NCBI RefSeq assembly: GCF_018860505.1 | Contig: NZ_JAHKPU010000018.1 | Location: 62,001-126,000, forward strand | Source: Pacificibacter marinus | GTDB taxonomy: Bacteria > Pseudomonadota > Alphaproteobacteria > Rhodobacterales > Rhodobacteraceae | Direction of reading: 5' to 3' | DNA: 64,000 bases | Shown here: in pieces, positions 1 through 64,000 of the stretch | How positions within the stretch are numbered: position 1 is the stretch's first letter | How the letters are laid out: every line of letters begins with the position of its first letter | The notes under the pieces: model-generated | What the model was told of the DNA's origin: nothing | The model's input: only the letters and a program-made list of their open reading frames with translations | The model's database searches: none | Made by a program: the position numbers and the translations under genes

Positions 1-1
1 C

Positions 2-148
2 TGCGAAAGCGGGCTCAGCACCGCTGACGATCTGGCCGCGATGGCCCCACATGGTGCGCGCACTTTCTTGATCGGCGAAAGCCTGATGCGCCAAGACGAT
101 GTCACGGCTGCCACCCGCGCTTTGCTGGCCAATCCCGTTCCCGCATAA
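2..148 (+). CDS. trpC: Indole-3-glycerol phosphate synthase, C-terminal end (partial)
   Basis: Only the last 48 codons are present; the gene begins left of the window. The reading frame carries the ESGL and FLIGESLMR segments found in the last beta-alpha units of the TrpC barrel, where the phosphate of the substrate is bound. TrpC closes the indole ring in tryptophan biosynthesis in the cytoplasm. The stop codon lies 21 bases before moaC, so the two are probably cotranscribed. The trpC-moaC-moeA-lexA order, as I remember it, is common in Rhodobacterales and supports the assignment. Confidence 0.85.
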
Positions 149-169
149 CCTTCAGATAAGGATCACACC

Positions 170-658
170 ATGGCAGACCTGACCCATTTCGACGACGCTG
201 GCCACGCGCATATGGTGGATGTCTCGGACAAAGCCGTGACAGATCGCTTGGCCACAGCCGAGGCCGCAATCAAAATGCGCCCCGAAACGCTGGCGCATAT
301 CACCCAAGGCACCGCGAAAAAAGGTGACGTTTTGGGTGTTGCGCGACTTGCAGGCATCATGGGGGCCAAGAAAACCTCTGATTTGATCCCTTTATGTCAT
401 CCTCTACCGATCACCAAAGTCACGTTGGATCTTACCCCCGACGAGACCCTGCCCGGTGTGCGCGTCACTGCCACGGTGAAAACATCCGGTCAAACCGGCG
501 TGGAAATGGAAGCGCTCACTGCTGCCTCCACCGCCGCTTTGACCGTCTACGATATGCTGAAAGCCGCTGAAAAAGGCATGGAAATCGTGTCTATTCGCCT
601 GTTGCGTAAAGAAGGCGGCAAATCAGGCGTCTACACCTTGGACGAGAGCCCATCATGA
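170..658 (+). CDS. moaC: Cyclic pyranopterin monophosphate synthase MoaC
   Basis: MoaC acts with MoaA in the first step of molybdenum cofactor synthesis, turning the MoaA product into cyclic pyranopterin monophosphate. The 162-residue length is normal. The LCHPLP segment (residues 75-80), the [11 protein letters not shown] stretch (110-120) and the YDML segment with Asp128 and the following Lys131 are the family signatures and active-site residues. An AAGG ribosome binding site sits about 9 bases before the ATG. The stop overlaps the moeA start as ATGA, which suggests translational coupling. SoxC, encoded later in this window, is a likely user of the cofactor. Confidence 0.97.
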
Positions 659-1824
659 TTTCTGTTGCGGAGGCCCTTGATCACGTCTTTTCACTTTGCT
701 GTCCTTTAGACACTGAAACCATCCCATTGCGCCAAGGCCTTGGCCGTGTTCTGGCAACAGACGCCGTGGCCACCCGCAATCAACCGCCGTTTTCGGCCTC
801 GATCATGGATGGATACGCCGTACGCGACGACGAAAGCCACATTGGTGCGCAGTTCACCGTGATTGGCGAATCCGCCGCAGGCCATGCCTATGCAGGTCAG
901 ATTGAAGCCGGTCAGGCGCTGCGTATTTTCACCGGCGCGCCTGTGCCGACCGGTGCCAGCCGCGTGATCATCCAAGAAAACGTCACACGGACGGGCGATG
1001 TGATCACGCAAACAGATGTGTCCAGCACCACCAATATCCGCGACATCGGCGCTGACTTCAAAGTGGGCGATACCGTCAAAGCCCCGCGCAGACTCACGTC
1101 ACGCGATTTGGCCCTGCTCGCCTCGATGAACATTGCCGAAATCACCGTCACCCGTAAACCCATTGTGGCGCTGATTGCCACAGGTGACGAATTGGTCATG
1201 CCGGGTGAGACACCGAAAGATGCGCAGATCATCACGTCCAACACTTTCGGCTTGGCGGCTATGGTAGAGACCGCTGGCGGCATCGCGCGGATGCTGCCTA
1301 TTGCACGCGACAATGAGGCTTCCTTGCGCCATGTGCTCAGCCTTGCCCAAGGCGCCGACCTGATCGTCACGATCGGCGGGGCTTCTGTGGGCGACCATGA
1401 CATCGTTGGCAAAGTTGCGATGGATATGGGATTAGAGCGCGCCTTTTACAAAGTCGCCATGCGCCCGGGCAAACCGCTTATGGCGGGAAAAATCGATGGG
1501 TCTATGATGCTGGGCCTTCCGGGCAACCCTGTGTCCTCTTTGGTCACAGCTCAGCTGTTCATGCTGCCCGCCTTGTATAAAATGCTTGGCCTTGGTGAAG
1601 CTCCGCTTGCAACTTTGCGGCACCCTTTGGCCGAAGATCTGCCCGCCAACGGCCCCCGCGCCCATTACATGCGTGCCATCACATCTGATCGTGGCGTAAT
1701 CCCTATGCACAGCCAAGACAGCGCACTTTTGCGTATTCTGTCTGACTCTGACGCCTTGATCGTGCGTGCGCCTTTCGCACCAGCCATGCGAGCTGGCGAT
1801 CTTGTGGACGTCATTTTTCTATAA
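655..1824 (+). CDS. moeA: Molybdopterin molybdotransferase MoeA
   Basis: MoeA inserts molybdate into adenylated molybdopterin, the last general step of molybdenum cofactor synthesis. The 389-residue protein has the expected parts in order: the N-terminal MoeA domain with [10 protein letters not shown] (about residues 49-58), the MogA-like domain with TGDEL and GGASVGDHD, the LGLPGNPVS segment, and a short C-terminal beta domain ending near the stop. Its ATG overlaps the moaC stop by four bases. No terminator follows; the next 388 bases hold a CtrA-type box and the lexA promoter. Confidence 0.96.
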
Positions 1825-1846
1825 AATACGCTTCATTCGATTAACC

Positions 1847-1861
1847 TTAACGTTGATTTAA
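1847..1861. promoter_or_regulatory. CtrA-type box TTAA-N7-TTAA upstream of lexA
   Basis: TTAA at 1847-1850 and 1858-1861 are separated by exactly seven bases (CGTTGAT), matching the CtrA consensus known from Caulobacter and Rhodobacterales. A further TTAA half-site lies at 1841-1844. The box is about 88 bases upstream of the predicted lexA -35 element and downstream of the moeA stop, so lexA is the likely target. Binding is inferred from pattern only. Confidence 0.55.
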
Positions 1862-1948
1862 CCAAAAAACACTCTTCTGCACTCACGACACCAATCGCTG
1901 GGCCGTCTCGCCCCGCATTCCGTGATCCACCCGAGCAGGAGAGTATCG

Positions 1949-1988
1949 TTGACACATTTAGGGAACGACGGTAGAACATTATCAGAAC
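1949..1988 (+). promoter_or_regulatory. lexA promoter with three in-phase GAAC SOS half-sites
   Basis: A consensus -35 TTGACA lies at 1949-1954 and, 17 bases on, a -10-like TAGAAC at 1972-1977. GAAC occurs at 1963, 1974 and 1985, each pair separated by exactly seven bases. GAAC-N7-GAAC (GTTC-N7-GTTC on the other strand) is the LexA operator of alphaproteobacteria, so two overlapping operators cover the spacer, -10 and start region. This implies LexA autorepression. Transcription from here would give a leader of more than 200 bases before the lexA ATG. Confidence 0.75.
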
Positions 1989-2212
1989 ACGATGCCCAAC
2001 CTATCTGGAGACGGATCGACACAGGCGGGCCTGTTGGCTTTAAAACCGATGCACTCAATGCGCCACGCATTTTGTCGAAAAAGCCATCATCCCCCGTCCC
2101 TCTGCCGATCCTTTACGTCTCATCCCTGCCCTCTTCTGTGTCATCACAGGCTGCGGCAGACCCAGAACCGGAAGGGGTCGACAGGATAGACAGCCACGGC
2201 GGGAGCACAGAT

Positions 2213-2923
2213 ATGCTGACAAAAAAGCAACTGCAATTGTTAGAGTTCATCAATGATCGCATGCACAAAGACGGCGTACCACCGTCCTTTGATGAAATGA
2301 AAGAAGCGCTGGATCTGCGCTCAAAATCTGGCATCCATCGCCTGATCACCGCTTTAGAGGAACGCGGATTTATCCGTCGTCTCGCGCATCGCGCCCGTGC
2401 CATTGAAATAGTGAAACTGCCCGAAAGCCTTGGTGGTCAACCCACCGCACCAACTGCGGCAGGGTTTAAGCCCCGCGTGATCGAAGGCGACCGCCCCAAC
2501 AGTCCGCCCCCTGCGCAAGCTATGGAAGTGGCCGTTTCTGCCTTTAACCTACCTATCATGGGTAAAATCGCTGCGGGTGTGCCGATTGAAGCTGTCGAAG
2601 ACGGTGCCTTGAATGTCGCTGTTCCGGGATCAATGTTGTCGGGACGTGGCAATCACTACGCGCTTGAGGTCAAAGGCGAATCCATGATCGACGCGGGCAT
2701 CAATGATGGCGATATTGTCGTGATCCGTGAAACATCCGATGCCTCGAACGGTGATATCGTTGTGGCAATGGTCGAAGGTTATGAGACCACATTGAAACGC
2801 TACATGCGCAAAGGCGACATGATCGCTTTGGAAGCAGCCAACCCTGCGTTTGAAACGCGCATGTTCACTTCGGATAAAATCGAAGTCCAAGGCAAACTCG
2901 TCGGATTGATCCGCAGCTACTGA
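2213..2923 (+). CDS. lexA: SOS response repressor LexA
   Basis: LexA represses DNA repair genes and cleaves itself when RecA is activated by DNA damage. The 236-residue protein has an N-terminal winged helix ([10 protein letters not shown] onward, with SKSGIHRLI as recognition region), a proline-rich linker (about 68-102), the Ala121-Gly122 self-cleavage bond in IAAGVP, the nucleophile Ser157 in GESM, and the catalytic Lys195 in TTLKRY. An open frame continues upstream to 1922, but the promoter and operators lie inside that stretch and a GGGAG ribosome binding site precedes the ATG at 2213, so I place the start there. It is autoregulated by the operators at 1963-1988 and possibly by CtrA. Confidence 0.96.
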
Positions 2924-2946
2924 TACGCCATCAATTTCCAATTTCT

Positions 2947-2981
2947 AAGCCATCTTAACCCAGTGTTGAGATGGCTTTTTT
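2947..2981 (+). terminator. Rho-independent terminator after lexA
   Basis: AGCCATCT-type arms with one mismatch flank a short loop and are followed by TTTTTT. It lies 24 bases after the lexA stop and separates lexA from the convergent comEC gene. Confidence 0.8.
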
Positions 2982-3018
2982 GTGAAACCCGTAATGGCAA
3001 TGACAAAACACCATCACA

Positions 3019-5178
3019 TTAATGTTCAAGTTTGCGCCAGATCACATTTTCTCCCTCCCGCAGGAACGTCAGACCGTCAACGGGGCGTTTTCGCATCGCT
3101 TCAATCTCGCGCGCTGCCGCCCATTGGTTACGGCCAAATTCCCGCGCGCTCCACAGTCGAACGCCAGCTTCGCCCAACGCCGTGGTGACCGTTATGCCCT
3201 CATTTATTGCCACAAAGGACAGCGATCCGCTTGCATTTATATAAGACAAATCGAACATAAAACAGTCTTTCAACCATTCATTTTCCCATATTTGATTCAA
3301 TATTACGATATCATGCGTGACACAGGCCTCGGCTGCGCGGTCTTGCCATCCACGCCCCGTCACATGAACAATACGGATCCCAGACAAATCCAGCGGCGGC
3401 ATAGGCCGCGCCGCGGCAGCTTGTTGATCGGGGTGATCCCCATCGTTTTCAAGCCATGATAATGCAGCAAAACGACCGCCGGAGGATTTGTTCAATGCAC
3501 GTCCCTCTGCCGTCATGCGCCCCACAAGCCCACCGTCAGAAGACACTAAAACATTAGGTCGCTCGGCACTGGTCCAAAGAACGAACCCCAATACCACAGG
3601 CAACAAGCCCAGCAATTGCAGACGCCCGCGCCACAGCACCACAAACAGACCGCCCAAAGCAATCAATGGTAAGGTCTGCGGCGGCGGTGATATGATCCAT
3701 GTCACCGCTCCCTCAATCTGCGCAACGCGACCCGCCACATACAGCAGCCACCGAATCGCAGGCTCCATAATCATCAGCGGAATCCACTGCAATCCGAGGG
3801 GCGTCAAAACGGCGGCCAAAACAGCCGAAGGCATCACAACCGCGCCCATGACCGGCACAGAAATAACATTCGCAATCAGGCCAAAATCGGCGATGCGATT
3901 GAAATGCGCTGCTGCCACGGGTGCTGTTGCCACCCCAGCCACAGCGGAAGATAAGACAACCGTCAACGCGCCACTCAGCCAACGTGGCCAATGCGCCATC
4001 AGATTGAGGCGCCGCACGATAGAGAACACCGCCACAAGCGCTGTGGTCGCGGCAAAGGACATCTGAAATCCGGGTTCAGGCAAAACCTCTGGTCGGATTA
4101 GCAAAATCAGCAAAGCGGCCATCGCAACAGCCCGCAAAGAGATCGCTTGGCGGTCAAACAACACCGCGACGAACATCATCGACACCATGATATAAGCCCG
4201 CTCCGTGGCAACGTTCCACCCAGACAAGGCCAAATACAGCCCTCCAGCGATCAAGGCGCAGACCGCCGCGATTTTCTTGTTCGGAAAATAGAAAAACGCA
4301 AACGGGATCAAAGCCAAAAAGCCGCGCACAGCTGCGAACACGGCCCCTGTGAGCAACCCCATATGCAGACCAGAAATGGCCAAAAGATGCGACAGATTGC
4401 TGGCGCGCAGATTTTCCGCAGTTTGCGCCGTAATGCCAGACCTATCGCCGGTCAAAATAGCAGCAGCAAAAGCACCTGCTTGGCCCGCAATGCGATCTTG
4501 CAAGGCCAAAGACAATTTTTGACGCAATCTGTGGATGACCAAAGACATCCCCTTATCTGTCGGCCCAGCACGCAAAACTGGGACGCGCGTGTAGCCCACA
4601 GCCCCCAGCCGGTCGAACCATGCCATGCGCTGAAAGTTAAAACCCGTGGGATCTGCGGCACTAGGAGGCGGCGACAAATGCCCTGTCAGAGCGACCCGCA
4701 ACCCCGGTTCTGGCGTGATGTACTCTTGCGCCCCGTGCAAGGACACCCGCACACGGTCAGGCGTGCGACTGGGATCGGTGTTTTTCAAGATCACTTGGTC
4801 CAAGGTCAGGCGCACAGCTTCTGACGCTGATCGGTCAATTTTGACCACGCGCCCCTCAACAGGACCATAATAGCGATATGTTAACACAGGGGCCGCCACG
4901 TCATGCGCGCGAAATCCTGCGAATAGAAATCCAACGGAAATCATCAAGAAAAATGTAAAGGGCGGCGCGTAATATGCTGGAATAATTATTAAAATCAATC
5001 CGCTGAGCAGAGCCGCTACGCTCAAAACCACATAGCTCATCTGACTTGGTTCATAAGGCGCGGCAAAATAAAGCGCGACGCCCAGCCCCAACACCACAGG
5101 CAGCCATAAAAACAACCGTCCACGTTGCCCGTCAAAGACATCAAGGATCCACTCCAGAGGCCGCAAAAACAATGTCAC
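3019..5178 (-). CDS. comEC: ComEC/Rec2-family inner membrane DNA channel protein
   Basis: ComEC proteins carry single-stranded DNA across the inner membrane in natural transformation; in Rhodobacterales they also serve recipients of gene transfer agent DNA. The 719-residue product has an N-terminal membrane pair with a DUF4131-like soluble part, then the competence domain with its signature LSHLLAISGLHMGLL at about residues 257-271 and many membrane helices. The C-terminal part (about 545-719) shows no HxHxDH metallo-beta-lactamase motif, so it appears to lack the hydrolase metal site present in longer homologues. The start is GTG, with AAGGAT seven bases before it. Confidence 0.88.
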   Translation of the reverse strand: MTLFLRPLEWILDVFDGQRGRLFLWLPVVLGLGVALYFAAPYEPSQMSYVVLSVAALLSGLILIIIPAYYAPPFTFFLMISVGFLFAGFRAHDVAAPVLTYRYYGPVEGRVVKIDRSASEAVRLTLDQVILKNTDPSRTPDRVRVSLHGAQEYITPEPGLRVALTGHLSPPPSAADPTGFNFQRMAWFDRLGAVGYTRVPVLRAGPTDKGMSLVIHRLRQKLSLALQDRIAGQAGAFAAAILTGDRSGITAQTAENLRASNLSHLLAISGLHMGLLTGAVFAAVRGFLALIPFAFFYFPNKKIAAVCALIAGGLYLALSGWNVATERAYIMVSMMFVAVLFDRQAISLRAVAMAALLILLIRPEVLPEPGFQMSFAATTALVAVFSIVRRLNLMAHWPRWLSGALTVVLSSAVAGVATAPVAAAHFNRIADFGLIANVISVPVMGAVVMPSAVLAAVLTPLGLQWIPLMIMEPAIRWLLYVAGRVAQIEGAVTWIISPPPQTLPLIALGGLFVVLWRGRLQLLGLLPVVLGFVLWTSAERPNVLVSSDGGLVGRMTAEGRALNKSSGGRFAALSWLENDGDHPDQQAAAARPMPPLDLSGIRIVHVTGRGWQDRAAEACVTHDIVILNQIWENEWLKDCFMFDLSYINASGSLSFVAINEGITVTTALGEAGVRLWSAREFGRNQWAAAREIEAMRKRPVDGLTFLREGENVIWRKLEH

Positions 5179-5318
5179 CTAAGGATCCTTATCCTCATGT
5201 CGATCCATGCCTATATGGGCGACATGCACTCTGTCGTTCCGTCACGCTAAGGGACAGCAAAACTCATTTCCACTTGACGCAGAAATGGTCTAGACCTGCA
5301 CGCAAGCACCACAGTCTG

Positions 5319-5350
5319 AACGCTACCGCCTCTCTTCTTAACGCTACCGC
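5319..5350 (+). repeat. Two direct copies of AACGCTACCGC, 21 bases apart
   Basis: The 11-base unit occurs at 5319-5329 and 5340-5350, just upstream of gltX. The 21-base period places both copies on the same helix face, as for tandem activator or repressor sites. No regulator can be named from the sequence. Confidence 0.5.
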
Positions 5351-5380
5351 TTCTATGGTTACCAAAGGGTTAATTTCCGC

Positions 5381-6814
5381 ATGTCAAACGCCTCTTCCGC
5401 TTCCAACGTTGCAGCCAAACCAGTTGTCACCCGCATCGCGCCTTCGCCAACCGGTGATATGCACATCGGCACCGCGCGCACGGCGCTCTTTAGCTGGCTC
5501 TATGCGCGCGCCCGTGGCGGCAAATTCTTGCTGCGGATCGAAGACACAGATCGCGCGCGCTCAACGCCTGAGGCAACCCAAGGCATCTTGGACGGCATGG
5601 CGTGGCTGGGCTTGGATTACGACGGCGAGGCTGTAAGCCAGTTCGAACAAGCCGCACGTCATGCGCAAGTGGCCAATCAAATGTTAGAGGCTGGAACAGC
5701 CTATAAATGTTTTGCGACCCAAGACGAAATCGAGGCCTTTCGCGAAGAGGCCCGCGCCAATAAGACCAGCACCCTCTTTCAATCGCCTTGGCGTGATGCA
5801 GACCCAAGCACCTATCCTGATGCGCCTTTCGTGATCCGCATGAAAGCGCCAAGGACGGGCGTCACTGTGATCAAAGACCAAGTGCAAGGGGATGTGACGA
5901 TCAAAAACGACCAGATCGATGACATGATTGTGCTGCGATCAGATGGCTCGCCAACCTATATGTTGGCGGTTGTGGTGGATGACCATGATATGGGCGTGAC
6001 CCATGTTATTCGTGGCGATGACCACCTTGCAAACTCTGCGCGCCAGATGATGGTCTATGACGCGATGGGATGGGACCTTCCAGTCTATGCGCATATTCCG
6101 CTGATCTTTGGCGCAGATGGCAAGAAGATGTCGAAACGCCATGGGGCGACCGGCGTAAAAGAATATCAAGCGCTGGGGTATCCCGCCCAAGGCATGCGCA
6201 ATTACCTTGCGCGGCTGGGGTGGTCCCATGGCGATGATGAATTTTTCTCTGACGCCCAAGCGATGGACTGGTTCGATTTGGATGGAATCAACAAATCGCC
6301 TGCGCGCTTTGACACCAAAAAGCTTGATAACATCTGCGGACAGCATTTGGCGGTGATGGAAGATGCTCAAATCGTGAGCGAAATCGAAGGTTACCTTGCT
6401 GCATCTGCACAACCTGAACTGACAGATGCACAAAAATCACGTCTTTTGTCCGCAATGTATTGCCTCAAAGGCGCCGCTAAAAATTATCCTCAACTCATTG
6501 ATAAAGCACGCTTCGCCTTGAACACGCGCCCTGTCGATGTAGATGAGAAAGCGCAAAAGCACCTTGGGGCAGTATCCAACGGTATACTGAACGAATTGAC
6601 GCCGCATCTGCAAAGTGCTAGCTGGAACCGCGACGCATTGGAAGCGGCTGTCGGCCGCGTCATGGAAACGCAAGAGATCGGCTTTGGTAAAGTTGCAGGC
6701 CCGCTTAGAGCGGCGCTTGCTGGACGCGCCCAAACCCCGAGCGTTCTCGATATGATGTTTGTACTTGGACGCGACGAAACACTGGCTCGACTGTCAGATG
6801 CTGTACAAGAGTAA
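5381..6814 (+). CDS. gltX: Glutamate--tRNA ligase
   Basis: This class I aminoacyl-tRNA synthetase charges tRNA-Glu in the cytoplasm. The 477-residue length is normal. The HIGH-type motif is HIG at residues 28-30 in [10 protein letters not shown], and the KMSKR loop is present at about 249-253, so both ATP-binding signatures are intact. The C-terminal third is the anticodon-binding helical domain. The ATG lacks a strong ribosome binding site; only AAAGGG some 13 bases upstream fits. Alphaproteobacteria often carry two gltX copies, and from the window alone I cannot say whether this is the only one. Confidence 0.95.
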
Positions 6815-7066
6815 CACTTAAGGCCCTAAGCCGTGCATGAACGGCATATTTCGGGTCTACGGCCAGCGTATTTTAGGCCGATTGATAAATTTTCCGCGAC
6901 TTTCACAGTCCGGTAACATGGCACGCCGTAAATAGCGGCAAAGCCCATTCCAAAAGAGCGGCACCGGCCCTCTTTAGCCACAGAAGGCGCGCGGATATTC
7001 CTTTGCGCGCCCTCCCCGACCTCCAGCGGTGCCAGGCTTGGCCCGTTGCCAACCGAAGGAACGACC

Positions 7067-8365
7067 ATGGCAGACACACAAAAAACAGCGACTTTGACGC
7101 TCGACGGCAAGTCTTACGAGCTTCCGGTTCACACACCGACAGAAGGCCCTGACGTTGTCGACATCCGCAAGCTCTACAGCCAAGCTGGCGTGTTCACTTA
7201 CGATCCAGGCTTTACGTCCACTGCTGCTTGTGACAGTGCGATCACTTACATTGACGGCGATGCTGGCGTGTTGTTGCACCGCGGCTACCCAATTGGTGAA
7301 TTGGCTGCGAACTCTCATTACCTTGAAGTTTGCTACCTTTTGCTGAACGGCGAATTGCCAAATGCAACTCAGCTTGAAGACTTTGAAGGTCGTGTGACCA
7401 ATCACACGATGTTGCACGAACAAATGCACAACTTTTTCCGTGGCTTCCGTCGCGATGCGCACCCGATGGCCTCTATGGTTGGTGTTGTGGGCGCGATGTC
7501 TGCATTCTACCACGATTCCACTGACATTTCAGACCCGTGGCAGCGCGAAGTTGCAACAATTCGCCTGATCGCGAAAATGCCGACAATCGCAGCGATGGCG
7601 TATAAATACTCCGTCGGTCAGCCATTTGTGTACCCACGCAACGATCTGGACTACGCGTCCAACTTCTTGCGCATGTGTTTTGCGGTTCCTGCTGAAGACT
7701 ACGAAGTGAACCCGATCCTTGCGCGCGCAATGGACCGTATTTTCACGCTGCACGCAGATCACGAACAAAACGCGTCCACATCGACTGTGCGCCTTGCGTC
7801 TTCGTCTGGTGCCAACCCGTTCGCCTGTATCGCGGCGGGTATCGCCTGTCTTTGGGGTCCAGCACATGGTGGCGCCAACCAAGCGTGTTTGGAAATGTTG
7901 CAAGAAATCGGCACTGTTGACCGCATTCCTGAATTCATCGCCCGCGCCAAAGACAAGAACGATCCGTTCCGCCTCATGGGCTTTGGTCACCGCGTTTACA
8001 AAAACTTCGACCCACGCGCGACTGTGATGAAACAATCTGCTGACGAAGTTCTTGAGTTGCTCGGCGTTGAAAACAACCCGATCCTTCAGGTTGCGAAAGA
8101 ACTCGAAGCGGCGGCTTTGGCTGATCCGTATTTCGCAGAGAAGAAACTCTTCCCGAATGTGGATTTCTATTCAGGCATCATTCTTGAAGCCATGGGCTTC
8201 CCAACATCTATGTTCACACCGATCTTTGCCCTGTCACGGACAGTGGGTTGGATTTCACAGTGGAAAGAGATGATCGAAGATCCAGCGCTGAAAATTGGCC
8301 GTCCACGTCAGCTTTACACAGGTGCGACGCAACGCCCCTACACAAACGTAGAAGACCGCGCTTAA
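7067..8365 (+). CDS. gltA: Citrate synthase
   Basis: Citrate synthase condenses oxaloacetate with acetyl-CoA to start the TCA cycle. The 432-residue protein is of the gram-negative, hexameric type, with a small N-terminal beta domain before the helical body. The catalytic segments are visible: GPAHGGAN with the active-site His, FGHRVYK, and VDFYSG with the catalytic Asp. I chose the ATG at 7067 because AAGGA lies 6 bases upstream; an in-frame ATG at 7046 has no such site. A strong terminator follows the gene. Confidence 0.97.
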
Positions 8366-8410
8366 GCTAAGTCTTAGCCACAACGCGATAAAAAAGTGCG
8401 ATAAAAATTC

Positions 8411-8439
8411 AAAGACCGCCCCGAAAGGGCGGTCTTTTT
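8411..8439. terminator. Bidirectional terminator between gltA and the enoyl-CoA hydratase gene
   Basis: A perfect stem (AAGACCGCCC / GGGCGGTCTT) around CGAA is followed by TTTTT on the plus strand and preceded by an A-rich stretch, so it can end transcripts from both convergent genes. Confidence 0.88.
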
Positions 8440-8493
8440 CGTGTCATGTCTGTGCAGGTAGGGCCGATAGGTCTTCTAAAGCTATGCCCGAGG

Positions 8494-9270
8494 CTATCGT
8501 CCTTCGAATTTGGCAGGGCGCTTTTCAAGAAATGCCACAACGCCTTCGCGGAAATCGCGCGCCATACCGCAGCGCCCTTGCAGCTTGGCCTCAAGCGTCA
8601 GCTGCTCGGTGAATGAATTGCTCGCAGAGGCGTGCAGTGCCTCTTTGATGCCGCTGTAAGCCACAGTCGGGCCCGCAGCCAAATGCTGCGCGCGCGCCTG
8701 CCAATGAGCTGCAAACAGGTCGTCTTCGACGCTTTCATAAATCATGCCCCAAAGTGCTGCTTTATCTGCTGAGATAGGGTCACCAAACAAAGACGCCCCC
8801 ATCGCACGCGCCATACCAATTTGACGTGGCAGAGCATAAGTCCCCCCTGCATCAGGCATCAAGCCGATGCGGGTAAAGGCTTGAATGAAGATAGCACTCT
8901 CGGTGGCGATCACCACATCAGCGGCCAGTGCCAATGAGGCCCCTGCCCCTGCGGCCACGCCGTTGACTGCGGCGATCGTCGGGATAGTGCTGTTGTGAAT
9001 GGCGTGCAACATCGGTTCATATTCATCGCGCAGAGTGCGCTCCAAATCGGCGTTGCCTGCGTTGATGCCATCGCCTAAATCTTGACCTGAACAAAACGCA
9101 TCTTGCGCCCCTGTGATCACCAAGACCCGCGCTTGCTTGCCAGCGGCACGCACCGCGTGGGTGATCTCGGCACGCATCTGCGTGTTTAAAGCATTTTTGA
9201 CTGCAGGACGGTTGAGCGTCAGAACGGCGATATCGTCACGAAGGGTGTAACGGATGGTGTCATAGTGCAT
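8494..9270 (-). CDS. Enoyl-CoA hydratase/isomerase family protein, PaaG-like
   Basis: A crotonase-fold protein of 258 residues acting on acyl-CoA thioesters. The oxyanion-hole segment FCSGQDLG and the second loop GVAAGAGASLALAADVV are clear. The DAGGTYALPR segment, with Asp rather than Glu at the catalytic loop, resembles the isomerases of phenylacetate degradation (PaaG), but no other paa genes are nearby, so the substrate is uncertain. Two close ATGs exist; the second (9270) has AAGAGAG at a good distance. It follows ccmH after about 140 bases and may be cotranscribed with the ccm block. Confidence 0.85.
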   Translation of the reverse strand: MHYDTIRYTLRDDIAVLTLNRPAVKNALNTQMRAEITHAVRAAGKQARVLVITGAQDAFCSGQDLGDGINAGNADLERTLRDEYEPMLHAIHNSTIPTIAAVNGVAAGAGASLALAADVVIATESAIFIQAFTRIGLMPDAGGTYALPRQIGMARAMGASLFGDPISADKAALWGMIYESVEDDLFAAHWQARAQHLAAGPTVAYSGIKEALHASASNSFTEQLTLEAKLQGRCGMARDFREGVVAFLEKRPAKFEGR

Positions 9271-9410
9271 GTGCATCTCTCTTTGCAGGGGCTTGCGCCT
9301 AACTTAGGCATAGCGCCCCCGAAAGAAAGAGAAACGCTCCGTAAAATCCAAACTTCTTGTCGTTTTTGCTCGTTTGCACCCGCAGTGATACGGTTTACAC
9401 CAACTGCGCC

Positions 9411-9860
9411 TTAGTCTTTCAACATCTCCGCAATGCGCGCAGCCTCTTCTTGTGACAGCTCATCGATGACTGTTTCCGCTTGGCGGCGGCGCACAAAAGC
9501 AAAGCCGATACCAAGTGCTAGAAACAACATGACAGGCCCCGCGACCCACAGTAGTTTGTTGGCCCCTGACAAAGTGGGGTTGAGCAAAACATATTCGCCG
9601 TAACGTTCAACAATGTAGTTGATCACTTGGACATTACTGTCACCTTCGACCAATCGCTCACGCACCAAAAGCCGTAAATCCTTTGCCAGATCCGCATGGG
9701 ATTCATCGATATTTTCATTACGGCACACCAAACAGCGCAGCTCTTTGGAAATCTCGCGTGCGCGGCTTTCCATCACGGGATCGTCCAAAACTTCGCTGGG
9801 TTCTACCGCGTAAAGCGGCAACGCAAATAGCAGGCTCAGGATCAGAAAAAACGATCTCAT
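9411..9860 (-). CDS. ccmH: Cytochrome c maturation protein CcmH
   Basis: CcmH handles the thiols of apocytochrome c CXXCH motifs before haem attachment in the periplasm. The 149-residue product has an N-terminal signal or anchor, the redox motif LRCLVC with Cys43 and Cys46, a three-helix domain, and a C-terminal membrane helix followed by a charged tail. The start overlaps the ccmF stop by four bases, indicating coupling. Its clients here would include the Sox cytochromes and the cytochrome at 49.2 kb. Confidence 0.95.
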   Translation of the reverse strand: MRSFFLILSLLFALPLYAVEPSEVLDDPVMESRAREISKELRCLVCRNENIDESHADLAKDLRLLVRERLVEGDSNVQVINYIVERYGEYVLLNPTLSGANKLLWVAGPVMLFLALGIGFAFVRRRQAETVIDELSQEEAARIAEMLKD

Positions 9861-11827
9861 TCGGCAGGTACTCCCTTGGACGCAACGCGCGCTTTACGCG
9901 CCCCTGCTGCCACCCGATACCGCCGATCTGTCAAGGACATGAATCCGCCAAGCGCCATAATAATAGTGCCGCCCCAAATCCAATTGGCCAGTGGTTTCAC
10001 ATAAGTCCGCACAGCCCAGCCGCCATTAGATTGCACATCGCCAATCACCACATAAACATCGCGCCACAACCCTGAATCGATCCCCGCTTCGGTTGTGGGC
10101 ATTTGTGCGACGGGGTAATTGCGCTTTTCAGGATGCAGTGAGGAGAGTTCACGACCCTCTTTAAACAGCGTCATATCGGCCATGGTTGTGATGTAATTCG
10201 GGCCTTGTTTGCGTTCGACATCATTCAAGGTGATCGTAAAGCCAGCAACGTCAAAGGTTTCGCCGATCTGCACAACACGAATATCCTCAATCGTCCACGC
10301 CGTAAGCCCCGCAATACCGGCAATGGTGATGCCCAAACCACCATGAGCCAGCAAGCGCCCCCAATCGGCACGCGGCAGACGTAACAAGCGCGACAGGTCA
10401 CGTTTCTTGCCAAGTTTAGAGGCGATGTCTTGAACCGCACCGGATACAAGCCAGACGCCAAGGCCTAGACCAATTGGCCCCAAAAGGGATTTTCCTGTTT
10501 GTATCACGGCGACCAGCGTCACCACAGCAAATGCCAAGACCATAGAAGGAATCAACTTGCGCATGGCGGTTCCAAGCTTGGCACGTTTCCACGGCATCAT
10601 CGCACCGATAGGTAAGACGATGGCAAGCACGGTGAAAAACGGGGTAAACGCTGCATCAAAAAACGGTGCGCCAACGGACAGTTTACGGTCCCAAAAGGCT
10701 TCGGCTACAAGGGGCCAAATGGTGCCGATAAACACAACAAATGCGGCCACGGCCAGCAGGATATTGTTGATGATCAAAGCCGTTTCACGCGACGCCAAGG
10801 CAAACACGCCACGGGCTTCCATGGCGGCGGCGCGCAATGAAAACAGGATCAAAGCACCGCCCATAAAGATGCCAAGAATCAACAAGATAAAGATACCTCG
10901 CTCAGGATCATTGGCAAAAGCATGAACAGATGTGATCACTCCAGAGCGCACAAGGAAGGTGCCGATAAGAGAGAATCCAAACGCAAGAATGGCCAACAAA
11001 ATGGTCCAAGCCTTCAAGCTTTCGCGTTTTTCCACCACGATGGCAGAATGCAGCAAAGCGGCAGCGAACAGCCAAGGCATGAACGACGCGTTTTCAACAG
11101 GATCCCAGAACCAAAACCCGCCCCAGCCCAGCTCGTAATAGGCCCACCAAGAGCCAAGCCCGATGCCGATAGTCAAAAACACCCATGCGGCCAATGTCCA
11201 AGGGCGCACCCAACGGCCCCAAGCGGCGTCAACACGCCCTTCCAAAAGGGCGGCAACGGCGAAAGAAAAGGTCATGGAAAGACCCACGTAGCCCAAGTAC
11301 AAAAACGGTGGATGGAACGCGAGACCTGGATCTTGCAACAGGGGATTAAGATCTTGGCCATTCATCGGCGGATTTGCCAGACGCACAAACGGATTCGATG
11401 TGAACAGGATAAAGGCCAAAAAGGCCACGCCAATGGAGCCTTGCACCCCGATCACCCGCGCTTTGAGTGATGTCGGCAGGTTTTCACCGAACAAGGCTGC
11501 GGCCGCACCAAACAAGGCAAGGATTAAGACCCACAGCAGCATCGAACCTTCGTGATTGCCCCAAACGCCTGAAATTTTATAAAGCATCGGTTTGAGCGTG
11601 TGGGAATTCTCAACCACAATCTTTAGAGAAAAGTCAGAAGTGACAAAGGCATACATCAGCGCGCAAAATGAAAAGGCGATCAAAACAAGATGTACCAGCG
11701 CCGCGGGGGCAGCCAAATCCATAAAGGCACGCCTGCCAAACTGAGCCCCTACAAGGGGCAAAACGGTCTGAGCGATGGCCACAAAGAAGGCCAAGATCAA
11801 GGCAAAATGTCCAAGTTCAACAAGCAT
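9857..11827 (-). CDS. ccmF: Haem lyase subunit CcmF
   Basis: CcmF transfers haem from holo-CcmE to apocytochrome c at the periplasmic face of the membrane. The 656-residue protein is polytopic with the tryptophan-rich haem-handling motif WGGFWFWDPVEN at about residues 226-240 and a large periplasmic loop near the C-terminus. A longer open frame reaches 11896, but the family begins ELGHFALIL and an AGGGAGA ribosome binding site precedes the ATG at 11827, so I start there. It is separated from ccmE by the lysis-type gene block at 12.0-14.0 kb. Confidence 0.95.
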   Translation of the reverse strand: MLVELGHFALILAFFVAIAQTVLPLVGAQFGRRAFMDLAAPAALVHLVLIAFSFCALMYAFVTSDFSLKIVVENSHTLKPMLYKISGVWGNHEGSMLLWVLILALFGAAAALFGENLPTSLKARVIGVQGSIGVAFLAFILFTSNPFVRLANPPMNGQDLNPLLQDPGLAFHPPFLYLGYVGLSMTFSFAVAALLEGRVDAAWGRWVRPWTLAAWVFLTIGIGLGSWWAYYELGWGGFWFWDPVENASFMPWLFAAALLHSAIVVEKRESLKAWTILLAILAFGFSLIGTFLVRSGVITSVHAFANDPERGIFILLILGIFMGGALILFSLRAAAMEARGVFALASRETALIINNILLAVAAFVVFIGTIWPLVAEAFWDRKLSVGAPFFDAAFTPFFTVLAIVLPIGAMMPWKRAKLGTAMRKLIPSMVLAFAVVTLVAVIQTGKSLLGPIGLGLGVWLVSGAVQDIASKLGKKRDLSRLLRLPRADWGRLLAHGGLGITIAGIAGLTAWTIEDIRVVQIGETFDVAGFTITLNDVERKQGPNYITTMADMTLFKEGRELSSLHPEKRNYPVAQMPTTEAGIDSGLWRDVYVVIGDVQSNGGWAVRTYVKPLANWIWGGTIIMALGGFMSLTDRRYRVAAGARKARVASKGVPAE

Positions 11828-12016
11828 AGTGTCTCTCCCTGAGAGCTGTAACGCTCCAATGAGAGCTGTTGTAGCTTGCTTGGCCTCCGCCGCCAATGGG
11901 ATGCGCTGCGATGTCGCAAATAAGTGAGATCAACAGCACGCGAAAAAGGGACCCAAGCCCCCTCTTCCCTCTATCTCACCCCATCTCACCCCATGTATCC
12001 AATGGATGATGAGGCC

Positions 12017-12439
12017 TCAAATCACCCATAAGACCCCCAGAGACAAAAGCAACGCGCCAATAACGGGCACCAAAAAACTAAAACCATGGTAACCAAATGA
12101 CCCTTGAATGACCGCAAAATGCAGCACGGCGCCCGCCATCAGCAAAGACAAAAAGGCGAACAGAACCGCAGCTTCCACGCCCCAGACAGAGCTTAAGCGT
12201 ACTTGTGAGGCCCACCACCAGCCCAAGGTTAAACCAAGTCCCGCCCAACTGAACGACATGCCCAAGGCCAGTGGTGTAGCACGCACCTGCCAAAGCCAAA
12301 AGAACGTGCCTGAAATAACCAGCGCCATCACGCAGATCGCGCCATACCCGATCAGCACCATATGCGTGGTGCCGATCAAGGACATGCCCATGAGCGCTAG
12401 CCCCAAAATCACGCCGTATAATGCGAGTGCTTGTTTCAT
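12017..12439 (-). CDS. Conserved-looking membrane protein of unknown function
   Basis: The 140-residue product is almost entirely hydrophobic with four or five predicted membrane helices and no motif I recognise; Trp residues are frequent (FFWLWQV, GWWWAS). Its ATG overlaps the stop of the upstream 45-residue gene as ATGA, and it is the last gene of the run that begins with the GTA-type endolysin. A role in lysis, or alternatively in cytochrome c maturation because ccmF follows after 189 bases, can only be guessed from position. It has no visible signal peptidase site or metal-binding cluster. Confidence 0.75.
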   Translation of the reverse strand: MKQALALYGVILGLALMGMSLIGTTHMVLIGYGAICVMALVISGTFFWLWQVRATPLALGMSFSWAGLGLTLGWWWASQVRLSSVWGVEAAVLFAFLSLLMAGAVLHFAVIQGSFGYHGFSFLVPVIGALLLSLGVLWVI

Positions 12440-12573
12440 AGTTTCAACATCTCCTTCACTGCCGCATCCAAAGCGTTTGCAGCGTCGTGATTACGTTTGA
12501 CGGCCTTTGCGAGAGGCGTGCCTGCAACCAAGTCCAAGAGCCAGATCGAGATTTCTTTTAGGTGTGGCCTCAT
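12436..12573 (-). CDS. 45-residue small protein, coupled between two membrane protein genes
   Basis: An ATG at 12573 opens a 45-codon frame encoding MRPHLKEISIWLLDLVAG onward and ending EMLKL. The start overlaps the stop of the 62-residue gene (TGATG) and the stop overlaps the start of the 140-residue gene (ATGA), so both ends fit a coupled operon exactly. This packing is the main evidence that it is real, together with its filling the only gap in the run. The first 18 residues form a short amphipathic or weakly hydrophobic helix and the rest is a charged helix. No family recognised. Confidence 0.65.
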   Translation of the reverse strand: MRPHLKEISIWLLDLVAGTPLAKAVKRNHDAANALDAAVKEMLKL

Positions 12574-12761
12574 CACTGCGCCCCCCCTCTTGGCAGGCGC
12601 TCTCGAATCATCGTCGTCGTCTCAATCAAGATTTGCGAGTTTTTATCGAGCACAGCGCGGGTGGCTTGGTCTTTTTGTAAGTCCCTGTATAAGAGGAAAA
12701 AAACCATAATCGCCCAAGGCCCGTGATCGGACAGAGCATTGATCAGCGCATCACTCATCAT
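12573..12761 (-). CDS. 62-residue single-span membrane protein, holin-like position
   Basis: The product has one membrane segment (about residues 14-26, GPWAIMVFFLLY) followed by a charged helix with RDLQKDQ and a C-terminal TTTMIRERL. One span plus a charged cytoplasmic tail is the general plan of small phage holin or holin-accessory proteins, but I cannot assign a family. The start overlaps the stop of the GTA-type holin by four bases and its stop overlaps the next small gene. An additional ATG one codon in is equally possible as the start. Confidence 0.75.
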   Translation of the reverse strand: MMSDALINALSDHGPWAIMVFFLLYRDLQKDQATRAVLDKNSQILIETTTMIRERLPRGGAQ

Positions 12762-13369
12762 TGCTCACCTCTCCAAGCTGCAAGCGCTGGATTTTCAGCC
12801 TCAAATCCTAGAACTTCCGGCAGGTTTTGCTCAGGTAAGGGGCCAGCCGCATAGGCGGTTTGCACCAATGGAACGGTGTCGCCTTTCGCCCCAGCTTCCA
12901 GCGCTCTGAGCGCCTCTAGCGAGCGAATGTTAGCCGTTACAATCGGAGCTTGCGCCACAGTTGCGGCAATGGAGCGTTGAAAATTTTGCCCCGTCGCTTG
13001 ATACCGCGCGCCAAAATAAAAGCTGACAATCGCCCCCATGAGCCACCACAACGGCTCAGGGATCAGCGCCACCCCCTGCATCCGCTCGGCGAACCAAATC
13101 GGATTGACCATTGCCGCCACGCATAACCCGATAGAACCAAAGGCCATCAAGGGACGCGGCACGCGATTGAGCCCATCCATGAACCGATCAAACCGCCCAG
13201 TGCGCGCCACGGCAAATTCTTTGGCAAATTGATCCATGGCGGCAGCGCGCAAGGCTGCATCACGGACCGATCCGTTTTCGGTGTTTTCCATGAACACCTC
13301 AGCCGTCTCTTTGATCACATTCTGCCCATTACCGAACAGCAATTGACCTAAAATCTGCACTATTCCCAT
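12758..13369 (-). CDS. Gene transfer agent-type holin (GTA_holin_3TM family)
   Basis: This 203-residue protein resembles the holin family that releases gene transfer agent particles from Rhodobacter capsulatus. Two clear hydrophobic segments (about 80-98 and 105-125) follow a charged N-terminal region containing FDRFMDGLNRVPRP; the C-terminal third is soluble. The family's role is to permeabilise the inner membrane so that the endolysin reaches the wall. It overlaps the upstream endolysin gene by ten bases. GTA head and tail genes are not in this window, as is usual for the lysis genes, which lie outside the structural cluster in R. capsulatus. Confidence 0.8.
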   Translation of the reverse strand: MGIVQILGQLLFGNGQNVIKETAEVFMENTENGSVRDAALRAAAMDQFAKEFAVARTGRFDRFMDGLNRVPRPLMAFGSIGLCVAAMVNPIWFAERMQGVALIPEPLWWLMGAIVSFYFGARYQATGQNFQRSIAATVAQAPIVTANIRSLEALRALEAGAKGDTVPLVQTAYAAGPLPEQNLPEVLGFEAENPALAAWRGEQ

Positions 13370-13971
13370 GACGCCACCCGTGCGGCATGTTCCGCCTCAG
13401 TCAGATGATACCTCGGAGAAATGAACTCTTCTGCCCGTGTGATCCAACCGCCCTTGCCGCCATCTTGGCGCTTGGCGTATTTGCGGCTCTTAGGACGTCT
13501 GTCGGCCAAAGCATAATAATAGTTGCGCCGCGCAATCCCAAAGGCATCCGCCAGATGATGCGGGGCCAAGCTCTGCGCGATCAGGCACGCTTCGATCGTT
13601 TGCGGGCCGATTTGACCATCAACGACAATACTTTGCCCCATATCGACCAAAAGCCGCTGCAAAATGCGCACCGCGTTCGTGCCGGCGTTGACATACATGT
13701 CAAACACAGTGGCATGCAGCACCGGCGGCAATTCGTCGATACGTGGCCCGCTAAAGTAGTGTTCAACGAAAATGTCGCGGGCCTGTGCGCGGGTTAACAT
13801 GCGCACATCTGACGATGTCACTCGCCCGTCACCGTCATTATCGATCCCAAGTCGGCGCAGCGTGCCGATGGTGACGCCAAAGTTGGTCGCGCCCCCCAAA
13901 TCATCAGGATCATCCACATAACCGCCCTCACGAGCGATAATGTCATTTGCTATTTGCTGTACTGTTTTCAT
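13360..13971 (-). CDS. Gene transfer agent-type endolysin, glycosyl hydrolase family 108
   Basis: The 203-residue product has the family 108 muramidase signature REGGYVDDPDDLGGATNFG at about residues 14-32, where the Glu is the catalytic acid, followed by a peptidoglycan-binding-like C-terminal half containing the VDGQIGPQT segment. A perfect EF-hand-type loop, DNDGDGRVTSSD, interrupts the fold at about residues 44-55. No secretion signal is present, so export needs the holin encoded next. It is the first gene of a five-gene overlapping run, starting 74 bases after the ccmE stop. Homologues lyse producer cells to release GTA particles. Confidence 0.88.
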   Translation of the reverse strand: MKTVQQIANDIIAREGGYVDDPDDLGGATNFGVTIGTLRRLGIDNDGDGRVTSSDVRMLTRAQARDIFVEHYFSGPRIDELPPVLHATVFDMYVNAGTNAVRILQRLLVDMGQSIVVDGQIGPQTIEACLIAQSLAPHHLADAFGIARRNYYYALADRRPKSRKYAKRQDGGKGGWITRAEEFISPRYHLTEAEHAARVASWE

Positions 13972-14045
13972 ATGCCAAAACCCACCAATTTGATGGGTTA
14001 AGGCTGCCGCATAAAAGTTAACGCAGGCGGACTAGAGCGTGCGCG

Positions 14046-14489
14046 TCACTCAGCGCTGGATTGATAAACGCCCTGTTCTTTCAAAGCGTCGACAACTTCT
14101 TTGGGCATATAGGTTTCGTCGTGTTTGGCCAAAATCTCAGAGGCGACAAAGACGCCATCTTGCAGCGTACCTGTGCCCACCATACCCTGATTTTCGCCGA
14201 ACAAATCCGGCAGAACGCCTGTGTAGCTGACAGGCACTGTGGCATTGGTGTCCGTCACCTCAAAGGTTACAGCCGTGCCTTCGCCGCGTATCAAGCTGCC
14301 CTCAAGAACCAGCCCGCCAATGCGAAAGACTTCATTTGGACGTGGTGGTTCTTCGACCACTTGAGTTGGTGATCGAAACAGATTGATGCCGTCTTTCATC
14401 GCAAAGCCGATCAAAGCCGTGGACACAGTGAGTGCAACGACAGCCACAGCAATGATTTGAATACGGCGTTGTTTTTTAAGGTTTTTCAT
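14046..14489 (-). CDS. ccmE: Cytochrome c-type biogenesis haem chaperone CcmE
   Basis: CcmE binds haem covalently in the periplasm and hands it to CcmF. The 147-residue protein has an N-terminal basic stretch and membrane anchor (about 9-30), a beta-barrel domain, and the haem-attachment motif HDETY with His123 and Tyr127. It lies 27 bases downstream of argC and upstream of the endolysin gene, all on the minus strand, so argC-ccmE and perhaps the following genes may share a transcript. Confidence 0.96.
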   Translation of the reverse strand: MKNLKKQRRIQIIAVAVVALTVSTALIGFAMKDGINLFRSPTQVVEEPPRPNEVFRIGGLVLEGSLIRGEGTAVTFEVTDTNATVPVSYTGVLPDLFGENQGMVGTGTLQDGVFVASEILAKHDETYMPKEVVDALKEQGVYQSSAE

Positions 14490-14516
14490 TGCACGTCCTT
14501 CATCTTTTTCGCAGTT

Positions 14517-15545
14517 CTAAGGATAGACAGGCGCCAAGGTTAGCCCCGTCACCTCATCAAGTCCCAGCATCAAATTGGCATTTTGGATTGCCTGCCCGCT
14601 TGAGCCTTTGGTCAGATTATCCAATGTGGCGATAACGATCACGCGGCCCGCACGGCGGTCAGCAACGACACCGATATGGCAATAATTTGACGCCCGCACA
14701 TGTTTAAGTGCTGGCACTTCACCCATAGGCAACACCTGAATGAATGGCTCATCCGCGTATTGTTTTACCAATGCGTCATAGACGGCTTGCGCTTCGCCTT
14801 TGACATAGGCCGTGGCCAAAATACCGTGGGTGGCAGGGATCAAATGCGGAGTGAATTGAATCTCAACCGGACGCCCTGCGATTTTCGAGAACTCTTGGTC
14901 AAATTCACCCAAATGACGGTGTTTACCACCGACTGCATAACCGAAAGCATTGTCGTGTAGTTCACCAAATAGGAACGGTTCCTTGAGCGAGCGGCCCGCG
15001 CCAGAGACACCAACTTTCAGGTCCAGAATGATGTCATCCAAATCGATCACACCAGAGGCCACAAGAGGACGCAAAATGAACTGACCCGTCGCGGCATTAC
15101 ACCCCGTGCCCGCCACAAGGCGTGCTGCTTTGATCTCGTCGCGGTAAAATTCGGTCAGGCCATAGACCGCTTCGGATTGCATCTCGATGGCAGAATGAGG
15201 TTGGCCGTACCATTTTGCATAAGCTTCGGGATCGCGCAGACGAAAATCTGCTGACAAATCAACGACTTTCAACGTCGTCGGCAATTTCGAAATCACCGCC
15301 TGAGAGGTCGCATGGGGCAGCGCACAAAAGGCCAGATCAACGCCTGCAAAATCGATATCGTCAATCTTACACAGTGCTGGCAAATCCAAATGACGCAGAT
15401 GCGGGTAAACATCCGCCATCGCCATCCCCGCTTTGCGATCACCAGACAGGGCCACGATGTCCATCTTGGGGTGTGTCGCAATCAAGCGCACGAGTTCGGC
15501 ACCAGTGTAACCAGAGGCGCCCAAAATGGCGATTTTATAGGTCAT
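14517..15545 (-). CDS. argC: N-acetyl-gamma-glutamyl-phosphate reductase
   Basis: ArgC reduces N-acetylglutamyl phosphate to the semialdehyde in arginine biosynthesis using NADPH. The 342-residue protein starts with the nucleotide-binding [10 protein letters not shown] motif, and contains [12 protein letters not shown] and GKHRHLGE segments near the substrate site. The active-site Cys (about residue 149) lies in GTGCNAATG instead of the more usual PGCYPT context, which I treat as a lineage variant because the catalytic Cys remains. AGAGAGAG precedes the ATG. Confidence 0.93.
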
Positions 15546-15760
15546 AACTCTCTCTTTGATCTCAGGGCTGATCTGTCAGGCAAAGCCCGCAGCAGGAATT
15601 AACGTTAATGTACTGATGCAGGTGGCAAAGCGCAATTGCGGCAAAATGGCAAGAGACCAGAATGCGCAAGCCTGACATCGAAATTATGGTGTCAAATCGC
15701 GCCCACCAAACACTGACAGGAAAACGAGACAGGCCAAACAAACATCGAATGCGTCTGCGC

Positions 15761-16573
15761 TCAGGCCTTTTGAAACGTCACTTGGCGCTTTAAAAATTGC
15801 GTTGCACCGCGGCTGACTTTGGCTGGATCGCCTGTTGTCAAAAACAGACTCTCTGTCCCTGCCCCGATCATTTCAGGGCGACGCTCCAAATAATGTTCCA
15901 AGCTTTCGGCCACTAAGTTGGCTTGCGAAAACACTTTCACATCTGCGCCCAATGCCTCTTGGAATTCCTTTTCCATCATTGGGTAGTGCGTGCAGCCCAA
16001 AATCGCCGCATCCGGTTTGGGCAGCTTGCGTTTCAACGCATCCACATGAGAGCGCACCAAAGCATCAGCCAAAATCATATCGCCGTCTTCAATCGCATCA
16101 ACGACACCACCGCAGGCTTGTGCTTCGACATCGACACCAATGGCGCGAAACGCCAGTTCACGCTGAAACGCACGCGACGACACAGTGGCAGGTGTGGCAA
16201 ACAAGGCCACGGATTTCACCGCGACCTCTTTGGGCGGGGAATTATCACCCCATTCACGTTCTGTCAGAGCCTCGATCAAAGGTACAAAAACGCCTAAGAC
16301 GCGTTTATCTTTCGGGATCCAGCTTTCTTGCATCCGGCGCAAAGCCGCAGCAGAGGCTGTATTACAAGCCAAGATTACCAGATCACAGCCCGCATCCCAA
16401 AGACGCTCAACAGCCGCCGTGGTCAAATTGTAAATATCATCTGCATCGCGCACGCCATAAGGCGCATGTGCGCTGTCACCGAAATAAACCAATGGCAGAT
16501 CAGGCATTCGCTTACTAACCGCGTCATAAACCGTCAGCCCGCCAAGTCCGCTGTCAAAAATACCTACTGCCAT
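15761..16573 (-). CDS. murI: Glutamate racemase
   Basis: MurI supplies D-glutamate for peptidoglycan. The 270-residue product begins with [13 protein letters not shown] and has both catalytic cysteines, in LACNTAS (about residue 70) and GCTHYP (about residue 192), plus the [10 protein letters not shown] loop. A TTG start two codons upstream is possible and would overlap the stop of the acyltransferase gene; I prefer the ATG at 16573, which lies two bases after that stop. The two genes are likely cotranscribed. Confidence 0.94.
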
Positions 16574-16575
16574 GC

Positions 16576-17571
16576 TCAATACCGGTCCTTTTGACCTTTT
16601 GTGGACACCCGAAATCGTTTCAGCGGAGCGCCGAACAATGTACGTGGAGTCGCCCCATGCTTTGCCTCAAACTCGAACCCAAGCGTCAGATTGTCAATGG
16701 GATTTGGAGATAAAGCGTAGGTCCGCCTACGCAGAAAATCCATCATCTGTTTCGGATCTTTACGATAAGGTTCAAGCTCTTCTGGCGCGATCGGTTCACC
16801 AATGACCACGCGCACGGGTTCATCGATACGGTTTTTAAACTCACGGATCAAAAGACCCGTGCGCAAGCTAGAATGCAGATGGCTGGCCAATTGGAACAGG
16901 CGTGAATTGCTGCCCTCAAAGAAAATAGGTACGACCTGCGCGCCAGATTTGGCGACCATCTTAGCAGTAAATGCGCGCCAAGATGGGTCCAGAGGCTTGC
17001 CCATCGGCGTGGCAGAGGTCGACACAGTGCCGCCCGGAAAAATCCCGATACAGCCGCCATCTGCGAGATATTTCATCGCCACTTTGCGAGTCTCAAGATT
17101 AAGTTGCACCGCTTCTTTGCTAGCATCAAACGATACGGGCAAAATTACGCGATCAATGTCTTCGGCCTGTTTGAAGACTGTGTTTGCCAAAATCCGAAAA
17201 TCACCGCGTGTAACCGAAAGGATATGCCCCATCATCAACCCATCCAAAATCCCGTAAGGATGGTTAGAAACAACGATTAAAGGCCCCTCGCGCGGGATAT
17301 TTTCCAGCGCACCCACAAGCACATCAAGTTCAAGCCCGTATCGTCGCACCATCACCTGCCAAATCGTCTGTCCGTCTTCAAGATCTTTGCTATAGCCCTC
17401 GGCCCGCTTGATCAAAGACAAACGCCCCGTGACATTTTCCATCACACGAATAAGTGCACGCCCAGGCCGCGTCTGCGCCGAACTGGCATAGGTGATATCT
17501 CTCGCGACTTGGCGATCTTTGCGGGCACTTTCTTTACAAGCACCATTTTTAGGTTTTGGATGCACAATCAC
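16576..17571 (-). CDS. PlsC-like lysophospholipid acyltransferase family protein
   Basis: The protein (up to 331 residues) carries a 1-acyl-glycerol-phosphate acyltransferase-like domain at about residues 80-290. The catalytic block reads [10 protein letters not shown], an NHP-type variant with five residues between His and Asp as in hemolysin/OlsA-like acyltransferases; FPGGTVS and [11 protein letters not shown] mark the substrate-binding blocks. It probably acylates a lysolipid at the inner membrane, perhaps in ornithine lipid synthesis, but the substrate is not shown by the sequence. The open frame starts at GTG with a poor ribosome binding site, so the true start may be downstream. Confidence 0.8.
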
Positions 17572-17625
17572 TTGGGGCTATTCCATTCATAAATGTTTGG
17601 ACACTTTAACCTGCCAAACGAACCG

Positions 17626-17661
17626 CCTCCATTGTTTTTCGCGAAACCTCCATTGTTTTTC
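17626..17661. repeat. Tandem 15-base direct repeat CCTCCATTGTTTTTC
   Basis: Two identical copies, at 17626-17640 and 17647-17661, have a 21-base period. They lie in the 356-base gap between the divergent acyltransferase and LysR genes. Nothing else coding is visible in this gap; it also holds the palindrome at 17692-17708 and an imperfect GC-rich palindrome near 17734. Confidence 0.6.
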
Positions 17662-17691
17662 TCAAAAAATGAGTCTCGGTTCATGATTATT

Positions 17692-17708
17692 TACACTCAA
17701 TCAGTGTA
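17692..17708. promoter_or_regulatory. Palindrome TACACT-N5-AGTGTA, candidate LysR operator
   Basis: A perfect six-base inverted repeat with a five-base spacer lies about 220 bases upstream of the LysR gene. LysR-type proteins usually bind such interrupted dyads next to their own gene, so autoregulation or control of the divergent acyltransferase is plausible. No binding evidence exists. Confidence 0.4.
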
Positions 17709-17927
17709 TTGAAACGACATATATGCCTAAAGCCTGCGCAGGCAGGTTTTAAGGCTGCTATATTTTTATCGTAAACGTAAAAAAATCGTAAAAAAGCGAA
17801 GCTAAGACAAACAAGTGGCAATCTCCTCTTGCAGCCTGATCAAAAAACGCAAATGAGAGCCCCCAAACCGCACTTTGTCCGAACAGACAACTATGTTACA
17901 GGTAATGAGACTAAAAAGGTTATAGGT

Positions 17928-18830
17928 ATGGACTGGGATAAACTACGGATTTTTCACGCGGTTGCAGATGCAGGATCACTGACTCATGCGGGTGATACAT
18001 TACATCTAAGCCAATCGGCTGTGTCGCGCCAAATTCGTGCGCTCGAAGAATCGCTCAGTACAACGCTGTTTCACCGTCACGCCCGCGGCTTGATTTTAAC
18101 CGAACAAGGCGAATTGCTGTTTGACGCCACCCGCGCCATGGCCAAACGCCTTGATGCGGCTGCTGCGCGCATCAAAGACAGCGAAGAAGAAGTCTACGGC
18201 GAACTGCGCGTCACCACAGCCACGGGCTTTGGCACGCTTTGGCTCGCGCCCCGCCTGTCGAAACTCTATAAAAAATACCCAGACCTGACGATCGACCTGA
18301 TGCTTGAGGAACGGGTACTGGATTTGCCGATGCGCGAAGCGGATGTGGCCATTCGTATGAAAGAGCCGTCACAGGCAGATTTGATCCGCAAACGCTTGAT
18401 GAACATCCGCATGCGGTTGTTTGCGACGCAAAAGTATCTCGACGAACATGGCACGCCCAAGGATTTGGATGACTTTGACAACCACCGCCTGATTTCTCAA
18501 AACCCGAAATCGGCACAAGTCGCGGCTGGGGCAAGCCTGTCTCATGAACTAAGCCTGCATGAAGTGAAATCCAAACTCTATGTGAACAACTATTTTGGCG
18601 TGCTGCAAGCGGTTCTCAATGATCTCGGAATCGGCCTGTTGCCAGATTACCTATTCGACAGCGCCCCGAATCTTGTGCGCGTTTTGGATACGGTTGAAAG
18701 CAATGAAGTGCCCGTATTCTTGGCCTACCCTGAAGAACTGCGCCATTCAAAGCGGATCGAAGTGTTCCGCGATTTCATCACCAGCGAAATCAATGAGTAC
18801 CGCCGCCGCCTTCGCGACACCCCGAGCTGA
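17928..18830 (+). CDS. LysR-family transcriptional regulator
   Basis: A 300-residue regulator with an N-terminal winged helix (MDWDKLRIFHAVADAGSLTH, helix SQSAVSRQIRALEE at about 29-42) and a periplasmic-binding-like effector domain (about 90-295). The frame stays open upstream to 17829, but family members begin MDWDKLR, so I place the start at 17928; the ribosome binding site is weak. The neighbours are an acyltransferase on one side and a candidate small RNA with purL on the other, and neither tells the target. The effector is unknown. Confidence 0.85.
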   Translation: MDWDKLRIFHAVADAGSLTHAGDTLHLSQSAVSRQIRALEESLSTTLFHRHARGLILTEQGELLFDATRAMAKRLDAAAARIKDSEEEVYGELRVTTATGFGTLWLAPRLSKLYKKYPDLTIDLMLEERVLDLPMREADVAIRMKEPSQADLIRKRLMNIRMRLFATQKYLDEHGTPKDLDDFDNHRLISQNPKSAQVAAGASLSHELSLHEVKSKLYVNNYFGVLQAVLNDLGIGLLPDYLFDSAPNLVRVLDTVESNEVPVFLAYPEELRHSKRIEVFRDFITSEINEYRRRLRDTPS

Positions 18831-19004
18831 AGTCGCGGCCTGCAGGTCTGATCCAAGTTAGGGCGATAAATTTCATTCTATGTTCAACTATTTCAGGCTG
18901 TTACGAGCAACGTTTACCTGAGCTATGCGTTAAGGACATAGCGGACATGCGCATTTTTACCCCATTCCCTCTTGAACGATTCACAAACCGCACATAAATC
19001 AACC
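18831..19004. other. Non-coding stretch before the candidate small RNA
   Basis: No reading frame of interest is seen. Near its end TTGAAC (18972-18977) and CATAAA (18993-18998), 15 bases apart, form a weak promoter-like pair for the RNA described next. Confidence 0.4.
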
Positions 19005-19087
19005 ATCGAAGCTGCTGATAGAGGAAACTCTTAGCAACTTCACCTCCCTGTTGGACTTGGGCCGAGCTAATGCTCGGCCTTTTTTTT
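19005..19087 (+). ncRNA. Candidate small RNA of about 85 nt with an exposed CCTCC loop
   Basis: A promoter-like pair upstream, three hairpins and a strong terminator outline an independent transcript in the gap between the LysR gene and purL. AGAG-GAAA-CTCT is the first hairpin (about 19020-19031). CAAC (19035-19038) and GTTG (19050-19053) enclose the loop TTCACCTCCCT, which is complementary to Shine-Dalgarno sequences. A perfect eight-base stem with eight T residues closes the RNA. Anti-Shine-Dalgarno loops are typical of trans-acting small RNAs in alphaproteobacteria. The 5' end is estimated from the -10 element. I do not recognise a named family. Confidence 0.45.
19060..19087 (+). terminator. 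Strong terminator of the candidate small RNA
   Basis: GGCCGAGC-TAAT-GCTCGGCC is a perfect eight-base stem followed by eight T residues. No protein gene ends just upstream on this strand (the LysR stop is 230 bases away), which is why a separate RNA is proposed. Confidence 0.85.
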
Positions 19088-19322
19088 GGTTTTTGGTATG
19101 CGAGCGCCTTCAAGTGAGTCGCTCAGAGCCCAAGATCGTCTCGTCTTTTGGCCGCGGATCACCGCTTCAAGGGTAAAAACCACAGATAGAGGCCCTTTGA
19201 CATCAACTGCCCTCTTTCCCAAAGCACCACTATAGCCTAAGAGAACGCCTGACCGAGATACGCGTCCGCGAGTGCCTTCAAGCATGACGCAGGGCGCTCT
19301 GATGACCTTTTGGGGGATTTCC

Positions 19323-21482
19323 ATGACCGATCCGAAAATTACCGATGATCTTATTGCCGCGCACGGCCTGAATGGCGAAGAATACGCGCGCATCCTCGAG
19401 ATCATGGGCCGCGAGCCGACCTATACTGAGCTCGGCATTTTTTCGGCCATGTGGAATGAGCATTGCTCATACAAATCCTCCAAGAAACATCTGCGCGGCC
19501 TGCCCGTTGATGGCCCGCAAGTGATTTGCGGTCCCGGCGAAAATGCCGGCATCGTTGATATTGGCGATGGTCAATGTGTTGTGTTCAAGATGGAAAGCCA
19601 CAACCACCCGTCCTACATCGAACCCTATCAAGGCGCGGCCACCGGTGTTGGTGGCATTTTACGCGACGTCTTTACCATGGGCGCGCGACCTATTGCGGCG
19701 ATGAATTCATTGTCCTTTGGCGTCAAAGAGCACCATAAGACCAAGCAGCTTGTGCATGGTGTTGTTGAGGGCGTTGGCGGCTACGGCAACTGTTTTGGCG
19801 TCCCAACTGTTGGCGGCGAAGTCCGCTTTCACTCTGCTTACAACGGCAACTGCCTTGTGAACGCTTTTGCAGCGGGCTTGGCGGACACCGACAAAATTTT
19901 CTACTCTGCCGCATCTGGTGTTGGCATGCCTGTTGTCTACCTTGGTGCCAAAACCGGACGTGATGGTGTGGGTGGCGCGACAATGGCCTCGGCTGAGTTC
20001 GACGACACAATCGAAGACAAACGCCCCACCGTTCAAGTCGGTGACCCATTCACTGAGAAACGCCTGATGGAAGCCACGCTTGAGCTGATGGCCACCGGTG
20101 CTGTGATTTCAATCCAAGACATGGGGGCCGCTGGCCTGACCTGTTCTGCCGTGGAAATGGGCGACAAAGGCAAATTGGGCGTACGCCTTGATCTTGAAAA
20201 CGTGCCACAGCGTGAATTGAACATGACCGCCTACGAGATGATGCTGTCTGAATCCCAAGAACGCATGCTGATGGTTCTCAAACCAGAACTTGAGGCTGAG
20301 GCCCGCGCCGTGTTCGAAAAATGGGACCTCGACTTTGCCATCGTTGGCGAGACGCTCGAAGAAGACCGCTTCTTGATCATGCACAACGGCGAAGTCAAAG
20401 GTGACTTGCCGCTGTCCACGCTGGCTTCTTCTGCGCCAGAATACGACCGTCCTTGGGTGCCAACACCCGCAGCGGACCCAATGGACGACGTGCCAAGCAT
20501 CGATCCAATTGATGGCCTAAAAGCGCTTTTGGCCTCACCAAACTATGCGGCGAAATCTTGGGTTTACGAGCAATACGACAGCCAAGTGATGGCAGACACA
20601 GTCCGCGCACCAGGCATGGGATCTGGCGTGATCCGCGTCCACGGCACACCTAAGATGCTGGCCTTCACATCAGACGTGACGCCGCGCTACGTCAAAGCCA
20701 ACCCAGTTGAGGGCGGCAAACAAGCTGTGGCCGAAGCCTACCGCAACCTGACCGCAGTCGGCGCGAAACCTTTGGCGACAACAGACAACCTAAACTTCGG
20801 CAATCCAGAAAAGCCCGAAATCATGGGGCAGTTTGTTGGCGCATTGCAGGGCATTGGTGAGGCTGTGAAATTCCTTGATATGCCAATCGTGTCGGGCAAC
20901 GTGTCTTTGTACAACGAAACCGATGGCGAGGGCATTTTGCCGACACCGACCATCGGCGCTGTTGGCCTGATCGCAAACGAAGACGAATTGATCGCGGGCC
21001 TTGCCCAAGATGGTGATATCGCGGTTGTGATTGGCGCTGTTGGCTCGCATCTGGGTCAATCTGCACTGCTCGCCGAAGTGTTCAACCGTGAAGATGGCGA
21101 TGCGCCACATGTTGACCTTGCACTTGAACAAACCAACGGTGAGTTCCTCAAGGCCAACCGCAAACTGATCAACGCGGCCACTGACCTGTCTGACGGCGGG
21201 CTTGCTTTGGCGGCGTTTGAATTGGCGGATAAAGCGGGCCTTGGTCTGACATTGGACAGCGGCGACACAGCAGAACTGTTTGGCGAAGACCAAGCGCGCT
21301 ACCTTGTGTCTTGTACCTTTGATCAAGCCGAAGCGTTGATGGCAGCAGCCTCCCAAGCGGGTGTAGAGATTGTCACAGTTGGTAAGTTTGGCGGCGACAC
21401 CGTGAAACTTGGCGGCTCACAGGCTTCATTGGCCAGCTTGAGCGCCGTGTTCAACGGTGCCTTTGCCGAGACTTTTGCATAA
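19323..21482 (+). CDS. purL: Phosphoribosylformylglycinamidine synthase subunit PurL
   Basis: PurL catalyses the ATP- and glutamine-dependent fourth step of purine synthesis, together with PurQ and PurS. At 719 residues it is the short, multi-subunit type. Signatures include the N-terminal [11 protein letters not shown] helix, the metal and ATP site [21 protein letters not shown], and the second-half QDMGAAGLT and TDLSDGGL motifs. An in-frame ATG lies at 19272, but GGGGGA 5 to 10 bases before 19323 and the family N-terminus favour 19323. purQ and purS are not adjacent. Confidence 0.96.
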
Positions 21483-21509
21483 ACCGTAGACGGCCCCATA
21501 TAAAATAGA

Positions 21510-21545
21510 CCAAAGGCCCGCCACTTCGCGCGGGTCTTTGGTTTG
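21510..21545 (+). terminator. Probable terminator after purL
   Basis: CCAAAGGCCCGC pairs with GCGGGTCTTTGG with one G-T pair. The T-tract is short, so efficiency is uncertain. Confidence 0.55.
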
Positions 21546-21615
21546 AAGCCCACCCGAACTTCATCCAAATCAAGTTTAGTCCAAGCCAAATTTAATCAAG
21601 CCAGGGATGCCCCAG

Positions 21616-22101
21616 ATGAACCTGCCAGATCTCACATCCGATTGCGCCAATTGTGTTGGGTTGTGCTGCCTAGGTATGTCCTTTCAAAAGGGCGATGACT
21701 TTGCCATCGACAAAGCGTCAGGCACGCCCTGCCCCAATTTAGATCGTGATCATAGCTGCAAAATCCATAGCTCGCTGAAAGAGGACGGGTTTGAAGGTTG
21801 CATCAAATTTGATTGCGCGGGCGCAGGTCAACGTGTGACGCAGATGCGGTTCAACGGCGAAAGCTGGCAAGATCATCCAGAACTCATGTTCGCAATGATG
21901 CGCGACTTTGAAAACCTGCGCCCCCTGCATGAGCGCATGGTGCAACTGACTGAGGCAAGCAAAAGCGATTTGCCAGAGGTGCTGGAAACCGAACGCGCTG
22001 ATTTACTGAAACGCAGCGCTCGCGTTTGGGCTGATACAGACACACTCAAGCACCGATATGACGCTTTTTTGACTGCACTGGCACAAAGCACTGCGTCTTA
22101 A
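21616..22101 (+). CDS. Cysteine-cluster protein of unknown function
   Basis: The 161-residue product begins with a dense cysteine pattern: CANCVGLCC (four Cys within nine residues), then further Cys in TPCPNL, HSCKIH and EGCIKFDC. This block resembles the metal-binding N-terminal part found in some pentapeptide-repeat proteins, but here no pentapeptide repeats follow; the rest is helical. It may bind iron or zinc. I start at the second ATG (21616) because AGGGA lies 9 bases before it; 21607 is the alternative. The downstream bolA and glutaredoxin genes suggest, without proving, a link to iron-sulfur metabolism. Confidence 0.75.
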   Translation: MNLPDLTSDCANCVGLCCLGMSFQKGDDFAIDKASGTPCPNLDRDHSCKIHSSLKEDGFEGCIKFDCAGAGQRVTQMRFNGESWQDHPELMFAMMRDFENLRPLHERMVQLTEASKSDLPEVLETERADLLKRSARVWADTDTLKHRYDAFLTALAQSTAS

Positions 22102-22206
22102 TCTCATCAACGCCTTGCAGCGCTGCCGCGCGGGCCTTACATTTACATCAAAGTAAGAACACACCCACAAGACGACCCTCACAGACGACACTAAGGAGCG
22201 CCTTAC

Positions 22207-22437
22207 ATGGCCATCACCGCCGCAGAAATCGAAACTCTGATCCGCACAGCCTTTCCTGAGGCCCACATCGTCGTTCAAGGCGACGACGGGCAGCACTTTG
22301 CCGCCGAAGTGGTCGATGAAAGTTTTCGTGGCAAAAACCGCGTACAACAGCAACGCGCCGTAAACGCTGCGCTGAAAGCCGAGATAGACAGCGGTAAATT
22401 GCACGCATTGGCCCTGTCCACACGCGCACCTGAGTAA
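22207..22437 (+). CDS. BolA-family protein
   Basis: A 76-residue BolA/IbaG-type protein. These small proteins pair with monothiol glutaredoxins to handle iron-sulfur clusters and sense iron status. The sequence shows the KH-like BolA fold: AFPEAHIVVQGDDGQHF, the signature loop FRGKNRVQQQR (about residues 40-50) and a C-terminal helix with LHALALST containing the conserved His. AAGGAG precedes the ATG by 7 bases. It sits 54 bases before the CGFS glutaredoxin gene, the classic partner. Confidence 0.93.
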   Translation: MAITAAEIETLIRTAFPEAHIVVQGDDGQHFAAEVVDESFRGKNRVQQQRAVNAALKAEIDSGKLHALALSTRAPE

Positions 22438-22491
22438 AAGATACACATCTGCCGCACCTAATGCGGCTCAAACATTCGAAAGGTCGATTCT

Positions 22492-22854
22492 ATGTCCGAC
22501 GCAAAAGCCACAATCCAAAAAACCATTGATGACAATGATGTTGTTTTGTTCATGAAGGGCAATAAAATGATGCCGCAATGTGGGTTTTCATCCCGCGTGG
22601 CTGGCGTTTTGAACTTTATGGGCGTGGATTTTCACGACGAAAACGTTCTCGCTGACGCCGACATTCGCCAAGGCATCAAAGACTTTTCCGATTGGCCAAC
22701 CATTCCACAGCTCTACGTCAAAGGCGAATTTGTTGGCGGCTGTGATATCATCACAGAGATGACGCTTTCTGGTGAATTGGACACATTGTTCGAAGCCAAC
22801 GGCGTCGCATTCGACAAAGAAAAAGCCGACCAAGTGCGCGCCGCAAACGCGTAA
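22492..22854 (+). CDS. grxD: Monothiol glutaredoxin, Grx4 family
   Basis: The 120-residue protein has the CGFS active site (Cys30) in MPQCGFSSR, the WPTIPQLYVKGEFVGG glutathione-binding region and GCDIITEM. CGFS glutaredoxins carry labile [2Fe-2S] clusters with glutathione and BolA partners and pass them to apoproteins. Adjacent to bolA on the same strand, it completes the usual two-gene unit. A bidirectional terminator follows. Confidence 0.96.
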   Translation: MSDAKATIQKTIDDNDVVLFMKGNKMMPQCGFSSRVAGVLNFMGVDFHDENVLADADIRQGIKDFSDWPTIPQLYVKGEFVGGCDIITEMTLSGELDTLFEANGVAFDKEKADQVRAANA

Positions 22855-22888
22855 CACAGTTTGACTTGAACACCTTTATCTGGACGAA

Positions 22889-22926
22889 AAAAGGGCGGCG
22901 AAGATCATCTCTTCGCCGCCCTTTTT
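22889..22926. terminator. Bidirectional terminator between grxD and zapA
   Basis: AAGGGCGGCGAAGA and TCTTCGCCGCCCTT form a long perfect stem around a four-base loop, with A residues on the left and T residues on the right, so it can serve both convergent genes. Confidence 0.9.
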
Positions 22927-22951
22927 ATAATTCAATAGGTTGACGAAACAC

Positions 22952-23353
22952 CTAAGCTGACACACCCAAACGATCTTCAAGTGCAGAAGCCATAGCTTCG
23001 GTCCGTGCCGCCAATTCGGCGAAGGTGTCATTCACCTCGGCTGGCACCACAGGCACTTCAATACGTTCAGGCGCTGGGGCGGGTGCGGATCGCAACTCTT
23101 CCAATAGGGCTTCTTGTGCGCCAAGTTTGGCCTCAAGTGCGCGCATCTGTTCTTCCATGCCTGCGGTTTTATCTGCCAACATCAAACCAGACATCAACAA
23201 CATGCGGGCTTCGGGCAAACGGCCAATTTGGCTAGACAAAACAGTGGCCTCATTGTCCAAAAGCTGTGCTGCGGATTTCAAAAAATGTTCTTCACCCAGC
23301 TGGCAAGCCACTTCGAATTCACGTCCACCGATGGAAATTTTAATCTCTGGCAT
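22952..23353 (-). CDS. zapA: Cell division protein ZapA
   Basis: ZapA bundles FtsZ protofilaments at the division site. The 133-residue product has the ZapA N-terminal domain, from IKISIGGREFEVAC to LMLADKTAG (about 3-70), followed by a coiled coil. The 40-residue C-terminal extension is rich in Pro and Ala (APAPAPER), which is longer than E. coli ZapA. The start lies three bases downstream of the stop of the coiled-coil gene, so the two form an operon. Confidence 0.9.
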   Translation of the reverse strand: MPEIKISIGGREFEVACQLGEEHFLKSAAQLLDNEATVLSSQIGRLPEARMLLMSGLMLADKTAGMEEQMRALEAKLGAQEALLEELRSAPAPAPERIEVPVVPAEVNDTFAELAARTEAMASALEDRLGVSA

Positions 23354-23356
23354 GGG

Positions 23357-23878
23357 TTAAGCCTCTTCTTTTTGAGCAGCATCTGTGAACGGGCGCAATT
23401 CATTCAAAATCGCATCAAGTTCGACCAGATCGGCATCACGTCCAACTTTGATCGCTTCGAGTTCAGTCATCAAAGCTGTGTTCACCAAAGCCGAATCCCC
23501 GATTGCAGTCGCATTCGCCTCACGCAATGCGGTGTTGTTGGTGCGCAGCTGCGCGTTGACACGACGCAGTTTTTGCGTTTCGGCATCATGGTTCATCAAT
23601 TGGTGACGCAGTGTTTCGACTTCTTCTTCCAAAGACGCGACATGGCTTTGCTGTTTTTCATGGATCGCGCGTACACGTTCTTCAAGCTGCAAGTTGGTGG
23701 CGCGCTCACCATCCAACGCCTCTTGCAAGCGGCCCATTTCGGCCATCATTTCATCAGAGGCAATTCCGCCGCCTGAGGCATTTTGTTCTTCGGCTTGTTC
23801 TTCGGCGGCAGCCACTGCACGGCCGATACGCTCAAGCGCTGCCGTGATCCGTGTCTCAAAGTCTGAAATTTCGCTCAT
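23357..23878 (-). CDS. Coiled-coil protein cotranscribed with zapA
   Basis: The 173-residue product is helical throughout, with a long predicted coiled coil at about residues 50-140 (many Glu, Gln, Lys and Arg in heptads) and no membrane segment. I do not recognise a family. Directly upstream of zapA it may be a division accessory similar in role to ZapB, but that is inference from position. I use the second ATG (23878), which has AGG at a suitable distance; the first is six bases upstream. Confidence 0.8.
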   Translation of the reverse strand: MSEISDFETRITAALERIGRAVAAAEEQAEEQNASGGGIASDEMMAEMGRLQEALDGERATNLQLEERVRAIHEKQQSHVASLEEEVETLRHQLMNHDAETQKLRRVNAQLRTNNTALREANATAIGDSALVNTALMTELEAIKVGRDADLVELDAILNELRPFTDAAQKEEA

Positions 23879-24274
23879 CGCCATACCTGTTACTGTTCTT
23901 GCTAATACTTGTTTTTGTGCCGGTCATCTTCTGACGTAGACCGCACAAATGTCTCTCACTCTATAACACATCCTTGGCGGATGTCACAAACCCTGCAAAA
24001 CAGGCCTATACCTGACAGGATAAAACTACCCCAAAACCAGTAAAGCGCAAGCCCAAGACATATAAGTCCGTTCGATTCGAGAGGTTAGCCTATGGCAAAG
24101 GCTTTACCAACGGCTGACCTAAAGTGACTTGATATGACTTCATATGGCGGCAAATTGGTCCCTCTGGCTTGCACTTTCGCGCAACATCGTTATCACCAAA
24201 CGCGAATGGCTGCGAAGTCTGGCTTAACATGTTGGATTTGGCGGCTGCCTTTGAGACAGCTAGGAGATCCACAC
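23879..24274. other. Intergenic leader of tkt with a 9-bp hairpin at 24082-24120
   Basis: No convincing gene is seen in this 396-base gap. AGGTTAGCC (24082-24090) pairs with GGCTGACCT (24112-24120), with one G-U pair, around a 21-base loop. TAACATGTTGG at 24225-24235 is shared with the operator region of gap1. An open frame runs into tkt from 24134 but lacks family similarity and is taken as untranslated. Confidence 0.4.
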
Positions 24275-26296
24275 GTGGACATCGCAAAACTGCGCGCAGC
24301 GCACCCTGATCACTGGATGCGTGCTGCTGCCATCCGCACTTTGACACTCGATGCGGTCGCTGCTGCGAACTCAGGACACTCAGGCATGCCAATGGGCATG
24401 GCCGATGTGGCAACTGTTTTGTTTGAAAAGCACCTGAAATTCGACGCCTCTGCCCCACTTTGGGCCGATCGCGATCGCTTTATCTTATCTGCTGGCCATG
24501 GCTCTATGTTGGTCTACTCATTGCTTTACCTCACAGGCTACGAAGAGATGCCCTTGGAGCAAGTGAAAAACTTCCGCCAAATGAACGCCAAAACAGCTGG
24601 TCACCCTGAAAATTTCTTGTTGGAAGCGGTTGAAACCACAACTGGCCCATTGGGTCAGGGCATTTCCAACGCTGTTGGCTTTGCCATGGCAGAAGAACAC
24701 CTGCGCGCACGCTTTGGCAAAAAGCTGCAAGATCACTACACATACTGTATCGCGGGCGATGGCTGCTTGATGGAAGGTGTATCTCATGAGGCGATTGCGC
24801 TTGCGGGACGACAAAAGCTCAGCAAGCTGATCGTGTTCTGGGACAACAACAACATCACCATCGATGGCACTGTTGATCTATCTGATCGCACCGACCAACC
24901 TCAGCGTTTCAAAGCCGCCGGCTGGCACGTGCAAGAAATCGACGGTCACGATCCGGAGGCCATCGATGCGGCGATCACGGCTGCGAAAAACGCAGGCAAG
25001 CCTTCTATGATTGCGTGCAAAACCCACATCGCTTTGGGTCACGCACAACAAGACACATCCAAAGGCCACGGCGCTTTGACCGATGCGGATCAAATGAAAG
25101 CGGCGAAAGAAGCCTATGGCTGGACAGCCGCGCCGTTTGAAATTCCAGCGGATATCAAATCCCAATGGGAAGCCATCGGATCACGTGGCCGAGAGGATCG
25201 CGCCGCTTGGGAAGCACGCCTTGACGAGCAATCAGAACGCCGCCAAGCCGAATTCGCCCGCACATTTGCAGGGGAAGCCCCCAACAAATTGAGCTCGGTC
25301 ATTCGCGCGCTTAAAAAGCAGATTTCCGAAGATCAGCCAAAAGTCGCCACACGCAAATCATCCGAAATGGTGCTTGGCGTGGTGAACCCAGTGTTGCCCG
25401 AAACCATTGGCGGTTCTGCCGATTTGACGGGATCAAACAACACCCTGACAGCCGACATGGGCGTCTTTGACGAAGAGAACCGCAAAGGTCGCTACGTCTA
25501 CTACGGCATCCGCGAGCACGGTATGGCGGCTGCAATGAACGGCATGGCGCTGCACGGTGGTGTACGCCCTTACGGCGGGACATTCTTCTGCTTCACTGAC
25601 TACGCCCGCCCCGCGATGCGTCTGTCTGCTTTGATGCAAATCCCTGTGACCTACGTGATGACCCACGATTCCATCGGTCTTGGCGAAGACGGCCCAACAC
25701 ACCAACCTGTTGAGCACTTGGCCATTTGCCGCGCCACACCAAACACATTGACCATCCGTCCCTGTGACACTGTGGAAACGGCTGAAGCGTGGGAAATCGC
25801 GCTGACGTCACAAAAAACACCAACCGTTTTGGCGCTCACCCGTCAAGGTCTGCCAACTTTGCGCAAAGACCACAAAGTCAGAAACTTGGTCACACAAGGT
25901 GGCTATGTTTTGGCGGACTCAGACGGCAAACGCCAAGCCATCTTGATCGCCTCAGGGTCCGAAGTTGCCATCGCCATGGCAGCACGCGACATCTTGCAAG
26001 AGGCTGGAATCGGCACACGTGTCGTATCTATGCCGTGTATGGAACTGTTCGCAGAGCAAGACTTGGCCTACCGCCGCAAAGTCCTGCCTGCTGGCCCTGT
26101 CCGTGTGGGTGTTGAAGCTGGCGCACGTGCTGGTGGCTGGGACAAGCTGCTGTTGGGCGAACGTGGTCGTGAGCAAAAGCAAGCCTTTGTGGGCTTGGAT
26201 CGTTTTGGGGCTTCTGCGCCTATCGATGAGCTTTATGAGAAATTCGGCATCACCGCTGAAAACATCGTTGAGCAGGTCAAAACACTTTTGGGTTAA
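24275..26296 (+). CDS. tkt: Transketolase
   Basis: Transketolase moves two-carbon units between sugar phosphates in the pentose phosphate and Calvin-type pathways with thiamine diphosphate. The 673-residue length is normal. The cofactor motif GDGCLMEG...NNN (about residues 154-185), the [11 protein letters not shown] segment and the [10 protein letters not shown] segment of the pyrimidine domain are clear. The start is GTG at 24275, preceded by TAGGAG at 8 bases; the longer open frame upstream has no family similarity. It heads a run with two gap genes. Confidence 0.95.
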
Positions 26297-26344
26297 GCCC
26301 CACACCGCTTTTGAGCTAAGCTCATCAGATTTGAAACACTTAAG

Positions 26345-26372
26345 AAGCCCGTGCAGCGATGCGCGGGCTTTT
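26345..26372 (+). terminator. Terminator after tkt
   Basis: AGCCCGTGC pairs with GCGCGGGCT (one G-U pair) around six bases, followed by TTTT. The rest of the gap to gap1 (26373-26644) holds the operator described next and no gene. Confidence 0.75.
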
Positions 26373-26475
26373 GGGTTTTTGGGCTTTTAAGGATTAAGCG
26401 TGCCAAGGACATAGAAACCAAGCATCGTGACAGATATTTCCGCATCCCAGACCCTCTGTTAGCGCAACCACACCA

Positions 26476-26503
26476 TGTTTACGCTAACATGTTGGCGCTA
26501 AAC
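26476..26503. promoter_or_regulatory. Two abutting LacI-type operators upstream of gap1
   Basis: TGTTTACGCTAACA (26476-26489) and TGTTGGCGCTAAAC (26490-26503) match 12 and 11 of 14 positions of the palindrome TGTTAGCGCTAACA, which as I recall it is the site of CceR, the LacI-family central-carbon repressor of Rhodobacter. Together they also form one long dyad. A similar site precedes gap2. Confidence 0.55.
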
Positions 26504-26644
26504 GTCTTTTTTAAAAACCGAGTCTCGCCTATACGAACCTCAGACGCGCTATGGGTGGCCCCCCGCAGCGCCTCACGAGACCGCATAAATCTGAGAGGAT
26601 GCAAAAGTTGCCTTTGCATCGAGAGAGCACCAGGAGAGACGCAT

Positions 26645-27646
26645 ATGACCATTCGCCTAGGGATCAACGGTTTTGGCCGTATCGGACGCTGCACATTGGC
26701 GCATATCGCGGAAGCCGCACGCAATGATGTGGAGGTCGTTAAGATCAACGCGACTGGCCCGATTGCAACCAACGCGCATTTGCTGAAATACGATTCAGTC
26801 CACGGCCGCTTTGGTGGCAACGTCACTGTGGATGGCGACACATTGGATTTGGGGCGCGGCCCGATCAAAGTGATGTCCACCTACGAGCCTCAGGAATTAG
26901 ACTGGGAAGGTGTTGACGTTGTTTTGGAATGCACAGGCAAATTTAATGACGGTTTGAAATCTGCTGTACACTTGGAACGCGGCGCGAAAAAAGTGCTGAT
27001 CTCTGCCCCAGCCACAAACGTGGATCGCACAGTTGTGTACGGCGTGAACCACCGCGATATGTTGGCAGACGAACGGATGATTTCCAACGGATCATGCACC
27101 ACCAACTGCCTTGCGCCCTTGGCCAAAGTGTTGAACGACGCTGTTGGCATCGAAAGCGGCATCATGACCACGATCCATTCCTACACTGGCGACCAGCCAA
27201 CGCTGGACCGCCGTCACTCTGATCTGTACCGTGCGCGTGCCGCCGCAATGGCGATGATCCCGACCTCTACAGGCGCCGCCAAGGCCTTGGGTTTGGTTTT
27301 GCCAGAACTTGCAGGCAAACTTGACGGCTCATCCATCCGCGTTCCGACCCCGAATGTGTCTGCTGTGGATTTAACGTTCCAAGCGGGCAAAGACGTCACG
27401 GTTGACGACATCAACGAAATCGTGCGCGACGCCGCCAACGGCTACATGGGCATGGTGATGAGCTATGATGCAGAAGCCAAGGTTTCGATCGATTTTAACC
27501 ACACATCTGAAAGCTCAATCTTCGCACCAGACCAAACAAAAGTGGTCGGTCGTACTGTGCGGGTTTTGGCGTGGTACGATAACGAATGGGGGTTTTCCTC
27601 ACGCATGGCCGATGTTGCCGGCGCCATGGGCCGCTTGATGCACTAA
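26645..27646 (+). CDS. gap: Glyceraldehyde-3-phosphate dehydrogenase, copy 1
   Basis: A 333-residue GAPDH with the catalytic Cys151 in SNGSCTTNC, the NGFGRIGR nucleotide loop and the [12 protein letters not shown]-terminal segment. At the end of the second beta strand it has INAT, with Ala36 where copy 2 and typical NAD-dependent enzymes have the Asp of IND. Losing that Asp often goes with acceptance of NADP, so this copy may be the anabolic form. I start at 26645, preceded by CAGGAGA; the open frame upstream to 26351 contains the operators and is not coding. Confidence 0.93.
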   Translation: MTIRLGINGFGRIGRCTLAHIAEAARNDVEVVKINATGPIATNAHLLKYDSVHGRFGGNVTVDGDTLDLGRGPIKVMSTYEPQELDWEGVDVVLECTGKFNDGLKSAVHLERGAKKVLISAPATNVDRTVVYGVNHRDMLADERMISNGSCTTNCLAPLAKVLNDAVGIESGIMTTIHSYTGDQPTLDRRHSDLYRARAAAMAMIPTSTGAAKALGLVLPELAGKLDGSSIRVPTPNVSAVDLTFQAGKDVTVDDINEIVRDAANGYMGMVMSYDAEAKVSIDFNHTSESSIFAPDQTKVVGRTVRVLAWYDNEWGFSSRMADVAGAMGRLMH

Positions 27647-27687
27647 GCCTGACAATAACCAAGCATCGACCAACCAAGCATAATGTT

Positions 27688-27729
27688 ACCGCTCAAAGAT
27701 CTATCAGACCTTTGGGCGGTTTTCTTTTT
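27688..27729 (+). terminator. Terminator after gap1
   Basis: ACCGCTCAAAG pairs with CTTTGGGCGGT (one G-U pair) and is followed by a T-rich tract. It separates gap1 from the small gene and gap2. Confidence 0.85.
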
Positions 27730-27798
27730 GCGCAATCCCTTTATGATTTGCACCGACCCTGCACCAATGCCGGTGCCGCTCAAGGAACAAATTCAAGT

Positions 27799-27939
27799 AT
27801 GGACCGTCTTTCCATTGCCTTTGCCGTGTTGATCGCTGTGGCGGTCGCATTGGACATCACACTTAATAACAGTATCGCATCACTGTTCTTGGCCCGTAAA
27901 TTCATGGACCTCATCGCTCTGGTGGCCTTTTGGCGATAA
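27799..27939 (+). CDS. 46-residue membrane protein between gap1 and gap2
   Basis: A short frame encodes MDRLSIAFAVLIAVAVALD onward, ending ALVAFWR. It has one clear membrane helix (about 4-19) and a second hydrophobic stretch at the end. AAGGA lies 12 bases before the ATG, which is long but usable. It sits between the gap1 terminator and the gap2 operator, so it may have its own promoter. No family is recognised. The frame is open further upstream, so the start is an estimate. Confidence 0.55.
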   Translation: MDRLSIAFAVLIAVAVALDITLNNSIASLFLARKFMDLIALVAFWR

Positions 27940-27979
27940 TTTTTGCCTTTGACGGTTGACCTTTTGGCCAAGATGGCGA

Positions 27980-27993
27980 TGTTAGCGTTAACG
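27980..27993. promoter_or_regulatory. LacI-type operator upstream of gap2
   Basis: TGTTAGCGTTAACG matches 12 of 14 positions of TGTTAGCGCTAACA and lies 80 bases before the gap2 ATG. The same pattern occurs twice upstream of gap1, suggesting shared control by a CceR-like repressor. Confidence 0.5.
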
Positions 27994-28072
27994 ACGCGGG
28001 GGAGAATTGCCTCCTTTGCGCCCATAACGGGCAGACGTTCTGCTCACATTCTAGCGTCAAGGAGTTGCTGAA

Positions 28073-29074
28073 ATGGCGGTAAAAGTCGCAATCAATGGAT
28101 TTGGTCGGATCGGTCGTAATATTTTGCGTGCCATCATCGAATCTGGTCGTACAGACATCGAAGTGATCGCAATCAACGATCTTGGCCCAGTGGCCACAAA
28201 CGCCCACCTGTTGCAGTACGATTCTGTACACGGTCGCTTCCCGTTCCCAGTGACCCACACAGAAGACACAATCGACGTGGGTCGTGGCCCGATGAAAGTG
28301 ACAGCCATGCGCAACCCTGCGGACCTGCCTTGGTCTGATGTTGATGTTGTGATGGAATGTACGGGTATCTTTACCTCTAAAGAAGCCTGCCAAGCGCACC
28401 TCGACAACGGGTCTTCCCGCGTGTTGATTTCTGCGCCAGGCAAAGACGCTGACAAAACCATCGTGTTTGGTGTGAACGACGACCAATTGACAGCCGACGA
28501 CATCGTTGTGTCAAACGCGTCTTGCACAACCAACTGTCTGTCTCCTGTGGCGAAGGTTCTCAACGATAACATCGGTATCGTTAAAGGCTTTATGACCACG
28601 ATCCACTCTTACACAGGCGACCAACCGACTTTGGACACAATGCACAAAGATCTCTACCGCGCGCGTGCGGCGGCTTTGTCCATGATCCCGACATCAACTG
28701 GTGCTGCAAAAGCTGTGGGCCTGGTGTTGCCAGAGCTTAACGGAAAATTGGATGGCGTTTCTATCCGCGTTCCAACACCGAATGTGTCTGTTGTCGACCT
28801 GACATTTGAAGCGGCCCGCGACACAACTGTGGAAGAAGTGAACCAGTTGATCCGCGATGCGGCAGACGGCCCATTCAAAGGCGTGCTTGGCTACACTGAC
28901 GCGCAGCTCGTGTCCTCTGACTTCAACCACGATCCACACTCTTCTATCTTCCACACGGACCAAACCAAGGTCATGGAAGGCACAATGGTGCGCATCCTGA
29001 CGTGGTATGACAACGAATGGGGCTTCTCTAACCGTATGTCAGACACAGCTGTTGCAATGGGTAAATTCCTGTAA
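28073..29074 (+). CDS. gap: Type I glyceraldehyde-3-phosphate dehydrogenase, copy 2
   Basis: A second 333-residue GAPDH, closely similar to copy 1 over its whole length. It has Cys151 in [18 protein letters not shown] at the nucleotide site and Asp36 in AIND, the usual mark of NAD preference, so it is probably the glycolytic enzyme. The ATG is preceded by AAGGAG. The two copies, lying next to tkt with similar operators, suggest separate catabolic and anabolic roles under one regulator. Confidence 0.95.
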
Positions 29075-29130
29075 AGACAGTCGTTAAGACCCGTGCAAGC
29101 CCCGCTTGCCTAGATAGGCTTACCCTATCC

Positions 29131-29160
29131 AAAAGCCTCGCACTCTGCGGGGCTTTTTTT
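29131..29160 (+). terminator. Terminator after gap2
   Basis: AGCCTCGCA pairs with TGCGGGGCT (one T-G pair) around CTC, followed by seven T residues. Confidence 0.88.
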
Positions 29161-29287
29161 AATCCATCTCAAGCTTTGTCGGCTTGCTTGTTGATTTTCC
29201 GCCCATGAATGAGCATATGTAGTCGCGACCCTATATTGTCCGTGATTGCCCCTGAAATGTTTCAAAAAATGACAATTCATCCAATTT

Positions 29288-29938
29288 ATGATTAATTTCC
29301 AAACGATCCTAAGCGAATTTATTACCCTTTGGGTCGTGATTGATCCTATCGGCACTCTCCCCGTCTTTATCGCCGCAACAGCCTCGTTGAACCCTCGGCT
29401 TTCCAGAAAAGTCGCCATACGTGCGACTGCGACAGCTTTCGCGATTTTGTTGGTGTTTATTGTCTTTGGTCAAGTCGTGCTGGATGCCCTTGGACTTGGC
29501 TTGCCCTCTTTCCAAATTGCTGGCGGCCTTGTGCTGTTTCTCTTTGCCATGACGATGATTTTTGGGGACGGAAAACCCCAACAGGAAACGGGACAGACAT
29601 CCCCAGAAACGAAATCATTATCTTTGCACGCACGCCGCGTGGCAGTCTTTCCCTTGGCGATGCCATCTATCGCCTCGCCGGGTGCCATGTTGGCGGTGGT
29701 CATGTTAACAGACAATGATCGCTTTTCAGTGGCCCATCAAATGATGACCGCCACGGTCATGACCCTCATCTTGATCATCACACTGGGTATACTGCTGGCT
29801 GCGCGCCCCATCTTGCGGATACTACGCGACACCGGAGCTGCAATTGTCAGCCGTGTGATGGGCATGATTTTAGCAGCAGTTGCGGTCGACACAGTGCTGC
29901 AAGGCTTTGTGGCCATTGGCGTCATTCCAGACTTTTAA
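29288..29938 (+). CDS. MarC-family integral membrane protein
   Basis: A 216-residue protein of the MarC (UPF0056) family with about six membrane helices and the family pattern VVIDPIGTLPVF near the N-terminus and PLAMPSIASPGAM in the middle. The function of the family is not established; the link to antibiotic resistance first proposed for MarC was not upheld. No strong ribosome binding site precedes the ATG. It converges with coaD, with no obvious terminator in the 85-base gap. Confidence 0.88.
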   Translation: MINFQTILSEFITLWVVIDPIGTLPVFIAATASLNPRLSRKVAIRATATAFAILLVFIVFGQVVLDALGLGLPSFQIAGGLVLFLFAMTMIFGDGKPQQETGQTSPETKSLSLHARRVAVFPLAMPSIASPGAMLAVVMLTDNDRFSVAHQMMTATVMTLILIITLGILLAARPILRILRDTGAAIVSRVMGMILAAVAVDTVLQGFVAIGVIPDF

Positions 29939-30023
29939 CGCCTCAAAACACTGTGCGGTCATGAACGCCGTCGCGGACGATAATCGTGGCGGGTGTTTCT
30001 TGGTCCGCTGGTAAAATTCCAGT

Positions 30024-30521
30024 TTAACGGCTGGCCAGTTTGTCTTTCAATCGCGCTTCTATCTCTGGCGTGACGAATTTGGACACGTCACCGCCAAGAC
30101 GCGCGATTTCTTTGACCAATTTCGAGGCAATTGCCTGATGCCGTGCTTCAGCCATCAAGAACACGGTTTCGATGCTATCGTCCAGCGCCCTGTTCATTCC
30201 GACCATTTGGTACTCATATTCAAAATCGGCAACCGCCCGCAGGCCGCGCACAATAATAGAAGCACCAACATCGGCAGCACATTGGATCAGCAGATTTTCA
30301 AACGGATGAACAACCACTTCGCATCCCGTATCTTGCGACAGTTGTGCGCAAATTGGTTCAAGCATGGCCACACGTTCCTCAAGAGAAAACAATGGCCCCT
30401 TGGATCGGTTGATCGCGACGCCAATCACCAAACGATCCACCAAGGCACAGCCTCGGCGAATGATATCAAGATGACCGTGAGTGACTGGATCGAAGGTTCC
30501 AGGGTATAGCCCAATGCGCAT
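30024..30521 (-). CDS. coaD: Phosphopantetheine adenylyltransferase
   Basis: CoaD makes dephospho-CoA from 4'-phosphopantetheine and ATP, the penultimate step of coenzyme A synthesis. The 165-residue protein opens with the nucleotidyltransferase motif GTFDPVTHGH (residues 8-17) and contains the RGLRAVADFEYEYQM segment typical of the family. The frame is open upstream to 30596, but AAGGAGA lies 5 bases before the ATG at 30521, and the family starts there. Confidence 0.96.
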   Translation of the reverse strand: MRIGLYPGTFDPVTHGHLDIIRRGCALVDRLVIGVAINRSKGPLFSLEERVAMLEPICAQLSQDTGCEVVVHPFENLLIQCAADVGASIIVRGLRAVADFEYEYQMVGMNRALDDSIETVFLMAEARHQAIASKLVKEIARLGGDVSKFVTPEIEARLKDKLASR

Positions 30522-30716
30522 CGCATTCTCCTTTTGCTTGAGCGAACGCAACAATATTGCGCTACCAATTGCAAGCACAAGTCGACAGTTTTTCACCTCA
30601 GCTTGAAACTGTCACCGCCCCACATCAAAGCATCCACTGAACAAGACCCCTACCCCATTGTGACAAACAAGGCTCTCAGCAATGGCGATAGAGGATGACG
30701 GATCATTCTCGCGCCA

Positions 30717-31151
30717 TCAATGCCCCATGATCATGCCCTCAAGGGCCGAATTTTCCATCGCAAGCTGCGACAACCGCGCCGACACCACATCACCGATAGA
30801 CACAAGGCCCACCAGTTTTCCGCCATCGACCACAGGCATGTGGCGAAAACGGCCCGCACTCATGCGCTCAAGCACGGCCAAAGCGGTGTCATCGGACACG
30901 CATGTTTGTAGTTTCGTTGTCATCAAGTCAGACACTTTGCGTTTCAACACGCTTGCGCCCTCTTTGCCCAGCTCACGCACAACATCACGTTCGGACAAAA
31001 TACCATCAAACCCGCCGGCTTGACTTTGAACAATAATGGCACCAATTTTTTTCGATGACAAAAGCTCTGCGGCTGCGGCAATCGTCATATCTGGTCCGAT
31101 TGTAACAATCTCTGCGATGTCTTTTTCTTTCAGAATCTGACCAACTAACAT
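30717..31151 (-). CDS. CBS-domain pair protein
   Basis: The 144-residue protein consists of two CBS domains (about 8-62 and 74-130), as shown by repeated strand-helix units such as GIILSERDVVRE-like GILSERDVVREL and LVGLVSIGDVV. Stand-alone CBS pairs bind adenine nucleotides and regulate partner proteins; the partner is unknown here. A strong AAGGAGG site precedes the ATG. It stands alone between coaD and a LysR gene. Confidence 0.88.
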   Translation of the reverse strand: MLVGQILKEKDIAEIVTIGPDMTIAAAAELLSSKKIGAIIVQSQAGGFDGILSERDVVRELGKEGASVLKRKVSDLMTTKLQTCVSDDTALAVLERMSAGRFRHMPVVDGGKLVGLVSIGDVVSARLSQLAMENSALEGMIMGH

Positions 31152-31208
31152 AATTCCTCCTTAATTGTCCTGCTCCCACCTTCAGCGTCCGTCAGACAGC
31201 TTCATGTG

Positions 31209-32099
31209 TCAAGCGTCACCTTCAAGCGCTTCCACGACAATTTTCATCTCACTCACCAAAAGATCGGCAAATCGCGTGAGGCGCTCAACCTTGCGATCAT
31301 CCGCATGGCGGATCAAATAGAAGGCCCGCTTAAGCCGAAAATCGTCAGGCAAAATGCGTACCATCCGCTCAACATGAGGCAGGCAGAAATCATGAACAAC
31401 GCCGATCCCCAGCCCCGCTTTGATCATGTTCAACTGTACCGACACCGTATTCGATGAAAAATCCGCAGTGGCACCACCGACACTGTCTAAGTAGTCGAGT
31501 TCCTTATCAAAAATCAAATCTGGGACATAGCCGACAATCTTGTGGTTTTTCACATCGCCTAGAGTTTTCACCTCGCCTTCTTGCTGCAAATACCAGCGCA
31601 TCGCCGCCAATGAGAGGTGATAATCTGTGATCTTTTGCACCAACAAACGCCCAGTTTGTGGCGCGCTGACAGAAATCACCAAATCCGCTTCGCGCTTGGA
31701 CAGGCTGATCACCCGCGGCAAGGCCACGACTTGCACCTGTAAATCGGGATGCTGAACTGCGATGCGCGCAAGGACTTTGGGCAAAACATAATTTGCACAA
31801 CCATCGGGCGCCCCCAAACGGATCACCCCGTTCAATGTGTCCCCCTTGCCCTCCAAATCAGCCGCGCCCAAGGTCATAGCCTTTTCCGCGTCTTCCGCAT
31901 GGGTCAACAAACGCGCACCATCACGCGTCAAATCATACCCTTGGGGCGACTTGGCAAACAATGTCACGCTCATGCCTTGCTCAAGACGTGCCACCCGTCG
32001 TCCCACGGTGGCAGGGTCCATTTTCAGCACGCGTCCTGCTCCAGACAGGCTTTCCGTGCGAGCCACAGCCAAAAAGACGCGCATATCATCCCAATTCAT
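31209..32099 (-). CDS. LysR-family transcriptional regulator, divergent from mmsA
   Basis: A 296-residue regulator with an N-terminal winged helix (MNWDDMRVFLAVART, recognition helix DPATVGRRVARLEQ) and a LysR effector domain. It is transcribed away from mmsA across a 140-base gap that contains repeated TGCATTT heptamers, the usual arrangement for a LysR protein that controls the divergent gene. It therefore probably regulates mmsA in response to a valine or propionate-pathway metabolite, which is inference from position. Confidence 0.88.
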   Translation of the reverse strand: MNWDDMRVFLAVARTESLSGAGRVLKMDPATVGRRVARLEQGMSVTLFAKSPQGYDLTRDGARLLTHAEDAEKAMTLGAADLEGKGDTLNGVIRLGAPDGCANYVLPKVLARIAVQHPDLQVQVVALPRVISLSKREADLVISVSAPQTGRLLVQKITDYHLSLAAMRWYLQQEGEVKTLGDVKNHKIVGYVPDLIFDKELDYLDSVGGATADFSSNTVSVQLNMIKAGLGIGVVHDFCLPHVERMVRILPDDFRLKRAFYLIRHADDRKVERLTRFADLLVSEMKIVVEALEGDA

Positions 32100-32124
32100 C
32101 GACTCACCCCGTTTTCATCCGTTC

Positions 32125-32164
32125 AAATGCACATCGCCTCACAGAGTTTTGCATTTTTGCATTT
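32125..32164. promoter_or_regulatory. TGCATTT heptamer repeats in the LysR-mmsA gap
   Basis: AAATGCA (32125-32131) is the inverse of TGCATTT at 32150-32156 and 32158-32164; the last two lie in a perfect tandem of TTTGCATT (32148-32163). Located in the shared promoter region, they are a reasonable LysR operator candidate. Confidence 0.4.
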
Positions 32165-32239
32165 CTTTTTTGAATTATTGCCTCTTTTACAGACATTTTC
32201 GCAAGAGTAGATTGGAAAAAAATGCCTTAGGAGGATTCC

Positions 32240-33739
32240 ATGCAAGAGCTCACTCACTACATCAACGGCGCCCACGTCAAAGGCACATCTGGCCGTTTTG
32301 CAGACGTCTACAATCCAGCCACGGGCGAAGTTCAAGCCCGTGTGCCGCTTGCGACCCCTGATGAAGTCGCAGACGCGGTTGAAAAAGCCGCGGTTGCGCA
32401 AGTGGAATGGGCCAAAGTGAACCCACAACGTCGCGCCCGTGTCATGATGAAATTTGGTGCTTTGATCAATGAGCACATGGAAGAGTTGGCCGAACTTGTG
32501 GCACGTGAACACGGCAAAACCATCCCAGACGCCAAAGGCGACGTCCAGCGCGGTTTGGAAGTGGTCGAAGTGTGCATGGGCGCGCCTGCGATGCTCAAAG
32601 GCGAATTCATGGACAGCGCCGGCCCAGGCATCGATTTGACCTCTATGCGCCAAGCTTTGGGCGTTGTGGCTGGCATCACGCCGTTCAATTTCCCTGCGAT
32701 GATCCCGCTGTGGAAAATGGCCCCTGCGATTGTGTGCGGCAACGCTATGATTTTGAAACCCTCCGAGCGTGTGCCCTCTACCGCTTTGCGTTTGGCGGAA
32801 TTGTTCTCTGAAGCGGGTCTACCCGATGGCGTGCTGCAAGTGATTAACGGCGATAAAGAAGCTGTTGATACCCTGCTCGACAATGACACGATCCAAGCAG
32901 TCGGCTTTGTTGGCTCAACGCCAATCGCGCAATATATCTACGGTCGAGCAGCCACCAATGGCAAACGCGCGCAGTGTTTTGGCGGCGCGAAAAACCATAT
33001 GATCATCATGCCGGACGCGGATCTCGACAAAGCATCTGACGCATTGATCGGCGCTGGTTTTGGCGCTGCAGGCGAACGCTGTATGGCGATTTCTGTGGCT
33101 GTGCCCGTGGGCAAAGACACCGCAGATAAACTTGTTGCGAAATTGCTGCCCAAAATCGAAGCCTTGAAAGTCGGTCCCTATACGGCGGGTGACGACGTGG
33201 ATTATGGGCCCGTGATCACCGCCGCATCCTTGGAACGCATCACAAGCCTCATCGCCTCTGGTGTTGAGCAAGGCGCGACGCTGGCCATCGACGGGCGTGA
33301 TTTCGCGTTACAGGGCTATGAGAACGGCTATTTCATCGGCCCAACACTGTTTGATGACGTGACCCCAGAAATGGACATCTACAAAGAAGAGATCTTTGGC
33401 CCTGTTTTGACCACAGTGCGCGCAGACAACTACGAAGACGCGCTCAAACTGGTCATGGACAACCAATACGGCAACGGCACCGCAATCTATACCGCTGACG
33501 GTGACACGGCGCGTGATTTTGCGTCTCGCGTCAATGTGGGCATGGTGGGCATCAACTTCCCGATCCCAGTGCCTTTGTCTTACTTTTCGTTCGGTGGTTG
33601 GAAAAAATCTGCCTTTGGCGATTTGAACCAATACGGTCCTGACGCGTTCAAATTCTACACCAAGACGAAAACCGTCACTTCGCGTTGGTATTCTGGCATC
33701 AAAGACGGCGCAGCGTTGAATTTCAAAGCGCTCGACTAA
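32240..33739 (+). CDS. mmsA: CoA-acylating methylmalonate-semialdehyde dehydrogenase
   Basis: MmsA oxidises methylmalonate or malonate semialdehyde with CoA and NAD to propionyl- or acetyl-CoA in valine and inositol breakdown. The 499-residue protein is the usual size for this aldehyde dehydrogenase branch. The catalytic Cys281 lies in GAAGERCMAIS, a family marker, and GITPFNFPAMIP and the FGGWKKSAFGD C-terminal segment are also typical. AGGAGG precedes the ATG. It stands alone, followed by a strong terminator, opposite its likely LysR regulator. Confidence 0.95.
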   Translation: MQELTHYINGAHVKGTSGRFADVYNPATGEVQARVPLATPDEVADAVEKAAVAQVEWAKVNPQRRARVMMKFGALINEHMEELAELVAREHGKTIPDAKGDVQRGLEVVEVCMGAPAMLKGEFMDSAGPGIDLTSMRQALGVVAGITPFNFPAMIPLWKMAPAIVCGNAMILKPSERVPSTALRLAELFSEAGLPDGVLQVINGDKEAVDTLLDNDTIQAVGFVGSTPIAQYIYGRAATNGKRAQCFGGAKNHMIIMPDADLDKASDALIGAGFGAAGERCMAISVAVPVGKDTADKLVAKLLPKIEALKVGPYTAGDDVDYGPVITAASLERITSLIASGVEQGATLAIDGRDFALQGYENGYFIGPTLFDDVTPEMDIYKEEIFGPVLTTVRADNYEDALKLVMDNQYGNGTAIYTADGDTARDFASRVNVGMVGINFPIPVPLSYFSFGGWKKSAFGDLNQYGPDAFKFYTKTKTVTSRWYSGIKDGAALNFKALD

Positions 33740-33766
33740 ACTATAAATTATACAAATACGACATTT

Positions 33767-33799
33767 CAGGCGGCCCATCGATGGTAGGGCCGCCTTTTT
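33767..33799 (+). terminator. Terminator after mmsA
   Basis: GGCGGCCC and GGGCCGCC form a perfect stem around a ten-base loop, followed by five T residues. Confidence 0.9.
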
Positions 33800-33917
33800 A
33801 TATTCATTTAACAACATTAGTTTTAATTTATGAATTTCGTTCAAACTTGGTGACCTTGTCACAGACAACCCCGCGCCACTTATGCGAGGTTCAATAAAAC
33901 ATCAGGGGAGTTACACC

Positions 33918-34121
33918 ATGTTTTCTAAGAATGTCGGCAAGATTGACCGTATCATCCGCATCATCGTCGGAATCGCGCTTTTGGCTGGTTTCGTTATGAG
34001 CCCAGATGCGCCTTACCGTTGGCTCTACCTCATCGGCATCGTGCCCTTGGCGACGGGTTTGATGAGCAGCTGCGCTTTGTATTCCCTCATCGGAATCAAC
34101 ACCTGCAAGATCAAGAAATAA
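33918..34121 (+). CDS. YgaP-like transmembrane domain protein (DUF2892)
   Basis: The 67-residue product begins MFSKNVGKIDRIIRIIVG and has two membrane helices (about 17-32 and 41-57) with the ending INTCKIKK, matching the YgaP-type membrane domain that in other proteins is fused to a rhodanese. Stand-alone forms often accompany sulfur-metabolism genes, which fits the sox cluster beginning next door. AGGGGAG precedes the ATG at 33918. An inverted repeat GTGAC-CTT-GTCAC lies upstream at 33850-33862 and might be a regulator site. Confidence 0.85.
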   Translation: MFSKNVGKIDRIIRIIVGIALLAGFVMSPDAPYRWLYLIGIVPLATGLMSSCALYSLIGINTCKIKK

Positions 34122-34125
34122 AAGC

Positions 34126-34142
34126 GTAGCGCGCTGCGCTAC
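34126..34142. terminator. Hairpin between DUF2892 gene and Crp/Fnr gene
   Basis: GTAGCGC-GCT-GCGCTAC is a perfect seven-base stem at the ends of two convergent genes, overlapping the stop region of the regulator gene. On the minus strand it is followed by a short T run, so it may end the regulator transcript; the plus side lacks T residues. Confidence 0.4.
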
Positions 34143-34795
34143 CCCGCCTCAGACAGGGCCTCCAAAGCGCTGCGATCCGTCAACGTGACAGCGCCTCGAG
34201 CGGTTGAAACCCATCCGCGGCGCTGGAACTCTTGCAATTGCCGCGAAATCACTTCGCGTGCTGTGCCCAGCTCTGCGGCCAGTTGCGCATGGGTGGCAGT
34301 TAATTTGTGGTCTGGGCCTGCCAGTTCTACAAGTTTATGCGCCAGCCGAATATCGACCTTTTGAAAGGCGATTTCCTCGATCACATGAAACAAATCTGTG
34401 ATGCGGCGCGAATAGGCTGAGAACACGAAATTTCTGAACGATTTAGAGCCAGCTACAAGATCGTCAAACACGAGACGTGGGATAGCGACAGCTTGGACAT
34501 CGGTTTCGGCAATGCCTTCTGCGGCGTAGTTTTCATAGGCCAAAAGGCAGGCGGTCGTCAGCACACAGCTTTCGCCCGCGTGCACGCGATAAAGCACAAT
34601 TTCGCGCCCGCCTTCTGTGACTTGCTGCACACGCACGACACCATCCAACAATAGCAATAGGTTTTCCGGCGATTTCCCAGGTCCGAAAAGCACGGTTTTC
34701 TGGGGCAGGTTCACGATCTGAGATTTCGACACCAAAATGTTGCGCAAGCTGTCATCAAGCTGAGACAGCCCTGCAAATCTATCAATCCAGTCCAT
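34139..34795 (-). CDS. Crp/Fnr-family transcriptional regulator
   Basis: A 218-residue regulator with an N-terminal cyclic-nucleotide-binding-like domain (about 15-130) and a C-terminal winged helix with the recognition segment AELGTAREVISRQLQEF (about 175-191). It lacks the N-terminal cysteine cluster of oxygen-sensing FNR; only two Cys (in GESC and TTACL) are present within the sensor domain. It lies next to the DUF302 gene at the edge of the sox cluster and may respond to redox or sulfur signals, but its ligand and targets are unknown. Confidence 0.88.
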   Translation of the reverse strand: MDWIDRFAGLSQLDDSLRNILVSKSQIVNLPQKTVLFGPGKSPENLLLLLDGVVRVQQVTEGGREIVLYRVHAGESCVLTTACLLAYENYAAEGIAETDVQAVAIPRLVFDDLVAGSKSFRNFVFSAYSRRITDLFHVIEEIAFQKVDIRLAHKLVELAGPDHKLTATHAQLAAELGTAREVISRQLQEFQRRGWVSTARGAVTLTDRSALEALSEAG

Positions 34796-34848
34796 AGTCG
34801 CCCTTGTTCTTGCGCATCACCAAACCGGTTTGCGCATTGCCTTGCTGT

Positions 34849-35283
34849 TTAAAACGATGTGGCCTCTGTCACAATTTCTGTCAACAAGTCTTCAACCATT
34901 TGCATCGGGCCTTCGGGATAGTCACGATGACCAATCGTCACCTTACCCGCTTGGTCGGCAACAAAAATGGAAAATGGACAATGCACGATGTTCATCGGGT
35001 CCGCTTCCATCACCTTGCGCGAGACAACGGCTGAGCAAAATAAAAATATGTCTGCATTGTCGAACAGGACCACATCAGACCCCACAGTTTCGCGGGTACG
35101 TTCCAACATATCGCCCGTGTGCGAGCGGTAGTCGATCACCAAACCTTTTGATACGATGGCGTCTTCAACTGCGAATGTCGCGTCCTCAAATGTGCCATCA
35201 TAGTCATACAAAACCGCCTCGCCAGCGCTGGCTTGTGCTGCAAGTCCGAGACTCAGAACGAGAGCTAACAGATTATTTCTCAT
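34849..35283 (-). CDS. Exported DUF302-domain protein
   Basis: The 144-residue product has a Sec signal peptide (MRNNLLALVLSLGLAAQASA, cleavage about residue 20) and a DUF302 domain. The domain's function is not settled; it occurs in periplasmic proteins near sulfur and metal genes. The frame runs upstream to 35349, but that stretch contains the soxD terminator, so the ATG at 35283 is chosen. It lies between soxD and the Crp/Fnr gene on the same strand and may be part of the sulfur-oxidation island. Confidence 0.82.
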   Translation of the reverse strand: MRNNLLALVLSLGLAAQASAGEAVLYDYDGTFEDATFAVEDAIVSKGLVIDYRSHTGDMLERTRETVGSDVVLFDNADIFLFCSAVVSRKVMEADPMNIVHCPFSIFVADQAGKVTIGHRDYPEGPMQMVEDLLTEIVTEATSF

Positions 35284-35330
35284 GACAAAATCCTTTCTAG
35301 CTTGACCATAGCATAGATCAACGTTGCAAA

Positions 35331-35358
35331 CGAATAAAGGCGGCATCACGCCGCCTTT
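35331..35358 (-). terminator. Terminator after soxD
   Basis: Read on the minus strand, AAAGGCGGC-GTGAT-GCCGCCTTT is a perfect nine-base stem followed by ATT, 20 bases after the soxD stop. It separates soxCD from the DUF302 gene. Confidence 0.75.
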
Positions 35359-35378
35359 GTCCAGAGATCGCTCAAAAA

Positions 35379-36434
35379 TTACTGTGACACAGATTTCAAA
35401 TATTCGATCACTGCGGCGATTTCACTGTCCTTTTTCAAGCCTGCAAAACTCATCTTGGTTTTCTTGAACACGGATTTCGGTTTGGCCAAGAATTCTGATA
35501 TCAAAGCCTCATCCCAAACACGGCCTGCGTCTTTGGCAGCCAATAGGTCATTGGAATATTTAAACCCGTCCACATGGGCGACGGATGCCCCAACCACGCC
35601 GTTCAACATCGGCCCGACCCTGTTTTTTGCGCCCTCGCCCACTTGGTGACAGGCTTTGCATTTCTTAAAGACCTTTTCACCTTTCGCGGCTAAATCTGCA
35701 TCAAAAGCTGCGGCAGTCACAGTTGTGGGTGTTTCCACCACAGGGGCGGCTTCAACAGCGGCTTCTTGCGTCGCCTCAATCACAGGCTCAGGCGTGTCTT
35801 CTATTGGCGTTACGTCCAACACAGCCGCGCGCATGGTGATTTCAACTGTGTCTTTGCAATCCTCATAACAGGCAGTCTCAGAAGTAAAATGCGGGTATTC
35901 GGTGACCACACGATCATCGACAATAAAACCGCCAGCATTCGGCATTTCAACTTCAAGAAAATTCTCATTCGAGAGGACAAAATCATCATCAACCAAATCA
36001 TTGGAATACAGAATATAGGCGACCATGGCATAGACATCGTCATCCGACAGCGTCTGCGCACCGCCAAAAGGCATAGAGCGGCGAATGTAGTCATAAGTCG
36101 TTGACAGATAAGGCCAATAAGATCCGACCGTTTTCACAGGGTCCTCACGGTCCAAAGTGCCAAAACCGCCAGAAAGCGTGGGCCAATTGTCGACACCTTC
36201 GGCAAATTCACCGTGACAGCTTGCACAAGTCTCAGAAAAAATCTCTTCGCCGTATTCAACAGAGCCAGATCCAACAGGCAGCCCCGTACCATCGGGCGCG
36301 ATGTCTTTGTCCCAAGCCGCGATTTCCTCAGGCAGTGCAGCACGCCCCACCCCAAGGCCTGCGGCCAAAACAGGCGCGCTAAGACTGCCAGTGGTGATCG
36401 CCGTTACAAGCGCCAGCTTAAGATACTTCGACAT
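35379..36434 (-). CDS. soxD: Sulfane dehydrogenase cytochrome subunit SoxD
   Basis: SoxD is the dihaem cytochrome c that takes electrons from the molybdenum subunit SoxC as the sulfane sulfur on SoxYZ is oxidised in the periplasm. The 351-residue precursor has a signal peptide (about 1-24), one haem motif CASCH near residue 70, a linker rich in Glu, Pro and Ala (about 200-240), and a second cytochrome c domain with CKACH near 256. Its start lies inside the end of soxC (17-base overlap), so the two are coupled. A much longer upstream frame is excluded by that overlap and by the signal peptide. Confidence 0.93.
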   Translation of the reverse strand: MSKYLKLALVTAITTGSLSAPVLAAGLGVGRAALPEEIAAWDKDIAPDGTGLPVGSGSVEYGEEIFSETCASCHGEFAEGVDNWPTLSGGFGTLDREDPVKTVGSYWPYLSTTYDYIRRSMPFGGAQTLSDDDVYAMVAYILYSNDLVDDDFVLSNENFLEVEMPNAGGFIVDDRVVTEYPHFTSETACYEDCKDTVEITMRAAVLDVTPIEDTPEPVIEATQEAAVEAAPVVETPTTVTAAAFDADLAAKGEKVFKKCKACHQVGEGAKNRVGPMLNGVVGASVAHVDGFKYSNDLLAAKDAGRVWDEALISEFLAKPKSVFKKTKMSFAGLKKDSEIAAVIEYLKSVSQ

Positions 36435-37713
36435 TTTCGGCCTCCCCGTTTTTCTTGACCCACCATGTTTGAATACAGTTGTTGTGATAAACCGAATTGA
36501 GCCCGCGCACCTCACGCAGTTGCGTTTTCGTCGGCTGCACATAGCCCGTGTCGTCATGGGCGCGGCTTTGCAGGTACATTTCAGAGCCATCCCAATCAAT
36601 GTCCAAATAGAACCGTGTCAGTGCCATCGGTTGACCGGGGGCGGCTAAACGGGCCTTTTGCCATGTCTTGCCACCATCAATCGTCACATCAACGCCAGTG
36701 ATGGCCCCACGACCAGACCACGCCAGCCCCGTGATGACCAAAGGCCCTTTACCATGAGTGATCGGCGCTTGCGGGCTGGGCGAGGTAACGACAGATTTCG
36801 CGTCCATCACCCACGTCCATTTGCGTGCAGTGCCGTCTTCTAATGTGTCAGTGTATTTCGACGTTTCTTCACGCGATTCAATAGCTTGGTCGGTGATCTC
36901 AATGCGACGCAGCCATTTAACCCACATGTTGCCTTCCCAACCGGGTACGACCAAACGCACAGGATAACCGTGTTCTTTGCGCAGGGCTTCACCGTTGGCC
37001 TTGAAGGCGATCATCACATCATCAAGCGCCTTTTCCAGCGGAATGGAACGCCCGTTTGACGAGGCATCTGCGCCCTCGACATAGACCCATTTGTCTTTGA
37101 AATCGCCTGCAGCACTCAGGCCCGCCTCGCTCAGCAAACTGCGCAGAGAGACGCCAGAATATTCCATATTGTGGATCATGCCATGGGTGAACTGCGCGCC
37201 ATTCAACTGCGCGCCCGCCCATTCCATGCCAGTATTGGCCGCGCATTCCAAAAAGAACGTCTTGTTGATGCGCGGGAAGCGTTCCAAATCAGCGTAGGTG
37301 AACACAAGCGGCGTGTCGACCAGACCATGAATCATCAATCGATAGTCACTTTTGCTCAACTCAATCGCGCCAGAGTGATGCCGTTCAAACGCGCAGCCTT
37401 GTGGCGTGATCGTGCCGTCCAACGCATGAATAGGGGTAAAGTTGATCGATGAAATCGTGTCTGCCGTGAGCCAAGCCACATTGCGGCGGATCACGTCACT
37501 TTCAAATTCGATGGGCAACCCATAGGGCGTTGCGTCAACCCCATCCCCTGTGCCTGAGGCCCAATCTTGGACCTCGGTGATCAGCGGATCAGGCGCGGTT
37601 TGCGCGCTGGCGGCACTGGCAGCTAGCCCTGCCCCTGTAGCAGCCGCCCCGCGTAAAAAGGCCCGCCGTGATGGGGGGTGGGTTTGTTTTGTTTTGATCC
37701 GTTTGTCAGTCAT
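36418..37713 (-). CDS. soxC: Sulfane dehydrogenase molybdenum subunit SoxC
   Basis: SoxC belongs to the sulfite oxidase family and, with SoxD, oxidises protein-bound sulfane sulfur so that thiosulfate goes fully to sulfate. The 431-residue precursor has a twin-arginine signal (SRRAFLRGAAATG), required for export of the folded molybdenum protein. FFLECAANTG (about residues 153-162) contains the molybdenum-ligand Cys, and a C-terminal dimerisation domain follows. I start at 37713, 8 bases after GGGAG; upstream ATGs lack such a site. moaC and moeA in this window serve its cofactor. Confidence 0.94.
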   Translation of the reverse strand: MTDKRIKTKQTHPPSRRAFLRGAAATGAGLAASAASAQTAPDPLITEVQDWASGTGDGVDATPYGLPIEFESDVIRRNVAWLTADTISSINFTPIHALDGTITPQGCAFERHHSGAIELSKSDYRLMIHGLVDTPLVFTYADLERFPRINKTFFLECAANTGMEWAGAQLNGAQFTHGMIHNMEYSGVSLRSLLSEAGLSAAGDFKDKWVYVEGADASSNGRSIPLEKALDDVMIAFKANGEALRKEHGYPVRLVVPGWEGNMWVKWLRRIEITDQAIESREETSKYTDTLEDGTARKWTWVMDAKSVVTSPSPQAPITHGKGPLVITGLAWSGRGAITGVDVTIDGGKTWQKARLAAPGQPMALTRFYLDIDWDGSEMYLQSRAHDDTGYVQPTKTQLREVRGLNSVYHNNCIQTWWVKKNGEAENVEVS

Positions 37714-37765
37714 GGGGATGTCTCCCTTATGCATTCTTTCATTCAACTATGTGAATAAAACTGAG

Positions 37766-37799
37766 GTTTAAAAACCGCCTTGCCAGATCGGCAAGACGG
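37766..37799 (-). terminator. Terminator between soxB and soxC
   Basis: On the minus strand CCGTCTTGCC pairs with GGCAAGGCGG (one T-G pair) and is followed by five T residues. It lies just after the soxB stop and implies that soxCD is read through only partly or has its own promoter. Confidence 0.75.
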
Positions 37800-37808
37800 C
37801 CAATAGAT

Positions 37809-39506
37809 TTAAGCGCCGACGACTTTGACCGACGTGTTCTCGGTCGGGTGGACGGTGCCAATTTTGCGGATGTGATCTTCGACCACGTTCCAAATTTCAG
37901 GGCCTTCTGTTCCCTCATTGACCGAGGCCCAGCCCGCAACAACATATGATTTCGAAGGATCGAGTTGCTCACCCGTTTTCAGCATGGTGATGTCCGAAAT
38001 CCGCGCCCCTTGGGGTTTGGTCACATCGATACGGTAACCAAGACCACCGAGGCGCACCATATCGCCACCTTGTTGGTAATAAGGGTCAGGGTTGAAGATA
38101 TTGTCGGCGACATCTTCCATGATCGTTTTGATCAATTCACCCGTCATTTCAGTACGATAAGCATTCGGATAGGTCATTGAGGTGGCGTTAAAGATGTCCT
38201 CGCGGGTGATCTGATCGCCGGGCATCAAGGATGGCCCCCAACGCACGCCAGGGCTGAGCGCAATGTCTGCCTCGCGTTCAGACAAAAGCGCATCACAAAT
38301 CAAATCATCCCAAGTGCCGTTAAAATTGCCACGACGGTACAAAACGCCATCGGTTTCGCCAATCACTTCGGACATGGCGGTCTCATATGGGGCGCGCTGT
38401 GCGTCGATCAAATCGCTGACCGCCTTGTCAGGTTCGATCACATCAGAGAAAATGGGGATCAATTTATGACGGAAGCCCATCATCCGGCCATCGCGCACAT
38501 CCAAATCGACACGAGACACGAATTTGCCGTTGGACCCAGAGGCGACGATGATCGTCTCGCCCACCAAAACAGGTTCAGGCAAGGCGTCATGAGTGTGACC
38601 TGACAAAACAACATCGATGCCTTTGACCAATCCAGCCATCTTTTTGTCCACGTCAAAGCCGTTATGCGACAACAGAACCACCAGTTCGGCCCCCTGCCCG
38701 CGCACCTCGTCAACGACCTCTTGCATGCGCTCTGTGCGGATGCCGAATGAGTATTCAGGGAACATCCAGCCCGGATTTGCGATAGGCATGTAAGGAAACG
38801 CCTGTCCGATAACAGCGATTTTCACCCCGCCACGTACGAAGAATTTGTAAGGCTCGAAATCCTCGGCAGGCTCATCCCATTCCGCGTCATAAATATTGGC
38901 ACCCAAGGCAGCGAACGGTAACTCTTGCACAATGTCGCGCACACGATCAGACCCCAGCGTGAATTCCCAGTGAAAGGTCATCGCATCAGGTTTCAGCGCG
39001 TTCATCACATTGACCATATCTTGGCCTTCGGTGTGATAACAGGTGTAAGACCCATGCCATGTGTCCCCACCATCCAGCAGCAACGCATCGGGACGCGCAG
39101 CACGGATCGAATTGATCACGGTAGACACGCGATCCAACCCGCCAACTTTGCCGTATGTCTGGCCCAAAGCCGCGAAATCGTCAGACGTCAGCGCATAGTG
39201 AAACGCTGATCCGTCATCAATGCCGTAAAGCTTGCGAAAATCCGCACCGGTGATATGCGGCACTTGGCCTTTGTTGTCTCCCACACCGATATTGATGCTG
39301 GGCTCGCGGAAATTGATCGGCTTAAGCTGCGCATGGATATCAGTCACATGGATCAAGGAGACATTGCCAAAGGTGTCAAAATCCAACAACTGATCTTGGG
39401 TCAACAATTGTTGCGCTGCAAGACGCGACCAATTGCCAAAGCCAGACGCGCCGACAACGGCAGAGGCGGCCATAGACACCTGAAGAAAATCACGACGATT
39501 GATCAT
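37809..39506 (-). CDS. soxB: Sulfate thiol esterase SoxB
   Basis: SoxB hydrolyses the terminal sulfonate from SoxY-bound intermediates, releasing sulfate, with a di-manganese centre. The 565-residue precursor has a twin-arginine signal (NRRDFLQVSMAAS). Metal ligands lie in VTDIHAQ (Asp56, His58), DGGDTWHGS, LLSHNG and LSGHTHD, the standard set of this 5'-nucleotidase-like family. The start at 39506 follows GGAG by six bases; the frame extends seven codons upstream. Terminators lie on both sides of the gene. Confidence 0.95.
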   Translation of the reverse strand: MINRRDFLQVSMAASAVVGASGFGNWSRLAAQQLLTQDQLLDFDTFGNVSLIHVTDIHAQLKPINFREPSINIGVGDNKGQVPHITGADFRKLYGIDDGSAFHYALTSDDFAALGQTYGKVGGLDRVSTVINSIRAARPDALLLDGGDTWHGSYTCYHTEGQDMVNVMNALKPDAMTFHWEFTLGSDRVRDIVQELPFAALGANIYDAEWDEPAEDFEPYKFFVRGGVKIAVIGQAFPYMPIANPGWMFPEYSFGIRTERMQEVVDEVRGQGAELVVLLSHNGFDVDKKMAGLVKGIDVVLSGHTHDALPEPVLVGETIIVASGSNGKFVSRVDLDVRDGRMMGFRHKLIPIFSDVIEPDKAVSDLIDAQRAPYETAMSEVIGETDGVLYRRGNFNGTWDDLICDALLSEREADIALSPGVRWGPSLMPGDQITREDIFNATSMTYPNAYRTEMTGELIKTIMEDVADNIFNPDPYYQQGGDMVRLGGLGYRIDVTKPQGARISDITMLKTGEQLDPSKSYVVAGWASVNEGTEGPEIWNVVEDHIRKIGTVHPTENTSVKVVGA

Positions 39507-39565
39507 AATGGGCTCCGCTATACGCAAGGCGCAAATGGCATTCCATGCGTCATTTTGAATGTATT

Positions 39566-39605
39566 GAGAAAAACAAAACCCCGCTCGACCAAGTCCAGCG
39601 GGGTC
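39566..39605 (-). terminator. Terminator between soxA and soxB
   Basis: On the minus strand ACCCCGCT pairs perfectly with AGCGGGGT around an eleven-base loop and is followed by TTTTGTTTTT. It closes the soxXYZA unit ten bases after the soxA stop. Confidence 0.8.
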
Positions 39606-39614
39606 TTCAATGAT

Positions 39615-40475
39615 TTAATTGCGCACAGACGGTCCTTCGACCGACAGTCCATTGCCGCGTGAGGCAACATACAACTCAAGTGCAACGAACTCAGGCGAAC
39701 CCGGGTTAAAGGTCTCGGCGCGGGTGTCGCGGATACAGCCTTTAAAGCGTGAATGCGACCCGTTGAGCTTGGTGTTTTTCAAACGATATGTTGGAAAACC
39801 GTTGATCTGACCTTGCGACAGATGATCGGCGCGGATCATATTGCCGTAATTGTCTTCGTGGCAATTGGCACAAGACAATTCAAGCTGACCAAAACGCGTG
39901 TAGTACATCTCTTTGCCCTGCTCCCATGTGGATTGCGCAGGTCCATCGATCGCAACATTGATCGGTGTGCCGCGCGCCGCAACCGCAAGCATCGCTTCAA
40001 AATTCAACATTGCAGCGCTGTCGTACTTCTCTGGCTCCGCACCCATTTGCGTCGTCAAACAATCGTTGATCTGCATCTGAATAGTGCGGACTTCGCCCGC
40101 GCCTTCATTCCATTTCGGATATGTGGCACGCACTGAGGACAGGCTTTCAGGACCGTTATGACAATCAGCGCAGGCTTTGCCCTCTGACCCCATAGATGTC
40201 TCAAATTGGTCAAGACCAACTTCAGCGCCCAACATGCCAGGGTTGTCGAAATCATCCATCTGCATCGTCTGCGTACCATCCGAGCGAAAGCGCCATCCAG
40301 ATAGAATTTCGTCGAGACTGTCAGACAAATGGGCTGGCGCTGCGGTTTTGGTAACGATCTCTAGCTCGCCATTGACGATCAATTCAGCCTCTTCATCTGC
40401 AAGCACAGGTGCTGCAAATACCAAAGCCGAAAGCGCCGCCGTGCCAAGCACTGTGCTAAGCAATTTCGTTTTCAT
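39615..40475 (-). CDS. soxA: L-cysteine S-thiosulfotransferase subunit SoxA
   Basis: SoxA with SoxX links thiosulfate oxidatively to SoxY. The 286-residue precursor has a signal peptide (about 1-26) and two haem motifs, CADCH (102-106) and CANCH (202-206), so it is the dihaem form. Cys247 in RFKGCIRDTRAE is the active-site haem ligand that carries the persulfide. It ends the soxXYZA run, with soxZ 26 bases upstream, and is followed by a terminator. Confidence 0.95.
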   Translation of the reverse strand: MKTKLLSTVLGTAALSALVFAAPVLADEEAELIVNGELEIVTKTAAPAHLSDSLDEILSGWRFRSDGTQTMQMDDFDNPGMLGAEVGLDQFETSMGSEGKACADCHNGPESLSSVRATYPKWNEGAGEVRTIQMQINDCLTTQMGAEPEKYDSAAMLNFEAMLAVAARGTPINVAIDGPAQSTWEQGKEMYYTRFGQLELSCANCHEDNYGNMIRADHLSQGQINGFPTYRLKNTKLNGSHSRFKGCIRDTRAETFNPGSPEFVALELYVASRGNGLSVEGPSVRN

Positions 40476-40501
40476 GCGTGTCTCCTCCCTAAGCGCTTGG
40501 T

Positions 40502-40831
40502 TTATGCGATTGCGATAGCTTTAGCGTCTTCGTAGATATCGCCGTCATCGTCATACCAAGTGAATTTAAATTCGCCAGCTTCGGGAACCAAAGCGTCGAA
40601 TTCGAAATATGGATTGGTCGAAATGGCCGCTTCCATTTTAATATCGATCACGGACTGACCGTTGAAGTCGCAGGTAAAACGATTGATGATCGAACGCGGA
40701 ATGATGTTGCCATCACTGTCTTTGCGTTGACCAGATTCCATGATGTGAGAGATGAGTGTTTTGATGGTGATTGTCTCGCCAGCTGCTGCCGACTTGGGGA
40801 CTTTCACGCGGGGTTTTACACCTGATGCCAT
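40502..40831 (-). CDS. soxZ: Thiosulfate oxidation carrier subunit SoxZ
   Basis: SoxZ forms the heterodimer with SoxY that carries sulfur intermediates. The 109-residue length and the immunoglobulin-like strand pattern (KTLISHIMESGQRKDSDG, FTWYDDDGDIYEDAKAI) are typical. There is no signal peptide, as expected for SoxZ, which is exported bound to the twin-arginine-targeted SoxY. It lies 30 bases after soxY. Confidence 0.95.
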   Translation of the reverse strand: MASGVKPRVKVPKSAAAGETITIKTLISHIMESGQRKDSDGNIIPRSIINRFTCDFNGQSVIDIKMEAAISTNPYFEFDALVPEAGEFKFTWYDDDGDIYEDAKAIAIA

Positions 40832-40861
40832 TGATAGGATCTCCTAGATTAGTCGGTTGAG

Positions 40862-41278
40862 TTAGCCGCCACAGCCGCCGATGGTTACTTTGACAGTGCT
40901 CGATGCTTTCACAAAAGATCCATCTGCCATTTTGGCAATCGCAACAACGTCTTGCGTCCCCGCCAGACGCATCCGCGTGGACGCGGATTGCGACCCAGCC
41001 AATGGACCAAAGTTAAAGGTCGCCACACCGGGTGTCGGGTTTGCTGTTGCCAAAACCATAATAGAAACGGCCCCAGGCGCATCAACAGACACAGGCACGG
41101 TGTTGCCGTTTTCAGCAATTTCAGGTGCGGTCAAAGTGATACCACCGGAACCGATTTCTGCACCACCTGTAAAGGCGGCAATCGCATCGTCAGCGGCAGC
41201 AACAGCGCGCAAAGGCAATAATGAAGCAGCCGTCGCCCCAAGCCCAAGCGCCAAAGCGTCACGTCGTGTGAGATTCAT
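40862..41278 (-). CDS. soxY: Sulfur carrier protein SoxY
   Basis: SoxY holds sulfur intermediates on the Cys of its C-terminal GGCGG motif, which is intact here as the last five residues of the 138-residue precursor. A twin-arginine signal (TRRDALALGLGATAASL) directs the SoxYZ complex to the periplasm. It is preceded by soxX (37 bases) and followed by soxZ, the normal order. Confidence 0.96.
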   Translation of the reverse strand: MNLTRRDALALGLGATAASLLPLRAVAAADDAIAAFTGGAEIGSGGITLTAPEIAENGNTVPVSVDAPGAVSIMVLATANPTPGVATFNFGPLAGSQSASTRMRLAGTQDVVAIAKMADGSFVKASSTVKVTIGGCGG

Positions 41279-41315
41279 AGTGTTCTCCTCAAAAATTCCA
41301 GCCAGCTCAAAGCGA

Positions 41316-41789
41316 TCACTCGTCTTTCAGCGTCATAAGGTAGGCGACCACATCTTCGATCTGCTGCGCACTTAAAAGCGGTGGCAAATCTCCTGTTGCG
41401 GCTTTGCCTGTGTAAGCATCACCCGGACGAATGTAGCCATTTGTTTTGTAAAAGGCAGGCATGATTGTGCCCTCAAAGGTCATCTTGGCGTTGGCCACGA
41501 TCCCCCTGACTTCAGCTTCTTCCCAGCGCGATCCGACACCGTCAAGCATGGGGCCGATTTCGCCGTGGAAAGAGATATCTTCGTAAGCCTCAGCCGCGTG
41601 ACATGCCACGCAGTTGCCCAGACTTTTGGATGTCAAGATTTCGCGGCCTTTTTCAGCGTTGCCAGCAACACCAGTCAAAGAGTCTGCGATTGCGCCATCA
41701 ACGTAGGCAACGTCATTTGGCGTTACCTCTGCGAGTGCGGCACCAGCCGTTAGGCCAAGTACGACGAGAGTCGTTGCGATGCGTTTCAT
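41316..41789 (-). CDS. soxX: L-cysteine S-thiosulfotransferase subunit SoxX
   Basis: SoxX is the monohaem cytochrome c partner of SoxA. The 157-residue precursor has a Sec signal peptide (about 1-20) and one haem motif CVACH (residues 60-64); the downstream Met in TIMPAFY is a possible axial ligand. It is the first gene after the 147-base gap to soxW that contains one of the two candidate SoxR operators, so its promoter should lie there. A good GGGAGGAG site precedes the ATG. Confidence 0.95.
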   Translation of the reverse strand: MKRIATTLVVLGLTAGAALAEVTPNDVAYVDGAIADSLTGVAGNAEKGREILTSKSLGNCVACHAAEAYEDISFHGEIGPMLDGVGSRWEEAEVRGIVANAKMTFEGTIMPAFYKTNGYIRPGDAYTGKAATGDLPPLLSAQQIEDVVAYLMTLKDE

Positions 41790-41859
41790 GTCTCCTCCCT
41801 AGAAAGACTTGTGTATTGTCAGATACCGTAGACCAGCATTTCGCATTGGCGCAAGAACA

Positions 41860-41877
41860 AATTCAAAAAATGGAATT
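41860..41877. promoter_or_regulatory. Candidate SoxR operator between soxW and soxX
   Basis: AATTC (41860-41864) and GAATT (41873-41877) form an inverted repeat, and ATTCAAAAAATG shares ten of twelve bases with ATTCAAATTATG in the soxV-soxS gap. In Pseudaminobacter, SoxR binds these same two gaps, so this is the likely operator controlling soxXYZA. Confidence 0.55.
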
Positions 41878-41936
41878 TTAATGTTTGTAAAAGCCATCAA
41901 ATCGCAAAACGGACAAACGGTGTTATCTTATTAGAA

Positions 41937-42542
41937 TCATTGAGCGTCAAGGCGCAGTGTACCTGTCTTTTGCTGCTTAGCCACGCGATCTGCATGATAT
42001 TTTTGAAAAGGCACATCGGTGTCATAGCCCTGCTCAAGCACCCAAGTCATCATATTATAGGTGGTCATACGACCAAAAGCACCGGGCACAGTGGACACGG
42101 CCGCCTCAGGCGCGCTTAATCCTTCGGGAACCTCTTGAGGAAAGAAAAAGGTCGTGGGCGTAAACAAAGCCCGCCATTTTTGCACCATGTCCTTTTCGGA
42201 CAAGACCTCCCCATCAAAATCAGTCACCTCGACATCGCCAAACATGTTGATCTGGACAACAAAGAAATTGTCTTCGATCATTTGCGTCACGTCCGGATCG
42301 GGAAACACCTCTTCGTGCATTTTGGTGCAATAGATACAGCCACGTTGCTCTATCATCACCATCAAGCGCTTGCCCTCAGCCGTGGCCTCTTCCAAATCTT
42401 CACGCAGGTCTTTGAACGTTTCGCGCAGCCATGGCGCTTTGTGCAAACCGTCATCCCCCAGCACTGCGGCGAAAGCGGGTGTCAAAGTGCAGGCAAAACC
42501 AAGCGCGAGCGCGCCAAAGGTGCGACGTGAGATATGAAACAT
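41937..42542 (-). CDS. soxW: Periplasmic thioredoxin-like protein SoxW
   Basis: SoxW keeps Sox components reduced using electrons from SoxV. The 201-residue precursor has an N-terminal export signal with an Arg-Arg pair (HISRRTFGALALGFA) and a thioredoxin fold with the redox motif CIYC (Cys69, Cys72) followed by KMHEE. This is the DsbC/thioredoxin-like type usual in Rhodobacterales. One base separates it from soxV, so they form a unit. The TTFFFPQE segment supplies the cis-Pro region in a variant form. Confidence 0.88.
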   Translation of the reverse strand: MFHISRRTFGALALGFACTLTPAFAAVLGDDGLHKAPWLRETFKDLREDLEEATAEGKRLMVMIEQRGCIYCTKMHEEVFPDPDVTQMIEDNFFVVQINMFGDVEVTDFDGEVLSEKDMVQKWRALFTPTTFFFPQEVPEGLSAPEAAVSTVPGAFGRMTTYNMMTWVLEQGYDTDVPFQKYHADRVAKQQKTGTLRLDAQ

Positions 42543-42543
42543 T

Positions 42544-43299
42544 TTATAGGCTCCCAGTTGATCCGATTTTAGTGAAGGCCGGAAAGGTTTCCAACATCCA
42601 AGCCGCGATCATATTGACAGAATTGGTTAGAATAAGAATGGCGAAGACAATCAAAAATGCCCCCATGAGTTTTTCAACCTTGGGCAAATGGCGTCTGAAC
42701 TTGGCGGCGAATTTCAAAAACGGTTTGATAAAGATAGCCGCGACAACAAACGGCAGGGTCATCCCGACACCAAAGACCAGCATCATGATCAAGCCCCTCA
42801 CAGCGGTTTCTTCAACCGACGCGGTAAAGACCACAGCCGTCAAAACACCACCCACGCAAGGCGTCCAGCCCGCGGCAAAGGCCAGCCCGACAACGTAAGA
42901 GCCAAAGACGCTCATGTTCGAGGTATCACCCGCATCCATCTGGAACTGGCGGTTTAATATGCCAATCCGAATAATGCCTAAGAAATGCAACCCCATGACA
43001 AAGACGATGCCACTGGCGAGGATGCGAAACAGATCTTGTTGGCCGCGAAACACTTGCGAAAACGAAAACGCGGCAGCCCCAAGGGCGACAAAAACCGTGA
43101 TAATACCAAGCGAAAACATGATAGATGATATGACTGCACGCTTACGTACCCCCGCCGCCAATTGACCATCCTCAGAGATTTCTCCCATCGATGTACCCGC
43201 CATATAGGACAGGTAAAACGGCACGATAGGCAGAATACAGGGCGAAAAAAATACAATCAGCCCCCCTATGAAAGCGGAGATCACGGTCACATCTAACAT
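42544..43299 (-). CDS. soxV: CcdA-type thiol-electron transporter SoxV
   Basis: SoxV moves electrons from cytoplasmic thioredoxin across the inner membrane to SoxW. The 251-residue protein has six membrane helices and the two functional Cys, one in FFSPCILPIVP (Cys21) and one in GWTPCVGGVL (about 148), as in CcdA. It is the first gene of the minus-strand sox run and faces soxS across a gap that contains a candidate SoxR operator. Confidence 0.93.
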   Translation of the reverse strand: MLDVTVISAFIGGLIVFFSPCILPIVPFYLSYMAGTSMGEISEDGQLAAGVRKRAVISSIMFSLGIITVFVALGAAAFSFSQVFRGQQDLFRILASGIVFVMGLHFLGIIRIGILNRQFQMDAGDTSNMSVFGSYVVGLAFAAGWTPCVGGVLTAVVFTASVEETAVRGLIMMLVFGVGMTLPFVVAAIFIKPFLKFAAKFRRHLPKVEKLMGAFLIVFAILILTNSVNMIAAWMLETFPAFTKIGSTGSL

Positions 43300-43366
43300 A
43301 TAATTCCTCCCTCGTTCTCACCTGCGCCGAATGTTTTGCGCTGTGAAAACCTTGTGTCATGCACAT

Positions 43367-43383
43367 ATTCAAATTATGTTGAT
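43367..43383. promoter_or_regulatory. Candidate SoxR operator between soxV and soxS
   Basis: ATTCAA-ATTATG-TTGAT is an imperfect dyad centred in the 136-base divergent gap. Its ATTCAAATTATG core recurs as ATTCAAAAAATG in the soxW-soxX gap. Control of both soxVW and soxS by SoxR is the expected outcome. Confidence 0.55.
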
Positions 43384-43435
43384 TGTTATACGAACGTCAA
43401 TAAACATTCTCTTAATCGAACTCACTGGTCCCTTC

Positions 43436-43852
43436 ATGCTTATGCAAACACGTCGTTTCATTCTAGCCCGTTTTTTGTGCATTCCTCTTGTGATGCTCTT
43501 TGGTGCTGCTGCAGCGGATCACTCCGATAAAGAGGCCCTGCATGCACACACCAACCCGCAATTGGTCATGGTGGAACAGGACGGATGCATCTATTGCGCG
43601 CGCTGGAATAAAGAGATTTCTGACATCTACCCCAAAACGCCAGAGGGCAAATTTGCCCCGCTGCGCCGCATGGATCTGCGCGCTGAGCCTCCGAAAGACA
43701 TCACATTCAAAGGGCCACTCGCGATCACGCCCACATTTGTTTTGGTCGAAAACGGCGTCGAACAAGCACGGATCGAAGGCTACGGCGGCGATGAAATGTT
43801 TTGGGCGATGCTGACTGTGACGTTGCAAAACCACAGCGATTTCGGAGAGTAA
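43436..43852 (+). CDS. soxS: Thioredoxin-like protein SoxS
   Basis: SoxS reactivates SoxYZ by thiol exchange in the periplasm. The 138-residue precursor has an N-terminal signal (basic QTRRF then hydrophobic to about residue 27) and the same CIYC redox motif as SoxW (Cys51, Cys54). No clear ribosome binding site distinguishes the ATGs at 43436 and 43442; the frame is open to 43331, but that part overlaps the operator and lacks a signal peptide. Divergent from soxV. Confidence 0.85.
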   Translation: MLMQTRRFILARFLCIPLVMLFGAAAADHSDKEALHAHTNPQLVMVEQDGCIYCARWNKEISDIYPKTPEGKFAPLRRMDLRAEPPKDITFKGPLAITPTFVLVENGVEQARIEGYGGDEMFWAMLTVTLQNHSDFGE

Positions 43853-43895
43853 GTCACTGATTAAGAATAAAAATAACAAACGGGAGGACACTGAT

Positions 43896-44396
43896 ATGAA
43901 ACGCATTTTGACTGCCTTTGCCCTTATGGCAGCAACGGCATCCCCAAGCTTTGCCCAAGACGATGACGCCTTTGTCACCTTCAAAGTGCTCAAACCTGAA
44001 GTGGCGCGTGTGGCGGCCGTGGCTGCGATGGAAAGCTGTCGCGCACAGGGCTATCAGGTCGGCGTCATGGTCGTTGATCGTTTCGGCCTCCCGCAAGTTT
44101 ATATCCGCGACCGCTTTGCCGGACTGCACGTGTTCGAGACCGCGCGCCGCAAAGCTTGGACAGCCGTGTCTTTTCGCACCTCGACGCTGGACCTTGCCAC
44201 CCTCACCGCCCCTGGCGAGATGATGGCAGGCATTCGCGAGCTTTCAGAGCCGCTGGCCCTTGGTGGCGGAGTTGTGATCGAAGCGGCGGGTTCTATTGTT
44301 GCAGGGATTGGTGTATCAGGGGCACCGGGGCCGGATATTGACGAGCGCTGTGCCCAAGACGGGATTGACGCGATATGGGATGATATCGCGTTTTAA
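43896..44396 (+). CDS. Exported GlcG/HbpS-type haem-binding protein
   Basis: A 166-residue precursor with a Sec signal (MKRILTAFALMAATASPSFA, cleavage after about 20) and a GlcG/HbpS fold (DUF336), shown by VGVMVVDRFGLPQVYIRD, ARRKAWTAVSFR and the glycine-rich ALGGGVVIE and GIGVSGAPGPDID segments. Some family members bind haem or cobalamin; a role in Sox cytochrome function is plausible from position between soxS and soxR but is not established. GGGAGG precedes the ATG. Confidence 0.82.
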   Translation: MKRILTAFALMAATASPSFAQDDDAFVTFKVLKPEVARVAAVAAMESCRAQGYQVGVMVVDRFGLPQVYIRDRFAGLHVFETARRKAWTAVSFRTSTLDLATLTAPGEMMAGIRELSEPLALGGGVVIEAAGSIVAGIGVSGAPGPDIDERCAQDGIDAIWDDIAF

Positions 44397-44414
44397 CAAT
44401 GAGGGACTGGGGCG

Positions 44415-44780
44415 ATGACCTCTTCTTTGCCAGTGTTTTCGGACGATCTATCTGACGCAGAACTCGACAAAATGATGTCGAGTGCCTGTGACGCATCAAA
44501 CCTGCTCAAAGCACTGTCGCACGAAGGTCGCTTGATGATTTTGTGCCACCTCGTCACGGGGGAAAAATCGGTCACAGAGCTTGAAGACTTGCTATCTGTG
44601 CGCCAAGCGGCTGTCAGTCAGCAGCTGGCAAGGCTGCGCCTTGAAGGTCTTGTGACCCCACGGCGCGACGGCAAGGCGATTTATTATTCCTTGACCGATG
44701 ATCGCCCCAAACGCATCCTTGAAGTTATCTACGATCTGTTTTGCAGCGTAGATGACGGTGCGGAAAAGCGCGGCGACTAG
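44415..44780 (+). CDS. soxR: ArsR-family persulfide-responsive repressor SoxR
   Basis: SoxR represses sox genes until reduced sulfur is present. The 121-residue protein has the ArsR winged helix, with recognition segment SVRQAAVSQQLARLRLEGL (61-79). Three Cys occur: 25, 44 and 110. The Cys44-Cys110 spacing (66) equals that of the persulfide-sensing pair in SqrR/BigR (41 and 107 in SqrR), so a tetrasulfide- or disulfide-based sensing mechanism is likely. It lies between the haem-binding protein gene and the transporter gene, as in other sox clusters. Confidence 0.9.
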   Translation: MTSSLPVFSDDLSDAELDKMMSSACDASNLLKALSHEGRLMILCHLVTGEKSVTELEDLLSVRQAAVSQQLARLRLEGLVTPRRDGKAIYYSLTDDRPKRILEVIYDLFCSVDDGAEKRGD

Positions 44781-44810
44781 CCCCGCCTCTCTCATCGATA
44801 GGGAGGACAT

Positions 44811-45860
44811 ATGCTTGATATTTTAAGTCCGGGCGCATTGGCGGCCCTAATTGGCTGTGCTGGAGGCATAGGACTTGGCTTGGCAGCGCGGCTTGGGCGC
44901 TTTTGCTCTATGGGCGCGATCGAGGACGCCTTATATCAAGCCTCATATATCCGTGCGCGCCAATGGGGTGTGGCGATTGGCGTGGCAATCATCGGTGTTT
45001 TCACCCTTATCGGGCTTTTTGGCTTTGACCCAACGGCGTCCCATTTCTTAGCATTGCGATGGTCCCCTGCTGCGTCCATTCTGGGCGGATTGATGTTCGG
45101 TTACGGCATGGCACTGGCCGGAAACTGCGGATTTGGTGCCTTGGCGCGTCTTGGCGGCGGCGACCTGCGCAATTTCGTCATCGTGATCGTCATGGGGCTG
45201 TTCAGTTATATGACGTTGAACGGGCCACTGGCAGAGCTGCGCGTTGTCTTATTTCCACCTGCGCCCGCGCAAAACCCTGCTGGCATTGCGCACTGGCTCA
45301 ATAGGCACGACGTGCCTTTGGTGCCTGCAGGACTGAGCATCGGCCTTACGATTCTTATCCTCACGCTGAGTTCGAAATCATTCTTGTCTGACCGAAAATC
45401 AATTCTGTGGGGCGGCATTGTCGGCTTGGCAATCACCTCTGGCTGGGCGGGCAGCGCTTGGCTGTCACATCTTACGTTTGAGGCCGTGCCCCTTGCGTCC
45501 CATTCCTTTGCCGCGCCTATTGGCGATGCCCTGTTTTTTCTGATGATGTCATCGGCCACGACGCCAAGCTTTGGCATTGGGTCTGTGGCAGGTGTATTGA
45601 TCGGTGCGGCCATTGGATCACTGATCAAAGGCCATTTCAGATGGGAAGCCTGCGATGACCCACGCGAATTGAAACGCCAAATTGGCGGCGCTGCTTTGAT
45701 GGGCGTCGGCGCGGTTTTGGCCTTTGGTTGCACCATCGGGCAGGGCATTTCAGCCATGTCAGTGCTGGCTTTTTCGGCCCCCATCACACTGGTGGCCATT
45801 ATCGCAGGTGCTGCATTGGGCCTGCGTCAACTCATTTACGGCTTTTCACCTGTCAAATGA
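44811..45860 (+). CDS. YeeE/YedE (SoxT/TsuA) family sulfur-compound transporter
   Basis: A 349-residue membrane protein with about nine helices. The conserved Cys motifs of thiosulfate transporters of the YeeE/TsuA family are present: AGNCGFGALARLGGGDLR (Cys near 105) and FGCTIGQGISAMS (Cys near 306), together with an N-terminal GRFCSMGAIEDA. Family members import thiosulfate or a related sulfane signal; in sox clusters the homologue SoxT is thought to supply the inducer to SoxR. The ATG follows GGGAGG by five bases, 30 bases after soxR. Confidence 0.9.
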   Translation: MLDILSPGALAALIGCAGGIGLGLAARLGRFCSMGAIEDALYQASYIRARQWGVAIGVAIIGVFTLIGLFGFDPTASHFLALRWSPAASILGGLMFGYGMALAGNCGFGALARLGGGDLRNFVIVIVMGLFSYMTLNGPLAELRVVLFPPAPAQNPAGIAHWLNRHDVPLVPAGLSIGLTILILTLSSKSFLSDRKSILWGGIVGLAITSGWAGSAWLSHLTFEAVPLASHSFAAPIGDALFFLMMSSATTPSFGIGSVAGVLIGAAIGSLIKGHFRWEACDDPRELKRQIGGAALMGVGAVLAFGCTIGQGISAMSVLAFSAPITLVAIIAGAALGLRQLIYGFSPVK

Positions 45861-47117
45861 TCAGCGCCGTATAAGTACCTGAAGATCAGCGACATTCGTG
45901 CCCGTCGCGCCTATTTTCAACAGATCACCCGTCGCTTCAAGCCCATGATAGCTGTCGTTGCGTGCCAAGATATCATCAAGATCAACACCCGCCGATTTGA
46001 GCCGAGCAAGCGTTGATCCATCCACGAGCCCCCCAGCTGCGTCCGTTGGACCATCGCGCCCGTCTGTACCGCCAGACAAGAACACATAGTCGTCAAGCCC
46101 GCGCTCACCAGCAAGCTTTGCCACACGCAGCGCCAATTCCTGATTGCGCCCGCCAAGCCCGCGGCCAGCGATTTTTACGGTTGTCTCGCCGCCGAACAGA
46201 AAAATGCCAGGCTCGGTTGCACAGTCTAACATCACATGGGCTGCGGCATCCACGTCGCCCTCAAGAGGCGTAGGAAACAGGTGAACCCCCTGCCCCACAC
46301 CACCGCAAGCGCGCGCCATAGCCGCGACAGACCGTGCGTTCGATCCAATCAAAATGGTTTCACTGTCAGGCAATGGTCCAAGGTCTGGCTCGACTTGCAA
46401 CAAATGTTTGCGCACAGATTCAGGCAGGCGATTCCACACCTGCAAAGACTTCAAAGCTGCGACAGCATCCGCCCGTGTTCCAATTGGTGACACAGATGGG
46501 CCAGAGGCAATGGCACGCAAATCGTCATCCACCACATCAGATAAAACCAAAGTGGTGACAAACGATGGGCTAGCCGCACGCAAAAGTCCGCCACCTTTAA
46601 GACGCGACAGCTGCTGGCGGATCAAATTCATCGTGACGATATCAGCCCCAGACGCGAGTAAAAGCGCGTTCACGGCAGCTTTGTCTTCTAAACTGACGCC
46701 CATCACAGGCGCAGGCAACAAAGCAGACCCACCACCCGAAATCAAAGCGATCACATCGCCTTGGGCCATGCTCAGTACGCTTTCAACCCGCTGGGCGGCA
46801 CGTGCACCTTCAACATCAGGGACAGGATGTGCGGCCCCACGAACTTCAGCGCCATCAAGGGGGGCCGCGTTCTCGTAATTGGTCACGACCAAAACCGTTT
46901 CGGCTCGGACATGCTTCATAGCAGCCTGCGCCATCGTGCGCGCAGCTTTACCTACGGCGACAATCGTTGGGCGGGTGAATGTGCTGCCTTTCAAAGCCTC
47001 TTCGACAGCGCTGGCTGGGTCGGCTTCATCAACCCCCGCCATAAACACTTTAAAAGCACGTTCACGCATTTCAGAAAAATTCAGGGGTGTCGTCGGGACG
47101 TTCATATCAATCTGCAT
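45861..47117 (-). CDS. Glycerate 2-kinase (MOFRL/GckA family)
   Basis: The 418-residue protein has the DUF4147 N-terminal domain (about 10-245) with GGGSALLPAPV, and the MOFRL C-terminal domain (about 300-410) with GGETTVKI, GGRNQELAL and SGGTDGRDGPTDAAGG. It phosphorylates glycerate to 2-phosphoglycerate, in the serine cycle or glyoxylate use. Older annotations call it hydroxypyruvate reductase TtuD. The stop abuts that of the transporter gene. Starts at 47117 and 47105 are both possible. Confidence 0.9.
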   Translation of the reverse strand: MQIDMNVPTTPLNFSEMRERAFKVFMAGVDEADPASAVEEALKGSTFTRPTIVAVGKAARTMAQAAMKHVRAETVLVVTNYENAAPLDGAEVRGAAHPVPDVEGARAAQRVESVLSMAQGDVIALISGGGSALLPAPVMGVSLEDKAAVNALLLASGADIVTMNLIRQQLSRLKGGGLLRAASPSFVTTLVLSDVVDDDLRAIASGPSVSPIGTRADAVAALKSLQVWNRLPESVRKHLLQVEPDLGPLPDSETILIGSNARSVAAMARACGGVGQGVHLFPTPLEGDVDAAAHVMLDCATEPGIFLFGGETTVKIAGRGLGGRNQELALRVAKLAGERGLDDYVFLSGGTDGRDGPTDAAGGLVDGSTLARLKSAGVDLDDILARNDSYHGLEATGDLLKIGATGTNVADLQVLIRR

Positions 47118-47192
47118 ACCTTAATTATCACATGCAAGAGCACGCGCGTCCAGCCGCTTGCAAGACAACGAGACAAGGGTCAGTTTAAACCC

Positions 47193-47768
47193 ATGACACA
47201 TGATATGAATACATCACATCCCGTAGACCTTGCACAGTTTTTAAACACGGCTTGGTCTGCCTTGGCTCCACAGATCGTTGCAGACAAACGCAAAGCGCAA
47301 GTCGTGACACTGTCCACCGTCGGCCAAGGTGGCGCCCCCGCAGCGCGCAGTGTCGTTTTGCGTGCCAATGACAGGTCACGTGCATCTGTTGATATATTCA
47401 CGGATGCCGCCACCCCCAAATGCGCTGAAATTACCAATGATCCCCGTGCGGCTCTCACCCTGTGGCACGCGGATTTTCAACTGCAACTGCGTTTGTCCGG
47501 CACGATAGAAATCATTGAGGGCACGCAAGCGCATGCCGCTTGGTCTAGCCTGCCCGATCTGGCCTTACCCAATTATGGCGTGTCTCCGTCCCCTGGATCA
47601 AACATCCCAACACCCACATCCTATACGCGCCAGCCTGATCAGGCCCGTTTCGCAATCCTGCGCATGACATTGTTCGACATGGATGTGGTGTCTTTGGCTG
47701 CGCCTATTCACATCCGTGCGTTCTATGAGCGCCGTGATGGATGGCGCGGCCTATGGCGCGTGCCGTAA
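47193..47768 (+). CDS. Pyridoxamine 5'-phosphate oxidase-family flavin protein
   Basis: The 191-residue protein has the split-barrel FMN-binding fold of the PNPOx-like family: RKAQVVTLSTVG near the N-terminus, ARSVVLR and DIFTDAATPKCAEI around the FMN site, and the C-terminal RRDGWRGLWRVP, which resembles the Alr4036-type PNPOx group rather than PdxH itself. The substrate is unknown. I start at 47193; a frame open to 46761 runs antisense to the glycerate kinase gene and is not likely coding. An ATG at 47205 is an alternative. Confidence 0.8.
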   Translation: MTHDMNTSHPVDLAQFLNTAWSALAPQIVADKRKAQVVTLSTVGQGGAPAARSVVLRANDRSRASVDIFTDAATPKCAEITNDPRAALTLWHADFQLQLRLSGTIEIIEGTQAHAAWSSLPDLALPNYGVSPSPGSNIPTPTSYTRQPDQARFAILRMTLFDMDVVSLAAPIHIRAFYERRDGWRGLWRVP

Positions 47769-47994
47769 ACCCCCACCGCGCCTTGACCGTCAACAAATCA
47801 AAAAGCGCCCTGAAACCAACGCTGCAATAACGGTTTAGCTGACAAAATGCGCCCTGAATAAAAAACGAGTACGTTAATACGCAATGCTTGACCAACTTAG
47901 GAGAAAATGATGGGGATATGGGGATGCGAGGCTATGCCCGACCTTTGTCAAACCTCTTATTAATAAGGGCAAAGGGAATTTACTGGAAAGTAAA

Positions 47995-48081
47995 TGGTGC
48001 GGTCGAGAAGACTCGAACTTCCACGGGTGTTACCCCACAGCGACCTCAACGCTGCGCGTCTACCAATTCCGCCACGACCGC
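47995..48081 (-). tRNA. tRNA-Leu (anticodon GAG)
   Basis: Read on the minus strand, acceptor arms GCGGTCG and CGACCGC pair perfectly, with discriminator A and CCA encoded in the DNA. The anticodon stem CAGCG/CGCTG carries the loop TTGAGGT with anticodon GAG, which reads CTC and CTT. A long variable arm (TGTGGGGTAACACCC) and the GTTCGAGTC T-arm segment identify it as a type II leucine tRNA. A hairpin TTTACT-TTCC-AGTAAA directly follows and may aid 3' processing or termination. Confidence 0.95.
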
Positions 48082-48260
48082 ACAGTCTTGACTTGGTGAG
48101 GCGTATCTAACGAAGGTGCGAATGGATGGAAAGGCCAAAAATGATCTTTGTCAGAAAAAAATGACACACCTATGACGCTGCCAAATGTCATCGTCTTTTC
48201 GAACGGATGTGATTTTAAGAAACTCTTTTTGTCCAACGTATTTGGGCCATACCTGCGTGC

Positions 48261-48392
48261 TTGCACACAACTACCAAGACATCCGCGAAACGTGACGGCG
48301 CGAAAGCTGCGATCAAGACCTCGGATGGGCGTGACATTTATGTGCTGCGCGCCTATGTCCCTGCACTCAAGGAGGCAGGGCTTTTGCTCTGA
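48261..48392 (+). pseudogene. Possible small gene or gene remnant before lipB
   Basis: In the 317-base gap between the tRNA and lipB one frame reads KTSAKRDGAKAAIKTSDG and then RDIYVLRAYVPALKEAG before a stop 6 bases from lipB. The text looks protein-like but no ATG with a ribosome binding site precedes it; a TTG at 48261 would give 43 residues. It may be the tail of a degraded gene or a short leader. No family recognised; nothing else is seen in the gap. Confidence 0.3.
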
Positions 48393-48398
48393 GACACT

Positions 48399-49064
48399 AT
48401 GGTTGAATGGAAAATATCAGACGGGTTGACCGATTACGACACAGCCTTGGCCGAAATGGAATCGCGTGCGGCTGCGATTGCCAAGGGCGAAGCGGACGAG
48501 CTAATTTGGCTGGTCGAACACCCGCCTTTGTACACAGCCGGCACATCCGCCAAGATCGAAGACCTCGTGCAACCGGATCGCTTCCCTGTTTATGACACGC
48601 GGCGCGGCGGGCAATATACCTATCACGGCCCAGGGCAACGGGTCGCTTATGCGATGCTTGACCTGAACAAACGCGGGCGCGATGTGCGCAAATTTGTGCA
48701 CAACATGGAGACTTGGGTGATCGCCGCTTTGGCGGAATTCAACATCAAAGGTGAAATTCGCGAGGGGCGTGTCGGCGTTTGGGTTGAACGCGATGACAAA
48801 CCGCTGACCGTTACGGGCAAAAAGGCTGAAGACAAAGTGGCCGCTATCGGGTTGCGCATTCGCAAATGGGTGTCATTTCACGGGTTGTCGATCAATGTTG
48901 AACCCGACTTGTCGCATTTCGAAGGCATCGTGCCATGTGGCATCACGGAATATGGCGTGACGTCTTTGGTGGATTTGGGCCTGCCGATCACCATGGATGA
49001 CGTGGATATAGCCCTGCGCCGTGCCTTTGACGATGTATTTGAAAATGTGCCCGACTTGCAGTAA
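48399..49064 (+). CDS. lipB: Octanoyltransferase LipB
   Basis: LipB moves octanoyl groups from acyl carrier protein to lipoyl domains of 2-oxoacid dehydrogenases and the glycine cleavage system. The 221-residue protein has the [14 protein letters not shown] segment, the [15 protein letters not shown] glycine-rich loop, the catalytic Lys region and the catalytic Cys in [11 protein letters not shown] (about residue 177). The start [13 protein letters not shown] fits the family; AAGGAGG occurs 24 bases upstream, rather far, and no nearer site is strong. Confidence 0.95.
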
Positions 49065-49219
49065 AAACGTAAGATAACCACCACAACTGTAACGGTTTGT
49101 TCACAAAAAACGCGCAAGAACGACGACAAACACCCTCCCTGCGACAATCTCGAACTCGCATCTTAAGATACAAGCGATATTGTCTACACAACCAGAAACG
49201 ACTCACGTTGGAGATTCCG

Positions 49220-49681
49220 ATGACTAAGATGTTTGCACTCACTGCCGCTGCCCTTTTGGCCGCAACATCCGCCTATGCAGGCGATGCTGTCAAAGGCGAA
49301 AAAGATATGAAAAAATGCAAAGCCTGTCACACAGTCGCAAATGGCGATGAAGTGATTTTCAAAGGCGGCAAAACCGGTCCGAACCTTTACGGCGTGATCG
49401 GGCGTACAGCTGGAACAGAAGAAAGCTTTACAAAATACGGTGACGACTTGGTTGCGGTCGGTGCGGCAGGTCTGGTTTGGACCGAAGAGCTTTTGGTTGA
49501 ATATGTGCAAGATCCAAAAAAATTCTTGAGCGCGCAGCTTGATACGGCGGCAAAATCCAAAATGTCGTTCAAACTCAAAGACGCCTCAGACGTTGCCGCT
49601 TACCTTGCGTCCGTTGGACCCGCTGTCGAAGAGATGCCAGTGGAAGACATGCCAACAGAAGATGCGGCCCCTGCCGAGTAA
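49220..49681 (+). CDS. Soluble class I cytochrome c (cytochrome c2/c550 type)
   Basis: A 153-residue precursor with a Sec signal (MTKMFALTAAALLAATSAYA, cleavage after residue 20), the haem motif CKACH (33-37) and Met115 in SKMSFKL as sixth ligand, in the cytochrome c2 fold with GPNLYGVIGR. It probably shuttles electrons from the bc1 complex, and here from SoxXA and SoxCD, to the aa3 oxidase encoded next. An acidic tail (EEMPVEDMPTEDAAPAE) of about 20 residues extends the usual fold. TTGGAGA precedes the ATG; the frame is open to 49097. Confidence 0.92.
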   Translation: MTKMFALTAAALLAATSAYAGDAVKGEKDMKKCKACHTVANGDEVIFKGGKTGPNLYGVIGRTAGTEESFTKYGDDLVAVGAAGLVWTEELLVEYVQDPKKFLSAQLDTAAKSKMSFKLKDASDVAAYLASVGPAVEEMPVEDMPTEDAAPAE

Positions 49682-49706
49682 GAAGGCCTCACACGGATAG
49701 ATTTTG

Positions 49707-49736
49707 AAACGCTGCCCTTCGGGGCGGCGTTTTTTT
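49707..49736 (+). terminator. Terminator after the cytochrome c gene
   Basis: AAACGCTGCCC pairs with GGGCGGCGTTT (one T-G pair) around a short loop, followed by a T run. Confidence 0.88.
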
Positions 49737-50041
49737 ATGGCGCATCGATTCCCCGAATGCTTGCTCATAGCGCTATGTCGCCCAAGACACCACGGCACAA
49801 ACCACCAGATCACAGCCCTCTATCGAAAGCCATGCCCCTCGTAACACGCGTCGAATCCCCGTGAGCCGGCAGTCGGTATCAAAATTCAAGCCACATGAGA
49901 CACTTTTTCACCCCATGGGGCGCGTTGACACATTGCCCCAGCGATATATTGCCTTTAAGACCATACGCAATTCCGTGTGGTGACTCTGTTTTGTTGCAGC
50001 GCGGATTAACGCATAGCTTAAGCATAAATCGGGAGGACCGC
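49737..50041. other. Intergenic leader of ctaD
   Basis: No gene is visible. TTGACA at 49925-49930 and TATATT at 49945-49950 are promoter-like but only 14 bases apart. TTAA at 50006-50009 and 50018-50021 are eight bases apart, so they miss the CtrA spacing by one. Confidence 0.3.
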
Positions 50042-51733
50042 ATGGCAGACGCAGCCATTCACGGCCACGAACATGAAGACAACCGCGACTTCTTTACGCG
50101 CTGGTTCATGTCAACGAACCACAAGGATATCGGCATCCTTTACCTCATCACCGCTGCGGTGGTGGGCTTTATCTCTGTCGCCCTTACAGTTTACATGCGC
50201 CTTGAGCTCATGGAACCGGGTGTTCAATTCATGTGCCTTGATGAGGCCGGCAACGCAGCCGCGCGCCTGATCTCTGGCTTTGGTGGCGACGAATGTGCAC
50301 CAAACGGGCACCTTTGGAACGTTATGATCACCTACCACGGTGTTTTGATGATGTTCTTTGTGGTTATTCCAGCGCTCTTTGGCGGTTTCGGTAACTACTT
50401 TATGCCGCTGCAAATCGGCGCGCCAGACATGGCCTTCCCACGCTTGAACAACCTGTCTTACTGGATGTACGTTTGTGGTGTGGCTTTGGGCATCGCGTCC
50501 TTGTTCGCCCCTGGCGGCAATGGTCAAGCGGGTTCAGGCGTTGGTTGGGTTCTCTACCCACCATTGTCCACCTCTGAAGCAGGTTATTCCATGGATCTTG
50601 CGATCTTTGCTGTCCACGTTTCAGGTGCTTCGTCCATCCTTGGCGCGATCAACATGATCACGACATTCATGAACATGCGCACACCGGGCATGACATTGTT
50701 CAAGGTTCCACTGTTTGCTTGGTCGATCTTTGTGACTTCTTGGTTGATCCTTTTGTCTTTGCCAGTTTTGGCGGGCGCGATCACCATGCTGCTGACAGAC
50801 CGCAACTTTGGCACATCCTTCTTCCAACCTGGCGGCGGCGGCGACCCGATTTTGTACCAACACATCCTGTGGTTCTTCGGACACCCAGAAGTGTACATCA
50901 TCATTCTGCCCGGCTTTGGCTTGATCTCTCACATCATCGCGACATTCTCTCGCAAACCCGTGTTCGGCTACTTGCCGATGGTTTGGGCGTTGATCGCGAT
51001 TGGTGGACTTGGCTTCGTCGTGTGGGCGCACCACATGTACACAGTCGGCATGTCGCTCAGCCAACAGACATACTTCATGATGGCAACGATGGTTATCGCT
51101 GTGCCAACAGGGGTGAAAATCTTCTCTTGGATCGCCACAATGTGGGGCGGGTCGATCGAATTCAAAGCACCTATGGTTTGGGCTTTTGGCTTCCTCTTCC
51201 TCTTCACCGTTGGCGGTGTGACAGGCATCATCTTGTCCCAAGCGGGCGTGGACCGTGCTTATCATGACACCTACTACGTTGTGGCACACTTCCACTACGT
51301 TATGTCCTTGGGTGCGATCTTCTCGATCTTTGCCGGTATCTACTTCTACTTCGGTAAAATGTCGGGCCGTCACTACCCTGAATGGGCCGCACATGTTCAC
51401 TTCTGGATGATGTTCATCGGCGCGAACTTGACCTTCTTCCCACAACACTTCTTGGGTCGCCAAGGTATGCCACGTCGCTACATCGATTACCCAGAAGCCT
51501 TCTCGCTTTGGAATAAAGTCTCCTCTTATGGTGCTTTCTTGTCCTTCGCGTCATTCATCTTCTTTATCGGTATCGTGATCTACTCCCTCAAATGGGGCAA
51601 ACGCGTCACCGAAAACAATTACTGGAATGAATACGCGGATACACTCGAATGGACCCTACCGTGCCCACCACCTGAGCACACATTTGAGACCCTGCCAAAA
51701 CAAGAAGACTGGGACAAAGCGCCTGCGCACTAA
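50042..51733 (+). CDS. ctaD: Cytochrome c oxidase subunit I, aa3 type
   Basis: The catalytic subunit of the aa3 terminal oxidase reduces oxygen at a haem a3-CuB centre and pumps protons. The 563-residue protein has twelve membrane helices. [10 protein letters not shown] contains the Glu and the cross-linked His-Tyr, HHMYTVGMS the two CuB His, and [13 protein letters not shown] the haem ligands, so it is an A1-type oxidase. GGGAGGA precedes the ATG at 50042; the open frame upstream to 49895 lacks family similarity. The other oxidase subunits are not adjacent, which is usual in Rhodobacterales. Confidence 0.97.
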
Positions 51734-51751
51734 TCCCATGACAGTCTAAAC

Positions 51752-51780
51752 AAAGGCCCCGCAACTTGCGGGGCCTTTTG
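51752..51780. terminator. Terminator after ctaD
   Basis: AAGGCCCCGC-AACTT-GCGGGGCCTT is a perfect ten-base stem with flanking T residues. Confidence 0.88.
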
Positions 51781-51816
51781 CATTTCTAGAATATGCTTCA
51801 CTGTTCAAATACAAAT

Positions 51817-52236
51817 CTATTCATGCTCGGTCACGCAGCCCCCGTGATCCCCTAAACTGCTCAGCACATAACAGTCTCCAGTCGTCCCCTGCCCTGTGCA
51901 ACCGTCCGATATCCGCTGCAACTCTTGTTCCAGCCTTTGCAATCGCGCGATCTTGTCTTTCACCAATTGTCGTTGCGCACGCGCCAATTCACCTGCCTCT
52001 GCACAAGACCTATCGGGGTGCTCTTGCAACGCGATCAGGCTTGAAATTCCGTCTAACGAGAACCCCAATTGGCGGGCATGCTTTACGAAAGCGAGCCGTT
52101 CCAAATCACTATCCCTATAGCGCCGCTGATTGCCAGCTGTACGCTCGGCCTCTTTCAAAATCCCAATTTCTTCGTAATAGCGAATGGTTGGGACTTTGAC
52201 GCCGGAGCGTCTGGACAGCATTCCAATGGAGAGCAT
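51817..52236 (-). CDS. MerR-family metal-responsive regulator
   Basis: The 139-residue protein has the MerR N-terminal winged helix (SRRSGVKVPTIRYYEEIGIL), a dimerisation helix and Cys at 78, 113, 122 and 134. Cys78, 113 and 122 fit the metal-binding pattern of ZntR/CadR/PbrR proteins, though the C-terminal GGC and TEHE tail is distinct. It is divergent from a cation exporter gene with a MerR-type operator between them, so it most likely activates that exporter in response to zinc, cadmium or lead. Confidence 0.9.
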   Translation of the reverse strand: MLSIGMLSRRSGVKVPTIRYYEEIGILKEAERTAGNQRRYRDSDLERLAFVKHARQLGFSLDGISSLIALQEHPDRSCAEAGELARAQRQLVKDKIARLQRLEQELQRISDGCTGQGTTGDCYVLSSLGDHGGCVTEHE

Positions 52237-52245
52237 AAAAACCTC

Positions 52246-52276
52246 TTGAACCTCTAGTCACTAGAGAGATTAGATA
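52246..52276 (+). promoter_or_regulatory. MerR-type promoter and operator of the cation exporter
   Basis: TTGAAC (-35, 52246-52251) and TAGATA (-10, 52271-52276) are 19 bases apart, the overlong spacing of MerR-activated promoters. Between them lies the perfect dyad CTCTAGT-C-ACTAGAG (52252-52266). Confidence 0.75.
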
Positions 52277-52306
52277 TATTGCAGACCAAAGAAAAGGACG
52301 ACTCAC

Positions 52307-52927
52307 ATGTCTGCATGTTGCGACAACACCGCCAAATTTGATGGGCTATCAAAAGATTACAAACGCCGCCTCTGGGCCGTCGTAGCCATAAATGCTGTGA
52401 TGTTCGGTGTTGAAATGTGCGCAGGGAAAGCTGCCGGATCACAAGCCTTACAAGCCGATGCTTTGGATTTTCTGGCAGATGCCGCCACATATGGGCTATC
52501 TTTGGCGGTGATCGGTGCGGCAATCTCGATGCGCGCTTGGGCTGCTTTTGCCAAAGGGATCAGCCTATTATTGATGGGGATTTGGGTGTTCTCTATGACG
52601 GCCTATCAATTCCTTTTCTTAGAAGTGCCCGTGGCCCCGCTGATGGGAAGTGTCGGTTTTTTAGCGCTCGCAGCCAATCTGGTCAGCGTTATGCTTTTGG
52701 TGAAATACAAAGACGGCGATGCCAATGTGCGCTCAGTCTGGCTTTGCTCGCGCAACGACGCCATCGGTAATGTCGCAGTGATGGTCGCCGCTTTGGCCGT
52801 TTGGATCACCCAAACCGCATGGCCTGATTTGGTCGTCGCCCTGTTGATGGCAGGGCTATTTCTATCATCTGCTTGGCAAATTTTGCATCAATCAGTCGCA
52901 GAACTGCGACAGCACAAGCATAGCTAA
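52307..52927 (+). CDS. Cation diffusion facilitator-type transporter
   Basis: The 206-residue membrane protein has about six helices and resembles the membrane half of cation efflux (CDF) proteins: ALQADALDFLADAATYGLSL corresponds to the metal-site helix II, with Asp residues, and CSRNDAIGNVAVMVAA to helix V. The cytoplasmic C-terminal domain of typical CDF proteins is missing. A Cys-Cys pair (SACCDN) lies at the very N-terminus. Its divergent MerR regulator and operator support metal export, substrate probably zinc or cadmium. Confidence 0.85.
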   Translation: MSACCDNTAKFDGLSKDYKRRLWAVVAINAVMFGVEMCAGKAAGSQALQADALDFLADAATYGLSLAVIGAAISMRAWAAFAKGISLLLMGIWVFSMTAYQFLFLEVPVAPLMGSVGFLALAANLVSVMLLVKYKDGDANVRSVWLCSRNDAIGNVAVMVAALAVWITQTAWPDLVVALLMAGLFLSSAWQILHQSVAELRQHKHS

Positions 52928-52935
52928 AACCTGCA

Positions 52936-52965
52936 CAGGGCCCCACAACGATGTGGGGCTTTTCA
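52936..52965 (+). terminator. Terminator after the cation transporter gene
   Basis: GCCCCAC-N6-GTGGGGC is a perfect seven-base stem followed by TTTT. Confidence 0.82.
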
Positions 52966-53019
52966 TTCAGGATAAAACCGATACAACCATAAGTAACACG
53001 AGGAACGTCGAAAACAGTT

Positions 53020-53709
53020 ATGCTCACACCATTTGGCACCAATATTTGGATCGCAAAAGGGCCAATTCTGTCCACGGCAGGGTTTAAATACCCCACACGC
53101 TGCGCCATTGTCCGGCTTAGTGACGGAAACTTGGTGATTTGGTCGCCAGTCACTTTAACGTCGGACCTAAAAGAAGCCATAGATGCCCTTGGTCCCGTCA
53201 AAGCCTTGGTTGCACCAAATTCTTTTCATCACTTGTTCTTCAAAGATTGGGCCCTCGCCTACCCAGAGGCAAAGTGTTTTGCCGCTCCGCGTCTTGAGAA
53301 AAAACGCGCAGACGTTCATTTCGATGCGACCCTGACCGATACCCCTGATGTGATTTGGACAGGCGAGCTGGCGCAGGTGATTGTGCGCGGCAATATGTTG
53401 ACCGACGAAGTGGTGTTTTTTCACAAGGCCAGCGGCACTGTGTTGTTTACCGATATTTTGCAGCAGTTCGACAAAGGTTGGTTTACCGGATGGCGCGCCA
53501 TCGTCGCGCGATTGGATTTTTTGGAAGGCACCGAACCCCAAGTCCCGCGCAAATTTCGCTTGGCGTTTCGCGATTACGACGCGGCCAGGGGCGCTGTGAA
53601 AACCATCCTTGGTTGGCCCGCCTCACAAGTGCTTATGGCTCATGGTCGCCCAGTGACCAAAGACGCAAACCGCTATTTGAAACGCGCTTTTGCTTGGCTT
53701 ATGCCCTAG
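53020..53709 (+). CDS. DUF4336-domain protein, metallo-beta-lactamase-like
   Basis: The 229-residue protein matches the DUF4336 pattern: an N-terminal FGTNIWIAKGPI, a strand-rich core with LVAPNSFHHLFFKDW and a C-terminal LMAHGRPVTKDA. The fold is thought to be related to metallo-beta-lactamases, but only single His residues remain of the metal motif, so catalysis is doubtful. No function is established. The next gene (DUF2244) begins 22 bases after its stop. Confidence 0.85.
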   Translation: MLTPFGTNIWIAKGPILSTAGFKYPTRCAIVRLSDGNLVIWSPVTLTSDLKEAIDALGPVKALVAPNSFHHLFFKDWALAYPEAKCFAAPRLEKKRADVHFDATLTDTPDVIWTGELAQVIVRGNMLTDEVVFFHKASGTVLFTDILQQFDKGWFTGWRAIVARLDFLEGTEPQVPRKFRLAFRDYDAARGAVKTILGWPASQVLMAHGRPVTKDANRYLKRAFAWLMP

Positions 53710-53731
53710 GCAGAACAGTGGACAAAATCAA

Positions 53732-54268
53732 ATGCCTTATGAATGGACACCAGATCACCAAACGCTCAGGACTTTGCCTGTTCAAACCACAGCCGAGCCA
53801 TTGATACGTTTGGATATTTGGCCACATCGCTCCATGCCAAACAAGGGGTTCAAAGCCGCCATTTGGTTAATGTTTCTAGCAGGGTGCCTGCCAGTGCTCG
53901 CGTTTATCGGCACAGCGGCGTTTTGGGTATTATTGGCGGGCTTGCTGATTACATTAGCGGCCCTATGGACGGCTTTGCGCCTTTCTGACCGCGAACATTT
54001 ACGCGAAGAACTGTTGATCTGGCCTGACAAAGTGGAATTGACCCATTGGACAGCAAAAGGCCTGCGCCAAGAGTGGCAAGCCAATCCCTATTGGATCAAG
54101 CTGCACTTGCGTGCAGAGGGCGGTCCCGTCGAACACTATTTGACCCTATACAGCAGCACCACAGACAACGGACGCGCCGTCGAATTGGCCGCCTTTTTAT
54201 CACCAGAAGAACGCCAAACCCTGTACCAAAATTTGGCCTTTGTCTTTGGGCAGCTTAAGACGAGATAA
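53732..54268 (+). CDS. DUF2244 membrane protein
   Basis: The 178-residue protein has a short N-terminal cytoplasmic part, two closely spaced membrane helices (about 41-82, LMFLAGCLPVLAFIG and VLLAGLLITLAAL) and a C-terminal soluble domain with WQANPYWIKLHL and LSPEERQTLYQNL, which are DUF2244 hallmarks. Its function is unknown; homologues in alphaproteobacteria often lie near respiratory oxidase genes, as here. The start at 53732 excludes an upstream overlap with the DUF4336 gene. Confidence 0.85.
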   Translation: MPYEWTPDHQTLRTLPVQTTAEPLIRLDIWPHRSMPNKGFKAAIWLMFLAGCLPVLAFIGTAAFWVLLAGLLITLAALWTALRLSDREHLREELLIWPDKVELTHWTAKGLRQEWQANPYWIKLHLRAEGGPVEHYLTLYSSTTDNGRAVELAAFLSPEERQTLYQNLAFVFGQLKTR

Positions 54269-54290
54269 GGCAAAACTAATCCATAAGGGG

Positions 54291-54479
54291 TTAGGCCGCC
54301 GCAGACTGTTTACAGGGAACCATCGACATTTCTGCCAGTTCACCTGCCGTTAAATGATCAAACATTTGGCGAGACAGCCCCTCCAAACTTTGAGCCGTGT
54401 CGGCATCTATTTTAGCCAAATACGCCATTTCAGCAGCGTGACGAGTTTCAAGCAAAGATGAAATCAAACGTGTTGTCAC
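54291..54479 (-). CDS. 62-residue protein of unknown function
   Basis: A GTG at 54479 preceded by GGGAGGA starts a frame encoding MTTRLISSLLETRHAAEM onward, helical and soluble, with one Cys near the end. The strong ribosome binding site makes this start better than the TTG at 54509. No family recognised. It lies convergent to the DUF2244 gene. Confidence 0.6.
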   Translation of the reverse strand: MTTRLISSLLETRHAAEMAYLAKIDADTAQSLEGLSRQMFDHLTAGELAEMSMVPCKQSAAA

Positions 54480-54598
54480 AGAATCCTCCCAAATCAAATG
54501 CAGGGCCAAATCGTAAGCCCCAATTCAACTGAAAGTGACCGAGACATCTTAAAAAACCGCAAATATAGAAACGATGTTTTGCTCACGGGTAAAATGCA

Positions 54599-54625
54599 AA
54601 AGACCGCCGAAGCTGCGGCGGCCTT
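54599..54625 (-). terminator. Terminator after the YqeY-family gene
   Basis: On the minus strand GGCCGCCG and CGGCGGTC (one G-T pair) enclose CAGCTT, followed by TTTT. It lies about 45 bases after the stop of the gene at 54672. Confidence 0.75.
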
Positions 54626-54671
54626 ATTAATATGACTTTATTTTGCACATAACCCGTGCAAATTCTAAGAA

Positions 54672-55130
54672 TTAAGCCAATTTTTCTTTCACACGGGGAC
54701 CAACAGCACCAAAGTCAATCTGACCTGTGTACTTGCTTTTCAACGCGCCCATCACCTTGCCCATGTCGCGGATCGACTCAGCGCCAGAGGCGGAAATCGC
54801 ATCATCGATGGCTTGTGAGACCTCATCGTCGCTCAATTGGCGCGGCAAGAAATCACCGATCACGACGATCTCGGCGCGTTCTTTTTCGGCCATTTCAATG
54901 CGGCCGCCTTCGTCAAATGCACGGGCGCTTTCTTTGCGCTGTTTGACCATTTTCTCAAGAATACCAAGGACATCTGCATCAGAGACCCCTGCATCATTGC
55001 CTTCACCACGCAGCGCGATATCGCGATCTTTTATCGCAGCGCTGATCAACCGCAATGTTGACAGGCGTGCTGCATCTTTATCTTTCATAGCCGTCTTTAA
55101 AGCCGTGCTAAGTCGCGTTCGTATATCCAT
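54672..55130 (-). CDS. GatB/YqeY-domain protein
   Basis: The 152-residue protein is a stand-alone YqeY: helices RLSTALKTAMKDKDAARLSTL and QRKESARAFDEGGR lead to a C-terminal domain with FLPRQLSDDEV and MGKVMGALKSKY, related to the tRNA-binding tail of GatB. It may help amidotransfer to tRNA, but its role is unproven. The frame runs upstream to 55196, but GGGGATGAG lies near the ATG at 55130. It is divergent from carA across 200 bases containing a CtrA-type box. Confidence 0.9.
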   Translation of the reverse strand: MDIRTRLSTALKTAMKDKDAARLSTLRLISAAIKDRDIALRGEGNDAGVSDADVLGILEKMVKQRKESARAFDEGGRIEMAEKERAEIVVIGDFLPRQLSDDEVSQAIDDAISASGAESIRDMGKVMGALKSKYTGQIDFGAVGPRVKEKLA

Positions 55131-55186
55131 TGGTGTCTCATCCCCTGAGCCATTGCAAGTCCTCACACTATCCAAAAGAGCCGCAA

Positions 55187-55201
55187 TTAACAACATCTTA
55201 A
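55187..55201. promoter_or_regulatory. CtrA-type box in the yqeY-carA gap
   Basis: TTAA at 55187-55190 and 55198-55201 are separated by seven bases (CAACATC), the second followed by C, matching TTAA-N7-TTAAC. It lies 57 bases before the YqeY gene and 130 bases before carA; the target gene is uncertain. Confidence 0.45.
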
Positions 55202-55330
55202 CTAAAGGCGTAACTCATTGAAAAATATAGACAACAGAAACTTCACGTAAAATTGCAACACGCGCTTGACGCCCCCCGCCGCTTTCCTTAGTTTCCCGAC
55301 AATTTTGGGCCTTTTAAGGGGAGTCGTGCC

Positions 55331-56494
55331 ATGACCACCGTACACTCAACTGCGAAACCGACAGCATGCTTGGCGCTTGCGGACGGCACTATTTTCTACG
55401 GCAAAGGGTTTGGGGCCACAGGCACCACCACCGCCGAGTTGTGTTTCAACACCGCCATGACCGGCTATCAAGAAATCATGACAGACCCGTCTTACGCAGG
55501 ACAAGTCGTGACTTTTACGTTTCCACACATCGGCAACACCGGCGTGAACGCGGAAGATGACGAAACATCCGATCCTGTCGCCGCAGGCATGGTGGTCAAA
55601 TGGGACCCCACAGACCCATCGAATTGGCGCACAGAAAACGAGCTGAGCCCATGGTTGTCTGCACGCGGACGTATCGGCATGGGCGGCATTGACACCCGCC
55701 GGCTGACCCGTGCGATCCGCCAACAAGGTGCACCGCATGTCGCCATGGCCCACGATCCTGAAGGCAACTTTGACATCGCTGCACTGGTACAAATGGCGCG
55801 AGATTTCAAAGGGCTTGAAGGCACAGATTTGGCCAAAGACGTGACCTGCAAACAATCCTATGTTTGGGATGAAATGCGGTGGGCATGGCCTGATGGATAC
55901 CCCAAACGCGCCAGCAAAGGCTTTAAGGTCGTTGCCATCGATTTTGGTGCCAAACGCAACATCCTGCGCTGTCTTGCCTCAGCAGGTTGCGACGTCACTG
56001 TCCTACCAGCCACTGCCACGGCAGAAGAGGTGCTTGCACACGCGCCAGACGGCGTTTTCTTGTCCAATGGCCCCGGCGACCCTGCAGCGACCGGCGTCTA
56101 TGCCGTTCCGATGATCAAAGCTGTCTTGGCCGCCGATATTCCTGTGTTTGGCATCTGTCTTGGTCACCAAATGCTGGCATTGGCGCTTGGGGCGAAAACC
56201 GTCAAGATGAATCACGGCCACCACGGTGCAAACCACCCTGTAAAAGACAAAGACACAGGCAAGGTGGAAATTACATCAATGAACCACGGTTTTGCTGTGG
56301 ATGCGCAAACCCTGCCCGCAGGTGTTGTCGAAACGCATATATCTTTGTTTGATGGATCCAACTGTGGCATCAAAGTTTCTGGAAAACCTGTATTTTCAGT
56401 TCAGTACCACCCAGAGGCCTCCCCTGGTCCGATGGACAGCTACTACCTGTTTGAACGCTTTGCAGAGGCCATGACAGCCCGCGCGGCAGCTTAA
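55331..56494 (+). CDS. carA: Carbamoyl phosphate synthase small subunit
   Basis: CarA supplies ammonia from glutamine to CarB for carbamoyl phosphate in pyrimidine and arginine synthesis. The 387-residue protein has the N-terminal CarA domain (GFGATGTTTAELCFNTAMTG) and a class I glutamine amidotransferase domain with the nucleophile Cys276 in FGICLGHQ and the His-Glu pair in QYHPEASPGP. GGGGAG precedes the ATG. carB is not adjacent. Confidence 0.96.
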   Translation: MTTVHSTAKPTACLALADGTIFYGKGFGATGTTTAELCFNTAMTGYQEIMTDPSYAGQVVTFTFPHIGNTGVNAEDDETSDPVAAGMVVKWDPTDPSNWRTENELSPWLSARGRIGMGGIDTRRLTRAIRQQGAPHVAMAHDPEGNFDIAALVQMARDFKGLEGTDLAKDVTCKQSYVWDEMRWAWPDGYPKRASKGFKVVAIDFGAKRNILRCLASAGCDVTVLPATATAEEVLAHAPDGVFLSNGPGDPAATGVYAVPMIKAVLAADIPVFGICLGHQMLALALGAKTVKMNHGHHGANHPVKDKDTGKVEITSMNHGFAVDAQTLPAGVVETHISLFDGSNCGIKVSGKPVFSVQYHPEASPGPMDSYYLFERFAEAMTARAAA

Positions 56495-56515
56495 ACCACT
56501 GACTATATTTCGATG

Positions 56516-56542
56516 AAGCCGGCTTTCTAAGTCGGCTTTTTT
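56516..56542 (+). terminator. Terminator after carA
   Basis: AAGCCG and CGGCTT form a six-base stem around eleven bases, followed by further T residues. Confidence 0.7.
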
Positions 56543-56606
56543 CGTAAAACATGCGAAACGATCCATATCTATCGCAGTTTAGGCCCCATCTTCTCACCAA
56601 ACATGG

Positions 56607-56628
56607 TTAACAATTAACGGGCCATTAA
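56607..56628 (+). promoter_or_regulatory. CtrA-type box upstream of the MshEN glycosyltransferase
   Basis: TTAA at 56614-56617 and 56625-56628 are seven bases apart (CGGGCCA), the second followed by CC; a further TTAA lies at 56607-56610. The layout (extra TTAA half-site, then TTAACG-N5-TTAACC) closely resembles the one upstream of lexA. It ends 63 bases before the gene start. Confidence 0.6.
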
Positions 56629-56691
56629 CCATCTTACGCCATCCTACCATAGGGACAAAATCCCTTGCTTGGACTGGATTTTTGGTGGGAC

Positions 56692-59199
56692 ATGACGCGA
56701 CTGCGGCACGGTATATTTAAAGATTCTCCCTTTAGGGGCGCGAGCTCACAGGCCTCTCGGGCCTCAAACAACGCCAGCCGAACACCAATCGGGCAAATGC
56801 TTGTCGACATAGGCGCGCTGACCCCGCAAGATTTGGTCCGCGCCACTGCGATGCGACAACGCCATGATGCGCGGATCGGCGATATTTTGTTGGCGCATGG
56901 CATGGTGAACGAGACGACATTATACGCCGTTTTAGCCAAGCAATATGGTGCAGAGGTTGCGAATTTTGACGCCTATGCAGCAGATGTGCGCCTGATAGAT
57001 ACGTTCGGGGCCGACGCGTGCCTGCGTCAGGGGGTGCTGCCTTGGCGCCGCGTGGGCTCAACCGTGCTTATCGCATCTTGCCGTCCCGAACAGTTCGAAG
57101 ACATGCGCCCCCGCCTGACCGCTCTGTTTGGGCCTGTTCGCATGGCAGTGGCCTCAGAAACGACGATGCATGACGCTTTGATGCAATCGCGTCAACGCAA
57201 GCTTGCAAAGGCAGCAGAGACACGCGTCGCCGCACATGAAAGCTGTCGCGAGCTGGATATTGCCCGCCTCACCCGTGTGTTGTCGGCTATCGGTTTTGTC
57301 ATCATCGCCACGACAATCGCCTTTCCACATGCGATGTTTTTTGCGCTGGTGTGCTGGGCTATTTTGGTTCTTGTCGTTACCTCTGTCTTGAAATTAGCGG
57401 CCGCTGTTGCACAGGCGCGTTTGTCGCAAAAACGCCAATCTACCTTTAGCACGATACGGCGCGTGCAAAAATTACCCACCGTGTCGGTGATGGTGCCGCT
57501 GTTTCATGAACGCGAGATTGCAGGACGGCTGGTCAAGCGTCTGTCAAAGCTGACCTATCCGCGCGAACTTTTGGACATTTGCCTTGTGGTTGAAGAAGAT
57601 GACACCATCACCCAAGACGCCGTTGCACGCACAGACCTGCCTCGTTGGATGCGCATGATTGTTGTGCCCCGTGGCGGCGTCAAAACCAAACCGCGGGCGT
57701 TGAATTTTGCACTCGACTTTTGTCGTGGGACCATCATTGGCATCTATGACGCAGAAGACGCGCCCGAGCGGGACCAAATCCACAAAGTGGCGCATCATTT
57801 TGCCCAAGCGCCCCCCGATGTGGCCTGCGTGCAAGGCATTCTGGATTTTTACAACGCCCGCACCAACTGGCTTGCGCGGTGTTTTACCGTTGAATATGCC
57901 TCTTGGTTTCGCATCATTTTACCTGGGTATGAACGCCTTGGGTTGGTCGTGCCTTTGGGCGGGACAACTTTGTTTTTCCGTCGTGAAGCCATTGAAAAAC
58001 TTGGCGGTTGGGATGCTCATAATGTGACAGAGGATGCCGATTTGGGCATTCGGTTGGCCCGCCATGGCTATCGCACTGAGCTGATTCGGACTGTCACCGA
58101 CGAAGAAGCCAATTGCCGATTGTGGCCGTGGGTCAAACAGCGATCACGCTGGCTCAAAGGCTATGCGATGACCTGGGCGATGCATATGCGCAATCCGCGC
58201 AAACTTTTGGCGGACTTGGGCTGGTGGAAATTCTTTGGCGTACAGGTTTTGTTCTTTGGGGCTTTGTCCAATTTCTTACTTGCGCCGCTGTTGTGGTCGT
58301 TTTGGTCTATGCCACTCGGTCTGCACCACCCCTTGCAAGACGTCGTGCCCAATGGAATTTTTTTGGCATTGGGCGCTTTGTTTTTAATGTCAGAAGTGAT
58401 CACCGTTGCGATTGGCATGCTGGCCACCTCAACGCCGAAACACAAAGGGCTTTGGAAATGGGTACCCACATTGCATTTCTACTATCCTCTGGGCACTCTG
58501 GCCGCGATCAAGGGACTGTGGGAAGTGGTCACACGACCATATTATTGGGATAAAACGGCACATGGTTTGCATGATCTGATTGCCGATCCAGATAACGAAA
58601 ACAGCATCACACCCCAAGCTGAACAAAAGCCGAAAAGGCGTGCCCAAGATGTAGACCGCAAAGCCGGCGACCAATTGAGTGTTGAAGCTTTTGCCGAGAC
58701 ACAAAGCGTACAAACCCCTTCGGATGCAACGGTTCTACACTATAATGCGCCATTGGTTTTAAAGGCCTGCAACCGTGTTGCCATAGGGGATGTGCCATAT
58801 AAATTAACGCAGGCCAATCGCGTTGATCCGCCATCCTTCAAACACGCGTCAGGGTTTCGTGAGCCCCGCGCAGATTTTGACACTCTGCCAACGGCAAGGC
58901 CTAGGCAGCGACGCCTGACATTTGGATTGAATTTAGCCTATGATGCGAAAGACATCGTGCCAGTGTCAATGTCAGCGCAAAACGACGCAGGTTTCACTGG
59001 CGCGCACAGTGATCTGTCACCTGTATGCCCAGCGCCAAAGCGCCATGCCTCAGACACATCGGCACATGAAAACCAATTCGCCACCGGCCAGCATATTATG
59101 CCAAAATTGCTGCAAAATGTACCGCACCCAGTCGCGGATAACACACACATGGCGCCCGACATGGCGCATGCGGCGGCGTTTTTAGACATACCCGAGTGA
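56692..59199 (+). CDS. MshEN-domain processive family 2 glycosyltransferase
   Basis: This 835-residue membrane protein joins an N-terminal MshEN domain to a cellulose-synthase-like glycosyltransferase. Two tandem motifs (IGQMLVDIGALTPQDLVRA from residue 33 and RIGDILLAHGMVNETTLYAV from 61) match the c-di-GMP-binding pattern of MshEN. Membrane helices near 195-240 precede the catalytic domain with DAED (353-356), TED (446-448) and QRSRW (483-487), the QXXRW mark of processive enzymes; more helices follow. The last 200 residues look disordered. It probably makes an exopolysaccharide under c-di-GMP and CtrA control; the polymer is unknown. ATG 56692 follows GGTGGGA; an upstream TTG is less likely. 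Confidence 0.85.
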   Translation: MTRLRHGIFKDSPFRGASSQASRASNNASRTPIGQMLVDIGALTPQDLVRATAMRQRHDARIGDILLAHGMVNETTLYAVLAKQYGAEVANFDAYAADVRLIDTFGADACLRQGVLPWRRVGSTVLIASCRPEQFEDMRPRLTALFGPVRMAVASETTMHDALMQSRQRKLAKAAETRVAAHESCRELDIARLTRVLSAIGFVIIATTIAFPHAMFFALVCWAILVLVVTSVLKLAAAVAQARLSQKRQSTFSTIRRVQKLPTVSVMVPLFHEREIAGRLVKRLSKLTYPRELLDICLVVEEDDTITQDAVARTDLPRWMRMIVVPRGGVKTKPRALNFALDFCRGTIIGIYDAEDAPERDQIHKVAHHFAQAPPDVACVQGILDFYNARTNWLARCFTVEYASWFRIILPGYERLGLVVPLGGTTLFFRREAIEKLGGWDAHNVTEDADLGIRLARHGYRTELIRTVTDEEANCRLWPWVKQRSRWLKGYAMTWAMHMRNPRKLLADLGWWKFFGVQVLFFGALSNFLLAPLLWSFWSMPLGLHHPLQDVVPNGIFLALGALFLMSEVITVAIGMLATSTPKHKGLWKWVPTLHFYYPLGTLAAIKGLWEVVTRPYYWDKTAHGLHDLIADPDNENSITPQAEQKPKRRAQDVDRKAGDQLSVEAFAETQSVQTPSDATVLHYNAPLVLKACNRVAIGDVPYKLTQANRVDPPSFKHASGFREPRADFDTLPTARPRQRRLTFGLNLAYDAKDIVPVSMSAQNDAGFTGAHSDLSPVCPAPKRHASDTSAHENQFATGQHIMPKLLQNVPHPVADNTHMAPDMAHAAAFLDIPE

Positions 59200-59279
59200 T
59201 TGCCCTTTTCGCCCCGTCAAAAACACCATCGTTTAAAACGCGCAATCAACGGCCTTAGCCCAAAGCGGAAATGAATTTC

Positions 59280-59960
59280 TTAACGCTCTGTTTCCGCATC
59301 TATTTTAAGGCGCGTCACAAAGGCCTTGGAAATATGATTGCTCAAAGCGGCATGAGCGGCATTGCCATCGCCAGCTTCAATCGCGGATACGATTTGATTG
59401 TGTTCATCGATGGCTTCTTCCCCACGACCTTCGACAGCCAAAGAGGTCGTCGCCAAAAGCGCCATGGAGCGGTGCACCAAATCCAACTGCTTGACCAAAT
59501 AGCGATTGTGCGACGCCAAATGAATCTGTTTGTGAAACCGTCTGTTCGCCTTTGAAAGCGCATCAGGATCAGCGACCAAAGCGCGATCTTCATCGACCAT
59601 ATCACGCAGAACACGGATTTCTTCTGGCGTGGCATGGCGCGCGGCCAGTCGAGCCGCCAAACCTTCAAGTTCGGTGCGCACCACGTAAAGATCAGCCATT
59701 TGATTGTGATCCAAGGAGGCCACAATCAAGGACCGCCCATCGCGGGTGAGCATTGATTGGGTTTCCAAGCGTTGCAGCGCCTCACGAATAGGCGTGCGCG
59801 ACACACCAAAGCGTTCGGCAAGCTCGCTTTCAACCAAGCGATCGCCAGGGCGATAAATACCTGTATCGATGGCTTCCAAGATCAAACTATAGGCGTCTTT
59901 TTGTCCGACGGCCTGTCCAGAGATCTGGCCTGAAGCGTGATCTTTATGTGCATCTTTCAT
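59280..59960 (-). CDS. GntR-family regulator, FadR/FCD type
   Basis: The 226-residue regulator has an N-terminal winged helix (about 25-85, ELAERFGVSRTPIREALQRLE) and an all-helical FCD effector domain with metal-ligand-type His residues in FHKQIHLASHN and DEHNQIVSAIEAGD. Such proteins usually respond to organic acids and control the neighbouring catabolic genes, but the neighbours here (glycosyltransferase, nucleotidase) give no clear substrate. AAAGGGGA precedes the ATG at 59960, which I prefer to 59993. Confidence 0.88.
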   Translation of the reverse strand: MKDAHKDHASGQISGQAVGQKDAYSLILEAIDTGIYRPGDRLVESELAERFGVSRTPIREALQRLETQSMLTRDGRSLIVASLDHNQMADLYVVRTELEGLAARLAARHATPEEIRVLRDMVDEDRALVADPDALSKANRRFHKQIHLASHNRYLVKQLDLVHRSMALLATTSLAVEGRGEEAIDEHNQIVSAIEAGDGNAAHAALSNHISKAFVTRLKIDAETER

Positions 59961-60074
59961 CGGCGTCCCCTTTACCGTACGAGGCTGCACCATAAACAGG
60001 CCCGTTGCGATGGTTCAAGCTTTAACAGGCTAAAGGGGCTTGTTTGATCCAAACCTCAGGCCTAACAAGGTGCC

Positions 60075-60725
60075 ATGGTCCAAAAACAATTCTCTCATGT
60101 GCGCACGTGGATCTTTGATCTCGACAACACGCTTTACCCGCCTGCAACCTCGTTGTTTCCGCAAATCGAGATCAAGATGACGGCGTTTATGATGCAAACT
60201 CTTGGCGTTTCCCACGCTGAAGCGAGCGCCCTGCGCACCTCATATTGGCGTGATCATGGCACCACATTGGCAGGGCTGATGAAACTGCACGGCGTACAGC
60301 CCTATCCCTACTTGGAAGATGTGCATGACATTGATTTCACTATACTTGATCCTGCCCCGAAGCTGCGCAAAGCGATTGAGGCGCTCCCAGGGCGCAAGAT
60401 CATTTTCACAAACGGCACCGCGCCCTATGCAGGCGATGTGTTAGAGGCACGTGGGCTATCTGGTGTGTTCGATGCCACTTATGGTGTTGAACACGCAAAC
60501 TTTGAGCCAAAACCAAATGCTGATGCATATACGCGTATCATTGAACAAGACGGGCTTGATCCCACCGAAGCCGCGATGTTCGAAGATGACCCTCGGAATC
60601 TAGAAGTGCCGCATACTTTAGGCATGAAAACCGTCCACGTCGCCCCCCAAAATGAGATCACGGATCGGGCGTATGTTCACCATCATACGGATGATTTGGC
60701 GCATTTTTTAGTTAGCACCCAATAA
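60075..60725 (+). CDS. Pyrimidine 5'-nucleotidase, HAD superfamily
   Basis: The 216-residue protein has the haloacid dehalogenase catalytic motif DLDNTLYPP (about residues 14-22, nucleophile Asp), a helical cap with YWRDHGTTLAGLM, the FTNGTAPYA motif II and MFEDDPRNLEVP motif IV. DLDNTLYP is the mark of the pyrimidine 5'-nucleotidase (SDT1/PPM1-type) group, which dephosphorylates UMP and CMP or damaged nucleotides. AAGGTG precedes the ATG. Divergent from the GntR gene. Confidence 0.88.
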   Translation: MVQKQFSHVRTWIFDLDNTLYPPATSLFPQIEIKMTAFMMQTLGVSHAEASALRTSYWRDHGTTLAGLMKLHGVQPYPYLEDVHDIDFTILDPAPKLRKAIEALPGRKIIFTNGTAPYAGDVLEARGLSGVFDATYGVEHANFEPKPNADAYTRIIEQDGLDPTEAAMFEDDPRNLEVPHTLGMKTVHVAPQNEITDRAYVHHHTDDLAHFLVSTQ

Positions 60726-60892
60726 AGCCGATGATCGACATGCGTATGCGCCACAAGCTTTGCTGCTTTGTGGGCATGTAAGTTCTGTATCGCCAAGGTC
60801 TGAGGTTGTCATGCGACACCCCGCCACCCTGAAGTGCTGACAGTCCTTCGTTAAAAGCTGACTTTGAAATACATCATTGACGGAGAGTCAGA

Positions 60893-61117
60893 ATGACACA
60901 CGCACAGGCCACCCCTTCGACAGACACTGAACACCATGATGAGAAATATATCGCAACACCGCGTCAAGTTGCTTTGACGCTGACGATCATCACCCTCCTT
61001 GGTGCAGTTATTGCTGGAGCCATCGCGCTGTTTGGCTGGCCTGTTCTGGGTCTCGTGGCCTTGGCCTGTGTGCCAATCGTCTTTGTCTGTTTGATTCTTT
61101 TGACCGTCGGCAAATAG
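60893..61117 (+). CDS. 74-residue two-span membrane protein of unknown function
   Basis: A short protein with a polar N-terminus containing HHDEKY, then two membrane helices (about 28-48 and 50-70). CGGAGAG precedes the ATG by seven bases. No family recognised. It lies 136 bases before the UbiH-type gene on the same strand and could be cotranscribed. Confidence 0.65.
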   Translation: MTHAQATPSTDTEHHDEKYIATPRQVALTLTIITLLGAVIAGAIALFGWPVLGLVALACVPIVFVCLILLTVGK

Positions 61118-61253
61118 AACTTTCCTCTGACATCGCCCTGAGACAGGCTGCCGCTTGGACATTGCATGGATTTGCGCCTATCACTTGGGCTCAGACTTGC
61201 ACTTACGCCAAGACTTGCAACATTTGCGCCACCATGCGCGAAGGAACAGCCTC

Positions 61254-62480
61254 ATGACTCAAGCGTCTCAAAAACCAAACCGCCCCAAAGTCGATGTGCT
61301 TGTTGTTGGCGGGGGCATTTCAGGCATGATTGCAGCGGCGGCTTTTGGCGCATCTGGGTTTAAAACCTTGATGATTGACCCTGTTCCGCCTGTGATCGTA
61401 GGCGATGGGGTCGGCTCTGATTTACGCTCGACCGCGTTTTTACGCCCTGCCCGCGATCTGTTTGAAAAGATAGGCGTTTGGGACCAGCTTGCCCCCCATG
61501 CCACACCGCTTGAGGGTCTGCGCATTGTCGACACCATCGATGGTCCGGATGGGCCTGTGTTGCGCAACGAGCGTCAATTTGAAGGGCGTGAGACAGCCGA
61601 CGAACCCTTTGGGTGGAACTTTCTCAACTGGCACATGCGGCGCGAATTGATGCGCATTTTGCCGAACATCCCACAAACAGAAATCCGCTATGGCGTTGGG
61701 TTCAAATCCATGTTGACCCGCACGGGGTCTGCCATTGTCACATTGACGGACGGCGCGTCGGTTGAGGCGAAATTGGTTGTGGCCGCCGACGGGCGCGACT
61801 CGTCGGTGCGCACAGCCGCAGGGATCGGTGTGTCCACCACGCGCTATGGGCAAAAATCGCTGGCCTTTACAGCCTTTCACGACTTGCCACACAGCAATCT
61901 ATCGACCGAGATTTACCGCGACGGTGGCCCTTTCACCATGGTGCCGCTGAAAGACATAGACGGCAGGCCAGCGTCCGCCATCGTGTGGATGAACAAGGGC
62001 CCTAAGGCGATTGAGCTTTTGAAGATGGATACACCCGCCTTTAACGCAGAAATGACGGATCGCTCTGCGGGGCTTTACGGCAATCTTGAACTGGCCTCAC
62101 AGCGCGGGGTCTTTCCCATTATCACCCAAGTGGCGGATAAACTGTCTGCGCAGCGTGTGGCGATTATCGCAGAGGCTGCGCATGTGCTGCCGCCTATTGG
62201 CGCGCAAGGTTTGAACACATCGCTGAACGATCTGGCTGAACTGTTGACGCTGTGCGAGGCCAATGGCGACGATATAGGTCATACTGCGATGCTTGACGCC
62301 TATGCGCGCAGCCGACACCGCGACATCACCGCCCGCGCCCGCGTCGTTGATTTGTTTAACCGTGTGGTGCAATCCGAAGACAGCATTTTGCAATCTGTGC
62401 GCCTGCTGGGTCTTAAGGCCGTTCATGACATCAAGCCTGTGCGAATGGGCGTCATGCGTGCAGGGCTTGAACCACTTTAA
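61254..62480 (+). CDS. UbiH-family FAD-dependent hydroxylase
   Basis: The 408-residue flavoprotein belongs to the UbiH/UbiF/Coq6 group that hydroxylates the ubiquinone ring. It has the FAD dinucleotide motif VVGGGISGM (about 17-25), DGRDSSVR in the middle, and AEAAHVLPPIGAQGLNTSLND, the second FAD motif in the UbiH form, near 315. The exact ring position cannot be told from sequence. The start at 61254 follows AAGGAAC; an in-frame ATG at 61155 lies before any similarity. Confidence 0.9.
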   Translation: MTQASQKPNRPKVDVLVVGGGISGMIAAAAFGASGFKTLMIDPVPPVIVGDGVGSDLRSTAFLRPARDLFEKIGVWDQLAPHATPLEGLRIVDTIDGPDGPVLRNERQFEGRETADEPFGWNFLNWHMRRELMRILPNIPQTEIRYGVGFKSMLTRTGSAIVTLTDGASVEAKLVVAADGRDSSVRTAAGIGVSTTRYGQKSLAFTAFHDLPHSNLSTEIYRDGGPFTMVPLKDIDGRPASAIVWMNKGPKAIELLKMDTPAFNAEMTDRSAGLYGNLELASQRGVFPIITQVADKLSAQRVAIIAEAAHVLPPIGAQGLNTSLNDLAELLTLCEANGDDIGHTAMLDAYARSRHRDITARARVVDLFNRVVQSEDSILQSVRLLGLKAVHDIKPVRMGVMRAGLEPL

Positions 62481-62760
62481 GGCCAACGCCTCGCCAAAGC
62501 TCATGCTTGAAACGCGACGGGATGCTATCATATTCAGCCTATTCAGCCAGAACAGTCGCGTGTTTGCGCAAAAGTCACGCTTTTCCCACGACATGCAGCA
62601 GGATCCGCAAGCCGCTAGACAAATTAACACTTTTAGCCTTAACCTTCCTCCTTAGGCGCGTGGTGCTGCGCAAAGGGTCTCGATAGAAGACCTGTAGCCC
62701 ATAGATAAGCGTCACCTTGAGGCAGCGGGTGTCAAAACCCAAGACATACAGGCAAAGCAT

Positions 62761-63864
62761 ATGGCAACCGAAGAGATCCTCGTGATGGGCTCGTCCCTTC
62801 TCGACAACGTTTCTGTCAGTACAAACCACGGCGGCCAAAATGGCGGCCGTATAATGATCAAGAACGGTGACACCGATTTTGATACAGACGATGTCATCGT
62901 CATTACTGTGGAAAACGTCTACAATGGTGAGGTGACAGGTCAAAGCAAGGTCGTCGGCATCATCGTCTACGATTCTCCCACCGACTATGTAAACGGCACG
63001 GTGAAATACACCTATGAGCCTATGAACCCTGGACAATCAGCCACGATTCAAAGCGATCTTTCAGGGCTGGGTGATACATATTTGCGCTTTAACGCAAACG
63101 TGCTGGTCTCTTCTGATGGAGGCCCAAGTTTAAACAACGTATTGATTGCACCAGGGCAAGACCTCACGGACCTGCGCCCGATCATCCAGATCGATCATGA
63201 AACCGACGTGGATTATGATGGCGATGGCGTGATCGATAGGGTTGGCGACGGCAACTTTAACGTCGACAACAACGTCTTTGCCGAAGATATCATCGGGGCT
63301 GCCGTATGCTTGACCCGTGGCACGTTGATCGACACTCCAAATGGCCCCAAATACATCGAGACCTTGAAAACGGGCGACATGGTCAACACGCTCGACAACG
63401 GCCCACAAGCCATTCGCTGGATCGGCGCCCGCACCATGCCCGCGCAAGCCGCGTTGGCCCCCGTTCTGATCAAAGCCGGCGCCATGGGCAATCTGCGTGA
63501 CCTCAAAGTGTCGCAAAATCACCGCATGTTGGTGCGCGGCCCCCAAGCGCAAATCCTGTTCGGTGAACGTGATGTTCTGGTCGCCGCCAAACATCTGGTC
63601 AACGACGATAAAATCCGCATCGTGAGTGGTGGCACGGTCGACTATTTCCACATGCTGTTTGACACACACCAGATCATCTTCGCCGAAAGTTGCCCCACAG
63701 AAAGCCTGTTTCCGGGGCAAGAGGCGCTTGATGCCGTGTCTGGTGACGCACGCGCAGAGATTTTAACCATCTTCCCCGAACTGAGTGACGACACCAGCAC
63801 AGCACAATTGTCGCGCTATGAGTTGAAATCATGGGAAGCAGAAGCTCTTAAACGCGCTGTTTAA
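62761..63864 (+). CDS. Hint-domain protein (Hint_2 type)
   Basis: The 367-residue protein has an N-terminal strand-rich, Asp- and Gly-rich region (1-175) resembling secreted calcium-binding repeats, and a C-terminal Hint_2 domain that starts at Cys183 in AVCLTRGTLIDTPNG and continues with IRWIGAR, VSQNHRMLVRGPQAQ and HMLFDTHQIIFAE. Hint_2 proteins are numerous in Rhodobacterales and are thought to self-process, but their role is unknown. There is no Sec signal; export by a type I system is possible. It lies 280 bases after the UbiH gene. Confidence 0.85.
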   Translation: MATEEILVMGSSLLDNVSVSTNHGGQNGGRIMIKNGDTDFDTDDVIVITVENVYNGEVTGQSKVVGIIVYDSPTDYVNGTVKYTYEPMNPGQSATIQSDLSGLGDTYLRFNANVLVSSDGGPSLNNVLIAPGQDLTDLRPIIQIDHETDVDYDGDGVIDRVGDGNFNVDNNVFAEDIIGAAVCLTRGTLIDTPNGPKYIETLKTGDMVNTLDNGPQAIRWIGARTMPAQAALAPVLIKAGAMGNLRDLKVSQNHRMLVRGPQAQILFGERDVLVAAKHLVNDDKIRIVSGGTVDYFHMLFDTHQIIFAESCPTESLFPGQEALDAVSGDARAEILTIFPELSDDTSTAQLSRYELKSWEAEALKRAV

Positions 63865-63960
63865 CCTATATTACTGACAACGGCCGGCGGGCATAGGCCT
63901 TGCCCCCCGCCCTGCCATATCTTAGAACGCGGATGAACCTGATTTACCGGAGCCCGCGTC

Positions 63961-64000
63961 ATGCTTGACACCATTCAATACACAAGTCCAAAGCCCAAAG
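63961..64000 (+). CDS. Start of an unidentified gene (partial)
   Basis: An ATG after CCGGAG opens a frame reading MLDTIQYTSPKPK up to the window edge. Thirteen codons are too few to name the product. Confidence 0.4.
   Translation, partial: MLDTIQYTSPKPK

Follow-up and report, generated by a model that had tools for sequence, protein, structure and literature searches.

Organization of the gene block

In the window analyzed here, a stretch of 64,000 nucleotides of the Pacificibacter marinus genome, five open reading frames follow one another on the minus strand between positions 12017 and 13971. The first (13360-13971) encodes an endolysin of 203 amino acids, a GH108-type N-acetylmuramidase, and the second (12758-13369) a holin, also of 203 amino acids, the two genes overlapping by 10 bases. 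The holin gene overlaps by 4 bases with the frame for P3 (12573-12761; 62 amino acids), a putative small holin-like protein of the BhlA type. Next come P4 (12436-12573; 45 amino acids), a helix-like protein with the conserved pattern RN..AA..LD.A.KE, and P5 (12017-12439; 140 amino acids), a predicted membrane protein with the motif TPLALGM..SWAG; neither matches a known family. P3 and P4 overlap by 1 base when P4 is read from its ATG, and a GTG codon 3 bases upstream would give a product of 46 amino acids and a 4-base overlap. The P4 and P5 frames overlap by 4 bases. All five frames and the overlaps of 10, 4, 1 and 4 bases are present as originally predicted. The block is flanked on the same strand by ccmE (14489-14046) on one side and by ccmF (frame ending at 9857) on the other. 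Between ccmE and the endolysin gene lies an intervening region (13972-14045, minus strand) with a conserved GTTAAC at 14017-14022.

Conservation of the block was followed in a set of 20 genomes of the genus (G000-G019). Homologues of P3 and P5 were found in 19 of them (the exception being G005), with a P4 homologue between the two at all 19 loci. The dN/dS ratios (NG86, 11 pairs) were 0.02-0.08 for the endolysin, 0.06-0.14 for the holin, 0-0.08 for P3, 0.05-0.17 for P5 and 0.08-0.70 for P4, the last being a noisy estimate for a short gene. In each of the five genes synonymous change outweighs non-synonymous change, P4 being the least strictly constrained. The claim that they form one conserved block was borne out.

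A scan of 84,980 genomes across species revealed P3 relatives at 122 places, the best 80 of which are referred to below as the named loci; the closest P3 among these records, 97% identical, comes from Pacificibacter. The holin and P3 frames overlap in 77 of 78 named loci, and the P3 and P4 frames in at least 43 of 80, mostly with small gaps otherwise. At the 70 loci with P5 the last four bases of P4 are ATGA (64) or TTGA (6), and in 70/70 a start codon overlaps the P4 stop by four bases (at the six TTGA loci the start rule had picked an earlier codon). The five overlapping genes are thus real and conserved. Since P3-P5 overlap the holin gene, the simplest reading would place them on one transcript with the lysis pair.

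The lysis pair and the gene transfer agent of the host

The assignment of the endolysin and holin to the families of gene transfer agent (GTA) release, proposed from the sequence before any database search, was confirmed. The endolysin scored 352.7 bits against NF040573 ('holin-associated N-acetylmuramidase', cut-off 240) and matched PF05838 and PF09374, and the holin scored 89.9 bits against PF11351 (GTA_holin_3TM, 'Holin of 3TMs, for gene-transfer release', cut-off 24.8). The genes are adjacent and both lysis profiles lie above their curated cut-offs, a combination expected of GTA lysis genes. The endolysin has no visible signal peptide. The hydropathy plot of the holin displays two clear segments (75-91 and 99-115), although PF11351 is named after a three-span holin.

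A head-tail cluster of the RcGTA type, with a match to GTA_TIM, lies on a different contig of the 3.65-Mb host genome. Eight of ten frames tested in this cluster exceeded curated NCBIfam cut-offs (capsid, prohead protease, connector, tail proteins and the RcGTA tape measure, NF058675); the remaining two were a portal fragment just below the cut-off and one unmatched frame. In a survey of 149 genomes, one per genus, the holin was present in 118 of 129 GTA-positive genera versus 9 of 20 GTA-negative ones, as judged by GTA_TIM (Fisher p 4e-6, a statistic that ignores relatedness). Single-sequence tblastn gave no match of the window holin in phage records; an alignment-based search recovered 69 viral contigs with a GTA-type endolysin-holin pair. 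A second such pair was observed elsewhere in G005 (L195, 2706-3925), with no ccm neighbours in that stretch.

A putative CtrA-type half-site upstream of the endolysin gene

The sequence TTAAC occupies the same place before the endolysin gene in 18 of the 19 genus loci, mostly inside a longer conserved block. Unique upstream stretches were compiled for wider comparison: 123 from the genus survey, 75 from the 80 named loci and 47 from the 69 viral contigs. TTAAC lies within the 100 bases ahead of the endolysin gene in 89/123 of the first set (shuffle mean 8.1, maximum 19) and in 67/75 of the second (shuffle mean 8.1, maximum 14), the usual distance to the start codon being 43-60 bases. It was present in 1/47 viral cassettes (shuffle mean 1.7). 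Passages of Fogg 2019 (PMC6363796) describe TTAAC-N6-GTAAC as a CtrA site in the gafA promoter, binding of GafA to the RcGTA lysis promoter and the requirement of CtrA for endolysin expression, and in a 2022 paper (PMC9638019) the rcc00555/6 promoter is reported to contain putative CtrA half-sites. A putative CtrA-type half-site is accordingly marked ahead of the endolysin gene. It is frequent at loci with P3 behind the holin gene (10/12), at those with an XhlA relative (10/12) and at others (69/99) alike, and because of this it marks the chromosomal cassette and not P3. Searching the GTA head-tail cluster with the endolysin promoter block gave no strong match (best 12.0, versus at least 25.9 for the training sites). 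A weak match to the block, scoring 15.4, occurs at position 56621 of the window on the plus strand.

P3 resembles the BhlA family of phage small holins

P3 has a single hydrophobic stretch, short, weak and N-terminal (17-residue maximum 1.15), and 24 homologues keep G14-P15-W16, L23-L24, R26-D27, R35, N41, E47 and R55. Against PF10960 (BhlA) it scored 15.0 bits, below the gathering cut-off of 22.6. Matches to this family at E values up to 1 were obtained for 18 of the 24 homologues (best E 4.8e-4), and a further three P3 homologues scored 13.5-14.5 bits. PHROG matches of the P3 members were all weak and pointed to bacteriocin production/immunity (10/24) or holin (5/24).

Profile-profile comparison with 35 aligned BhlA proteins from phages (Paenibacillus-type) and viral contigs, some of them near-identical, gave Prob 93.7, E 1.8e-7 and a score of 38.6 over 57 columns, and a smaller profile of five BhlA sequences gave Prob 77 across 28 columns. 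The 12 P3 rows from outside the genus scored 36.6 by themselves. All controls fell below this whole-length similarity: the reversed profile (17.4), the best of 100 block shuffles (20.4), XhlA (10.3-10.4; ten of the twelve XhlA proteins, L163 and L175 left out) and the N-terminal-TM family that fills the same slot in viral cassettes (13.3). Like BhlA, which is known from SPbeta (bhlA) and from phages of Paenibacillus, Brevibacillus and Geobacillus, P3 combines a short N-terminal span, the pattern G-[PI]-[FW]...LL and a charged helix-like stretch, and both proteins adjoin lysis genes. Unlike BhlA, P3 is found behind a GTA holin and a muramidase, and its linker is shorter when the two are aligned. 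A remote relationship of P3 to the BhlA phage small holins is therefore probable, although P3 does not belong to the family by the Pfam cut-off.

XhlA (PF10779) was considered as another identity for P3 and ruled out: the score was as low as given above, and the XhlA span is C-terminal whereas the hydrophobic stretch of P3 is N-terminal. For the spanin-like or export role once considered for the small proteins no support was seen; inspection of the P3 sequence by eye showed neither a Cys nor a lipobox. No BhlA match at E 1e-3 was present in 289 alphaproteobacterial genomes, no gene was annotated as BhlA in the phi3T stretch, and phage or viral relatives were found neither for P3 nor for P5. 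No PDB chain matched the P3 or P5 profile better than E 1.6.

P4 and P5

The hydropathy maximum of P4 is 1.29. Among 24 homologues A31 and D36 are kept, N28, A32 and L35 nearly so, and comparison with Pfam gave 12 families, each matching only one of the 24 members. P5, for which four to five membrane segments had been predicted, does show four strong hydrophobic stretches and, by eye, a fifth candidate at residues 56-77. Its residues kept in 24 homologues include P56-L57, G60-M61, W65 and G67, and neither Pfam nor PHROG matched the 24 members consistently. Full P5 was found only in G000 among the 289 genomes from across the class, together with two partial matches (E 0.004 and 0.007). Weak tblastn matches of P5 occur in many loci; the profile search returned one such weak match, at L163 (E 0.03), where it overlaps the frame of ccmF.

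The small genes keep company with the lysis pair

In the 149-genus survey profile matches were obtained for the holin in 127 genomes, for P3 in 14 and for P5 in 10, and all 10 P5 genomes carry P3. P3 stands directly behind the holin gene in 12 of the 14 P3 genera. In one of the other two, G062, the locus begins at a contig end. In the other, G091, the whole genome lacks an endolysin or holin match, and the open frames of P3-P4-P5 lie between ccmE and ccmF (L094, 3527-4484); tblastn detected no credible remnant of the lysis genes in this gap, and the genome retains GTA_TIM matches. The converse case is G005 (L194), in which the endolysin and holin are kept and P3-P5 are absent. At two loci, L197 (G019) and L263, the holin gene has an in-frame stop near the conserved second span and P3-P5 are open; in G019 a GTA_TIM match is missing as well. 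Across genera the presence of P3 is not correlated with that of the holin (12/14 P3 genera versus 115/135 others, p 1), and the evidence for linkage is therefore positional.

At the best 80 of the 122 P3 loci P4 was found 80 times, the holin 78 times, the endolysin 77 times and P5 70 times, the loci without holin or endolysin being cut by contig ends. The profile check thus upheld the expectation that the small genes stay with the GTA endolysin and holin. The ccmF frame starts more than 400 bases beyond the cassette at 16 of the 80 loci and was not found at 3 more, each with at least 3.4 kb available. Enoyl-CoA hydratase is the next recognised gene behind P3 in L097 and behind P3-P5 in L098. 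Because ccmF is so often displaced or not found, P3-P5 are predicted to belong to the lysis operon rather than to the cytochrome genes, as originally proposed, with G091 as the contrary genome. Small genes beside ccmF without the lysis pair, the arrangement named beforehand as pointing to cytochrome maturation, thus occur in one of the 14 P3 genera and not as a rule.

The slot behind the holin gene

The gene behind the holin was classified in 126 of the 127 holin genomes and in G091 and G062, which have P3 and no holin frame (128 in all). An XhlA relative lies right behind the holin gene in 12 of the 126 holin genera; three of these relatives were tested and two were above the Pfam cut-off, the third just below. 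Eleven of the 12 XhlA genes have a start codon that precedes the end of the holin gene by 4, 8 or 11 bases; in L057 the start codon follows that end by 25 bases. No genome has both P3 and XhlA. We infer that the two are alternatives for the second component, which this slot encodes. Neither is found behind the holin in 102 of the 128 genera (2 of these cut short), for which reason the endolysin-holin pair can presumably work alone. Three other membrane-type frames occur at this slot. One frame of 55 amino acids, in L145 (G155), has two hydrophobic stretches and extends across the holin stop; it is possibly a further kind of third gene.

On a quick tree of the endolysin and holin (124 rows, 53 of 121 inner branches weak), P3 requires 8 changes and XhlA 6, versus shuffled means of 11.7 and 11.6. 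Within one 13-row clade the two are interleaved, a pattern that with many weak branches fits gains, losses and exchange alike.

All 69 viral contigs (L366-L434, IMG/VR), which are of alphaproteobacterial type, carry the same endolysin and holin families as the block described here; the differences lie in the rarity of TTAAC and in the next gene. This encodes an N-terminal-TM protein of about 115 amino acids in 46 contigs, a protein of about 95 amino acids with a signal-like start in 12, both in 2 and neither in 13; P3, P4, P5, XhlA and BhlA had no match on these contigs. The longer of the two proteins looks DUF2730-like.

Proposed mechanism and alternatives

We favour, with moderate confidence, the view that the block is a GTA release operon in an extended five-gene form, with the holin and a BhlA-type second component. 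CtrA, together with GafA, would switch on the late GTA genes and the muramidase would build up in the cytoplasm. The holin and the single-span P3 would then act together as a two-part holin that opens the inner membrane, a mode of action also proposed for XhlA and XhlB of PBSX, and the muramidase would escape and lyse the cell. P4 is probably a helix of the cytoplasm and P5 a predicted polytopic membrane protein. The two, presumably made in coupled amounts, occurred in the genus survey only together with P3, and their most likely role would be to set the timing of membrane opening. Control of lysis evolved by the host may fit them slightly better than a lytic tool, since P4-P5 are conserved together with P3, share a four-base overlap and yielded no viral relatives. 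Points against a two-part holin are the sub-threshold BhlA match, the lack of BhlA matches at E 1e-3 in the 289 alphaproteobacterial genomes, the weak P3 span, G005, G091, the 102 of 128 genera without P3 or XhlA, and the SPbeta result cited below (PMC5589764).

It is possible, though unlikely, that P3-P5 form an antiholin or immunity unit, which would hold back the GTA holin in cells that make no particles, or postpone lysis until the particles mature; any of the three could be the antiholin. The overlap of the P3 and holin genes would suit such a unit, as would the names of BhlA relatives in PHROGs and phage records, some of which read 'involved in bacteriocin production or immunity'. P3-P5 stay open at the three loci where the holin is missing or interrupted by a stop (L094 of G091, L197 of G019 and L263), which is easier to explain if P3-P5 are harmless on their own. 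On the other hand, phage BhlA proteins adjoin amidases and are often annotated as holins, and XhlA, the alternative in the same slot, is needed for endolysin-dependent vesicle release by PBSX, according to passages of PMC5589764.

About as doubtful, and if anything slightly more so, is the reading in which P3 alone is a lysis gene and P4 and P5 are hitch-hikers with some other membrane function. It draws on the absence of P5 from 10 of the 80 named loci and of both P4 and P5 from G101, and on the missing sequence link of P4 and P5 to lysis families. It is opposed by the constant company of P3 in P5 genomes of the genus survey, by the confinement of full P5 to G000 among the class-wide genomes, by the intact cassette where ccmF has moved away, and by G026, in which P4 lies behind P5 and still within the cassette. 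A role of P3-P5 in cytochrome c maturation, for which their place ahead of ccmF and the G091 locus could be cited, is very improbable and largely contradicted by the 135 of 149 genera without a P3 match, by the persistence of P3-P5 with the lysis pair where ccmF is displaced or not found, and by the enoyl-CoA hydratase neighbours.

Relation to known lysis systems

The release operon preferred here shares with rcc00555/rcc00556 of RcGTA (Rhodobacter capsulatus) the endolysin and holin families, the location away from the head-tail cluster and the half-site before the endolysin gene. In the parts of the published description available, RcGTA has two lysis genes, whereas here three more overlap downstream. 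PBSX of Bacillus subtilis (xhlA-xhlB-xlyA) likewise combines an endolysin, a holin and a small membrane partner, and it is XhlA relatives that fill the slot in 12 genera; P3 differs from XhlA (profile score about 10). The PBSX endolysin and main holin belong to families other than those found here, and PBSX is not known to have a P4 or P5. Passages of PMC5589764 state that vesicle production needs xhlA, xhlB and xlyA, matching an earlier report on lysis, and that induction of blyA-bhlAB (blyA-bhlA-bhlB) of SPbeta gave no vesicles. Caulobacter uses an unrelated lysis system, LypABC, according to a passage of PMC13236601.

No third gene of a GTA lysis operon and none of P3-P5 was described in the titles, abstract openings and passages of the open-access literature searched, a set outside which the primary release papers (Hynes 2012, Westbye 2013) lie. 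As far as these searches go, the holin-endolysin cassette for GTA release is known, and the extended form with P4 and P5 appears new.

Lysis to release GTAs comes at a high cost and is undertaken by a subpopulation of cells. Three further conserved genes in a GTA lysis block, two of them without a known family, are direct targets for deletion. The slot occupied by BhlA-type or XhlA-type proteins suggests that some GTA holins may be two-part devices like those of Bacillus prophages. We tentatively propose that in some marine Rhodobacterales GTAs the holin has two parts, the second of which was exchanged between the unrelated BhlA and XhlA types, and that one lineage may have added the coupled P4-P5 genes, which would time or gate lysis.
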